Source of the DNA: Deltaproteobacteria bacterium
GTDB lineage: Bacteria; Desulfobacterota; Syntrophia; Syntrophales; Smithellaceae
Reading direction: 5' to 3'
DNA length: 46,063 bases
Assembly: GCA_022703375.1 (NCBI GenBank)
Contig: JAKLDS010000016.1
Location: 1-46,063 of the forward strand
The translations under genes were made by a program, and so were the position numbers. This document shows, piece after piece, positions 1-46,063 of this stretch. Below the pieces are notes generated by a model. The model did no database searches and had not been told where the DNA came from. It saw only the letters and a program-made list of their open reading frames with translations. Numbering within the stretch: position 1 is the stretch's first letter; the number at the start of each line of letters is the position of its first letter.

Positions 1-430
1 CGGTCGCCTTGACAACCGGCAAGGCCGCGGGAACCGCCGCAAACTGGCTTTCGCCCCCACCGGCGAAGGTTGGAGCTGTTTCTTCCTGATTAGCCGTAGC
101 AACTGACTTTGCCCTATCCGCCGCCGGGACAGCCGTCACCTTTTCCCGGATTACTTCATTGCTTTGCTTGTTCGCCGCGACAGCATCAGCCGCCCGCGCC
201 GCTTCCTGCGGCGCCTTCTGAACTGTCTGCCGGTCAGGAACCGCTGCCGCTGTATCGCCGGCTGCCAGAGACATCCAGACCAGTTCCGGTTTATTATTCA
301 TATTGACCGTCACGGCAAAACTGCCGGCGCTGCCGAAAAACAACAACACCGCCAGCACGAAGTGCCCAAAAACAGAGCAAAAAACAGCGGGCAGCAAATT
401 TGATTTTTCTTTTCTCAATGCCGTTGTCAT
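1..430 (-). CDS. TonB/TolA-like energy-transducer protein, C-terminus beyond window
   Basis: Reading leftwards from an ATG at 430 the frame stays open to the window edge, giving 143 residues without a stop. A short basic N-terminus is followed by one hydrophobic segment at about residues 13-35 (AVFCSVFGHFVLAVLLFF), then a stretch rich in Ala, Pro, Gln and Glu. This is the plan of TonB and TolA: an inner-membrane anchor plus an extended periplasmic linker. The C-terminal TonB/TolA domain would lie outside the window, so the family is inferred. The start overlaps the metH stop as ATGA, so translation is probably coupled to metH. A different single-pass periplasmic protein remains possible. Confidence 0.6.
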   Translation of the reverse strand, partial: MTTALRKEKSNLLPAVFCSVFGHFVLAVLLFFGSAGSFAVTVNMNNKPELVWMSLAAGDTAAAVPDRQTVQKAPQEAARAADAVAANKQSNEVIREKVTAVPAADRAKSVATANQEETAPTFAGGGESQFAAVPAALPVVKAT

Positions 431-2823
431 CCGTTAATTAATTGCAAGGCCACTTTAACTGCTTCCACACCGTCCCGGGCATAATACCCCCCTATTGAAC
501 TCGCGTAAGCCTCTGTGACCACCGCGCCGCCCAGCATGACAGGTGTTTCTATACCGGCGGCTCTGGCCGCATCTATCACTTCTTTCATATTGACCATTGT
601 CGTTGTCATTAAAGCGGAAAGGGCAACTACTGCTGGCTTTTCCCTTTTTATCGCTTCCAGAATCGCCGGCGCCGCCACATCCTTTCCCATATCAATAACC
701 GTAAATCCGTAATTGCGCAACAGCAGAGCGACGATATTTTTTCCAATGTCATGAATATCGCCCCGGACGGTGGCAATTAATATTTTTCCTTTATTGGCTT
801 GGGCTGACTGCGCAAGCCGAGGTTCCAGGAAGGCGAGCGCCTTCTTCATTGCTTCCGCCGCTGCCATCAGCTGCGGCAGAAAATATATTTTTTTCTCGTA
901 GAGTTCACCCACCCGGACTATTGCCGGAATCATAACGTTATCCACCAGGGAAGAAGCCTGTTCCGAGGCGGCGAGCGCCGCCTCAATCAGGGCAATAATG
1001 TTTTCCCTGTCGCCCTCGCGAATGGCAATAGCCACTTTTTCCGCAGGAGATATGTCTGCCCGCAGGACGGGCGCGGCCGGGGAATCCGCTGGCGCGGAAA
1101 AATGAGCAATAAAATTGGCCGTGCTTTTTTCTTTCGCCATCAGGACATCTCCGGCTTGTTTCACGTTAATGAGCTCTGTGCTTGCCGGATTGGCAATGGC
1201 CATCGTTAGACCGGACAATTGCGCCATGGCCAGAAACGCGGCGTTAAGCCAGGGGCGTCCCGGCATGCCGAAAGATACATTGGACAGGCCGAGATTCGTT
1301 TTACTCCGGAAAGTTTCCGTGCACCAGCGCAGAGTTTTCAGTGTTTCGCGTGCCGCACCGGCGTCCGAGGCCACGGCCATGACCAGACAATCAACGATAA
1401 AATCATCTTTAGAAAAACCACAGGCCGTCGCTGCTGCATAAATTTGTTTAATCACGGCCTGACGGCCGGCGGCGGTCGCCGGTATTTCACCGTCGGTCAG
1501 CGGCAGCAGAATAAACATTGCCCCGTATTTGGCCGCGAGCGGCAGCAACCTTTTGATTTTTTCTTTTTCACCGGAAATCGAATTAATGAGCAGGCGTCCC
1601 GGATAAATGCGCAGCGCCGCTTCAATAGTTTCAATTTTGGAGGAATCCACCACCAGCGGCAAAGCGCTGATTGTTGCTAAAAGTCCGATTATGGACTTGA
1701 TAGTTTTAACTTCGTCAATGCCGGGCTGACCGACATTAACATCCAGCAGGCTCGCCCCCTGCTGCTCCTGTTCTCCGGCCATCCGGCGGATAATCGCGGT
1801 TTTGCCTTCCGCCAGTTCCTGCTGCAATGCTTTTTTGCCGGTGGGATTTATTCTCTCCCCGACAATAACGAGCGGCCTTTCTTCACCGAATATCAGATGG
1901 CCGCGCGAGGAGCTCAATGCGCCGATGGCCTTGCGCACGGGCGCGAGCGGTTTGCCCAGAGCAGGCGATTGCGCCAGTTCTCTGATATGCGCCGGCGTAG
2001 TGCCGCAGCAACCGCCCAGCATATTGGCGCCGGCTGCTGCCATTTTCCCGGCAAAAGACGCAAATTCCTCCGCACCCATGTCAAAAACAGTTTTACCGTT
2101 TTCCAGACGCGGCATGCCGGCGTTGGGCTTGGCTACGAGCGGCACAGTGGCGTAAGGTTTCATCGCGGCAATGAATTCCAGCATTTTTTCCGGGCCCGTG
2201 GAGCAGTTGCAGCCGACCGCGTCGGCGCCGAGGCTCTGCAGCGTGACAAGAGCGCTGACCGGATCAGTGCCGTTCAAGGTCCTTCCGTCTTTTTCATAAG
2301 TCATGCTGACTATGGTAAAAATATCCGCCGTTTCCTTGACGGCCAGCAAAGCGGCGCGGGCCTCCTGGATATCAATCATCGTCTCAATGACAATCAAATC
2401 ACAGCCGCCGTCAATCAGACCCTGCACCTGCTGTTTATAGACCGTCACCGCTTCGTCAAAATCAAGATTGCCGAACGGCTCCACAAACTGCCCTGTCGAA
2501 CCGATATCACCGGCAACAAGAACTTTTTTACCGACGGATTGCCTGGCCAGGCAGACCAGATCACGATTTATTTGGTATGTTTTTTCCGCACTGCCGTACT
2601 GAGCCAGTTTAAAACTATTGGCGCCAAAGGTGCAGGAATAAACTATTTGTGCTCCGGCTTTCCGGTAGGAGGCATGAACTTCCTTGATAACTGCGGGATT
2701 TTCCAGACACCAGATTTCCGGACAAACGCCGGCAGGCAAGCCTTTTTTCTGCAGTTCGGTTCCCGTGGCGCCGTCAAGAATTATTATTTTCTTCTTTAAA
2801 AGATTTTCTATTTTTCTTTTCAT
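427..2823 (-). CDS. metH: B12-dependent methionine synthase, short form without reactivation domain
   Basis: Transfers the methyl group of methyltetrahydrofolate to homocysteine through cobalamin, in the cytoplasm. Domains in order: homocysteine-binding barrel (about 10-290) with zinc ligands Cys207, Cys272 and Cys273 (motifs GCNC and GGCCGTTP); pterin-binding barrel (about 315-570, motif VGERINPTG); cobalamin cap (about 590-675); cobalamin-binding Rossmann domain (about 678-798) with GDIHDIGKN, His691 being the lower cobalt ligand. At 798 residues it stops where the C-terminal AdoMet-binding reactivation domain begins in the roughly 1,230-residue E. coli enzyme. A separate protein resembling that domain is encoded at 5282-5902 on the same strand. 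No cobalamin riboswitch is visible in the 70 bp upstream. Confidence 0.93.
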   Translation of the reverse strand: MKRKIENLLKKKIIILDGATGTELQKKGLPAGVCPEIWCLENPAVIKEVHASYRKAGAQIVYSCTFGANSFKLAQYGSAEKTYQINRDLVCLARQSVGKKVLVAGDIGSTGQFVEPFGNLDFDEAVTVYKQQVQGLIDGGCDLIVIETMIDIQEARAALLAVKETADIFTIVSMTYEKDGRTLNGTDPVSALVTLQSLGADAVGCNCSTGPEKMLEFIAAMKPYATVPLVAKPNAGMPRLENGKTVFDMGAEEFASFAGKMAAAGANMLGGCCGTTPAHIRELAQSPALGKPLAPVRKAIGALSSSRGHLIFGEERPLVIVGERINPTGKKALQQELAEGKTAIIRRMAGEQEQQGASLLDVNVGQPGIDEVKTIKSIIGLLATISALPLVVDSSKIETIEAALRIYPGRLLINSISGEKEKIKRLLPLAAKYGAMFILLPLTDGEIPATAAGRQAVIKQIYAAATACGFSKDDFIVDCLVMAVASDAGAARETLKTLRWCTETFRSKTNLGLSNVSFGMPGRPWLNAAFLAMAQLSGLTMAIANPASTELINVKQAGDVLMAKEKSTANFIAHFSAPADSPAAPVLRADISPAEKVAIAIREGDRENIIALIEAALAASEQASSLVDNVMIPAIVRVGELYEKKIYFLPQLMAAAEAMKKALAFLEPRLAQSAQANKGKILIATVRGDIHDIGKNIVALLLRNYGFTVIDMGKDVAAPAILEAIKREKPAVVALSALMTTTMVNMKEVIDAARAAGIETPVMLGGAVVTEAYASSIGGYYARDGVEAVKVALQLING

Positions 2824-2893
2824 AAAACCCCTGTAAAAAAATCGGATTTGTTTCCCGTTTCCTCAATTCCGGCGTATGTCTGCGGGTTCTTTA

Positions 2894-5224
2894 CTACTTT
2901 ATTAATTTTTCATCCAGCACTTCCCTTATCTTTCGGGATAGCTCGTCAATCCGGAAAGGCTTTTGAATCAGGGCGCTGCAACCGTTTTCCATTATCCGCG
3001 TCGCCTGGTCACTGACGGCATAACCCGTGGAAAGCATGACTTTACAGGCGGGATTTATTTCCCTCAGTTTATCAAAAGTTTTTCCGCCGCTCATCTGCGG
3101 CATAATCATGTCCAGGATAATCAGATCAATTTTATTCATGTTATTTTCGTAAATGGTCAGTGCCTCTCTGCCGTTTGTCGCCACCATAACTTCATAGCCC
3201 AGGGAAGTTAATATTTCGCGGCAGACTTCGACGACAAACTCCTCGTCGTCCACCAGCAGAATACATTCCCGGCCCGGCTGAACCGGTTTATCCGGCACTG
3301 TAGTGTGAACCGCCTCTTTGCGGGAGGCCGGCAAATAAAACGTAAAGGTTGAACCATGCCCCGGCTCGCTTATAACCTCAATGGCCCCGCCGTGCTCCCT
3401 GATAATACCGTAAGCGGAAGGCAGACCCATTCCCAGACCGTTTTCCTTTTCTTTTGTCGTAAAGAACGGCTCAAAAACTCTCCGGCAAGTTTGTTTATCC
3501 ATTCCGACACCGGTATCGGTAATGCTTGCTTTAACATAAGCTCCGGGTTTCAGGGAAAGGCGGACGGCGTCACTGGCGTCAATAGAAACATTGGCTGTTT
3601 CGACAAAGATATCGCCGTTATCCCGCATGGCCTGCCAGGCATTGACATATATATTGATAATTACCTGTTCAATCTGGACGCGGTCAATTTCCACTGTCGA
3701 GAGATTTTTCTCATAGTGCTGATTAATGGTAATTTCCTTCTTGGCGCGGCCGAAAATATCAGACATCCTGGCAATCAGCGCATTTAAATCAGTCGGGGCC
3801 GCTTCATACTTGCCGCCGCGGGCAAATCCCAGTATTTTTGCCGTCAGATCGGCGGCGCTTTGCACCAGAGACTGGATATTCTGCAGCCTGCCGTAATCGG
3901 GACTATTTTTATCGCCGTTTAACAGCATCAGGGACACATAGCCCTGGATGCCCATAAGAATGTTGTTGAAATTGTGTGCAATGCCTCCCGCCAGCGTGCC
4001 GACGGCTTCCATCTTATGGGACTGCAGCAGTTGCTGCTCCAGAAGTTTGCGGTCGGTAATATCGCGGGCATTGATAATGATTCCCCCGATGGCCGGATTA
4101 TCCAGACAGTTGTTGCCCAGCGCCTCCAGGTAAACCCAGGAACCATCGGCATGCCGGAAGCGCAGCACAGTAATAATGCCTTTGTGTTCCTGGGTGATAA
4201 CTTTGGAAAAATCATTAATCACCATTGCTACATCATCGGGATGCATGAAATCAAAAGCGTTTTTTCCGACCAGATCTTTTACTTCATAGTTTAGCACTCT
4301 TTTCACGGAAGGAGAGAAATAAAGAATAGTTCCCCGGACGTCCAGAATACCGATTATATCGAGTGATTTGAGAAAGAGCTCATTTAACATTCCTTCCGAT
4401 TTGCGCAGCGCCGTTTCGACCTTTTTCAGTGCCGAAATATCCATCATGGAGACCAGTGATTTCTTTGTCCCCGGAATCAGGCCCGATGTCATAAATACAT
4501 CTTTAATCTCGCCGTTTTTCGCCACCATTTGATATTCATAATTCCGGGGCGCCAGTTCCGGGTTGGAAAGCCGCAGCCGGTGGTAATTAATTAATCGTTC
4601 CACATCATGCGGCGCCGTGAAGGACAGCCAGCTGATATTTTTGCCGGTCAGCTCTTCATTGCTGTAGCCGGTCAGCTTTTGCATCTCTTCGTTAACCAGC
4701 AGAGGTTGCCTGTTTTCGTCGGCAATGGCCATGGCCGTGCCGGTATTGGCAAAAATTGCCCGGTAAATATTTTCCGATTCCGCCAGGGCCAGTTGCGCCT
4801 TTTTTCTTTCATCAATATCAAATATAACTCCCTGGAAATACTCAGGTTCGCCTTTTTCCTCGAAAAAAGGAACCACGGTGATTTCCACCCAGCAGCTGCC
4901 GCCGTCTTTTTTTAACAGGCGGAATTCATGTTTTGCTTCTTTGGGTTTTTCCTTCAGAAATTGCAGTGTTTCAGCTTCAATGCGGGCCCGGTCATCTGGA
5001 TGAATCAGGCTTTTTGCCGGAATGCGCTGACCCTGAAAATAATCTTTGGCGTAACCAAACTGACTGATGTTGGCGGAGATAAATTCTATCGGCATACCTT
5101 CCGACAAATGCCAAATGCAATAAACGGCCGGGCTGCGGTTGATAATCTCTTCCAAATCTTCCAGCTTTTTAATTGCTTTTTGGTATGCTTTGTTGGCTTT
5201 ATCTGCGGTTTTGCTGTTGGTCAT
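2894..5224 (-). CDS. Cytoplasmic multi-PAS hybrid histidine kinase with receiver
   Basis: A sensor kinase of 776 residues with no membrane segment, so a cytoplasmic signal is likely. Order: short helical lead (1-30); three PAS/PAC units (about 31-145, 150-270 and 278-395); HisKA with phospho-acceptor His417 (GGIAHNFNNIL); HATPase (N-box near 519-532, DTGVGMD at 570-576, GLGMGLP at 596-602); C-terminal receiver (about 653-770) with acidic pair Asp659-Asp660, phospho-acceptor Asp705 and Lys755. The AHNFNN H-box is the type found in hybrid kinases of this lineage. The ligand cannot be read from the PAS domains. It sits between metH and the MetH-reactivation gene, with 69- and 57-bp gaps, so it may share their transcript. 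Confidence 0.9.
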   Translation of the reverse strand: MTNSKTADKANKAYQKAIKKLEDLEEIINRSPAVYCIWHLSEGMPIEFISANISQFGYAKDYFQGQRIPAKSLIHPDDRARIEAETLQFLKEKPKEAKHEFRLLKKDGGSCWVEITVVPFFEEKGEPEYFQGVIFDIDERKKAQLALAESENIYRAIFANTGTAMAIADENRQPLLVNEEMQKLTGYSNEELTGKNISWLSFTAPHDVERLINYHRLRLSNPELAPRNYEYQMVAKNGEIKDVFMTSGLIPGTKKSLVSMMDISALKKVETALRKSEGMLNELFLKSLDIIGILDVRGTILYFSPSVKRVLNYEVKDLVGKNAFDFMHPDDVAMVINDFSKVITQEHKGIITVLRFRHADGSWVYLEALGNNCLDNPAIGGIIINARDITDRKLLEQQLLQSHKMEAVGTLAGGIAHNFNNILMGIQGYVSLMLLNGDKNSPDYGRLQNIQSLVQSAADLTAKILGFARGGKYEAAPTDLNALIARMSDIFGRAKKEITINQHYEKNLSTVEIDRVQIEQVIINIYVNAWQAMRDNGDIFVETANVSIDASDAVRLSLKPGAYVKASITDTGVGMDKQTCRRVFEPFFTTKEKENGLGMGLPSAYGIIREHGGAIEVISEPGHGSTFTFYLPASRKEAVHTTVPDKPVQPGRECILLVDDEEFVVEVCREILTSLGYEVMVATNGREALTIYENNMNKIDLIILDMIMPQMSGGKTFDKLREINPACKVMLSTGYAVSDQATRIMENGCSALIQKPFRIDELSRKIREVLDEKLIK

Positions 5225-5281
5225 AGAGTTTTTTAAATCTTTACAGCGCTAAAAGCAATAAAAAATTGATAGGCATTAATA

Positions 5282-5902
5282 TCAGCGGCAGATACCGGCG
5301 ATTGCCGTCACCGATTTTTCCGGCAGCAGGATAAAACTGGGGGTAATGCTTACTTCGATTTTATCCATTTGCAGTTTTTCGCATATCATTTTCTGGTTGC
5401 TAAGCTCGAAATCGCCATAGCCTGCGGAAAACCGGCGGGGCAGCAACTTTTTATTTTCACGGCGCAATTGCACAGCCAGATAATCAATCAGCCAATCGAG
5501 CGCGGCGTCCGTCATTTCGCTGGCTGTCGCATCATAAACAACGGCGGCAGATAAATTACCCTGAGCAGTTTTTTCTTTGATTTTGTCCATAATCATGTTG
5601 CCGGCAGTGGCGCCGAGCAGCACTGTTTCCTGACAATCGCGCAGATACTTAGCCAGCTGGGAGCTGACAAAAGATAAATCACCGGTCATTTCTGTCTTCG
5701 AACCGTCGTTTTCAACAATAGACTCCCGCCGCCAGACTCCCCGCAATGCGATATATGATAATGCCTCCGCGACAGAGATGTCGGTTTCTTCCTTTTGCCG
5801 GGAAGTCAGTTCCGTTGTTTTTTTCTTAAAACCGAGACGCGCATAGATTTTCGGGTATGGCGGATTAACCGGGATTCTTTCCAGAAAAAAAACTGAGCCC
5901 AT
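5282..5902 (-). CDS. Stand-alone methionine synthase reactivation (AdoMet-binding) domain protein
   Basis: A 206-residue protein resembling the C-terminal reactivation domain of MetH, which binds AdoMet and re-methylates cobalamin that has oxidised to cob(II)alamin. The signature is RRFSAGYGD (156-164), matching the RxxxGY AdoMet-binding motif, followed by a conserved tail with LLPEKSVTAIAGI (192-204). Such free-standing versions are known in bacteria whose MetH lacks the domain, as is the case at 427-2823. The start is set at 5902 because AGGAA lies about 8 bases upstream. A longer reading from 5965 would put its first codons inside the inverted-repeat element at 5925-6070, which is unlikely to be native coding sequence. 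Confidence 0.78.
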   Translation of the reverse strand: MGSVFFLERIPVNPPYPKIYARLGFKKKTTELTSRQKEETDISVAEALSYIALRGVWRRESIVENDGSKTEMTGDLSFVSSQLAKYLRDCQETVLLGATAGNMIMDKIKEKTAQGNLSAAVVYDATASEMTDAALDWLIDYLAVQLRRENKKLLPRRFSAGYGDFELSNQKMICEKLQMDKIEVSITPSFILLPEKSVTAIAGICR

Positions 5903-5924
5903 TGCCGTTTCCTGATATATTATT

Positions 5925-6070
5925 GACGGCCTCGTAAAAATTCCATATCCTGCGTTGCGCTTCATCCCTCCCCGGCCTTCGCCGGGGCAGGCTATTGCGG
6001 CGTAAGTTTAAGTACGCCTCATTCCTCGTGATTCGCGCGCCTTGTCTCTGGTGCTTTTTACGAGGTCGTC
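5925..6070. repeat. 146-bp MITE/REP-like element with terminal inverted repeats
   Basis: The ends are inverted copies: gacggcctcgtaaaaa (5925-5940) and tttttacgaggtcgtc (6055-6070), matching at 15 of 16 positions. Inside are a 7-bp GC-rich hairpin (CCCCGGC, loop CTTC, GCCGGGG; 5970-5987) and a GGCGTA/TACGCC pair (5999-6018). It fills most of the space between the response regulator and the MetH reactivation gene and encodes nothing convincing. No second full copy is present in this window; a hairpin with nearly the same core lies at 21295-21312. Confidence 0.6.
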
Positions 6071-6107
6071 CGAATTAGTCTCTTCTTCGACTTCTACGAG
6101 TTCATCA

Positions 6108-6521
6108 TTATTTGCCGTCGTTGCTTTGAATAGAGTTATAACGTTGTTTCCAGCGCTGCAGTCGGGCAAAGGCCTGTTCCACCAGTTTAAGCAGCATATC
6201 CATATCCAGCGGCTTTTCAAAATAATCGTCAAAACCCGCTTCACGGCATTCATCTATTTCAAACAAGGCCGCCCAGCCGGTGATGGCATAAATCAACGAT
6301 ACAGGTTTCGTTTTGCGAATCTGGCGGCACAGCTCGATGCCGTTCATCCCAAAGAGCTTTAAATCCAGAAAAATTACATCAATGCTTTCATATTTGAGTA
6401 TTTCCAGAGCTTCTGTTCCCGTTGCCGCGCTGATTACTTCATAATCAGCTCCGGTAAATACGCTGTCAAATAATTCGCGAACTGACGCTTCATCATCAAC
6501 AACAAGTATTTTACCCTTCAC
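6108..6521 (-). CDS. Single-domain response regulator (CheY-like)
   Basis: A 137-residue receiver with no output domain. Asp9 and Asp10 form the acidic pocket, Asp53 is the phospho-acceptor, Thr81 and Lys103 are the switch residues (TGW, EKPLD). The 18-residue tail after the receiver is short and polar and resembles no DNA-binding domain. The start is GTG at 6521, preceded by a GGGGGGA stretch. It follows leuB after only 38 bp and may be read with the leu operon. Single-domain regulators usually act by protein-protein contact or as a phosphorelay step; a partner could be either hybrid kinase nearby, but nothing in the sequence proves a pairing. Confidence 0.88.
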   Translation of the reverse strand: MKGKILVVDDEASVRELFDSVFTGADYEVISAATGTEALEILKYESIDVIFLDLKLFGMNGIELCRQIRKTKPVSLIYAITGWAALFEIDECREAGFDDYFEKPLDMDMLLKLVEQAFARLQRWKQRYNSIQSNDGK

Positions 6522-6559
6522 GGAACAATCCCCCCTGTTTCTCTTCAGAGTTCTTGCCG

Positions 6560-7654
6560 CTATTTTAGCAGGTTCGCCAGTTTTTTCAAGGTTTCTTCAC
6601 CCATGTCTTCAGTGCCGACAAGCTTCTTGCCTTCCTGAAAAATATCTTTCGTGCGGAAACCATCCTGCAGCACTTCGTTTACCGCCTTTTCCACCAGCAG
6701 CGCCTCTTCCGGCATGGCCAGCGAATAGCGCAGCATCAGAGCGACCGATAATATTGTCGCCAGCGGATTGGCGATGTTCTTCCCCGCTATATCGGGAGCT
6801 GAACCGTGAATCGGCTCATAAAGCGCGTGTTTATCGCCCAGACTGGCCGAGGCCAGCATACCGATGGAACCCGTCAACATGGCGGCTTCATCGCTCAAAA
6901 TATCGGCAAACAGGTTGGTGGAAACAATCACGTCAAACTGCGCCGGATCGCGCACCAGCTGCATCGCACAGTTATCCACATACATATTCCGGACGCTCAC
7001 TTCCGGATAATCGCGGGCAACCTCGTTGACAACCTTGCGCCAGAGTTCCTGACATTCCAGCACATTGGCTTTATCCACGGAGACGATATTCTTCTTGCGT
7101 TTTTGCGCTACCCGAAAGGCAATCACTGCGATGCGCCGAACTTCGTCTTCCGTGTAAATCATCGTGTTGATGCCGCGGCGCCGGCCGGCAGAGTCAGTGG
7201 AGATGCCGCGCGGTTCGCCGAAGTAAACATCACCGGTCAATTCCCGGACAATCATAATATCCACACCGCGAGCTATAGTATTCTTTAAAGGAGAGATATC
7301 CAGCAGCTCATCGAACGCCAGCACCGGCCGCAGATTGGCAAAGAGGCCGAGTTCTTTTCTCAGCCCTAAAAGAGCCCTTTCCGGCCGCACGCTGTAAGCA
7401 AGTTTTTCCCACTGCGGACCACCGATCGCGCCGAACAGCACCGCGTCGCTCTGCCGGGCCAGATCAAGCGTCGCCTGCGGCAGCGGCTCTCCACAGCTAT
7501 CGTAGGCGCTGCCGCCAACCAATCCTTCCGTCAGTTCCAAGGCAACATCTTTTTTATCCGAAATCGCTTTTAAAATCTTTATCGCTTCCCCGACTATTTC
7601 CGGGCCGATGCCGTCACCCGCAAGCACCGCTATTTTAAAGCTTCTGCTGGTCAT
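6560..7654 (-). CDS. leuB: 3-isopropylmalate dehydrogenase
   Basis: Third step of leucine synthesis: NAD-dependent oxidative decarboxylation of 3-isopropylmalate. The 364-residue length is normal. Visible residues are the catalytic Tyr144 ([11 protein letters not shown]) and Lys195 (VDKANVL), the metal-binding aspartates in [14 protein letters not shown] (247-260; Asp251 and Asp255), and the NAD loop [15 protein letters not shown] (283-297), in which Asp288 fits NAD rather than NADP use. The start ATG overlaps the leuD stop as ATGA, so translation is probably coupled. Last leu gene of the operon. Confidence 0.96.
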
Positions 7655-8148
7655 TTAATTCCCCTTTTTTTCGCGATATGTTTCATCAAACCGCCATCGT
7701 TAATCAACTGTTCCATGAAGGGGGGAATTTTGCCAATCTTGAATTGTTTATTGCCGCCGCTGATAGTAATTATCCCCGCACCGCCGTCCACGGTTATTTC
7801 TTCGCCTTCTTTTATCGCCGCCCAGAGATCGTTTGATTCAAAAATAGGCAACCCCATATTGAATGAATTGCGATAGAAAATGCGGGCAAAGCTTCTGGCC
7901 ACAACACAGGAAATGCCCGCCGCTTTAATAGCAATCGGCGCATGCTCGCGCGATGATCCGCAACCGAAATTTTCCCCGCCCAGAATAATATCGCCCTTTT
8001 TCATCTTGCTGACAAATTGCGGATCGGCGTCTTCCATGCAATGAGCCGCCAGTTCCTGCGGATCAGATGTCACCAGATAGCGCGCCGGAATAATTGCGTC
8101 GGTATCTATATTGTCGCCGAATTTCCAGATTTTTCCCTTGTATATCAT
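7651..8148 (-). CDS. leuD: 3-isopropylmalate dehydratase, small subunit
   Basis: Small subunit of isopropylmalate isomerase, which with LeuC converts 2- to 3-isopropylmalate. Motifs: [18 protein letters not shown] near the N-terminus and [15 protein letters not shown], the substrate-binding loop of the swivelling domain. A GTG at 8157 would overlap the ribosome-binding site, so the ATG at 8148, 8 bases after GGAG, is preferred; this gives 165 residues, usual for the short LeuD form. The stop overlaps the leuB start as ATGA. Confidence 0.95.
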
Positions 8149-8171
8149 TTTTTTCACTCCTTTTTTTCCAA

Positions 8172-9434
8172 TTATGCGAGATGGGCCGGAGAGGCGATTC
8201 GCCCCAGCACTGCGGAGGCGGCCGCTACTGCCGGAGAGGCCAGATAGACTTCGCTTTTGGCATGCCCCATACGTCCCACGAAATTGCGGTTCGTGGTGGC
8301 AACTGCCCGCTCACCGGCCGCCAGAATACCCATGTGGCCGCCCAGGCAGGCGCCGCATGAAGGCGGACTGATGACGGCTTCGGCATTCAGGAATATTTCA
8401 ATTAATCCCTCCCGTATGGCCTGCTGATAAATTGCCGGTGTTGCGGGAACGACAATCAGGCGCACTGTCGAAGCTGCTTTTCTGCCTTGAAGAATCTGCG
8501 CGGCAATCCGCAAATCTTCAATGCGGCCGTTGGTACAGGAGCCAATCAGCGACTGATCAATTTTAATATCGCCCGCGGCGCTTACGCCTTTGACATTGGA
8601 AGGCAGATGGGGAAAAGCCACCTGCGGTTCCAGCTGAGCGGCATTTATCTCGATGATATCGGCGTATACGGCATCGGCGTCCGATGCATAAAATTTGTAC
8701 GGCCGCTTGCCCCGTCCTTCAACATATTGCCGGGTTATATCATCAGGAGGAAAAATGCCGTTTTTCGCGCCCGCTTCGATAGCCATATTGGCAATGGACA
8801 ATCTGTCCGCCATCGGCAAAGCGCTGATTGTTTCGCCGGTATATTCCATCGCCTTGTACAGAGCGCCGTCCACACCGATACGGCCGATGATGTGCAGAAT
8901 CAAATCTTTGCCGGAAACCCACCGGGGCATTTTTCCATAAACAACGAATTTGATTGTTTCAGGAACCTTGAACCACAGTTCTCCCGTCAGCATGGCCGCC
9001 GCGAGATCCGTACTGCCGACTCCCGTGGCAAAAGCGCCCAGGCCGCCGTAAGTGCAGGTATGGCTGTCCGCACCGATAACCACGTCGCCGGGGACGACAA
9101 TTCCCTGCTCCGGTAACAACGCATGTTCAATGCCCACCCGGCCGCCTTCATAAAAATGTGTAATTTTTTGTTCGAGGGCGAATTCCCGGACAAACTTGCA
9201 CTGCTCGGCGGAGCTGATATCCTTGTTGGGCGTGAAATGATCCAGCACGAGTGCTATTTTGTCCCTGTCAAAAACTTTCCGGCCGCCCGCCTTTCTGAAC
9301 TCCTTAATGGCAATGGGTGCGGTAATATCGTTGCCCAGCGCAATATCCACCCGGGCGTTAATCAATTCTCCCGCCCTGATTTCCCGCAAATCCGTATGCG
9401 CCATTAATATTTTTTCCGTGATTGTGTTTCCCAC
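8172..9434 (-). CDS. leuC: 3-isopropylmalate dehydratase, large subunit
   Basis: Catalytic [4Fe-4S] subunit of isopropylmalate isomerase, aconitase family. Cluster ligands are Cys300 (IGSCTNGR), Cys360 and Cys363 ([11 protein letters not shown]). [21 protein letters not shown] (121-141) is the conserved aconitase-type block. At 420 residues it belongs to the short LeuC/HacA-like type of anaerobes and archaea rather than the roughly 466-residue enterobacterial form, which agrees with the short LeuD beside it. The start is GTG, with AGGAG 8 bases upstream. The gap to leuD is about 23 bp. Confidence 0.95.
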
Positions 9435-9491
9435 TTTATCTTCTCCTGATAATTTTAGTTGCTTTTTTTGTCCTTAACTGATTTTAAAATT

Positions 9492-11042
9492 TTATTCAAC
9501 TTTAACCTTTTTCGCTTTGACGTTCTCCTGCAAAAACTCCAACCGGTTGAGCGCGTTAATGTAGGCTTTGGCCGATGCGACAATTACATCGGGATGAGCG
9601 CCGCGCCCGATTACCGAATAACCGTCGTACCTGAGCTGCACAGTCACCTCGCCCTGCGCGTCGCTGCCGCCGGTAATGGCGTTGACTGCATATTTCAGCA
9701 GCTGGTAATTTGTTTTCGTGATATTGCGAATAGCGGCAAACGTGGCGTCCACCGGGCCGTTGCCGAAACCGGCATCGCGAACCACTTCCTTATCCACCTG
9801 CAGTTCCATTGTCGCCGTCGGAATGGCTACATTGCCGCTGACCACGTTGAGATAAACCAGCGTGTATTTATCCTTGCCGCGATAAATCTCTTCGTAAAGA
9901 ATCGCTTCCAGGTCTTCGTCATAAATATCTTTTTTAATATCAGCGAGGTCCTTCACCCTGGCGGCTATCTTACTTAATTGATCTTCCGCCAAATCATAAC
10001 CCATTTTTTTATAATGCTGGGCAATGGCGTTGCGCCCGGAATGTTTACCCAGCACAATATGGGTATCTGTGATGCCGACCGATTGCGGCGTCATTATTTC
10101 ATAAGTGCTTTTTTCCTTAATCAAGCCGTCCTGATGAATGCCTGATTCATGCGCGAAAGCATTAGCGCCGACGATGGCCTTATTGGGCTGTACCGGAATA
10201 CCGGTTATCTGCGTCAGAAGGCGCGATGTCTTGAATATCTGCTCGGTCTTGATATTCGTATGCAGGCCGAATAAATCATGGCGCGTCTGCAGCGCCATGA
10301 CAATCTCCTCCATCGCGGTATTCCCGGCGCGCTCCCCGATGCCGTTAACCGTACATTCGACCTGTCTCGCGCCGTTGGCAACCGCGGCGAGAGAATTGGC
10401 AACCGCCATTCCCAGATCATTGTGGCAATGAACGGCTATTGTCGCATCATCAATATTTTTTACATTGGCAAAAAGATAGGCAATCAGCCTGCCGTATTCG
10501 TCGGGAATGGCATAGCCGACCGTATCGGGAATATTAACCGTTTTAGCCCCCGCCGCGATTACAGCCTCCACCATTTTCACCAGGTAATCCCTGTCCGTAC
10601 GGGTGGCATCCATGGCGGAAAACTCGACATTATCCGTGTAACTGCAGGCGAGAGTGACTGCGGCGATTGCTTCTTTGAGCACCTGTTCGCGGGTTTTTTT
10701 CAACTGATACTTCAAATGAATATCGGAAGAAGAAATAAATGTATGGATCCGCGGCTGAGCAGCAACTTTGATGGCCTGCCAGGCGCGATCAATATCAGTC
10801 TTGTTGGCGCGCGCCAGACCGGCCACCTGGCACTTCTTTATTTCTCTGGATATCTGCCTGACCGCATCAAAATCCCCCTCGGAAGCAATGGGAAAACCGG
10901 CCTCAATAATATCCACTCCCAGATTCTCCAGTTGCTTGGCAATGATGATTTTTTCTTTCGGATTCATGCTGGCACCGGGAGACTGCTCGCCGTCTCGCAA
11001 CGTCGTGTCAAAAATGTAAATTCTGTTTTTATCCTTTTTCAT
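9492..11042 (-). CDS. leuA: 2-isopropylmalate synthase
   Basis: First committed step of leucine synthesis: condensation of 2-oxoisovalerate with acetyl-CoA. The 516-residue protein has the DRE-TIM barrel signature FDTTLRDGEQSPG (11-23), the metal-binding His205 and His207 in AVHCHNDLGMA, and the flexible-region motif HESGIHQDG (298-306). Residues from about 385 to 510 form the LeuA regulatory domain that binds leucine for feedback inhibition. AAAGGAG lies just upstream of the ATG. A leader peptide gene and terminator hairpin precede it, so control by attenuation adds to feedback inhibition. Confidence 0.96.
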   Translation of the reverse strand: MKKDKNRIYIFDTTLRDGEQSPGASMNPKEKIIIAKQLENLGVDIIEAGFPIASEGDFDAVRQISREIKKCQVAGLARANKTDIDRAWQAIKVAAQPRIHTFISSSDIHLKYQLKKTREQVLKEAIAAVTLACSYTDNVEFSAMDATRTDRDYLVKMVEAVIAAGAKTVNIPDTVGYAIPDEYGRLIAYLFANVKNIDDATIAVHCHNDLGMAVANSLAAVANGARQVECTVNGIGERAGNTAMEEIVMALQTRHDLFGLHTNIKTEQIFKTSRLLTQITGIPVQPNKAIVGANAFAHESGIHQDGLIKEKSTYEIMTPQSVGITDTHIVLGKHSGRNAIAQHYKKMGYDLAEDQLSKIAARVKDLADIKKDIYDEDLEAILYEEIYRGKDKYTLVYLNVVSGNVAIPTATMELQVDKEVVRDAGFGNGPVDATFAAIRNITKTNYQLLKYAVNAITGGSDAQGEVTVQLRYDGYSVIGRGAHPDVIVASAKAYINALNRLEFLQENVKAKKVKVE

Positions 11043-11074
11043 ATATTCTCCTTTCGCTTTATATTATTTTGCAT

Positions 11075-11112
11075 AAAAAAAGGCCGTGGGCTTTGCCACC
11101 CACGGCCTTTTC
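11075..11112 (-). terminator. Rho-independent attenuator hairpin upstream of leuA
   Basis: On the minus strand a perfect 9-bp stem, GGCCGTGGG pairing with CCCACGGCC (11099-11107 and 11082-11090), closes an 8-base loop and is followed by seven T residues, about 33 bases before the leuA start. A terminator inside the 5' leader of its own operon, just after a leucine-rich small ORF, is the classic attenuator layout. Confidence 0.85.
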
Positions 11113-11133
11113 GTTACTCAGTATTTTCAAGGT

Positions 11134-11253
11134 TCAGCTAAAATCTGAAAACGACGGTCGGGCAGCCCTTGCTTGCAGGCGCAAAAGAGCGAGTCCCAGC
11201 AGCAGGGATAATAAATTATTTGCTAAATTAATGTTCCTGGACCGACCGTTCAT
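11134..11253 (-). CDS. leuL: leu operon leader peptide (attenuation)
   Basis: A 39-codon ORF from ATG 11253 to TGA 11134. Ten of 39 residues are Leu, with nine packed into residues 14-26 (LLSLLLGLALLRL). It ends 22 bases before the attenuator stem. A perfect 8-bp inverted repeat (ACGGTCGG/CCGACCGT; 11242-11249 and 11154-11161) brackets the leucine codons, so a ribosome stalled there could alter RNA pairing. Inferred role: with leucyl-tRNA scarce, stalling prevents the 11075-11112 terminator and leuACDB is read. The Shine-Dalgarno sequence is weak (GGTAAG). The exact antiterminator pairing was not resolved by eye. Confidence 0.8.
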   Translation of the reverse strand: MNGRSRNINLANNLLSLLLGLALLRLQARAARPSFSDFS

Positions 11254-11291
11254 CTTACCGATTAAACCTTTTTCTTTCCTGTTTTGTTTTC

Positions 11292-11320
11292 TCTTTAATT
11301 CATCCGCCGGCATTTGTCAA
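11292..11320 (-). promoter_or_regulatory. Sigma-70-type promoter of the leu operon
   Basis: Minus strand TTGACA (11320-11315), 17-base spacer, TAAAGA (11297-11292), about 40 bases before the leader peptide start. The -35 box is perfect and the -10 box weak, as suits a regulated promoter. Confidence 0.55.
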
Positions 11321-11443
11321 AGATTTTTTTCTCTGGCATCTATATCGGAAAAATTCTCTCTTACCTTTAATAAAAAGCCCCGGCAGTTCCCCCTCACTAT
11401 TTCCGGCAGCCCTATTCCGCCGTTTCGCCGCGGCCGGACGGTG

Positions 11444-14400
11444 TTATTTTTTTTTGTCCAGTTCTTTCCGGACAGCGAGGCCAATTTTTTTCAGGATGTA
11501 TGGTTTGCGCACATAAGCCCCGGCGCCCAGCTTCTGCGCTTTTTCCACCCGTTCCGTTTCGGAAAATCCGCTGACAATAACGGCTTTCTGGCCGGGATTG
11601 ATTTTACTTATCCTTTCGTAAGTTTCCAGTCCGTCAATGCCCGGCTCCATAATCATATCCAGCACAAGTAAATCGGCTTTTTTCTTTTTTATGTATGCGA
11701 CGGCTTCTTCGCCGCCGGCTACCGCCGTAACATCATAACCCAGCCTCCCCAGCATGCTGAGAGCCAGCTCCCGTTGTTCTCTAACATCATCCACAACAAG
11801 GATTGATTCACCGCGTCCCAGGTATTCATCGAGAGCGGGACCGGAATCCCCGCTTGCCGCCTCTTCGCGGGAAGCGGGAAAGTAAATTGTAAAGCTGGTA
11901 CCTTTACCCTCTTCGCTTTGCACTTCAATATAGCCCCTGTGATCTTTCACGGTTCCCCAGACCACCGCCAGGCCCAGCCCTGTCCCGCTGCGCCCCATTA
12001 CCTTTTTTGTATAGAAAGGTTCAAATATATTTCTGATGTCCTTGTCGGAAATTCCATTACCATTGTCGGACACGGTCAGAACAACATAATCTCCTCTGGG
12101 CATGTCTTCATAACCGGCAAGCGGCCTGTCCACATAGCGGTTTTCCGTTTGCACCTTCACTTCACCCACGCCGGCTATGGCTTCCGCCGCATTGGACAGC
12201 AAATTCATCACTGATTTGTTCAGGTGAACGGATGAGCCCTTGATATTCAGCAAATCAGCATCGAGATTGAAATTAAACTTCACATGAGGATGATAGGATT
12301 TGAGCGCCGCAAACTCCGGCATTCCGGAATAACCGGATATAATGCTGTTAAGATTGACTACCTCGGATACAGCCACGCCGCGCCGCGCCAGAGTTAATAA
12401 ATCCTGAACAATGGCCGCCCCGCGCAATCCTGATTGCAGGATATTATCAACATACTTGTGCAACTGATCCCCTGCCGGAATTTTTTCCAGCAGCAACTCG
12501 GAATAGCCGACCAGAACACCCAGAACATTATTGAGGTCATGAGCTACGCCGCCGGCCAGCGTGCCGAGGGCCTCCATTTTTTCGGCACGGTTAAGCCTTT
12601 CTTCCAGTCGCTTGCGTTCGGTAATATCAATAATAAAGCCGGCCAGGAAAGATGATTTCCCTTCCCGAATAATCGGAAATTTAATGGCCGTATAAATCCG
12701 GCCGCCTACTTCTTCTTCGATTTCTACGCTCCGGCCGCTGCGCAGGATTGCCCGCTCTTCTTTATCCACTTTAAGCGCAAAGTCGGAAGGAAACATATCG
12801 CTCATTGATTTGCCTATCATTTCATTAACAGGCATTCCCAGCAATTTTTCATAATTTTTGCTTAACTGCACCATCCTCAGTTTTTCATCTTTAAAAACAA
12901 CATAGATGGGACTGTGTTCCAAAAACAGCCGGAATTTTTCTTCACTGTCCCGCAGCGCTTCCTCGATTTTTTTTCGTTCGGTAATGTCGTGAACAATCCC
13001 CCGGAATCCAACCGGAGTTCCTCCGTTATCAAGAATCAGGGAAACGGATGTCTCCACAAAAATATTTTCACCGTGCTTCTTAATCAGCTCCCAGTTGAGG
13101 AATTTCTCCGGCGCTCCGGATAGGTAAACCTGATGGAAAACAGCAAATACTTTTCTGGCGTTTTCTTCATTCATATACTGCCGGTTATTCATGCCGATTA
13201 GTTCTGCAAAAGAATATTCCAGCATCCGGGCCATGGCCGGATTGGCGAAAATCATGTTCCCTTTTAAATCAACTTCATAATAGCCTTCCACAATGTTTTC
13301 AATGATTGTCCGGTAGCGCTCCCCCGTTTCCCGCAGTTCCTGTTCCGCGAGTCTTCGTTTGGTGACATCCCGGGAGATAACCAGAATGGCTACCGGATGC
13401 TGGTTCTTATCCCGGATAAAAGAAGCCTTGTTTTCGGTAGTGATGATTTCGCCGGTCAGTTTGCTTTTTTCTCTCAATTCAATAACTCTGGACCGGTTAA
13501 TGTCTCTTTCGGCATCATGTTCTATTTCATCGCTCATGACTTGATACAGGCGCGCTCTCTCTTCAGTTTCCAGATTAAAGCCGAGAGGAGAACCAATAAA
13601 GTTCTGATCAGGAAGGCCGAATAAATTCAGGGCATAGGAGTTGGCGTAAATGTATTTTAACGTTTTCAAATCCACCACTCTTATTGCATCTTGAACATTT
13701 TCCGTAACCAGGCGGAGAAATTCTTCGCGGTCTTTTAATTCATCTTCAATTATTTTGCGTTTTTCCTGCTCCCGGACTATCGTATGGGCCCGCAGCAGAT
13801 AATATGCTCCGAAAACACCGGCAAAAGAGAGAAGGATAATAATCAAAATCAAATTAAAGGTAAAACCCTGCATAGCGCTCAGGGCTTCCTCTTCCGGCGT
13901 GGCTACGACGATTGACCAGAAAGTATTAGCCACTTTTATCGGCAGATAGACGGCCTGCTTCTTTACAGTTTTCACCGTCTCGCCGCGAATTTTATCGTAT
14001 TGGTAGGTTGTTTCACCGTGTTCACCTCTCTTCATTTTCTCGGCCATAGACATGACAGAGGGAGAGTGCCCGGATGTTTCTTCAACGTTTTTGCCGATAT
14101 GCCCGGGAACAGGACAATACAGTTCAACTCCTTTCGCGCTTATCAGCCAGGCATAGCCGTCGGCGCCGATCCTGATATTTTTCAGGAAAGCCCTGGCAAT
14201 TTCATCGAATGAAATCAGGACAGCCAGAGAACCGCTATATTTTTTTCCCTGAAAGACGGGCACATGAAAGGCAATGCTCCGAAAGCCCTGTACGGCATCG
14301 AACACATCACTGACCACCGGTTGATGAGTTTTCAGCGTTTCTCTGACATGTTCCTGCGCGGAAATATCGGCGCCGATTAATTTCCTGTTGTAAGGAAACG

Positions 14401-14722
14401 TGTAAACAATTCTTCCCCGCGCATCCATGCGGGTGATACCCTTTATACCGCCGGTGTGGCTTTCATAAAATATCCGCATCAGATCTTCGCCGTGGACATT
14501 GAAATTCACAATAGCTTTGTTCCGGGCCATGTAACTGAGCATCACGTGATAATGATTAAAGGTGTTTTCAATGCCCTTGGCGGCCAGCCGCGCATGGGAC
14601 AGCTGCTGAGAGTTCAGATCCCTGATCATTTCTTTCTTGACGCTGTTATATGCGGCAAAAAACAGATAGGCACAAAATCCGGCCAGGACGATTAAAATGA
14701 TATAAGGGCTTTTGGATTTCAT
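11444..14722 (-). CDS. Membrane Cache/PAS hybrid histidine kinase with receiver
   Basis: A 1,092-residue sensor kinase. Order: first membrane segment (about 7-25); periplasmic sensor of double-Cache type (about 35-285); second membrane segment (about 288-310); three PAS/PAC units (about 330-455, 465-585 and 592-705); HisKA with His728 (GGVAHDLNNVLG); HATPase (SDNGNGIS at 885-892, GTGLGLAVVWG at 913-923); receiver (about 972-1088) with Asp978-Asp979, phospho-acceptor Asp1022 and Lys1073. Cache domains bind small extracellular ligands such as amino or organic acids; the ligand here is unknown. It has its own promoter at 14825-14853, after the terminator of the ZraP-like gene. No strong terminator is visible after its stop. 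Confidence 0.9.
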   Translation of the reverse strand: MKSKSPYIILIVLAGFCAYLFFAAYNSVKKEMIRDLNSQQLSHARLAAKGIENTFNHYHVMLSYMARNKAIVNFNVHGEDLMRIFYESHTGGIKGITRMDARGRIVYTFPYNRKLIGADISAQEHVRETLKTHQPVVSDVFDAVQGFRSIAFHVPVFQGKKYSGSLAVLISFDEIARAFLKNIRIGADGYAWLISAKGVELYCPVPGHIGKNVEETSGHSPSVMSMAEKMKRGEHGETTYQYDKIRGETVKTVKKQAVYLPIKVANTFWSIVVATPEEEALSAMQGFTFNLILIIILLSFAGVFGAYYLLRAHTIVREQEKRKIIEDELKDREEFLRLVTENVQDAIRVVDLKTLKYIYANSYALNLFGLPDQNFIGSPLGFNLETEERARLYQVMSDEIEHDAERDINRSRVIELREKSKLTGEIITTENKASFIRDKNQHPVAILVISRDVTKRRLAEQELRETGERYRTIIENIVEGYYEVDLKGNMIFANPAMARMLEYSFAELIGMNNRQYMNEENARKVFAVFHQVYLSGAPEKFLNWELIKKHGENIFVETSVSLILDNGGTPVGFRGIVHDITERKKIEEALRDSEEKFRLFLEHSPIYVVFKDEKLRMVQLSKNYEKLLGMPVNEMIGKSMSDMFPSDFALKVDKEERAILRSGRSVEIEEEVGGRIYTAIKFPIIREGKSSFLAGFIIDITERKRLEERLNRAEKMEALGTLAGGVAHDLNNVLGVLVGYSELLLEKIPAGDQLHKYVDNILQSGLRGAAIVQDLLTLARRGVAVSEVVNLNSIISGYSGMPEFAALKSYHPHVKFNFNLDADLLNIKGSSVHLNKSVMNLLSNAAEAIAGVGEVKVQTENRYVDRPLAGYEDMPRGDYVVLTVSDNGNGISDKDIRNIFEPFYTKKVMGRSGTGLGLAVVWGTVKDHRGYIEVQSEEGKGTSFTIYFPASREEAASGDSGPALDEYLGRGESILVVDDVREQRELALSMLGRLGYDVTAVAGGEEAVAYIKKKKADLLVLDMIMEPGIDGLETYERISKINPGQKAVIVSGFSETERVEKAQKLGAGAYVRKPYILKKIGLAVRKELDKKK

Positions 14723-14824
14723 ATCGGCCTCGTTGCGGAATATTCTTTCCCAACAGCAATACGAAAAAACGGCAAGAGGACTCTCTTTTTCTGCCTGGAT
14801 AAGAATTTGCTTTCGTTGACAGTA

Positions 14825-14853
14825 ACTTTATGAAGAACGGCTCTTTAAGTCAA
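14825..14853 (-). promoter_or_regulatory. Sigma-70-type promoter for the Cache/PAS kinase
   Basis: Minus strand TTGACT (14853-14848), 17-base spacer, TAAAGT (14830-14825). It begins right after the T-run of the preceding terminator, so it marks a separate transcription unit with a leader of roughly 100 bases. Confidence 0.55.
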
Positions 14854-14895
14854 TGAAAAAAAAACAGGGGAGCGGAGGGGGCTGCTCCCCTGTTA
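14854..14895 (-). terminator. Rho-independent terminator after the ZraP-like gene
   Basis: Minus strand stem of 11 bp (AACAGGGGAGC with GCTCCCCTGTT; 14894-14884 and 14873-14863), 10-base loop, then an uninterrupted T-run. It closes the ZraP-like gene, which ends at 14914. Confidence 0.88.
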
Positions 14896-14913
14896 TAAAG
14901 GAGGGAACTGCAA

Positions 14914-15399
14914 TTATTCACACATGCCCATACCTATCCCGAATCTGTCATGACCTCTCATGCCGCCGCGGGGACCGAAACCCATTGCTCTTTTACCCCA
15001 CCTTGAATTGACCAGTTTCTCCTGCTGCTCCGGCGTCAGCAGCTGCCGGATTTCCAGACGCAAATTAGTTATTTTATCATGCATCTCATCACGCAGCTTC
15101 CTTACCTCTTTCTGCAACGAAGCTATTTTGTCCTTATCGGGATTGGCTTCCAGCCAGAGCCTCCGCAATTGCACCGACTTGTCAAACATCTTCTCCCGCA
15201 CCGGTTTTATTTCTTTATTAAACTCTGTTTCCCGGGCTTCAATCTTTGCCTTCTGCTCGTCGGTCAGATTTAATTTTGTCCAACTTGTTTCCCGGCAATA
15301 GCCATCACCGCGGCCTTTGCCCGGTCCGAATGCCAGCGCCGAAGCCGCCAGAAGCGCTGTCAGGGCCACCACCGTCACTAAAATCGTTAACTTCTTCAT
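14914..15399 (-). CDS. zraP: Spy/CpxP/ZraP-like periplasmic stress chaperone
   Basis: A 161-residue exported helical protein. The signal peptide is about residues 1-23, ending SALA before Phe24. Two LTxEQ motifs (LTDEQ 45-49 and LTPEQ 121-125) mark the Spy/CpxP/ZraP family, whose members are periplasmic chaperones; ZraP also binds zinc. The C-terminus is Gly/Arg/Met-rich with His150 and Cys160, and Cys35 lies near the mature N-terminus; these could bind metal, but that is inference. It is divergent from a ZraS/ZraR-like pair and has a sigma-54 promoter, the same plan as E. coli zraP-zraSR, so the ZraP name rests on context as much as on sequence. Confidence 0.82.
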   Translation of the reverse strand: MKKLTILVTVVALTALLAASALAFGPGKGRGDGYCRETSWTKLNLTDEQKAKIEARETEFNKEIKPVREKMFDKSVQLRRLWLEANPDKDKIASLQKEVRKLRDEMHDKITNLRLEIRQLLTPEQQEKLVNSRWGKRAMGFGPRGGMRGHDRFGIGMGMCE

Positions 15400-15447
15400 A
15401 TTACTTCTCCTTTCCAGAGTTTATTTTTTGAAGTTAATGCTCTAATC

Positions 15448-15463
15448 AGCAAGGCCTGTGCCA
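15448..15463 (-). promoter_or_regulatory. Sigma-54 (RpoN) promoter of the ZraP-like gene
   Basis: The minus strand reads TGGCACAGGCCTTGCT, an essentially consensus -24/-12 element with GG and GC separated by exactly 10 bases. It lies about 50 bases upstream of the ZraP-like ATG and should be activated by the sigma-54 response regulator encoded at 17332-18690. Confidence 0.88.
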
Positions 15464-15547
15464 ACAAAATTATTAACATGCAAACTGATGTAATCACTGA
15501 ATAATTAGCAAACACGGAAAAACAGTTGGCTTTTACCGCAAACAAGT

Positions 15548-15594
15548 GGATAATATGTATCCATATTTAGTACCCGAACGGATAGATATTATCC
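15548..15594. promoter_or_regulatory. Paired palindromic activator sites (candidate ZraR-like operators)
   Basis: Two 15-bp sites, ggataatatgtatcc (15548-15562) and ggatagatattatcc (15580-15594). Each is GGATA-N5-TATCC, and the second matches the reverse complement of the first at 14 of 15 positions. Their centres are 32 bp apart, about three helical turns, and they lie 100-140 bp upstream of the sigma-54 promoter, a normal enhancer distance. They are also just upstream of the sensor kinase gene, so autoregulation is possible. Confidence 0.72.
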
Positions 15595-15618
15595 AACTCT
15601 GAGAAAAGGAAATCTCCT

Positions 15619-17325
15619 ATGGCAAAAAACCGATTCCGGCAGAATGTTTCCATCTGGATAATCATCAGTGTAATTGTGGCGCTGGCGGTTACTCTTGCCT
15701 TCATGGCTTCAACTCATCTGAGAAGACAACAGCAGCAGGCGGTGGAGATGATGACCGATAAAGGCGCGACGCTGATTAATACCTTTGCCGCCGCGCTGCG
15801 CAATCCCGCCTATTTTAAGGGTGATTTTTTCAGCCTGCAGAAACTGGTCATGGAAACGGCCAGACAACCGGACATTGACTATATTATAGTTACGGAAGGA
15901 AGCGGTAACATAATTGCCGACAGCGATCCTTCATCAATCGGTGACAGATACGGCATGGATCTCGACATCGGCAGAATTGCTTCTTCTGACGAAATCAGGT
16001 GGCGGCAGGTAGCCAACACTGGCGGCGCCGACACCTTCGAAGTGTACCGCGGTATATTCCTATCCCCGGAAAAAACCAGACCGGACATTGATTCCCGCAG
16101 GCCCGGCAAGAATCCGGCAGCCGATAATTTAATAATTTACACGGGCTTCAACATGGAAGCTATTGACAAAGCTACCAGCGCCGACGCCACTAATACAATA
16201 ATCATCGCCCTGATTCTTTCTTTAATCGGCTCGTCGGTAATAGTTTCCCTTTTTCTGGCGCAGGCCTGGCGGCAGGCCAGTTCTTCTCTTTCGCGGATTA
16301 CGGTTTTTTCCGAAACACTGGTCAAAAATATGCCCATCGGCCTGATTGCCGAAGACGAAAGCGGCCATATTGCCGCCTGCAATGAGAAAGCAGGGGCAAT
16401 TTTAAACATTGCTTGCAGCGATATTGCCGACCGGAAGGCGGATTCTGTTCTGCCTGCGTCTTTGAGGGAAATGCTGGCTTCCCTCCACGGAAGCGGCGGC
16501 TTAGTGGAAAAAGATTTATTATTAACCCTGCAGGGCGAAAATAAAATTCTGGAGGCAGTGGCGGCGGATATTGCAGTTGAAGGTATTGCCGCCGGCCGGA
16601 TGCTGCTCCTGCGCGACGTGACAAAAATACGCCGGTTGGAAAGCGAGGTGGTTAAAAGCCGCCATCTGAACTCTATCGGATCGCTGGCGGCGGGCGTGGC
16701 GCATGAAATCCGCAATCCGCTGAGTTCCCTGAAGGGTTTTGCCGTCTATTTCAAGGAGCGGCTCGCGGGCAACGACGAAGATGAAAAAACGGCCGATGTA
16801 ATGATTCAGGAAACGGAACGCGTCAACCGCGTCGTCAGCCAGCTCATTGAATTTGCCCGTCCTCTGGAATTAAAAAAGGAAAAGGCGCAAATGGCCGATT
16901 TGGTTGCGCATACGGTTTCGCTGATTGCCGCTGCGGGCGATAATAAAACCGCCATCACCATTGACGCGGCGCCGGATTTGCCGGAGGCGGATGTTGACCA
17001 CGACAAAGTCAAGCAGGCGCTGCTTAATGTGCTGCTTAATTCTCTGGCCGCGCTGCCACCGGTCGGTTCGATTGCGGTAAAAATTACTGCGGATAAAAAC
17101 GATATTTTCGTTACCGTTGCTGATACCGGTTCCGGCATCAGCAAAAGTGACTTGCCCCGCATTTACGACCCCTATTTCACATCCAAACCGGCCGGCACCG
17201 GGCTGGGGCTCGCGATAGTCCAGAAAATAATGGAGGCGCACGGCGGCGCAATCGCGGTGGAAAGCGAGGCCGGAGCGGGCACGGTTGTCACCTTGCGTTT
17301 CCCACGGAAAAATATTTTAGCATAA
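15619..17325 (+). CDS. zraS: ZraS/NtrB-like membrane sensor histidine kinase
   Basis: A 568-residue kinase with two membrane segments (about 11-30 and 191-213) flanking a periplasmic sensor of about 160 residues, then a cytoplasmic PAS-like region (about 230-335), HisKA with His362 (AAGVAHEIRNPLSSLKG) and HATPase (DTGSGIS and GTGLGLAIV near the end). The HEIRNPL H-box is typical of kinases that pair with sigma-54 activators. AAAGGA precedes the ATG. The activator gene starts 6 bp after its stop, so the two form an operon. The stimulus is assumed to be envelope or metal stress by analogy with ZraS; the periplasmic domain does not itself prove zinc sensing. Confidence 0.85.
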   Translation: MAKNRFRQNVSIWIIISVIVALAVTLAFMASTHLRRQQQQAVEMMTDKGATLINTFAAALRNPAYFKGDFFSLQKLVMETARQPDIDYIIVTEGSGNIIADSDPSSIGDRYGMDLDIGRIASSDEIRWRQVANTGGADTFEVYRGIFLSPEKTRPDIDSRRPGKNPAADNLIIYTGFNMEAIDKATSADATNTIIIALILSLIGSSVIVSLFLAQAWRQASSSLSRITVFSETLVKNMPIGLIAEDESGHIAACNEKAGAILNIACSDIADRKADSVLPASLREMLASLHGSGGLVEKDLLLTLQGENKILEAVAADIAVEGIAAGRMLLLRDVTKIRRLESEVVKSRHLNSIGSLAAGVAHEIRNPLSSLKGFAVYFKERLAGNDEDEKTADVMIQETERVNRVVSQLIEFARPLELKKEKAQMADLVAHTVSLIAAAGDNKTAITIDAAPDLPEADVDHDKVKQALLNVLLNSLAALPPVGSIAVKITADKNDIFVTVADTGSGISKSDLPRIYDPYFTSKPAGTGLGLAIVQKIMEAHGGAIAVESEAGAGTVVTLRFPRKNILA

Positions 17326-17331
17326 GGACAT

Positions 17332-18690
17332 ATGATGAAAAAAGAACAGACCATTCTTGTTGTTGATGACGATACCGCCCACCGTTTGATGCTGAAAAAA
17401 CTTATCGGCGGCTGGGGCTACGATGTCTGGGAAGCCGATGACGGGGCCCGGGCGATTGCGGCGGTGCGGGAGAAAGCATTTGATTTGATTCTGATGGATA
17501 TCCGGATGCTCCATGTTTCCGGAATTGAAGCGCTCGAAGAAATCAAGATTATCAATCCGGCGATTCCCGTAATTATCATGACTGCGTATGCATCCGTGGA
17601 AACGGCTGTGCAAGCCCTGAAAAAAGGCGCCTATGACTATCTCACCAAACCTCTGGATTTTGATGAGCTGAAAATCGCCATAAGCCGCGCTACGGAACAT
17701 ACGAAGCTCAAAAACGAAAACGAATATTTAAAAAGCCGGCTGGGCGAGCGCTTCGACCGCCGCAATATGATTGGGCAGAGCAAGGCCATGGTAAAGCTGC
17801 TGGATACCGTCTCCCAGGTAGCAGCAACGGAAGCAACTATTTTGATTGCCGGCGAATCGGGAACGGGCAAGGAAATGATTGCCAACGCCCTTCATTTCAA
17901 CAGCCCGCGCGCGGCAGCTCCCTTCGTCAAAATCAACTGCGCGGCGCTCACTGAAACGCTGCTGGAAGCGGAACTGTTCGGCTATGAAAAAGGTTCCTTT
18001 ACGGGAGCCGACAAGCGCCGGGAGGGAAAATTCCGCCAGGCCGACGGCGGCAGTTTATTTTTAGATGAAGTAAGCGAAATGTCGAAAGCCATGCAGGTCA
18101 AGCTGTTGCGTGTGTTGCAGGAACGCGAACTCACCCGCGTGGGCGGCGCGGAAGTCATTAAAATCAATGTCCGCGTCATTGCCGCAGCCAACAAAGATTT
18201 GAAGAAAGAAATGGAGAGCGGCCGCTTCCGTGAAGATTTGTTTTACCGCCTCAACGTTGTCACTCTGCATGTGCCGCCGCTGCGGGAAAGAAGAGAAGAT
18301 ATTCCACTTTTGGCGCAGCATTTTCTGGAGCTTTTCGCCGCGAAGAATTCTCAAAGCATCAAAGGCTTTACACCGCTGGCGGTGGAAAAGATGTTCAAGT
18401 ACAACTGGCCGGGCAATGTGCGGGAACTGATGAATGCGGTCGAACGGGCTGTTGTCCTGGCACGAGCCGAATACATAGATGCGGAAGAACTGGCCTTATT
18501 GATGGACGATAATTCAACAGCTACGGCGACTGCCCCGCCGGAAAATCTGCCGCTGGATGAAGTGGAAAAAAGGACAATCCTGGAGGCGCTCAATACCGCC
18601 CACGGCAATAAAAGTGAAGCGGCTCGCCGTTTGGGTATCACCCGCAAGACACTCCGCGCCAAACTGGACAGGTATGAAAGCAACGGTTGA
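17332..18690 (+). CDS. zraR: Sigma-54-dependent response regulator, ZraR/NtrC class
   Basis: A 452-residue activator: receiver (1-125; Asp11-Asp13 pocket, phospho-acceptor Asp56, Lys106), AAA+ domain (about 147-380) with Walker A GESGTGKE (174-181), Walker B SLFLDEV (241-247) and the sigma-54 contact loop as GSFTGA (221-226), and a Fis-type helix-turn-helix (about 412-450, KSEAARRLGITRKTLRAKL). The loop has Ser where GAFTGA is canonical; GSFTGA occurs in functional activators. Expected to bind the palindromes at 15548-15594 and activate the sigma-54 promoter at 15448-15463. A second ATG directly follows the first, so the start may be one codon later. Confidence 0.92.
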   Translation: MMKKEQTILVVDDDTAHRLMLKKLIGGWGYDVWEADDGARAIAAVREKAFDLILMDIRMLHVSGIEALEEIKIINPAIPVIIMTAYASVETAVQALKKGAYDYLTKPLDFDELKIAISRATEHTKLKNENEYLKSRLGERFDRRNMIGQSKAMVKLLDTVSQVAATEATILIAGESGTGKEMIANALHFNSPRAAAPFVKINCAALTETLLEAELFGYEKGSFTGADKRREGKFRQADGGSLFLDEVSEMSKAMQVKLLRVLQERELTRVGGAEVIKINVRVIAAANKDLKKEMESGRFREDLFYRLNVVTLHVPPLRERREDIPLLAQHFLELFAAKNSQSIKGFTPLAVEKMFKYNWPGNVRELMNAVERAVVLARAEYIDAEELALLMDDNSTATATAPPENLPLDEVEKRTILEALNTAHGNKSEAARRLGITRKTLRAKLDRYESNG

Positions 18691-18764
18691 TGATGCTGCT
18701 CCGGCGTCAGGGAAATGTGCGGCAATTCAATTTTCCGCCGGAAAACCTGTCCGGGTGACGGGCA

Positions 18765-20408
18765 TTAACTGTTTTTCGCAACGAAATCCGCCAGATTCTC
18801 ACCAATCAGGGAATACGGCAGCAGCACTTCCGTGGCGCCGGCCTCCCGGAAAGCTTCGATCTGGTCTTCTGATTCCGCCGTCGCGACAATCACAGCCTCG
18901 GGCGCCAGAGCACGGCATATCTTAATCAGGGATACATTATTGATGCTTTTCAAAAGCATATCGGGAATTGTCAGCAGAATAATTGCAGCGTGTTCGATAT
19001 GAGCGTGCGCCAGCGTATCCATGCTGCTGATATCGCCGAAAACACCCTTGATTCCCCGTTTGTCCAGCTTTTGGAGAACTTCCTGATTAAAATCAACAAC
19101 CAGAACTTTTTTCAGCAGCTCCGGCGAGAGCAATTCCAGTCTTTCCAGAAAAGCTAAACCACCCCGGTGGCAGCCCAGCAAAATAATTTCGCTGTTTTCT
19201 TTTTTCTTCTTTTCTTCTCCATCGCGGGAAGCGGCAAAACCAGCCCGCCGCAGAATATTATCAAAAAGCAGGAACAATTGATGATTGCCCTTGATAATAT
19301 ATGAGGAGAGAATAGAGGTAAAGGCCATGGCGTATATGATTATGGTCGCCAGATCGTCTTTGATATGGCCGTAAGCGATGCCCAGCGTGGCAATAACCAG
19401 CGAAAATTCGCTGATCTGGGAAAGGTTCAAACTGGCGATAAAGCTGGTGCGCCGGCCGCTTCCCGTAATCGCCAGCAGAGGATATACGGTGACAAAACGG
19501 GAAACAAAAACAAACACGACGATAACTCCCGCCAGACAAAGGACGGAAGCGTCGGGAGCGGGAATTTTCATGCCGATGGAAACGAAAAACAATGTGAGAA
19601 AAAAATCCCTCAGCGGCAGCACTTTGGCGATGATATGCAGGCCATAGGGAAATGATGAAATGGCGATTCCGGCGATGAGCGCCCCCATTTCCATGGAAAG
19701 GCCGATCGTGGAGGCAAGCCCGGCCATAAACACGCACCAGGCAATGGACATGCCGACGACGACTTCGGGAGTCTTGGTGATTTTTTCAAAAGCCCACTTC
19801 AACAAATACTTGCTTAAAAGGAAACCAATCGTCAGCAGCACGAAGCTTTTCCCGAGCGCCAGGGCCACCGGATAAAGCTGGGGATTGGTGAGGTGCGGCT
19901 GCAGGGCTAAAACCAGAATAGCCCAGATATCCTGAAAAATGAGAATTCCTACGGTAATCCTTCCGGGCAGCGTATCAATTTCCGCCTTGTCATAGAGCAG
20001 TTTAACGACTATGGCGGTGCTGCTCAGGGCGCAGAAAATCGCCAGATACAGGGAGGCTATACTGCCGCCGTTGAAGGAATAACCAATCAGGGTAAAAAAG
20101 CCGAAGCCAATCAGCACGCAGAGGAGAAATTGACCGATGCCGGCAACAATCAACTGTTTGCCCGCGGAAATAAAGGAGCGGAGGTTTAATTCCAGACCGA
20201 TGACAAACAAAAGCAGAATCAGGCCGATTTCGGAAATTACGTCAACGCTGCCCGTCGCCGATATGAGATGGAATCCTATTTTCGGGCCGATGACAGCGCC
20301 GGCAATCAAATAACCCAAAATAATGGGCTGGCGTATCATTTGAAAAATAAAACCAATGATAGTGGCGGCCAGAATGGAAATGCCGATATCCGGCAACAGC
20401 TCATGCAT
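18765..20408 (-). CDS. Kef/CPA2-type cation:proton antiporter with TrkA-N domain
   Basis: A 547-residue inner-membrane protein. The first 380 or so residues hold about 12 hydrophobic segments with CPA2 features: a GxxxxGPKIG entry near 36-46, ELNLRSF after helix 3 (73-79) and an FQDI segment. Residues of about 395-515 form a Rossmann TrkA-N/RCK domain (IILLGCHRGG) that in Kef and related proteins binds nucleotide and gates transport. The glycine motif is GxxxGG rather than GxGxxG, so NAD binding may be altered. It probably exchanges K+ or Na+ for protons; the ion cannot be decided from sequence. Convergent with the ZraR-like gene across 74 bp, where only a short TTTTCC/GGAAAA hairpin is seen. 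The hydrolase gene upstream ends 20 bp before its start. Confidence 0.85.
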   Translation of the reverse strand: MHELLPDIGISILAATIIGFIFQMIRQPIILGYLIAGAVIGPKIGFHLISATGSVDVISEIGLILLLFVIGLELNLRSFISAGKQLIVAGIGQFLLCVLIGFGFFTLIGYSFNGGSIASLYLAIFCALSSTAIVVKLLYDKAEIDTLPGRITVGILIFQDIWAILVLALQPHLTNPQLYPVALALGKSFVLLTIGFLLSKYLLKWAFEKITKTPEVVVGMSIAWCVFMAGLASTIGLSMEMGALIAGIAISSFPYGLHIIAKVLPLRDFFLTLFFVSIGMKIPAPDASVLCLAGVIVVFVFVSRFVTVYPLLAITGSGRRTSFIASLNLSQISEFSLVIATLGIAYGHIKDDLATIIIYAMAFTSILSSYIIKGNHQLFLLFDNILRRAGFAASRDGEEKKKKENSEIILLGCHRGGLAFLERLELLSPELLKKVLVVDFNQEVLQKLDKRGIKGVFGDISSMDTLAHAHIEHAAIILLTIPDMLLKSINNVSLIKICRALAPEAVIVATAESEDQIEAFREAGATEVLLPYSLIGENLADFVAKNS

Positions 20409-20428
20409 TAGAAAAACCCCGTCCCTCG

Positions 20429-21223
20429 TTATCTCTTTTTCATCAGGTATTTACCGATTATACCATTCACGGCGTCCGTCTGTTCAATCATCACCGCATG
20501 GCCGGAATCTATCAGCACCAGGCGCGAGCCGGCTATCTCCGAGGCAATCTGCGCCGCATCCCGGCAATTGTGCAAATAATCCTGTTTCGCGCCGATAATC
20601 AGAGAAGGCACTGTTATTTTATTATAGTTTTGCAAGTCAGTATCCGGATTAAATGATTCCAGAAGCAGAATAATATCCTGACAGGTGTAATATTTTTTCA
20701 TTTCATCCCGAATGGTGAAGAATGTTTTCTCCATCCCGTTAAAGAAATCTCTGCTGTACGACTGCTGCAGAATTATATTACAAAAATCATCAAACTGACC
20801 TTTCTGCAACAGGTTATGCCAGTTCTCCCAAATCCGGCGATAGCCGAAATCGGCCTGCCGCAGGGGAGCCAGCAACACAAGCTTTTCACATAAGGCCGGA
20901 TAACGAACGGCAAATTCCTTGGCGACAAACGATCCGTAGGAAACACCGATAATCGCCGCTTTTTCCACCTTGAGATGTTCCATTAATAGTTTCAAATCAT
21001 CAACCAGCAAAGAGTAGTGGAACGAACTGCTTTCTTTCGCCGATCGTCCCTGACAGCGCTGGTCATAAACAATTACCCTGTATTCTTTCTTGAAATATTC
21101 GATCTGTCGAATCCAGGTCTGCGCGAACATCGCCAGGCCATTGACAAAGATAATCGTTTTTTTCCCCTTGCCATGCTCTTCGTAATAAAAATTTGTCTGA
21201 TTATTGATTTTGAAATAAGCCAT
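20429..21223 (-). CDS. Alpha/beta-fold hydrolase (first of two paralogues)
   Basis: A 264-residue hydrolase from the ATG at 21223 (a GTG two codons earlier is possible; GGGAG and AGGTG lie just upstream). Catalytic triad, numbered from the GTG: nucleophile Ser97 in GVSYGS, Asp217 (GAKQD) and His244 (DSGHAV). The oxyanion strand carries FVNGLAM in place of the common HG. No signal peptide, so cytoplasmic. It is clearly related to the protein at 24045-24869, which has IVNGIMM, GISYGG and the same spacing. Esters, lactones or thioesters are all possible substrates. It lies between the antiporter and the AckA-PduL fusion on the same strand. Confidence 0.82.
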   Translation of the reverse strand: MAYFKINNQTNFYYEEHGKGKKTIIFVNGLAMFAQTWIRQIEYFKKEYRVIVYDQRCQGRSAKESSSFHYSLLVDDLKLLMEHLKVEKAAIIGVSYGSFVAKEFAVRYPALCEKLVLLAPLRQADFGYRRIWENWHNLLQKGQFDDFCNIILQQSYSRDFFNGMEKTFFTIRDEMKKYYTCQDIILLLESFNPDTDLQNYNKITVPSLIIGAKQDYLHNCRDAAQIASEIAGSRLVLIDSGHAVMIEQTDAVNGIIGKYLMKKR

Positions 21224-21294
21224 ATTCACCTACTCCCTGTTTATTATTCCAGTGCTAAAGCAAAGCAGCCGTCGCGGTATACAGGCGAAACCGA

Positions 21295-21312
21295 CCCCGG
21301 CCTCCGCCGGGG
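21295..21312. repeat. Short GC-rich hairpin between hydrolase and AckA-PduL fusion
   Basis: CCCCGGC, loop CTCC, GCCGGGG: a 7-bp stem differing by one loop base from the hairpin at 5970-5987. There is no T-run on either side, so it is not a usual Rho-independent terminator. It may be a REP-type motif or an RNA-stabilising hairpin. Nothing else is seen in the 130-bp gap. Confidence 0.4.
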
Positions 21313-21353
21313 ATGGCTCTGCCTTCCAATAGCGATTTGATTTAGACCCGATA

Positions 21354-23699
21354 TTACATATAGTTTCTGTGCTGAATCGCCTCTATATACCCCACCGTTC
21401 CTTCTGAAATCTGGGCCGCATTGGCCTCATCCGTATCCAGATGCATGTCCATCCGGTAATCAGGATGAACACGAACCAGCACGTCACCGAATATCAGCTC
21501 GCGGATTCCCTTAACCTTTACCATGACCGAATCACGGTCCCGCAGGCCGAGGCTCAGAGCTTCTTCCGGCGACATGTGGATATGCCGCTTGGCGCAAATA
21601 ACCCCTTTGGTTAATTTAACGGTGCCCGCAGTGCCTTCAATGATGACACCCGGCGTCCCCTCTATATCTCCCGAATCGCGAATCGGCGCGTCAATGCCTA
21701 GTTTGAATTGTTCCGTGCGCGATATTTCCACCTGCGATTCCTTGCGCGCCGGCCCCAGAATTCGCACCCGGTCAATGCGCCCTTTCGGTCCGATGAGATT
21801 CACGGCTTCGTTGGCCGCAAACTGTCCGGGCTGGCTCAGTTCCGAACGCGGCGTCATGATTTTGCCTGCGCCGAAGAGTATCTCGAAGTGTTCCTGGCTG
21901 AGATGGACATGGTGAGCCGATGTGGATAGAGGTATCGGACGGGAACTCAGCTTCTTAATATCATCTTTGGTACGGACGCGTCCTAAAGCATGAATACATT
22001 CGCGGGCAATCATCTTTTCTTCATCGGCAGGTATTACCAGAATTCTGACTTTGGCGCCGGGCTCGGAAATATCGCTAATCTGGCCGCGTCTGGCCTGAGT
22101 CCTTCTGTTAATGTCGTCGAAAACATTAATGCCGAATGATTCCAGCCCCTGGCAGATACGGGCTCGGATTTCCGCGGAATTTTCACCGATGCCGCCGGTG
22201 AAAATCAGTGCATCGAGACCGCCCAGAGCTGCAACATAGGAACCGATGTATTTCCGGGCGCGGTAACAGAAGGTGCTGATGGCGTTTTCGCACCGGACAT
22301 CTCCGGCTTCCGCCGCAGCCAAAATTGTCCGCATATCGTTGCTTTTGCCGGTTATTCCCATTAAGCCGCTTTTTTTATTGAGCAGCTGGTCAACTTCCTC
22401 GACGCTCATCTTGCGATGCCGCATCAATTGCAGAATAACACCGGGATCAATATCACCCGCCCTTGTTCCCATGACCAGGCCCTCGAGCGGCGTCATCCCC
22501 ATGCTGGTATCAACACTTTTGCCGTGATTAATCGCACAAACGGAAGCGCCGCTGCCCAGATGGCAGGAAATAATCCGGAGATCTCCCAGCGGGCGTTTCA
22601 AAAAAGTCGCCGCGGAGAGCGCGACATACTTGTGGTTGGTGCCGTGAAAACCGTAACGGCGGATTTTTTCTTCTTCGCATATCTGGTATGGCAGCGCGTA
22701 GGTGTAAGCATTTTCCGGCATGGCCGTATGAAAAGAAGTATCGAAAACCGCGACCTGGGGCGCCTGCGGAATCAGCTTCTGCATCAGTTCAATACCTTCC
22801 ATATTGTAGGGATTGTGCAGCGGCGCCAGCGCAAAGAGATCCTTAATCGCGGCGGCAACTTCATCGTTTATCAAGATGGAATTGGGAAACTTATCACCGC
22901 CGTGAACAACACGATGGCCGACGGCCTTGATCTCGTTTAAATCTTTCAATCCCGTGTAAGCCATATCGGTAACAGTGTCCACCATCCGGGTAAACGCGTC
23001 TTCCACGCGCATGACATCCTTAACCGCCAGTTCCTTTTTGGCATCCGGTGTGCGGATAACATAGGAGGCGTCACCGGAACCGATTTTTTCAATCAGGCCC
23101 TCGACTACCGGCGCCGGTTTATTCGTGTCGAACAAAGTATATTTGAGAGAAGAACTGCCGCAATTCACGGTCAGTATTTTCATCGGTTCGGAAACGGAAG
23201 TGAAGTTTAAATCGTAAGGGTCGGCATTTTCCTTGTGGGCATTTTTGAGCCGCTCCTGAGCGTCATCCTGCTGATTGCGCAGCATTCTTTTGGTAACCAG
23301 GCGTGTAAACTTCCCCAGTGTCTGGGGATTGCCGGCGATAATCCGGGAAAAAATCTCTCGCGGGATACGCAGCAGCTTCACGGACCTGCTGGCAACCACA
23401 TCCAGCACCGCAGGCTCGCCGGTCAACAGGGACATTTCACCGAAGATTTGCGCCCTCTCCAGGGAAGCTATGGAACGCCGGCTGCCGTCATCTTCCGTCA
23501 GCAGAACTTCCACCTCGCCGTCGTAAACCATCCAGAGCCAGCGCCCCAGTTCGCCGCGCCTGATAATTGTATCATCGTCTTTAAATTCCAGCATCTGGGC
23601 ATTTTCCGCCAGAAGCTCAATTTCCTCATCACGCAAATCGGCAAGTATTTCTATGCCTTTGATAAATCTGGAAAGTTCCATATCGCGACATCCTTTCAT
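21354..23699 (-). CDS. ackA: Triple fusion: cNMP-binding domain + acetate kinase + PduL phosphotransacylase
   Basis: One 781-residue chain with three parts. Residues of about 8-145 are a cyclic-nucleotide-binding (Crp-like) domain with FGEMSLLTGEP at 86-96. Residues 173-575 are a complete acetate kinase: NCGSSSLK (179-186), GHRVVHGG (261-268), VFDTSFHT (318-325, catalytic Asp320), RYGFHGTNHKYV (348-359), HLGSGASV (380-387), TGGIGENS (501-508). Residues of about 585-781 are a PduL-type phosphotransacylase with metal-binding HHVHL (596-600) and KRHIHM (704-709). Together they can run acetyl-CoA + Pi to acetyl-phosphate to acetate + ATP, or the reverse. The Arg that binds the cyclic phosphate in CRP is Ala97 here, so classic cAMP sensing is doubtful. 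An alternative start, ATG at 23681, has AAGGA 9 bases upstream and may be the true one. Hydrolase paralogues lie on both sides. Confidence 0.92.
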   Translation of the reverse strand: MKGCRDMELSRFIKGIEILADLRDEEIELLAENAQMLEFKDDDTIIRRGELGRWLWMVYDGEVEVLLTEDDGSRRSIASLERAQIFGEMSLLTGEPAVLDVVASRSVKLLRIPREIFSRIIAGNPQTLGKFTRLVTKRMLRNQQDDAQERLKNAHKENADPYDLNFTSVSEPMKILTVNCGSSSLKYTLFDTNKPAPVVEGLIEKIGSGDASYVIRTPDAKKELAVKDVMRVEDAFTRMVDTVTDMAYTGLKDLNEIKAVGHRVVHGGDKFPNSILINDEVAAAIKDLFALAPLHNPYNMEGIELMQKLIPQAPQVAVFDTSFHTAMPENAYTYALPYQICEEEKIRRYGFHGTNHKYVALSAATFLKRPLGDLRIISCHLGSGASVCAINHGKSVDTSMGMTPLEGLVMGTRAGDIDPGVILQLMRHRKMSVEEVDQLLNKKSGLMGITGKSNDMRTILAAAEAGDVRCENAISTFCYRARKYIGSYVAALGGLDALIFTGGIGENSAEIRARICQGLESFGINVFDDINRRTQARRGQISDISEPGAKVRILVIPADEEKMIARECIHALGRVRTKDDIKKLSSRPIPLSTSAHHVHLSQEHFEILFGAGKIMTPRSELSQPGQFAANEAVNLIGPKGRIDRVRILGPARKESQVEISRTEQFKLGIDAPIRDSGDIEGTPGVIIEGTAGTVKLTKGVICAKRHIHMSPEEALSLGLRDRDSVMVKVKGIRELIFGDVLVRVHPDYRMDMHLDTDEANAAQISEGTVGYIEAIQHRNYM

Positions 23700-23778
23700 C
23701 CCGTGATTTTGCGGCCGCCGGAAAAATCAGTTTTCGTTAGACTTCATACATAATTTCCTCGCTGATTGTAAACAAATA

Positions 23779-23807
23779 TATATATAGCGCAAAAAAGTAT
23801 TTTACAA
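23779..23807 (-). promoter_or_regulatory. Candidate sigma-70-type promoter for the AckA-PduL fusion
   Basis: Minus strand TTGTAA (23807-23802), 17-base spacer, TATATA (23784-23779), about 80-100 bases before the start codon. The region is AT-rich, so chance matches are likelier than usual. Confidence 0.4.
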
Positions 23808-23931
23808 TGACTTATTGCCGAAACGCTCATCTTTATGTTATGGTTTTTAAAATTGCATTTTATAAAAAATGCATGCTTCTTCCGCCGGCAGGCAGGATAT
23901 CAGCATAAAAAAAGCCGGCGCAAAATCAGCG

Positions 23932-24024
23932 TTATCTTTGAGTGATCGAAAGGATAATCCCGGCGAAGCACGGGAGAGGTGCCAGACGATGAAAAACCCC
24001 GGCTGTTGCGGGTTCCTGCCATCC
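23932..24024 (+). other. Structured 5' leader of the second hydrolase, class unassigned
   Basis: Three adjacent hairpins can be drawn on the plus strand: TTATCTTT with AAAGGATAA (23932-23957, one bulged G), TCCCG with CGGGA (23958-23975), and AAC-CCCG with CGGGTT (23995-24014, one bulged C). As an alternative to the first hairpin, GGAT (23952-23955) could pair with ATCC (24021-24024) to close the set. The rest of the 345-bp gap holds the promoter at 23779-23807, an AT-rich 8-bp hairpin (23854-23873) and a CGCCGGC/GCCGGCG pair (23883-23920). The order of motifs matches no riboswitch class recognised here, so function is unknown. Confidence 0.35.
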
Positions 24025-24044
24025 AAGAAAAGGAGATAGAAAGT

Positions 24045-24869
24045 ATGCCGAAAATTAAATGCCAGAACAAAAACATCTATTATGAAATTCATGGCGAAGG
24101 TGAACCGCTGCTGATTGTCAACGGCATCATGATGAGCACGGCCAGCTGGCTGCCCTTTAAAGATGTTCTGACCAGCAGATACAAACTAGTGCTGTTCGAT
24201 CTGGTTGATCAGGGACAATCCGATAAAATGGCGGGCGAACCTTTTTATACGCAGGATTATCATGTCCAGACGATTAAGGAATTGATAGAAAAACTGAATC
24301 TGGGCAAGATCCATTTGTTCGGCATATCTTACGGAGGCGAAGTCGCCATCAAATTTGCGCTCGCGCATGAAGAGATGATTCACTCTTTGATTTTATCCAA
24401 TACGCCCTTCAAAACCACCGGCATGCTCAGATACATTGCCAAAAGATGGGAGGCGGTATTTAAAACATATGACGGTATTGCTTTTTTTCAGGAAGTCAAT
24501 CAGCTGATTTATGCCGAAAAATTCTACGATGATAACGCCGCCTGGCTGGAAGAAAGAGCGCAATTTTTCAATAAAGCTCTGCCTCCGGAATGGTATGATG
24601 GAATGATCAGGCTTCTCCGGAGCGGCGATAATTACGACCCCGAGAACGAATTATCCGCAATCAACACCCGCACGCTTATCATCGGAGGCAATGAAGACAG
24701 GATAACGCCCGCTAAATATCAAAAGCAAATAGCCGATAAAATAAAAAATTCCAGTTTGATTATTGTTGACGGCGCCGCCCATGTCCTTCCTTATGAAAAG
24801 CCTCATGTTTTTTGCGCGGCAATTCTGGGATTTCTGGAAGTATGCAGGAAGGAAATTAAAACCATGTAA
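24045..24869 (+). CDS. Alpha/beta-fold hydrolase (second paralogue)
   Basis: A 274-residue hydrolase. The start at 24045 is chosen because AAGGAG lies 9-14 bases upstream; a longer frame from 23979 would run through the structured leader. Triad: Ser95 in GISYGG, Asp218 in GGNEDRITP and His246 in DGAAHVL. The oxyanion segment is IVNGIMM, as in the paralogue at 20429-21223. No signal peptide, so cytoplasmic. It is divergent from the AckA-PduL fusion, so two members of one hydrolase subfamily bracket that gene. A substrate cannot be read; acyl-CoA or ester hydrolysis would fit the context, but this is speculation. Confidence 0.82.
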   Translation: MPKIKCQNKNIYYEIHGEGEPLLIVNGIMMSTASWLPFKDVLTSRYKLVLFDLVDQGQSDKMAGEPFYTQDYHVQTIKELIEKLNLGKIHLFGISYGGEVAIKFALAHEEMIHSLILSNTPFKTTGMLRYIAKRWEAVFKTYDGIAFFQEVNQLIYAEKFYDDNAAWLEERAQFFNKALPPEWYDGMIRLLRSGDNYDPENELSAINTRTLIIGGNEDRITPAKYQKQIADKIKNSSLIIVDGAAHVLPYEKPHVFCAAILGFLEVCRKEIKTM

Positions 24870-24904
24870 ATGATATTTGCATTGTTCCGGTTTTAGCCGA
24901 TTAA

Positions 24905-25272
24905 GAAAACAATAAAATTAGATATTTTCCGAAAGAAATCCATACGGTTGTATTTAAGCACATTTACCGGGAAACGAAATTTTTTTGCATTTCGGGGAGT
25001 TTGCTGCTCAATGGAAAAAATTACCCTGATCTGAAAACGTATCTGCAGCAGCCCGATTCCTTCACTGATAAAGTTATCACATTTCGGAAAAGCTGCCGCG
25101 AAAAAGAAAAAAAGCGCCTCTGGACACCGTTATTTTTTTAACTGATTGGATTTATAAGCATACACTTTCCATAAATTTGGAATATGCCGGGCATTTGCTG
25201 AAACTGGCAGATAAAAATATATTAACATTTTACTTGACAAACATGGCTAAATTGCATAGCTTGCGCCTTTAA
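24905..25272 (+). pseudogene. Possible frameshifted gene remnant upstream of rplM
   Basis: The 428-bp gap before rplM holds an open frame without a start codon from 24905 to a stop at 25139-25141 (78 codons, including SLLLNGKNYPDLKTYLQQP). A second, overlapping frame continues from about 25115 to a stop at 25270-25272 (TDWIYKHTLSINLEYAGHLL and onward). The shift falls in the A-rich run at 25100-25113. Residue composition looks protein-like in both parts, but no family was recognised, and the second part overlaps the rplM promoter, so chance reading in AT-rich DNA is quite possible. Confidence 0.25.
25234..25262 (+). promoter_or_regulatory. Sigma-70-type promoter of rplM-rpsI
   Basis: TTGACA (25234-25239), 17-base spacer, TAGCTT (25257-25262), 35 bases before the rplM ATG. 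The same pair of boxes with the same spacing precedes tolQ at 38935-38963. Confidence 0.6.
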
Positions 25273-25297
25273 ATTTTTAATTAGTGGTGATTTTATT

Positions 25298-25726
25298 ATG
25301 AAAACGTATTTTGCAAAAGCGGAAGCCCCCGGCAGAGAATGGTGTGTCGTGGATGCTTCGGGCCAAGTATTGGGAAGGCTGGCGGCGGAAATAGCTTACC
25401 GCCTGCGGGGCAAACATAAAGCGACATATACACCGCATGTTGATACCGGCGATTATATAATTGTTGTCAATGCGGAAAAAATTACGCTGACTGGTAAAAA
25501 ACTGACAGATAAGATTTATTATTCCTATTCCGGCTATCCGGGAGGTCTGACGGAAACAGCGGCCGGCAAAATGCTTGCAGAAAAACCGGAGAGGTTAATT
25601 CGCACTGCCGTTCAGGGAATGCTGCCCAAAACCAATCTGGGACGCCATATGCTTAAAAAACTGAAAGTTTATGCGGGCAACGTTCACCCCCACGAGGCGC
25701 AATGTCCGCGGGCTTTGACAGTTTAA
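25298..25726 (+). CDS. rplM: 50S ribosomal protein L13
   Basis: A 142-residue protein, the same length as E. coli L13. It has the family start [18 protein letters not shown], the [20 protein letters not shown] block, and the C-terminal [19 protein letters not shown] and [10 protein letters not shown] segments. It is an early-assembly protein of the large subunit. Paired with rpsI 31 bp downstream, the near-universal arrangement in bacteria. Expressed from the promoter at 25234-25262. Confidence 0.98.
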
Positions 25727-25757
25727 TTGTTTTTTGATTATTTTTTTGGGAGAAGGT

Positions 25758-26153
25758 ATGACACAGACAGAGCGATATTATGCAACAGGCAAAAGAAAGA
25801 GTGCCATCGCCCGCGTTTATATGAAATCGGGCAACGGCAACATTATTGTGAACAAGAAAAATTACGAAGAATATTTTACGCGCCCGAGCTTAAAAATGAT
25901 TATCCGACAACCACTCGAAATTACAGGGAAAAATGGCCAGTTTGATTTGTATGTCAATGTTTGCGGCGGCGGCAATGCCGGACAGGCCGGAGCGGTAAAA
26001 CACGGAATTTCCAAGGCTCTTCTGGAGTATGATGCCGCTTTAAGAGGAGTTTTGAAAAAAGCGGGGTTCCTGACAAGAGACGCCCGCGTTAAGGAAAGAA
26101 AAAAGTACGGCCAACCGGGAGCAAGGAAACGGTTCCAATTCTCCAAACGTTAA
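25758..26153 (+). CDS. rpsI: 30S ribosomal protein S9
   Basis: A 131-residue S9. The start at 25758 is supported by GGGAGAAGG immediately upstream and by the normal S9 N-terminus ([17 protein letters not shown]). The body has [20 protein letters not shown], and the very basic C-terminal tail ends [17 protein letters not shown], which reaches tRNA in the P site. A terminator follows its stop. Confidence 0.98.
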
Positions 26154-26160
26154 CTTCAGC

Positions 26161-26189
26161 AAGGGGGGCTTCACGCCTCCCTTTTTTTT
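26161..26189 (+). terminator. Rho-independent terminator after rpsI
   Basis: GGGGGGC (26163-26169), loop TTCAC, GCCTCCC (26175-26181; one G-T pair), then eight T residues. It ends 11 bases before the argC start, so argC expression depends on read-through or on a promoter not recognised here. Confidence 0.8.
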
Positions 26190-26199
26190 GGTGATTTAT

Positions 26200-27237
26200 A
26201 TGATAAAAGCAGCAATATTCGGAGCAAGCGGTTATACGGGGCAGGAGCTGACCAGGCTGCTGCTGGGACATCCGGCAGTGGAACTGACGGCAATTACTTC
26301 ACGACGTTATGCCGGTGTACCGGTGACGGATGTATTTCCGGCTTATTACGGACTGACCAAACTGAAATATCTCAATGCCAAGCCCTCTGAGATAGCGGGT
26401 TTGTGTGATGTTGTCTTTCTTGCTTTGCCGCATGGCGTATCAATGGCGATTGCACCAGAGTTTATCGCGGCGGGGAAAAAAGTGATTGATTTAAGCGCCG
26501 ATTACCGGCTGCGGGATATCGTTACTTACGAAAAGTGGTATGCCAAACATGTCAGCCCGGAGTTGATTAAAGAGGCAGTTTACGGAATTCCTGAACTATA
26601 CCGGAATAAAATCAAAGGAGCATCCCTGATTGCCAATCCGGGCTGCTATCCGACGAGCATTATTCTGGCGCTGGCGCCGGCGCTGCAGAGCAAGCTGGTT
26701 GATGTGAAAACAATCATTGCCGATTCCGCCTCCGGGGTAAGCGGCGCCGGACGTGATCCGCAGATAGGTTCGCTCTTCTGTGAGGTGGACGGCGGTTTCA
26801 AAGCCTATAAGGTGGGCAAACACCGGCACACTCCGGAAATCGAGCAGGAGCTTAATTCACTGGCCGGAACAAGCTTTCCCGTCACATTTACACCTCATTT
26901 GCTGCCGGTAAAAAGGGGAATATTGAGCACGATTTACGCAACGCTGCAGCAGGATATCGGCACAGCCGAGCTCTGCCGCGTCTATTCCCAGTTTTACGCG
27001 CGGGAAAAATTTGTCCGGGTTTGTCCGGAGGGAGTCTTCCCCAATATTTCATCGGTGTGCGGCTCCAACTGCTGTGATATTGCCGCAACTGTTGATACGA
27101 GGACAAAAAGGCTGATAGTAGTTTCGGCCATTGATAATCTGGTTAAAGGCGCTGCCGGACAGGCTGTGCAGAACATGAATATTGTGTGCGGATTGGAAGA
27201 ACATGCCGGATTGAAAACCGCACCGCTTTACCCCTGA
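26200..27237 (+). CDS. argC: N-acetyl-gamma-glutamyl-phosphate reductase
   Basis: Third step of arginine synthesis: NADPH-dependent reduction of N-acetylglutamyl-phosphate to the semialdehyde. From the ATG at 26200 it has 345 residues, normal for the family; an upstream TTG at 26188 would fall inside the terminator T-run and is rejected. Visible: the nucleotide-binding GASGYTGQEL (8-17), catalytic Cys149 in NPGCYPT, the ASGVSGAGRDP block, and C-terminal NLVKGAAGQAVQNMN. cysS starts 4 bp after the stop, so the two form an operon. No other arg gene is present in the window. Confidence 0.96.
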   Translation: MIKAAIFGASGYTGQELTRLLLGHPAVELTAITSRRYAGVPVTDVFPAYYGLTKLKYLNAKPSEIAGLCDVVFLALPHGVSMAIAPEFIAAGKKVIDLSADYRLRDIVTYEKWYAKHVSPELIKEAVYGIPELYRNKIKGASLIANPGCYPTSIILALAPALQSKLVDVKTIIADSASGVSGAGRDPQIGSLFCEVDGGFKAYKVGKHRHTPEIEQELNSLAGTSFPVTFTPHLLPVKRGILSTIYATLQQDIGTAELCRVYSQFYAREKFVRVCPEGVFPNISSVCGSNCCDIAATVDTRTKRLIVVSAIDNLVKGAAGQAVQNMNIVCGLEEHAGLKTAPLYP

Positions 27238-27241
27238 AAAT

Positions 27242-28723
27242 ATGCCGCAAAAAATTTATAATACTAAAACCCGCAAAAAGGAACTCTTCCGCCCATCACA
27301 GGAAGGCAAAGTGAATATTTACGTCTGCGGCATTACCGCCTATGACATATGTCATGTGGGGCATGCCCGCGCCGCGGTTGTCTTTGACGTGGCCGTGCGC
27401 CATTTGCGTTCCCGCGGTTATCGCGTTACGTACGTGAAAAATTTCACTGATATCGACGATAAAATTATTGAACGGGCGAAAAAAGAAGGGGCCGACTGCA
27501 GAGACATAGCTGAACGCTTCATCAAAATGCATAATGAAGATATGGCCGCGCTGGGCGTGGCCACTCCCGATATCACACCGAAAGCTACAGAGCACATGGA
27601 TGAGATGATTGCTTTAATCGGCATCCTGATGGAAAAAGGTTATGCCTATGCCGCAGGCGGTGATGTTTATTTTTCCGTTAATAGCTTTCCTCTTTACGGC
27701 GGGCTTTCCGGGCGCAATCTCGATGAGATGATGGCCGGAGCGCGTGTTGATGTCAATGAAAAAAAGAAAAATCCGCTGGATTTTGCCTTATGGAAGGCAA
27801 GCAAGGAAGGCGAACCCTGCTGGGAATCGCCCTGGGGAAAAGGACGGCCGGGCTGGCATATCGAATGTTCGGCAATGAGCCGCCGTTATCTGGGAGAAAC
27901 TTTTGATATCCACGGCGGCGGTGAGGATTTGATTTTTCCTCATCATGAAAATGAAATTGCCCAGTCCCAGGCGGCAACTGGAAAACCGCCGGCCAACTAC
28001 TGGATGCATAACGGTTTTGTAAAAATAAATTCGGAAAAAATGTCCAAGTCTCTGGGCAATATCTTTCCCATCCGGGACATTATCAAAAATTTTCATCCGG
28101 AGATTCTGCGTTTCTTCCTGCTTCAGAGCCATTACCGCAGCCCTGTTGATTATTCCGATACGGCGCTTGGCGAAGCCAGGTCTTCTCTGATTCGCTGCTA
28201 CACCGTTCTGCGTTTAATTCAACGATTCAGGAATGATTGGGCCGGCACTGCCGCCGCGCTTCCCCCGTCCCCGTCGGCCGGGATGGAATCTTATCTGAAT
28301 ATTTTCCGGGAGCTGGGTGAAAAATTCTCCGCCGCGCTGGACGATGATTTCAACACCGCGCAGGCTCTTGGTTTTGTCTTTGAGGCCGTGCGTCTCACCA
28401 ACAATATACTGGCCGCGGAAAAAAAGATGCCGCCGCTGGAAAAGATTGCTGTTTTGGAAACCGCGTCGCAATTTTTTTCGCAGGCCGGAGCAGTCCTGGG
28501 AATACTTCAGCTTGCACCCGAACAATTCCTGAGCGATGACAGAGAAATAGAAGTGCGCAAGAGAGCGCTCGATGTCACTGCGATTGAAAATTTAATTGCC
28601 GAAAGGCAGGCCGCACGCAACGCCAGAAACTGGGCAAGGGCAGATGAAATCCGCCGGGAACTGGCAAAAATTAATATTACTCTTCAGGATTCAGCAGCTT
28701 CCACCGAATGGTCGATAGAATAA
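27242..28723 (+). CDS. cysS: Cysteinyl-tRNA synthetase
   Basis: A 493-residue class I synthetase that charges tRNA-Cys. The HIGH-type motif is HVGH (38-41) and the KMSKS motif is intact at 266-270. All four ligands of the catalytic zinc are present: Cys29, Cys209, His234 and Glu238. WHIECSAMS and GGGEDLIFPHHENE are conserved active-site blocks. The C-terminal helical region (about 350-490) binds the tRNA stem. It follows argC by 4 bp and ends 108 bp before ctpA. Confidence 0.97.
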   Translation: MPQKIYNTKTRKKELFRPSQEGKVNIYVCGITAYDICHVGHARAAVVFDVAVRHLRSRGYRVTYVKNFTDIDDKIIERAKKEGADCRDIAERFIKMHNEDMAALGVATPDITPKATEHMDEMIALIGILMEKGYAYAAGGDVYFSVNSFPLYGGLSGRNLDEMMAGARVDVNEKKKNPLDFALWKASKEGEPCWESPWGKGRPGWHIECSAMSRRYLGETFDIHGGGEDLIFPHHENEIAQSQAATGKPPANYWMHNGFVKINSEKMSKSLGNIFPIRDIIKNFHPEILRFFLLQSHYRSPVDYSDTALGEARSSLIRCYTVLRLIQRFRNDWAGTAAALPPSPSAGMESYLNIFRELGEKFSAALDDDFNTAQALGFVFEAVRLTNNILAAEKKMPPLEKIAVLETASQFFSQAGAVLGILQLAPEQFLSDDREIEVRKRALDVTAIENLIAERQAARNARNWARADEIRRELAKINITLQDSAASTEWSIE

Positions 28724-28831
28724 CAACTCCGGCTTCTTCCGGCAAAGCGGTAATCTCTTCGGAAAAACATGGAAAATATTGCGAAAAGTGATATAGTATT
28801 TTAATAAACTAACTCTGTAGTGAGGAATTTC

Positions 28832-30151
28832 ATGAATAAAATGTCAAAAAAATGGTTTTTGATAATTCCTGTTATCGTAGCGGCGTTATTTTTTCTATCA
28901 ACTTACAAAGCGTCGCGCGTTGCCGCTCTGGATAAGAGCATATATAAGGATATCCGGACATTCAGTGAAGTTCTGGATATGGTGAAAAAGAATTATGTTG
29001 AGGAAATTGATTCGCAGACCCTGATTAACGGCGCCATCAACGGCATGATTCGTTCGCTCGATCCCCACAGCGCTTTTATGACCGCCGAGGTTTATAAAGA
29101 ACTGGAAGTGGAAACGCAGGGTCGCTTCGGCGGCATCGGCATCGAAATAACAATTTTGAAGGATGTCCTGACTGTTGTCTCTCCGATTGAAGACACCCCC
29201 GCGTTTAATGCCGGAGTTAAATCCGGCGACCAGATTATCAAAATTGAAGGTAAATCCACCAAAGACATTACAATTATGGAGGCTGTCAAGAAATTGCGCG
29301 GGCCGAAGGATACCAAAGTCACCATAACAATAATGCGGGAAAACATGCTCAAACCCAGGGACATCATTCTGACCCGAGCGATTATCCAGATTAAGAGTGT
29401 CAAATCGAAAATACTCGAAGATAACCTGGGTTATATAAGGATTGCCTCTTTCCACGAGAGAACTTCCAATGATTTGCGCAAAGCGCTCAATGAATTAAGC
29501 GGTAAAATCAAACCGATGAAGGGGCTGGTGCTGGATTTGCGAAATGATCCGGGAGGATTACTGATGCAGGCCATCGAAGTATCCGATATGTTCCTTAAGT
29601 CGGGAGTCATAGTTTCCACCAGGGGGCGCGCCAAAAACATGGAAACCAAGGCGACGGCCAAAGACGACGGCAATGAATTATCCTGCCCTATTGTTGTTCT
29701 GGTGAACGAAGGAACGGCAAGCGCGGCGGAAATATTGGCCGGGGCTCTGCAGGATAACGGGCGGGCGCTGATTGTCGGAGTGCAAACCTTCGGCAAGGCC
29801 TCCGTGCAGACAGTCATTCCCATGGAAGATGGTGCGGCGCTGAAACTCACCACCGCGCGTTATTATACACCGAAAGGCCGCTCAATTCAGGCGGAAGGCA
29901 TCAAACCTGATATCGTTGTCAAATTCGTCAGGCGCTCCGAAAACGGCAACGGCACCGGCTCCGACGAACGCCTGCGGGAAAAAGACCTCAAAGGCCATAT
30001 TAAACCGGCAAAAGAAGACGGCACTAAAATTGAAGAAACTTCCGGCAAAGGATTAAAGGATGCTTCCGATGCGGATAATGATAATCAGCTTAAAACGGCA
30101 ATTGATATCCTGAAAAGCTGGGATATCATGAAAAAGAGTATATCCGGCTAA
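28832..30151 (+). CDS. ctpA: C-terminal processing peptidase (S41 family)
   Basis: A 439-residue periplasmic serine protease. The ATG at 28832 is chosen, with GAGGA 7 bases upstream. One N-terminal hydrophobic segment (about 7-25) exports or anchors it. A PDZ domain (about 95-185, FGGIGIEI) recognises substrate C-termini. The catalytic dyad is Ser297 (NEGTASAAE) and Lys322 (TFGKAS). GLVLDLRNDPGGLL (231-244) is the S41 signature. The last 80 residues are charged and low in complexity, ending in a helical tail. Members trim or degrade envelope proteins and regulate murein hydrolases. It heads a plus-strand envelope group. Confidence 0.94.
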   Translation: MNKMSKKWFLIIPVIVAALFFLSTYKASRVAALDKSIYKDIRTFSEVLDMVKKNYVEEIDSQTLINGAINGMIRSLDPHSAFMTAEVYKELEVETQGRFGGIGIEITILKDVLTVVSPIEDTPAFNAGVKSGDQIIKIEGKSTKDITIMEAVKKLRGPKDTKVTITIMRENMLKPRDIILTRAIIQIKSVKSKILEDNLGYIRIASFHERTSNDLRKALNELSGKIKPMKGLVLDLRNDPGGLLMQAIEVSDMFLKSGVIVSTRGRAKNMETKATAKDDGNELSCPIVVLVNEGTASAAEILAGALQDNGRALIVGVQTFGKASVQTVIPMEDGAALKLTTARYYTPKGRSIQAEGIKPDIVVKFVRRSENGNGTGSDERLREKDLKGHIKPAKEDGTKIEETSGKGLKDASDADNDNQLKTAIDILKSWDIMKKSISG

Positions 30152-30195
30152 CTATCCGCCTGAGGATGAATGATCACGGGTATGAACCCCAAAAA

Positions 30196-30292
30196 CAATC
30201 CCGATAATTATCGGAATTGGAAACTTTATCGCGAGCTCGCTGCATGGTATTATACCCTCCGCTGCGCGGGATTGTTAAACTTAACAATCCCG
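30196..30292. repeat. Two palindromes in the ctpA-deacetylase gap
   Basis: CCGATAATTATCGG (30201-30214) is a perfect palindrome extended by CAAT and ATTG on either side. At 30267-30292 CGGGATTGTTAA pairs perfectly with TTAACAATCCCG across a 2-base loop. The motif CGGAATTGGA, or nearly so, occurs twice (about 30212 and 30308), and GTGC-TACGC-GCAC forms another hairpin at 30295-30308. This suggests an intergenic repeat or operator cluster; the long stem lacks a T-run, so it is not a usual terminator. Confidence 0.5.
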
Positions 30293-30334
30293 TTGTGCTA
30301 CGCGCACGGAATTGGAGTTTTACAATAAATCCGC

Positions 30335-31300
30335 ATGAAATCTTTCAAAAAAATATTAACCGGATTGCTGATTGTTCTGATTGTAGCGTCGCTGGCGGCC
30401 ATTATTTACGTATCTCAATTCGGTTATGAAGATAAAAAGGACACAGTAAAAGCACCGAAGCCGGCAGAGAAAGAAACCGCTGCGCCGCGAGCGGTTTTGC
30501 CGCCGGCACCCGGAAAGCAACCGGAAAAAAACATTACCACGTCTCCCCGTTCCGCTGCCAAAAAAGAAAAGGCTGTCATTGCCAAAATTGAAAAATTTCC
30601 GGCCGCTTCCGGACAGGTGGCCATTATTGTTGACGATATCGGCCATGATCTGGCGGCGCTCCGGGAACTGCTAAAGATTGACGCCGGCATTACCTTCGCC
30701 GTATTACCGCTTTTGCATCATTCCCGCGATGCGGCGGAAATTATCAACAAAGCCGGCCGGGAAGCACTGCTGCACCTGCCGATGGAACCGTCTTCCTATC
30801 CCCGGGAAAAACCCGGCAGCGGCGCGCTATTCACGGATATGAATAATAAGGAACTGCTTTACCAGCTGGAAAAGAATCTGGCTTCGGTACCCCACATTTC
30901 CGGCGTCAATAATCATATGGGTTCGAAATTCATGGAGGACAAGGAAAGGCTTACTCTCGTTTTCTCCGCTCTCAAGAAAAGAAACTTATTTTTCATTGAT
31001 TCCCGCACTACCGCGAAAAGCGCGGCTGCGGCCGCTTCCGCAAAAGTCGGTCTGCCCATGGCGTCGCGGCATATTTTTCTTGATAACAGCCGTAATTACA
31101 AGGAAATATATCAGATACTAATGGATGCTGCCGCCCGTGCCGAGAAAGGCAACAACCAACCTTTAATCATCATCGGTCATCCTTATCCCGACACTATCCG
31201 GGCACTGAGAGATGCGATGAAAGTTTTCCGGGAAAAAAACATTCAGGTGGTTCCCGTATCCCGAGTTTTTCAGGTTAAAACGGAAAAAGGCGATTCCTGA
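30335..31300 (+). CDS. Divergent polysaccharide deacetylase (YibQ-like)
   Basis: A 321-residue protein with one N-terminal membrane segment (about 8-27), a Pro/Lys/Ala-rich linker (30-92), and a catalytic-type domain from about 93 onward. Conserved blocks are VDDIGHD (99-105), LLHLPMEP (145-152), GVNNHMGSKF (190-199), FIDSRT (220-225) and GHPYP (281-285), the pattern of the divergent deacetylase family related to NodB-type enzymes. The domain faces the periplasm. The substrate is unknown; peptidoglycan or another envelope glycan is likely. It is followed after 12 bp by the TPR lipoprotein gene, consistent with one operon. In many bacteria such genes lie next to a CtpA-type protease, as here. 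Confidence 0.88.
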   Translation: MKSFKKILTGLLIVLIVASLAAIIYVSQFGYEDKKDTVKAPKPAEKETAAPRAVLPPAPGKQPEKNITTSPRSAAKKEKAVIAKIEKFPAASGQVAIIVDDIGHDLAALRELLKIDAGITFAVLPLLHHSRDAAEIINKAGREALLHLPMEPSSYPREKPGSGALFTDMNNKELLYQLEKNLASVPHISGVNNHMGSKFMEDKERLTLVFSALKKRNLFFIDSRTTAKSAAAAASAKVGLPMASRHIFLDNSRNYKEIYQILMDAAARAEKGNNQPLIIIGHPYPDTIRALRDAMKVFREKNIQVVPVSRVFQVKTEKGDS

Positions 31301-31312
31301 AACGGATGACAG

Positions 31313-33025
31313 ATGAATAATTTTCTGAAAAAAATAACTATATTTCCCGCAGTCCTGGCATTAATGATACCGGTAATTTCCGGCGGTTGCAGTGTTCTTA
31401 ACGCGCACAGCGGCAGGGGGCAACTGGAAAAACCCGATGCCCGGTCGTCTTATCATTATTCTCTCAGCGTGCTTTTACGTCTGGAGGGACAGATGGATGG
31501 GGCGGCGGCGGAATTGGAAAAAGCCATTGACGCTGACCCTGACTCACCCTTTCTTGCCACCGAACTGATTTCTCTTTACAAAGAAACAGGCAACATGGAA
31601 AAAGCCATAGCCCTGGGCGAAGAGGCGCTGACGAAAAATCCGGACTATGCCGATCTGCATCTGATTATGGGAGGAATATTCATCAGTGTCCGCGAATATA
31701 AAAAGGCGCTGCGCGAATATAACAGAGTGATTGAGCTCGAACCCAAAAATATTGTCGCTCATCTTTACGCGGCAATTATTTACGCCGAAGAAAAAAAGTA
31801 TGATGACGCGGAAGTTACATTCCGCAAATTGCTGGAGATCGATCCCGACAATGTCATGGGTATTTACTATTACGGCAAAATCCTTTTGGAAATGCAGCGC
31901 TTCACAGATGCGGAAAAAATGTATCTCAAGGCAATTTCGCTTAAGCCGTCTTTTGAATCTGCCGTTTTCGATCTTGCCAAACTATACGAAAAGCAAAAGC
32001 AACCGGAGAAAGCCATCCGCATCTACCGCAATTTTGTAGAACAGAATCCGGCCCGGATTTCTTATAAAATGAAAATTGCGGAAATACTGCTCCGGGAAAA
32101 GAAATATGAAGAAGCGGAAAAAGAATACCTCGAATTATTGAAGTACCTTCCCGGCAATCCGGAAGTGACAGTTTCTCTGGGACTGCTATATTTAGATATG
32201 CGCAAGTATGATCAGGCGGTGGCTCAGTTCAGCAGAGTACTGGAAAAAAACGAGGCCAATGACAGAGTTCGCTATTTAATGGCCAGCGCCTATCAGGAAA
32301 AGGGCGATAACAGACTGGCGCTGGCGGAATTCCGCAAAATATCAGCACAATCCGAATTATTCGCCAATTCCCGTATTCAGGCGGCGCTGCTGTTGAAAAA
32401 AGACGGCCGGAGCGAAGAAGCAATACCATTGCTGGAAGATGCCATCAGAAAAAAGAGTGATCAGGTTCCCCTGTACATCCTTCTGTCTTCCTTATATGAA
32501 GAGAAAAAAGACATTTCCTCGGCGGAAAAAGCTTTGCAGGGCGGCATCAGAACACTTCCGAAAAGCGTTGATTTAAATTACAGCCTCGGAGTCCTCTATG
32601 AAAAAACAAATCGTTTTCCGGAAAGCATCAGGCAGATGGAGCAGGTATTGAGCATTGATCCGAATAATGCCAATGCGCTGAATTTTATCGGCTACAGTTA
32701 TGCCGATCGCGGCCTGAACCTGGCGGAAGCGGAAAAGTTGATTATTAAAGCGCTGAATATCAAGCCGGACAGCGGCTACATCATTGACAGTCTGGGTTGG
32801 TTGTATTTTCGCCAGGGGAAATATGACAGCGCCGAAAAAAAATTAAAGGAAGCTCTTGCGATATTGCCTGATGATCCCGCAATCATTGAACACCTGGGAG
32901 ATGTTTATGCCAAAACCGGGCGGATTAAACAGGCGGAAGAAATGTATCGCAAAGCTCTGAAAATAGATTCCCAAAACAATTCCCTGCAAAAGAAACTCGA
33001 AGAAATAAAACAGCTGCAAAAATAA
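31313..33025 (+). CDS. TPR-repeat lipoprotein
   Basis: A 570-residue protein made almost wholly of tetratricopeptide repeats (about 14-15 units from residue 45 to the end, recurring A-x-x-x-Y/L and P positions). The signal peptide ends in a lipobox, ISGGC, with Cys26 as the lipidation site. The residue after Cys is Ser, not Asp, so outer-membrane sorting is expected. Such proteins act as scaffolds; they are often encoded next to a LolB-type gene, as here (23-bp gap). No catalytic domain is visible, and a role in envelope assembly is inferred from context only. Confidence 0.85.
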   Translation: MNNFLKKITIFPAVLALMIPVISGGCSVLNAHSGRGQLEKPDARSSYHYSLSVLLRLEGQMDGAAAELEKAIDADPDSPFLATELISLYKETGNMEKAIALGEEALTKNPDYADLHLIMGGIFISVREYKKALREYNRVIELEPKNIVAHLYAAIIYAEEKKYDDAEVTFRKLLEIDPDNVMGIYYYGKILLEMQRFTDAEKMYLKAISLKPSFESAVFDLAKLYEKQKQPEKAIRIYRNFVEQNPARISYKMKIAEILLREKKYEEAEKEYLELLKYLPGNPEVTVSLGLLYLDMRKYDQAVAQFSRVLEKNEANDRVRYLMASAYQEKGDNRLALAEFRKISAQSELFANSRIQAALLLKKDGRSEEAIPLLEDAIRKKSDQVPLYILLSSLYEEKKDISSAEKALQGGIRTLPKSVDLNYSLGVLYEKTNRFPESIRQMEQVLSIDPNNANALNFIGYSYADRGLNLAEAEKLIIKALNIKPDSGYIIDSLGWLYFRQGKYDSAEKKLKEALAILPDDPAIIEHLGDVYAKTGRIKQAEEMYRKALKIDSQNNSLQKKLEEIKQLQK

Positions 33026-33048
33026 ATTTTGCTATCGCAGAACCTGAA

Positions 33049-33837
33049 ATGTGCAAAAAACTATTTTTTTCCAGCCGAATATCGTTAATAATTATTTCAC
33101 TCATTGCCTTTTCCGGTTGCCCGGACAGGCTCTCTGTTGTGCAGGACAAAACGCAGCCGGAGCAAATTCTGGCGGAACTTTCCGGAACAGTTAAAGAAGA
33201 TGATATACTCAAAAGTATCGTCCAACTGGAGCTGGCCACGGCCGGGGGTGTTTATCCAACCCGCGCTGTCCTGATAGCCAGAAAGCCTTCTTATTTAAGG
33301 CTGGAATTGCTGCCCCTGATGGGAACGCCGGATTTTTTTCTGGCTGCAACCCCGCGGAAACTGAGAATTTTACTGGCCGGCAAAGGTGAATATTACCGGG
33401 GCGCCCCGACTGCCGAAAACCTGGCTCGTTTCCTGCCGGGAAAATTCAGCCTGGAGGAAATCGTGACCATTTTAACCGGCGGCTTCCCGATAGCCGGCGG
33501 ACCGGGAACAACGGTCGGCATAAAACCTGATAAAGATTTTCTGCTTGTGGAAATAAAAGGAAAATCCGGATGGATGCAGAAAATATGGATTGATGAACAT
33601 CATCATCCGACAAAATTCTCCCATTATGATGAACATAATCAGGAAATTTACAATATTCAACATGAATACTATGAAGAAGGCAAACCGCTGGCGGGAAAAA
33701 TAACCGTCCGGATGGCCGGAGGCCGAACTATGCTGAGCGTTTCCTATTCCGATCCTGAAATAGAGAAGGGAACGGCTGATTTATCTATTTTTGATTTGCC
33801 GCCCCCCGCGGGTGTAAAAACAATTTTAATGGATTGA
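33049..33837 (+). CDS. LolB-like / DUF4292-type outer-membrane lipoprotein
   Basis: A 262-residue lipoprotein: signal peptide about 1-23 with lipobox FSGC (Cys24). The mature part is a beta-rich chain resembling the LolA/LolB half-barrel, with an early LSGTVKEDD strand, PSYLRLELLPLMGTP, and later antiparallel strands (LLVEIKGKSGWMQKIWID). LolB inserts lipoproteins into the outer membrane. The assignment rests on fold pattern, size and its place after a TPR protein gene, a pairing seen across Proteobacteria; sequence identity to LolB looks low. It ends the plus-strand group at the terminator 33866-33901. Confidence 0.65.
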   Translation: MCKKLFFSSRISLIIISLIAFSGCPDRLSVVQDKTQPEQILAELSGTVKEDDILKSIVQLELATAGGVYPTRAVLIARKPSYLRLELLPLMGTPDFFLAATPRKLRILLAGKGEYYRGAPTAENLARFLPGKFSLEEIVTILTGGFPIAGGPGTTVGIKPDKDFLLVEIKGKSGWMQKIWIDEHHHPTKFSHYDEHNQEIYNIQHEYYEEGKPLAGKITVRMAGGRTMLSVSYSDPEIEKGTADLSIFDLPPPAGVKTILMD

Positions 33838-33865
33838 AAAAAGGCGGTAAAAATTTTTCATCAAA

Positions 33866-33901
33866 AATAAAAAGGGGCTGTTTGCACAGCCCCTTTTTAT
33901 T
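33866..33901. terminator. Bidirectional terminator between LolB-like gene and cpoB
   Basis: GGGGCTGT (33874-33881), loop TTGC, ACAGCCCC (33886-33893), flanked by AATAAAAA on the left and TTTTTATT on the right. It therefore has a T-run on both strands and serves the two converging operons. Confidence 0.9.
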
Positions 33902-33917
33902 TTTTTATTCCGGGACG

Positions 33918-34766
33918 CTACTTTATTTCCTGCAGTTTTGACCGCGCGATACGCGCCTGATTGGTATTGGGGTAATCCTTGATTACCTGCTGCAGCAGCA
34001 GCTTGGAACTGGTCTTATCATTAAGTTTCAGGAAGGAAAGTCCCTGTTTCAATAAGGCATACGATACCTTATTGCCTCCCGGATAATTCTTAATTACCTT
34101 TTCATATTCCAGAATGGCTTTTTCATAATTCTTTTCAAAGAAGTAGCATTCGCCAATCCAGAACTGAGCGTTGTCCGAATATTCGGTTTCCGGATAAACA
34201 GCCAGAAAATTCTGAAACTCGGTACGCGCCTTCCCATAGTTACCTTCTTTAAAAATCTGGTAGGCCATGGAATACATCGCTTCTTTTTCCAGCTTCTTTC
34301 CCGGTTCCTTGGCAGGAGGAGCGGTTACCGCTGCTACTGATGCTGCTGCTTTAGCCGCAACATCACTCCGGCTTTCGCTCCGGCCGCCGATTTCCAGGAA
34401 ATTTTCAATAAAATTTATTCTCAGGACAATGTCATCCAGTTTGTCCTTATATTCGTCCTCTTTCTTTTTATTGCCGGCTATCTCCTTTTTCAGGGCATCA
34501 ATCTGGCCGCGCAGCTGCTGAATATTATCCCGCAAATCAGCAATATCCGCCGCCGTGTTGGCACTGCCCTTTCTTGTTGATGAAAGAACCTCTGTGTTTT
34601 TGGTAACATCTTTTTTCAAGGCCGCCACATCGGCATCAACTCTGGCGAGATTTGTTTCCATTGCCTGGCTTAACTGCAATTTAGCATCTCTCAAATCGTC
34701 AGTCGTGGCGCAGCCTGCTGCCGACAATATAAACACCAGCAAAGCAAGAGGAAGAAAACTTTTCAC
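33918..34766 (-). CDS. cpoB: Cell division coordinator CpoB (YbgF)
   Basis: A 282-residue envelope protein, last gene of the tol-pal cluster. It has a lipobox SAAGC with Cys19; most CpoB proteins are soluble and periplasmic, so the lipoprotein form is a lineage trait. A long coiled coil (about 24-125) would give trimers, followed by an Ala/Pro linker (135-155) and a C-terminal TPR domain (about 160-282; AYQIFKEGNYGKARTEF and two more repeats). CpoB links Tol-Pal constriction with peptidoglycan synthesis. It lies 24 bp after pal. Confidence 0.9.
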   Translation of the reverse strand: MKSFLPLALLVFILSAAGCATTDDLRDAKLQLSQAMETNLARVDADVAALKKDVTKNTEVLSSTRKGSANTAADIADLRDNIQQLRGQIDALKKEIAGNKKKEDEYKDKLDDIVLRINFIENFLEIGGRSESRSDVAAKAAASVAAVTAPPAKEPGKKLEKEAMYSMAYQIFKEGNYGKARTEFQNFLAVYPETEYSDNAQFWIGECYFFEKNYEKAILEYEKVIKNYPGGNKVSYALLKQGLSFLKLNDKTSSKLLLQQVIKDYPNTNQARIARSKLQEIK

Positions 34767-34790
34767 GGCAAATCCCCTTCTTTTGTCGTT

Positions 34791-35387
34791 TTATTTCTGG
34801 GGATTTACCACAAAAGAAGCACGGCGGTTCTTTGCCCAGGCCGCTTCATCATGACCACTGGCAATCGGATGTTCTTCGCCGTAGCTGATAGTCTTCATCG
34901 TGGCAGCGCTGACACCCAGATTGGTAAGATACTTCTTTGTTTCCTGGGCGCGTCTTTCACCGAGAGCCATGTTATATTCGGCGGTGCCTCTTTCATCACA
35001 ATGCCCTTCAATAACTATTTTGTTATTGCCGCTGAGGAATATTTCAGCATTGGCTTTGAGAACTTCGCGGGCATCCGGACGGATGTTGGATTTATCAAAA
35101 TCAAAATAAATATCTTTGACGTTATCGGCTCTGGATGCAGCAGCCCGTTTTTCTGACTCCATGCGCTCTCTTTCCGCCCTTTCTCTTGCTTCTCTTTCGG
35201 CTTTTTCCCTTGCCAGGCGTTCGGCGTCTTCTTTTGCCGTATCCTTTGCCGCAGTTTGCGACGAAACGGTTTGATCCTCGGCCGCACCTTCTTTAACTAC
35301 CGATTTTTTTTCTGCACAACCTGACAGAAAAACCAAACACATTACAAGAACTGCAAAAATTCCCACTATAAATATTTTTCTCTTCAT
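34791..35387 (-). CDS. pal: Peptidoglycan-associated lipoprotein Pal
   Basis: A 198-residue lipoprotein with lipobox LSGC (Cys24), anchoring the outer membrane to peptidoglycan and binding TolB. The OmpA-like domain (about 90-195) has the murein-binding motif VIEGHCDERGTAEYNMALGE (124-143). Between the lipid anchor and this domain is an unusually charged Ala/Glu/Arg helix (about 52-88), longer than in E. coli Pal, which could act as a spacer. AAGGAGT precedes the ATG. It is separated from tolB by a 225-bp gap with no gene and no clear terminator. Confidence 0.95.
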   Translation of the reverse strand: MKRKIFIVGIFAVLVMCLVFLSGCAEKKSVVKEGAAEDQTVSSQTAAKDTAKEDAERLAREKAEREARERAERERMESEKRAAASRADNVKDIYFDFDKSNIRPDAREVLKANAEIFLSGNNKIVIEGHCDERGTAEYNMALGERRAQETKKYLTNLGVSAATMKTISYGEEHPIASGHDEAAWAKNRRASFVVNPQK

Positions 35388-35612
35388 TATGAAACTCCTT
35401 TCTTGATTGGATAATATTTTTTAATATTGGCAGAACTTAACCACATTAACTTTCCCTTCGTCAACAAAAAAACGCCGGCATATCCCGGGTGACGCTCTGC
35501 AGCCGCGCTGTTTTTCAATATCTCTATCAAATTCACTATTTATCATCCGGAAAAAATATACGCCAAAATAAAATAAATTACAACAACTTTATCTGTTTTT
35601 TCGTGATACCGG

Positions 35613-36935
35613 TTACTTAAAACGCTTCGACCACACAGGCATCACCACTTTATCATTGTTTTCATAAAGAACTCTCATATTAAGGCCGTTGGCATTCATA
35701 ATGGAAATTCTCCCGCCGGAATTAATCCGGGAGCTGAAAGCAATTTGCCTGCCGGAAGGAGACCAGACAGGCGATTCATTATCCGTGGAACTGAAAGTTA
35801 ATTGCAGCAAATTATTGCCTTCTTCATCAATCGTGAAAATCTGGAATCGGCCGTTGCTTGATCCTTCGTAAGCGATTCTGCCGCCCCGCGGCGACCAGGA
35901 TGGCGAAGTATTGTAATTGCCTTCATAAGTTATTCTTTTCACATTGCCGCCGTCGGCGTCCATAATATAAATCTGGGGTGATCCCCCCCGATTGGAAACA
36001 AAGGCTATTCTGCGGCCGTCGGGCGACCAAGATGGCGAAACATCAATGCCGAAATTGCTGGTCAACCGTTTTAGTTTGAAGCTTTCCAGTTCCATAGCAT
36101 ATATTTCCTCATTGCCCTCTTTACTCAGGGTCAAAAGAAGTGATTTACCGTCGGGCGACCATGCTCCGCTTAAATTCAGCCCGCTGAAAGAAGCGATTTT
36201 TTTTTCCGTGCCTTTTTGCAGGTCGCGCAGATAAACTTCCGGCCGGCCGTCTCGGAATGAAGTAAAGGACAGAAACCGGCCGTCCGGCGACCAGCGCGGA
36301 GCAACCATTATTGAATTATGACCGGTAACTTTTTGCAGGCCGTCGCCGTCATAATTAATCACATAAATATCGCCTTTCGGTCCCTTTTTGGCAACAAAGG
36401 CAATTTTCGTATTAAATTCTCCTTCATCGCCGGTCAGCGCCAGCAATATGTCGGAAACAATCCTTTTGGTTACCTCAGTCTGCTCGCTGATTTTTCCCTG
36501 GTATCTTTTACCGAGCAGTGTTTCACCGCGAATGACATCATAGAGCCAGGTATCAGCAGATATGGCGTCGCCCGTCTGCTCCAGATTTCCCTTTAATAAA
36601 TAATCGGCCCCGATAGCCGCCCAATTGGCAAAAATAATATTGCCGCCGGCCACCTCTGCCGCTTTATCTTCCAGATAACTTTTCTTGTTGAGAATATTGA
36701 AAAAACCGCTCATCGCCAGATATTTCCTGACTTCATCAGTAAACATTATACCCGTATCGGATGATTTGGCTGTTGCCGGATTTTTCAGATCAAAATCACT
36801 GATGGCAATGGGAAAAAGCTGAAACGTCGGAAAATCTATATCAATATAAATTTTTTCCGCGGCGAACGAGATATTAAAAAGCGATGAAACTGCTAAGAAA
36901 AGAATAATTCCCGGCCATAAACTGTTTTTTTTCAT
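35613..36935 (-). CDS. tolB: Tol-Pal system translocation protein TolB
   Basis: A 440-residue periplasmic protein. The signal peptide is about residues 1-25 (SFAAE). The N-terminal domain (about 30-160) contacts TolA. The C-terminal six-bladed beta-propeller is built from WSPDGR-type repeats (for example SWSPDGRRIAFVSNRGG and PVWSPSGRQIAFSSR), which bind Pal. Length and order match the family. It follows tolA after 28 bp. Confidence 0.97.
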   Translation of the reverse strand: MKKNSLWPGIILFLAVSSLFNISFAAEKIYIDIDFPTFQLFPIAISDFDLKNPATAKSSDTGIMFTDEVRKYLAMSGFFNILNKKSYLEDKAAEVAGGNIIFANWAAIGADYLLKGNLEQTGDAISADTWLYDVIRGETLLGKRYQGKISEQTEVTKRIVSDILLALTGDEGEFNTKIAFVAKKGPKGDIYVINYDGDGLQKVTGHNSIMVAPRWSPDGRFLSFTSFRDGRPEVYLRDLQKGTEKKIASFSGLNLSGAWSPDGKSLLLTLSKEGNEEIYAMELESFKLKRLTSNFGIDVSPSWSPDGRRIAFVSNRGGSPQIYIMDADGGNVKRITYEGNYNTSPSWSPRGGRIAYEGSSNGRFQIFTIDEEGNNLLQLTFSSTDNESPVWSPSGRQIAFSSRINSGGRISIMNANGLNMRVLYENNDKVVMPVWSKRFK

Positions 36936-36963
36936 TTATTCAACGTTAACCTTTCTCGTTTCC

Positions 36964-37704
36964 TTAATTCCTGCGCAGTTCCGCGGAGTGAAATACAAAG
37001 CCGATTATAATGCTGTTGTCTCTCATGGCTTCCGGAAATGCAGGGAATTGGCTGACTTTTTTGACAGCTTTGAGAGCGGCATCATCAAAATAGCGGTTGC
37101 CGGAGCGTTTTTCAAAATTGACATGATTCGGCATGCCGTCCCTGAATATTGTGACTTCGATAATGGCTTTAATATTTTCCTTCGGCATTAAGGCCGGCGG
37201 TATGGAAAAATTCTTTTTCACTATGGCATAGGCGGCCGTTTTATAGGCATTCAATGCAGAGCCGATTTGTGCGCTGCTGTATTTGACGCCGCCCGCCGGA
37301 GCTGCATTGGCACCTTGCCTGGCCACAATTGGATTCGGGACGGCAAGCTCCCTTTGCTTAATCGCACTGACTGCTTTTTCAATATTAATTTTACTGTTTT
37401 CTTCTTTTTTTACCGGCGTGGCGTTGGTGTCACTGACCTGTTTCTTCAGGATTGCCGTATGCAGCGAATCCTGAGATTGCAGAATATCCCTGGACAGAGA
37501 AGCGGCCTGTTTGTCGGGAAGAACAAGATCGGAACCAATCAACTGCACATCATAAATCGCGCCGAAAGTTAAATGGCGTTTACTGGCAGGCAGCGTAAAA
37601 AGAATCACACTGATAAGGATCAAATGAATTGCCAGGGAAAGCAAAATCATGTTGGAGATACCGGCATTGCCGCTGTTGCCGCTATCATATGCGTGCTGCA
37701 TCAT
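36964..37704 (-). CDS. tolA: TolA-like protein with TonB-type C-terminus
   Basis: A 246-residue single-pass protein between tolR and tolB. Membrane segment about 20-42 (MILLSLAIHLILISVILF), a linker (about 75-150) far shorter than the long helix of E. coli TolA (421 residues), and a C-terminal TonB/TolA domain (about 155-246; IEVTIFRDGMPNHVNFEKRSG and FDDAALKAVKKVSQFPAFP). Called TolA from operon position; the C-terminal domain is closer to the TonB type. The ATG overlaps the tolR stop as ATGA. Confidence 0.88.
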   Translation of the reverse strand: MMQHAYDSGNSGNAGISNMILLSLAIHLILISVILFTLPASKRHLTFGAIYDVQLIGSDLVLPDKQAASLSRDILQSQDSLHTAILKKQVSDTNATPVKKEENSKINIEKAVSAIKQRELAVPNPIVARQGANAAPAGGVKYSSAQIGSALNAYKTAAYAIVKKNFSIPPALMPKENIKAIIEVTIFRDGMPNHVNFEKRSGNRYFDDAALKAVKKVSQFPAFPEAMRDNSIIIGFVFHSAELRRN

Positions 37705-38123
37705 TTTCTGGCCTCGGGCGGTTCCGTAATCATGCCCAGTTTATCCACTCCGGCCTTCCTCACTTCAGCCATGACTTCCACAACAAACCCGTAAGGCACA
37801 TTTCTATCCGCCCGCAGGAAAAGTTCGCGGTCTATTCTGTTGGAAAAGATGGCCTCCAGTTTGGTATTGAGTTCGCCGAGCGGCAGTTTTGTTTTATTAA
37901 TATAAATTTCCTTGGACTCATTGATGGTCAGGACCAGCTTTTCTTCAGTGACATCAACACTTTTGGATTTCACCCGGGGAAGATTAACGTCTATTCCCAT
38001 GGAAAGCATCGGAGCCGTCACCATGAAAATAATTAAAAGCACCAGCATAACATCAACCAGGGGCGTGACATTTATTTCCGAAAGAGCTTTTTCCTGATTA
38101 TTTCGGCGGCGTAAATTGCGCAT
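37701..38123 (-). CDS. tolR: TolR/ExbD-family stator protein
   Basis: A 140-residue inner-membrane protein with one membrane segment (about 21-41) carrying Asp24 in INVTPLVDVMLVLLIIFM, the residue that takes part in proton flow. The periplasmic domain (about 60-140) dimerises. With TolQ it energises TolA. Its gene overlaps tolA by four bases and follows tolQ after 25 bp. Confidence 0.95.
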   Translation of the reverse strand: MRNLRRRNNQEKALSEINVTPLVDVMLVLLIIFMVTAPMLSMGIDVNLPRVKSKSVDVTEEKLVLTINESKEIYINKTKLPLGELNTKLEAIFSNRIDRELFLRADRNVPYGFVVEVMAEVRKAGVDKLGMITEPPEARK

Positions 38124-38148
38124 AATTTATTCTTCCCGTTCGACCAAT

Positions 38149-38895
38149 CTATTTACGGACAAGATACTGTTCCACTATATTGAGAAATTCAGCGGCAAAG
38201 TTGTCCATTTCCTGAACCATGGACTTGGCGCGATTTAAAAAATAATTATAAAAAATAACAGCGGGAATCGCCGCGGCAAGGCCTGCGGCCGTGGCGACCA
38301 GCGCCTCCGAGATGCCGGGCGCAACCACCGCCAGCGTTGCGGAACCGCGGGCGCCGATGCTCTTAAACGTATCCATGATTCCCCAGACAGTGCCAAAAAG
38401 CCCGATAAAGGGGCTCGCCGATCCTGTTGTCGCCAGAAAGCCCAGCGCTCTTTCGAGCTTGGTCATTTCCGAGGAGCACGCTCTGTTTAAAGACCGCTCA
38501 ATATTATCCAACCCGTTCATTTCTATCGCCGCCGCGTTATTCTCTTCCCCGGCGCGCGGCGCCTGACTGTTCATTTTGTTTAATTTAATCAGTTCCGCAT
38601 AGCCGACACGGAAAACTTCGGCTGTGGTCGAAAATTCATACTTTTTCGCCGCAGGGTAAACCTCGGAGAATTTGCTGCTGCGCAAATAATCGGAGTTGAA
38701 TTCATCATTTTCTTTTTTAATTTTACGGTAGTATTTCAATTTAAGGAAAATTATTGCCCAGGAAACAACAGAAAAGAAAAGCAGCAGCAGCAGCACAAAC
38801 TTGACCATCAGACCGGCATCAAGAATCATGCTCAAAAGGCTGCCGTGAAAATTACCGCCCAAATCTAAAGAGGCAACTTGCGAAATATCCTTCAC
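38149..38895 (-). CDS. tolQ: TolQ/ExbB-family motor protein
   Basis: A 248-residue inner-membrane protein with three membrane segments (about 28-52, 150-175 and 195-222) and the family block SPFIGLFGTVWGIMDTFKSI. It forms the proton channel with TolR. The start is GTG at 38895, supported by AAGGAGA just upstream. First gene of the tol-pal cluster, with a promoter at 38935-38963. Confidence 0.96.
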   Translation of the reverse strand: MKDISQVASLDLGGNFHGSLLSMILDAGLMVKFVLLLLLFFSVVSWAIIFLKLKYYRKIKKENDEFNSDYLRSSKFSEVYPAAKKYEFSTTAEVFRVGYAELIKLNKMNSQAPRAGEENNAAAIEMNGLDNIERSLNRACSSEMTKLERALGFLATTGSASPFIGLFGTVWGIMDTFKSIGARGSATLAVVAPGISEALVATAAGLAAAIPAVIFYNYFLNRAKSMVQEMDNFAAEFLNIVEQYLVRK

Positions 38896-38934
38896 TTTTT
38901 ATCTCCTTGTCAGATGAATTGCGTATTGCGATGT

Positions 38935-38963
38935 AAGCTAAAGGAAAAAAAGTTTGTTGTCAA
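38935..38963 (-). promoter_or_regulatory. Sigma-70-type promoter of the tol-pal cluster
   Basis: Minus strand TTGACA (38963-38958), 17-base spacer, TAGCTT (38940-38935), 40 bases before the tolQ GTG. Both boxes are identical to those before rplM. Confidence 0.6.
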
Positions 38964-39049
38964 CGATTTTTAACTGTTTTTGCCTCCGCGGCTGCCCCGT
39001 AAAGCCTTCCCGGGAAACGGCTATTACAAAGCGAAGACAGGCGTATTCA

Positions 39050-41719
39050 TTACTTGAATAACAGGCTCACCCTGATTAGTCCGTCCGGCAACGGTTCTTT
39101 GCTCATCCCCAGTTTTTCACAAAGCTTCTGCATTTTGATATTACCGGCTTCAATGTAACCGAAAAATTCGGACAGATTCTTTTCTCCGGCAATGCCGATG
39201 AGATAATCAAGCAGCTTATAGGCAAGCCCCCTGCCCTGATACTTATCATGAACAATGACGGCAAACTCACACTTTTCCAGATCACCTTCCAGCGCGAAAC
39301 TGCCGATGCCGATAATCTTTCTTTTGTTGTTTTCCCGTATTTCGGCGACGATGGCCATCTCCCGTTCATAATCAATATTGCAGGAACGAACATGCATCAT
39401 ATGGGAAATATTTTTAATTGTCTGGTAATATCTGCCCCGCAATGTTTCTTCCGAAATTTCCGTCAGCATATCATGTTCCAGCGGTTCGTCTTCCGGTTTG
39501 ATCGGTCTTAACAGCACATCGGTTCCATCGGCGGAGCGCCAGTTGCTGACATAACGCACCGGATACGGCGTAATCACCAAATGCGGATATTGGGCTGATT
39601 CCTCAAGGCAGCCTTTATCCATGATTATCTTGGCATCCAGGGCAACTGCCTTGCCGTTGACGATGCCCAGCGGATTGATATCCATTTCCTGTATTTCCGG
39701 GAAATCCATCACCAGATTGGAAAAGCTGACAATAATTTCCTCCAGTTGCCGCAAATCCGCGGGCGGTTTGCCGCGGTACCCCTGCAGCAATTGATATACC
39801 CTGGTATCTTCAATCAGACGGCGGGCCAGCGTCTGGTTGAGCGGCGGCAGCGCCAGGGAAAAATCCTGGAATACTTCCACACCGATGCCTCCTCTGCCGA
39901 ACATGATTACGGAACCGAAGCTTTTGTCTTTTTTTGCACCCAGGATCAATTCGTAATCAATCATTTCAACCATTTTCTGGACGATAACTCCTTTGATTGT
40001 CGCCTGCGGCGCCCGGAGCCGCACTCGTTGAAAGATTTTCTGATATTCTTCCTTCAACGCATCGGCGGATTTGATTCCTGTGACAATACCTCCGACATCG
40101 TGCCGGAAAATGATTTCCGGCGAAGAAATTTTCAGGACAACCGGATAGCCGATTTCATCGGCATAGCGCAGTGCCGCAGCTTCGCTTTCGGCCACATACG
40201 ATTTGATTGTGGGAATGCCGTAGTTGGAAAGGAACCGCACCGCTTCATCGTCTGTCAGAACCGGCTTTCCCACCCGGCAGATTTTTTTAATCAATGTTTT
40301 CAGATTGTTGATCGGCGGCGTCTGATCAACGCTGAGCTCGGAAGGCGTTTCATTCACCAGCAGAATATTTTTCTGGTAATTGTACATATACATATAGGCG
40401 CGAATGGCGTCTTCCGAAGTTTCGTAAGCCGGAATATCTTTCCGCAGCAGTATTTCTTTGCCCTGCTTAACCTCATTACCGCCCAGCCACGCCGTCAGCA
40501 GCGGCTTGCCCGTCGCCTCGGCGACCGATATCATCGCGGCGGCCAGATCGGCGGAACGTGCGGCATCCTGCGGCGTGTAAATGACAAGAACGCCGTCAAC
40601 ATTAGCGTCGGCAAGACAGGCGTTAAGCGCGCCGATATACCGTTCTACTTCCGCATCGCGCATTACATTAACGGGATTTCCCCGCTTCCAGAAGGGCGGC
40701 AGCAGTAAATCAAGTTTTTTTATTGTCGGTGCGGAGAGCTCCGCCAGCCTGCCGCCCGAGGCAAGCAATCTTCCGGCAGCCATCACACCCATTCCCCCGG
40801 CATTGGTAATTATCGCCAGATTAGGCCCCCGGGGATGATTTCTGGAACAAAGAACACTGGCCGTGGTGAGAATATCCTTGGGTTCCCAGACCCTGACCAT
40901 TCCTATCCGGCGAAAAACGGCGTTGGCTACTTCTTCAGCATCGGCCAGCATGCCGGTGTGCGTGTAACATTCTTCGTTATCACTTTTAATTTGCCTGGGT
41001 TTAAGCACCACAATCGGCTTACTGCGGGTGAAGGCGCGAGCGGCGCTGACAAAACGCCGCACATTGCCTATTTCGTTTTCCAGATAAATTATTATACTTT
41101 TTGTCTGGGAATCGCTGCCCAGAAAATCAATTATGCTGCCGAAATCAACATCCACGGCAGATCCCAGAGAGGCAATCATACTGAATCCGATATGTTCACT
41201 GATACCCCAGTCGTAAAGTGTCCGGGGGAAATTGCCCGTATGGGCAATAAAGGCGATATTGCCCGATTCCGGCTGCGTCGAAAGCGTAGTGGCATTAAGG
41301 CCGATATTTGTTCGCATAATGCCCAGAGAGCCGGGGCCGACAATACGCATGCCGTAGTTCCTGCCTGCCGTCACTATCTGCCGCTCCAGTTCCCTCCCGC
41401 CGGCTCCCGTTTCGCCGAAACCTGATGATACGATAACGACACCATCCACTCCCGCTCTGCCGCATTCTTCGACTACGGCCGGAACTGCCGCCGCCGGTAT
41501 GACAATAACCGCCAAATCAATGTGTTCACTGATGTCCAAAATACTCGAGTGACAGGGAAGATTATTCAGCGAAGAACGTTTATTGTTGATGGGAAAAAAG
41601 TTAATTCCCCTGTTTTGCCGCAAATTGTCAAACAGGGCTTTGCCGAAAGAGCCTTTTTTCTCCGTGGCTCCAATCAGCGCGACCGTCCGGGGATTGAGCA
41701 TTTTAAAAAGATCACCCAT
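39050..41719 (-). CDS. ADP-forming acyl-CoA synthetase fused to GNAT acetyltransferase
   Basis: An 889-residue fusion. Residues 1-455 are the CoA-binding and ligase (alpha) part of NDP-forming acetyl-CoA synthetases; about 480-710 is the ATP-grasp (beta) part (GYPVVLKISSPEI, MFGRGGIGVEVFQDF, EMDINPL); about 735-889 is a GNAT domain with the acetyl-CoA loop KYQGRGLAYKLL (826-837). The plan is that of the Pat/PatZ lysine acetyltransferases, in which the phospho-histidine of the synthetase is usually lost. Here THTGMLA keeps a histidine at the matching place (His254), so the synthetase half may still make ATP. It could be a true synthetase with an added acetyltransferase, or a Pat protein. Transcribed alone; the tol-pal promoter lies just after its stop. 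Confidence 0.88.
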   Translation of the reverse strand: MGDLFKMLNPRTVALIGATEKKGSFGKALFDNLRQNRGINFFPINNKRSSLNNLPCHSSILDISEHIDLAVIVIPAAAVPAVVEECGRAGVDGVVIVSSGFGETGAGGRELERQIVTAGRNYGMRIVGPGSLGIMRTNIGLNATTLSTQPESGNIAFIAHTGNFPRTLYDWGISEHIGFSMIASLGSAVDVDFGSIIDFLGSDSQTKSIIIYLENEIGNVRRFVSAARAFTRSKPIVVLKPRQIKSDNEECYTHTGMLADAEEVANAVFRRIGMVRVWEPKDILTTASVLCSRNHPRGPNLAIITNAGGMGVMAAGRLLASGGRLAELSAPTIKKLDLLLPPFWKRGNPVNVMRDAEVERYIGALNACLADANVDGVLVIYTPQDAARSADLAAAMISVAEATGKPLLTAWLGGNEVKQGKEILLRKDIPAYETSEDAIRAYMYMYNYQKNILLVNETPSELSVDQTPPINNLKTLIKKICRVGKPVLTDDEAVRFLSNYGIPTIKSYVAESEAAALRYADEIGYPVVLKISSPEIIFRHDVGGIVTGIKSADALKEEYQKIFQRVRLRAPQATIKGVIVQKMVEMIDYELILGAKKDKSFGSVIMFGRGGIGVEVFQDFSLALPPLNQTLARRLIEDTRVYQLLQGYRGKPPADLRQLEEIIVSFSNLVMDFPEIQEMDINPLGIVNGKAVALDAKIIMDKGCLEESAQYPHLVITPYPVRYVSNWRSADGTDVLLRPIKPEDEPLEHDMLTEISEETLRGRYYQTIKNISHMMHVRSCNIDYEREMAIVAEIRENNKRKIIGIGSFALEGDLEKCEFAVIVHDKYQGRGLAYKLLDYLIGIAGEKNLSEFFGYIEAGNIKMQKLCEKLGMSKEPLPDGLIRVSLLFK

Positions 41720-41823
41720 ATGTTTCCTTTTGGCGGGATTTTTTCCCTGATTGATTATCGGGAAATTTTATTTGCCTGTCAAACAGGACATTCCATCATC
41801 CGGCAGCCGCCGGGCGGCACGGC

Positions 41824-42603
41824 TTATTTTATCAGGCGTCGTTTCATTTTACGCAAAGCCACAGGAAAAACAACGGCATTGAATAACAGCAGATAACAGA
41901 TTCCCGCAAATACATCTGCATTGTACTGGCCGAAATTCAAACCCCGCAGCACATTGGTCAAATGCGTCAGCGGCAGCGCCAGCGCCAGATACTGCGCCCA
42001 CCAGGGCAGGTTTGCCAGGGGAAAAAACGTTCCGCTGAACAGGAACATCGGAGTTATGAATAAAAATACCGGCAGGTTGAAAAGTTCTATTGTTTTGACC
42101 GATGCCGTAAAAATCATCCCTGTGGAGCCAAAAGCCATGCCTCCTAAAAAAGCAATAAGAATAATCAGGGGCGCGGCGGTATAATTAAGCAGGCCGAAAA
42201 AACCGATAACAATCATCATGATTGTCGTGGCAATCGCCGCTTTCGTCGCTCCCCAGACTATTTCCCCGGTTATTATTTCCGCAACTGTAAGCGGTGTCGC
42301 CATCATGGCGTCAAATGTTTTCTGGTAATACATCCGGACAAAAGAGGCAAAAGTATTTTCAAAAAAAGAGTTGTTCATGATGTTGACGGCAATGAGCGCC
42401 GGAGCGATAAAACTCACATATGATACCTCCATATCCCCGTAGCGGACCGAACCGATCAAACCGGAAAAGCCGATACCGAAAGCGGCCAGATAAAAAAGCG
42501 GCTCCAAAAGCGGCGGCATGAAGTTTATTTTCCAGCTTTCCCTGTAAACAGTCAGGTTCCTCTGCCAGACAGCGATGAACCTGCCGGTGATGTCAATTTT
42601 CAT
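41824..42603 (-). CDS. ABC-2 type transporter permease
   Basis: A 259-residue inner-membrane protein with six hydrophobic segments and the ABC-2 (NodJ/DrrB-like) pattern, including FFENTFASFVRMYYQKTFDAMMATPLT and a late FLFSGTFFPLANLPWW loop. It is the export channel partner of the ATPase just upstream, whose stop overlaps this start as ATGA. The substrate may be a polysaccharide, lipid or drug; nothing nearby decides it. Confidence 0.9.
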   Translation of the reverse strand: MKIDITGRFIAVWQRNLTVYRESWKINFMPPLLEPLFYLAAFGIGFSGLIGSVRYGDMEVSYVSFIAPALIAVNIMNNSFFENTFASFVRMYYQKTFDAMMATPLTVAEIITGEIVWGATKAAIATTIMMIVIGFFGLLNYTAAPLIILIAFLGGMAFGSTGMIFTASVKTIELFNLPVFLFITPMFLFSGTFFPLANLPWWAQYLALALPLTHLTNVLRGLNFGQYNADVFAGICYLLLFNAVVFPVALRKMKRRLIK

Positions 42604-43514
42604 TCTTTCAGCTCTCTGCCTGTTAATTTCAGAAACACATCTTCCAGCGTGGCGGAACGAAGAAGACTGTTTTCCTCAGGAAACTTAAGATCAATCTCCC
42701 GATAAATTTCATGGCTGTTTTGCGCGTAAATAATCAGCCGGTGGCCCAGGTCTTCACAGCGCCAGTTATTCTCCCGCACAAAAACGGCAATCCCTTCCGA
42801 ACGCTCGGCAATTTCTATGATGTGGCTGCCGATATATTCGCTGATTAAAGACCGCGGCGAACCCTGTGCCAGTATTTTGCCTTTATCCATAATCAGGAGA
42901 GAATCGCACAGGCGCGCCGCCTCATCCATGTAATGGGTAGTCAGCAGAATAGTCATGCCCTGCGCTTTCAGCCTTTCTATCCTTTCCCAGACCTGATGGC
43001 GGGATTGTGGATCAAGGCCGGTTGTCGGTTCATCAAGAATCAGCAGATCCGGTTTATTAATCAGCGCGCGGGCAATGACGAGCCGGCGCACCATGCCGCC
43101 GGAAAGTTCAGCCACCCGGGCTTGCTTCTTTTGTTCCAAAGCCAGAAATTGCAGCATCTCCAGCGCCCTTTTTCCGGCGGTGTCTGCCGGAATGTTAAAA
43201 TAACGGGCAAACACTGCAAAATTTTGCAGCACAGTCAGGTCGGGATCAAGAGTGTTTTCCTGCTGGCAAACACCGATTCGTGATTTGATTTCTCTGGCCT
43301 TTGTTTTGATGTCCATTCCGAAAACTTTCAGGCTGCCGCTGCTTAAAGGGGAAAACCCGTAAATCATTTTGATAGTGGTTGTCTTACCGGCGCCGTTGGG
43401 GCCCAGAATGCCAAAACAGCTGCCCGGCAAAATATGAAATGAAACATCGTTGACGGCTGTAAAAGCTCCGAAATATTTTTTTAAATTTTCCGCGACAATA
43501 ACTTCCGTACCCAT
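42600..43514 (-). CDS. ABC transporter ATP-binding protein (DrrA/NodI type)
   Basis: A 304-residue ATPase with Walker A GPNGAGKT (38-45), signature LSGGM (137-141), Walker B LLILDEP (157-163) and a switch His (TTHYMDE). The C-terminal 75 or so residues follow the DrrA/NodI extension. It powers the ABC-2 permease encoded after it with a 4-bp overlap. The 197 bp upstream are AT-rich and shared with the divergent PilZ gene; a TTAAC-N4-GTTAA palindrome is seen at about 43570-43583. Confidence 0.93.
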   Translation of the reverse strand: MGTEVIVAENLKKYFGAFTAVNDVSFHILPGSCFGILGPNGAGKTTTIKMIYGFSPLSSGSLKVFGMDIKTKAREIKSRIGVCQQENTLDPDLTVLQNFAVFARYFNIPADTAGKRALEMLQFLALEQKKQARVAELSGGMVRRLVIARALINKPDLLILDEPTTGLDPQSRHQVWERIERLKAQGMTILLTTHYMDEAARLCDSLLIMDKGKILAQGSPRSLISEYIGSHIIEIAERSEGIAVFVRENNWRCEDLGHRLIIYAQNSHEIYREIDLKFPEENSLLRSATLEDVFLKLTGRELKE

Positions 43515-43624
43515 GCCGGCATCTCTTTTTCGATAAGATGGTATTAGTTTCTCACAAAAAATTGTTTTTTAACTTATGTTAACCATAAACTCATTGTCAA
43601 CAAAAAGAAATTTGCATAAACTGT

Positions 43625-43653
43625 TTGACCAAACAGAACTATTTTATTATATT
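43625..43653 (+). promoter_or_regulatory. Sigma-70-type promoter of the PilZ gene
   Basis: TTGACC (43625-43630), 17-base spacer, TATATT (43648-43653), about 58 bases before the PilZ ATG. A further match, TTGTCA-N17-TAAACT, lies about 30 bases upstream. Confidence 0.55.
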
Positions 43654-43711
43654 TAACAAAATATTCGCTTCTTCACGAAATATTCATCAGGGAAAGGTTA
43701 AAAACAAATTC

Positions 43712-44398
43712 ATGGCTAATCAGCAATTTTTGAAACCGGGTAAGAAGATTGATATTATTTTCGAAAATGAAATTTTGCAGAAGAATGCCCATTATCTCAA
43801 AGCGGTAATTTATGATTATGAAGGAACAAAAATAATTATTTCCCAGACGTCCCCCGCATTAAATAAAAATTTCATCAACCGAAAAATCCTCATTACTTTT
43901 CTCGTAAATAACGATGGACGCCTGACAAGATTCGGTTTTTCCGCTGTGTTTATTGATCTGATTAAGGATTACGAAATTGCCTCGAAAAAAAAGGTGGAAG
44001 CACTGATAATGCAGCAGAAGGAAGAAGCGGGGCCGCTGGATTTTCGCATGTATTTCCGCGTCAAACCGCCACAGGGCAGCGACTTGAGCCTCTTCTACAA
44101 TGAAGAAAAATTCAATCTGCTGGATATATCGCTGGGAGGGGCAAAATTCACCCATAATAAAAAACAGTTATTCAGGCCCGCCGACTCTATTGACTTGACA
44201 TTAATCATCGGCGGGGCGACTTTTGATCTTAAAACTAAAGTGCGCGAGGTGTGGGATCCCGATGAAACCGGTTTTTCCGGCACCAACCTTCAGTATGTTA
44301 GCGTGGAGTTTACTGATATCAACCGGCAGATGGAAGCTCTGCTGGGTAGGGCAATCCTGACAATAGAAAGAGAGCTGCTCAGCGAGGGCAAACTCTAG
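43712..44398 (+). CDS. PilZ-domain c-di-GMP effector (YcgR-like)
   Basis: A 228-residue cytoplasmic protein. An N-terminal beta-rich domain (about 8-90) resembles the YcgR-type PilZN region; the PilZ domain (about 110-222) has both c-di-GMP-binding motifs, RMYFR (112-116, RxxxR) and DISLGG (138-143, D/NxSxxG). It should therefore bind c-di-GMP and act on motility, adhesion or exopolysaccharide. The ATG at 43712 is used; a TTG at 43625 would be inside the promoter. The ribosome-binding site is weak. It is divergent from the ABC exporter. Confidence 0.88.
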   Translation: MANQQFLKPGKKIDIIFENEILQKNAHYLKAVIYDYEGTKIIISQTSPALNKNFINRKILITFLVNNDGRLTRFGFSAVFIDLIKDYEIASKKKVEALIMQQKEEAGPLDFRMYFRVKPPQGSDLSLFYNEEKFNLLDISLGGAKFTHNKKQLFRPADSIDLTLIIGGATFDLKTKVREVWDPDETGFSGTNLQYVSVEFTDINRQMEALLGRAILTIERELLSEGKL

Positions 44399-44462
44399 TC
44401 AGGCAACAGAATATTTCAATGGAATCAACTGTAATAAAACAATTTAAAAGGAGGTTTCAGTA

Positions 44463-44570
44463 ATGGGAAAATCTAAAGATGTAAAAAAGGATACCAAGAA
44501 AAAACCGGCAAAGACCGCCAAAGAAAAAAAAGAAGCAAAAAAATTGAAAAAAGCCGGCAAGACGATTTAG
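44463..44570 (+). CDS. Small lysine-rich protein, 35 residues
   Basis: A 35-codon ORF with a near-perfect AAGGAGG ribosome-binding site 8 bases before the ATG. Composition is extreme: about half of the residues are Lys, the rest mainly Ala, Thr, Glu and Asp, with no hydrophobic core. It begins MGKSKDVKKDTKKKPAK and ends KAGKTI. It resembles the short basic tails of histone-like or RNA-binding proteins, but no family can be named. It lies 64 bp after the PilZ gene on the same strand. The strong translation signal is the main reason to regard it as real. Confidence 0.65.
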   Translation: MGKSKDVKKDTKKKPAKTAKEKKEAKKLKKAGKTI

Positions 44571-44613
44571 CCGGAAAATTTTTCCTGTCAGTTTTTACTT
44601 ATAACTTTAATTC

Positions 44614-44814
44614 ATGGTTGCAGATGAAACAGAGCTTCTGATTCTTTTGTCAGCCGCCATCATTTCCAGTATTGCCTTTCCCCTGATTGCGGAAACAATG
44701 CCGGAGAGGGATATGGCGTTGTTCGACAGGCATTCTTTGCCGGCTCCTGAATTGGCCGGAAAGTTCTTTACCCGCCTGTTTTGCATGACGCGCCAAAGGG
44801 GAGGGTTGCAATGA
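44614..44814 (+). CDS. Small ORF translationally coupled to beta-CASP nuclease gene
   Basis: A 66-residue ORF whose stop overlaps the following start as ATGA. A hydrophobic stretch at about 8-26 (LLILLSAAIISSIAFPLIA) is followed by a polar tail ending FCMTRQRGGLQ. It could be a small membrane protein, or only a reading frame that helps start the next gene. No clear ribosome-binding site precedes its ATG, and no family was recognised. Confidence 0.45.
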   Translation: MVADETELLILLSAAIISSIAFPLIAETMPERDMALFDRHSLPAPELAGKFFTRLFCMTRQRGGLQ

Positions 44815-46063
44815 AAATCAAATTTCTGGGAGCGGCAAGAACCGTTACCGGGTCCTGTTTTATTGTGGAAACGGCGGACTGCAGGTTTGCCGTAGATTGC
44901 GGCATGCATCAGGGCAGCGCGGAAACGGAAAAGCGCAACTGGGATATTGCCGTCTATGATCCCGCTCATATTGATTTTTTTCTGATTACCCATGCCCACA
45001 TTGATCATTCCGGATTATTGCCCAGGCTGGTGGCGCATGGTTTTCACGGGGCCGTTTATACTACGGAACCGACGGGAGAGCTGCTGAAAATATTACTGCT
45101 TGACAGCGCCCACATTCAGGAAGTGGAAGCCGCGTGGAAAAACAAAAAAATGCGGCGCAACGGTAAACGTTCCGATTGTCTGCCGCTTTACACGCAGAAA
45201 GATGCCCAGGCTGTTTTCCCTTTAATAAGAACAAATAACTATGAAGAGCAATTTACCCCGGCTGCCGGCGTGCAGGTAAAATTCACGGATGCCGGTCATA
45301 TTCTGGGATCGGCAATCGCCGAAATATTAATTGAAGAAAACGGACGGAGAACCAAACTGGTTTTTTCCGGCGATATCGGACGTCCGGATCAGCTGTTGAT
45401 GAAAGACCCCGGCTCGGTCTGCGAAGCCGATTTCCTCTTCCTGGAATCAACCTATGGCAACCGCAATCACAGAGGAGAACAAGACAGTCTGTACGAACTG
45501 GCAGAAGCAATAAATTACAGCTACAACAAAGGTGAAAAAGTTATTATTCCGGCTTTTGCCGTGGAGCGGACACAGGAAATTCTTTATTCTTTGCATCTGC
45601 TGGCGCAAGAGGGCCGGCTGCCGGGAAACATGCCTGTTTACCTGGACAGTCCGCTGGCCATCCGGGCGACGGAAATATTCCGCCGCTATTCCTCCTGGCT
45701 GGACAGCGAAACGCAGTCGCTGTTAAAACAGGGCAGGAATCCTTTTGCGTTACCGCAGCTCAAATTTTCATTAACAACGGAGCAATCAATACAAATTAAC
45801 GAATCACAGGAACCGGCCATTGTCATTTCCGCAAGCGGCATGGCCGATGCGGGAAGGATCAAACATCATCTGAGACATAATCTCTGGCGGGAAGGATCAA
45901 GCATCGTTTTTGTAGGTTTCCAGGCGCAGGGGACAACGGGCCGCAAGATCATCGACGGCGCCAAGAAGATACGCATTTTCAATGAAGATATCGCCGTGAA
46001 GGCCAAGATTTACACGATCAACGGCTTTTCCGCTCATGCCGGCCAGAGCCAAATTATTGACTG
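44812..46063 (+). CDS. Metallo-beta-lactamase/beta-CASP RNA-processing nuclease, 3' end beyond window
   Basis: The frame is open to the window edge (417 residues; family length about 450-550). An N-terminal metallo-beta-lactamase fold carries the zinc motif HAHIDH (61-66), and downstream GDIGRPDQLL and ESTYGNR motifs follow. The beta-CASP region has PAFAVERTQEILY, SASGMADAGRIKHH and GFQAQGTTGRKII; the last visible part, INGFSAHAGQ, is the C-terminal metal-binding motif. Such proteins (YsxC-unrelated, CPSF73-like) are RNA endo- or exonucleases. GGGGAGGG sits just upstream of the ATG. Confidence 0.92.

Follow-up and report, generated by a model that had tools for sequence, protein, structure and literature searches.

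A conserved CNBD–AckA–PduL fusion in Syntrophales, a candidate single-chain route from acetyl-CoA to acetate and ATP

The window analysed here is a 46,063-nucleotide stretch of contig JAKLDS010000016.1 from a member of the Smithellaceae (Syntrophales; assembly GCA_022703375.1), and carries a gene encoding a cNMP-binding-fold domain (CNBD), an acetate kinase (AckA) domain and a PduL phosphotransacylase domain on one chain (Table 1). Pfam assigned the protein to cNMP_binding (3.1e-17), Acetate_kinase (1.6e-146, full profile) and PTAC/PduL (1.6e-75), and NCBIfam domain calls agreed. The open reading frame and the three Pfam domains thus confirm the initial annotation of one uninterrupted AckA–PduL frame behind a Crp-type fold, and the motifs named there (GHRVVHGG, VFDTSFHT, TGGIGENS and two PduL histidine clusters) were all found. 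The true start is probably Met7 (ATG at 23681), since this residue is invariant in 20 orthologues and lies downstream of an AAAGGA, with residues 1–6 varying. An AlphaFold2 model of the protein had a mean pLDDT of 90.8 and a pTM of 0.71, with the relative placement of the domains not fixed by the model. Both enzyme domains were more conserved (AckA 0.79, PduL 0.86) than the CNBD (0.72), and the DPYDL of the linker segment was invariant in the 20 orthologues. Full-length orthologues with identical domain junctions and 63–84% identity occurred in about 20 of 99 related genomes. Because these genomes were separately assembled, a sequencing or assembly join of separate genes, the artefact that might have undone the initial annotation, was ruled out and is practically inconceivable.

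Table 1. Position, strand and basis of the fusion gene and its parts within the window.
Feature	Position	Strand	Basis
CNBD–AckA–PduL fusion gene	21354..23699	(-)	Single uninterrupted 781-codon ORF, stop within coordinates
cNMP-binding-fold domain, PF00027, residues 38–122	23334..23588	(-)	Pfam; closest solved relatives PKA/PKG regulatory domains; PKA RI-alpha CNB fold match
Phosphate-binding-cassette region, residues 86–99 FGEMSLLTGEPAVL	23403..23444	(-)	Homologue alignment
Helical linker and DPYDLNF segment, residues 141–172, CNBD-to-AckA joint	23184..23279	(-)	Orthologue alignment
Acetate kinase domain, PF00871, residues 174–566	22002..23180	(-)	Pfam; catalytic residues mapped to 1g99
PduL phosphotransacylase domain, PF06130, residues 591–764	21408..21929	(-)	Pfam; residue roles from PMC4784909

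The neighbours of the fusion gene differed in essentially every relative examined, and just three other families recurred in at least three compared loci: an ABC ATPase, an NtrC-type regulator and, among three close relatives, a small family. A conserved operon or a tie to the adjacent two-component genes was therefore rejected, and the nearby sensor kinase/NtrC pair appears incidental to the fusion. With the two-component genes not conserved beside the fusion, nothing supports the earlier suggestion that it keeps acetyl phosphate away from response regulators encoded close by. On either side of the fusion lies an alpha/beta hydrolase gene, at 20429–21229 (-) and 23979–24869 (+), and relatives do not conserve these two as neighbours either. 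Elsewhere in the window, 39050–41719 (-) encodes an 889-aa ADP-forming acetyl/acyl-CoA ligase (alpha+beta) with a GNAT domain at its C-terminus; its THTG histidine is presumably the would-be phospho-histidine of active ligases, and the protein may be an active ligase, not only a Pat/PatZ-type acetyltransferase. The genome also encodes a 314-aa PTA_PTB phosphate acetyl/butyryltransferase (G000:C33:40290-40925; L125:1249-2193), which adjoins an alpha/beta hydrolase gene and for which no kinase partner was found.

The AckA domain scored well above the cut-offs of both PF00871 (488 bits against 22) and TIGR00016 (495 against 293.4), fell in the general acetate/propionate kinase subfamily, had the acetate kinase of Methanosarcina thermophila (1g99) as its best match, and in the model superposed on that solved structure with a TM score of 0.95. 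The catalytic residues that we checked, which we take from the general AckA literature and mapped on 1g99, were kept at N7, S10, S12, K14, R91, H123, D148, F179, H180, H208, R241, R285, G331, N335 and E384, and 11 of them (N7, S10, S12, K14, R91, H123, D148, H180, R241, R285 and E384) were present in all 24 Syntrophales orthologues compared. The sole change in the window protein was N211 to Ser; some stand-alone AckAs have Ala or Gly there, so the change is tolerated. The domain shares its fold and catalytic residues with stand-alone 1g99 (50% identity by structural alignment), but sits between two other domains and belongs to a set of Syntrophales fusions in most of which position 211 is Ser.

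In the available text of the report on PduL 5cuo from Rhodopseudomonas palustris, that enzyme is a two-barrel domain with zinc sites H48/H50/E109 and H157/H159/H204 and a phosphate-contacting Arg103 (PMC4784909). All six zinc ligands are kept in the fusion as H597, H599, E658, H706, H708 and H753, as is the phosphate-contacting arginine (R652), and the modelled domain matched 5cuo with a TM score of 0.96 and an rmsd of 0.9 A at 44% identity by structural alignment. The initial annotation of complete AckA and PduL domains therefore stands, with the checked catalytic residues of both kept except for N211. Unlike 5cuo, the fusion PduL has no encapsulation peptide and its host has no microcompartment genes; a search of the host genome for BMC shell genes (PF00936) returned none, and with PduL C-terminal in the fusion, assignment as a microcompartment PduL was rejected.

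The CNBD was clear as a fold, matching PF00027 with 62.8 bits against a cut-off of 27.5 and, as modelled, resembling solved PKA-type CNBDs (TM 0.75). Its phosphate-binding cassette, GEMSLLTGEPAVLD, retains Gly87 and Glu88, with Ala97 at the canonical arginine position. In PKA, PKG and CRP the cassette arginine holds the cyclic phosphate; it was found in this column in 0/37 homologues among the CNBD fusions, its replacements being Ala, Ser, Thr, Val, Leu, Ile, Met or Glu; two Rhodocyclales members carry an arginine one column before it. As a control, three further CNBDs identified in the host genome all keep the arginine. Thus, of the 'cyclic-nucleotide-binding' domain originally annotated, the PF00027 fold was upheld and the ligand-binding arginine was not. 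The host probably makes cAMP, since its genome holds six class III cyclase matches; one stretch (G000:C31, about 16350-18761) apparently places a CNBD that keeps the canonical arginine and a class III cyclase match in one 924-aa frame.

These observations bear on whether the CNBD could bind cAMP or cGMP and gate the enzyme, tying cyclic-nucleotide signalling to acetate metabolism. Such a link would have a parallel in mycobacterial Pat, which is cAMP-regulated, likewise places a cNMP-binding fold ahead of an acetate/acetyl-CoA enzyme (CNBD plus GNAT acetyltransferase) and gave a weak NCBIfam match to the fusion CNBD. The unambiguous PF00027 match, the PKA/PKG domains as nearest solved relatives and the cyclases of the host would all suit it. 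However, the catalytic domain of Pat differs, and the arginine for the cyclic phosphate is replaced throughout the family while kept in control CNBDs of the same genome, making canonical cAMP or cGMP sensing by this domain doubtful; the ribose-binding glutamate is lost as well in the Rhodocyclales fusions. We therefore regard canonical cyclic-nucleotide control of the fusion as quite improbable despite the class III cyclase matches, and a role in oligomerisation or in binding another ligand as more likely.

A wider search for AckA–PduL fusions recovered a fusion of some type in 35 of 127 genomes sampled across the order (each at least 85% complete): 28 carriers had the three-domain type (a few as fragments) and seven a shorter type without the CNBD, at about 51% identity. 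In a sample of 345 genomes from the phylum, AckA–PduL fusions occurred outside the order in only three. Three-domain relatives were also found in Candidatus Magnetominusculus (Nitrospirota), with two paralogues per genome, and in Azonexaceae/Zoogloea-type Rhodocyclales, and fusions without the CNBD in Myxococcota and Bacteroidota (domains checked) and in one spirochaete (by alignment only). Maximum-likelihood trees built separately for the AckA and PduL domains agreed, and in each the CNBD-bearing fusions of Syntrophales, Magnetominusculus, other members of the same phylum and Rhodocyclales formed a single clade (support 98/93 for AckA and 96/91 for PduL). The three domains have thus travelled together and were probably joined once, followed by a patchy spread that was probably at least partly by horizontal transfer. 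In the AckA tree this clade also includes a Nitrospirota AckA (L058:5794-7263) in which the DPYxLxF linker seen in the three-domain family remains without CNBD or PduL, likely a secondary loss of both partner domains. The PduL of a myxococcal fusion without the CNBD (L051) clustered with stand-alone PduLs, a sign that AckA and PduL fused independently at least once. Separately, one Syntrophales genus carries a second fusion paralogue directly upstream of DUF3141 (PF11339; L057:7053-10838, L158:1841-4663 and L159:1703-4399); in one metagenome-assembled genome PduL continues in frame into DUF3141 at this locus, and the same genome has a frameshift within AckA.

The kinase is not intact in every relative. 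The three Rhodocyclales fusions (L048, L049 and L050) have all lost S10, S12, K14, R285, G331 and N335, with substitutions such as K14H, S12Q, R285H, G331D and N335T, and one Magnetominusculus paralogue pair (L046 and L132) has lost R285 and N335 and carries Lys at E385. Judged by these residues, the AckA domains concerned are probable pseudokinases, while their PduL residues are intact wherever the sequence is complete. The architecture therefore need not always form an ATP-forming pair.

The host genome, which is 95% complete, encodes no PF00871 or PF06130 protein other than the fusion, making a one-protein route from acetyl-CoA to acetate and ATP the most likely. As both predicted active sites are intact, a bifunctional enzyme is a sensible reading, and we consider it reasonably likely, from sequence and model, that this is an ATP-forming acetyl-CoA-to-acetate enzyme of Syntrophales with the CNBD as a non-canonical oligomerisation or allosteric module. 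The PduL domain would convert acetyl-CoA and inorganic phosphate to acetyl phosphate in a zinc-dependent reaction, and the AckA domain of the same chain would pass the phosphate to ADP; the CNBD, acting through the long helix and DPYDLNF, would serve oligomerisation or allostery rather than canonical cAMP or cGMP binding. The overall chemistry would be that of the classical AckA and Pta of fermenters such as Syntrophomonas wolfei. Here we infer catalytic activity, an acetyl substrate, the ATP-ward direction and a regulatory role for the CNBD. Counted against the ATP-forming role are the degenerate kinases of the Rhodocyclales fusions and of one Magnetominusculus paralogue, and the presence in the same genome of the PTA_PTB and the ADP-forming ligase with GNAT, alternative acetyl-CoA/ATP routes by which the fusion is not the only one possible.

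The same two proteins, a further phosphotransacylase and an acyl-CoA ligase, would also fit a fusion that runs mainly in reverse, or on propionyl or butyryl, as an acid-activating kinase/transacylase rather than an ATP source. Both enzymes catalyse reversible reactions, and the original name of PduL refers to propanoyl transfer. Instead of acetyl, the fusion might act on propionyl or butyryl groups. However, the closeness of the AckA domain to acetate kinase 1g99 within the general acetate/propionate subfamily argues against this, as does the fact that acetate production sustains the cultured relative S. aciditrophicus, and we think it unlikely. True channelling of acetyl phosphate away from bulk solution is a separate matter, compatible with the bifunctional ATP-forming enzyme. 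In its favour, two consecutive enzymes have been kept on one chain across an order and in other phyla, and channelling has already been suggested in print, in the available text of PMC4784909. Yet fusion, which guarantees co-location and equal amounts of both steps, by itself also explains stoichiometry and co-regulation, the placement of the domains is unsure at the modelled pTM, and the response regulators that channelling might have spared are not conserved neighbours; channelling is thus possible, though we would not expect it. Still speculative, and in our view improbable, is that the CNBD of the bifunctional enzyme was repurposed for a non-cyclic ligand (e.g. CoA, pyrophosphate or an adenine nucleotide) that allosterically controls a single protein making ATP from acetyl-CoA, with the degenerate kinases of Rhodocyclales and of one Magnetominusculus paralogue leaving a sensor-controlled PduL. 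If so, PduL in those relatives would make or drain acetyl phosphate and no ATP would be formed.

The arrangement was initially thought undescribed, but the AckA–PduL fusion and the channelling idea both have precedent: the available text of Erbilgin et al. 2016 (PLoS Biol) reports PF06130 within multidomain proteins that mostly carry an Ack annotation and lack encapsulation peptides, and suggests that fusion to Ack aids channelling (PMC4784909). The protein described here resembles those in joining PduL to Ack without an encapsulation peptide and differs in its N-terminal cNMP-binding-fold domain, which is unmentioned in the available text; nor does that text give the phylogeny or taxonomic range of the Ack-PTAC fusions (PMC4784909). 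In the open-licence literature searched, we found no description of the three-domain form or of its altered sensor pocket. New, therefore, are the conservation of the three-domain architecture and its patchy distribution, along with the kinase-degenerate relatives with intact PduL and the missing canonical ligand residue of the CNBD.

The syntrophic order Syntrophales conserves energy in unusual ways. Its model species, S. aciditrophicus, was reported to have no AckA or Pta homologues (James et al. 2016; PMC4992975) and to make ATP by the AMP-forming, PPi-dependent Acs1 (PMC4992975), whereas the fusion host, in the same order, has a single-chain AckA–PduL alternative. A complete single-contig genome of this order (G084) gave no AckA match at 1e-20. 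The fusion thus marks Syntrophales relatives that may conserve energy differently from S. aciditrophicus, and with about a quarter of sampled relatives carrying a single-chain AckA–PduL, it offers a testable map of ATP routes by member. Direct regulation of the acetyl-phosphate node in these bacteria is a further possibility, suggested by the sensor-like domain and by the relatives with degenerate kinases.
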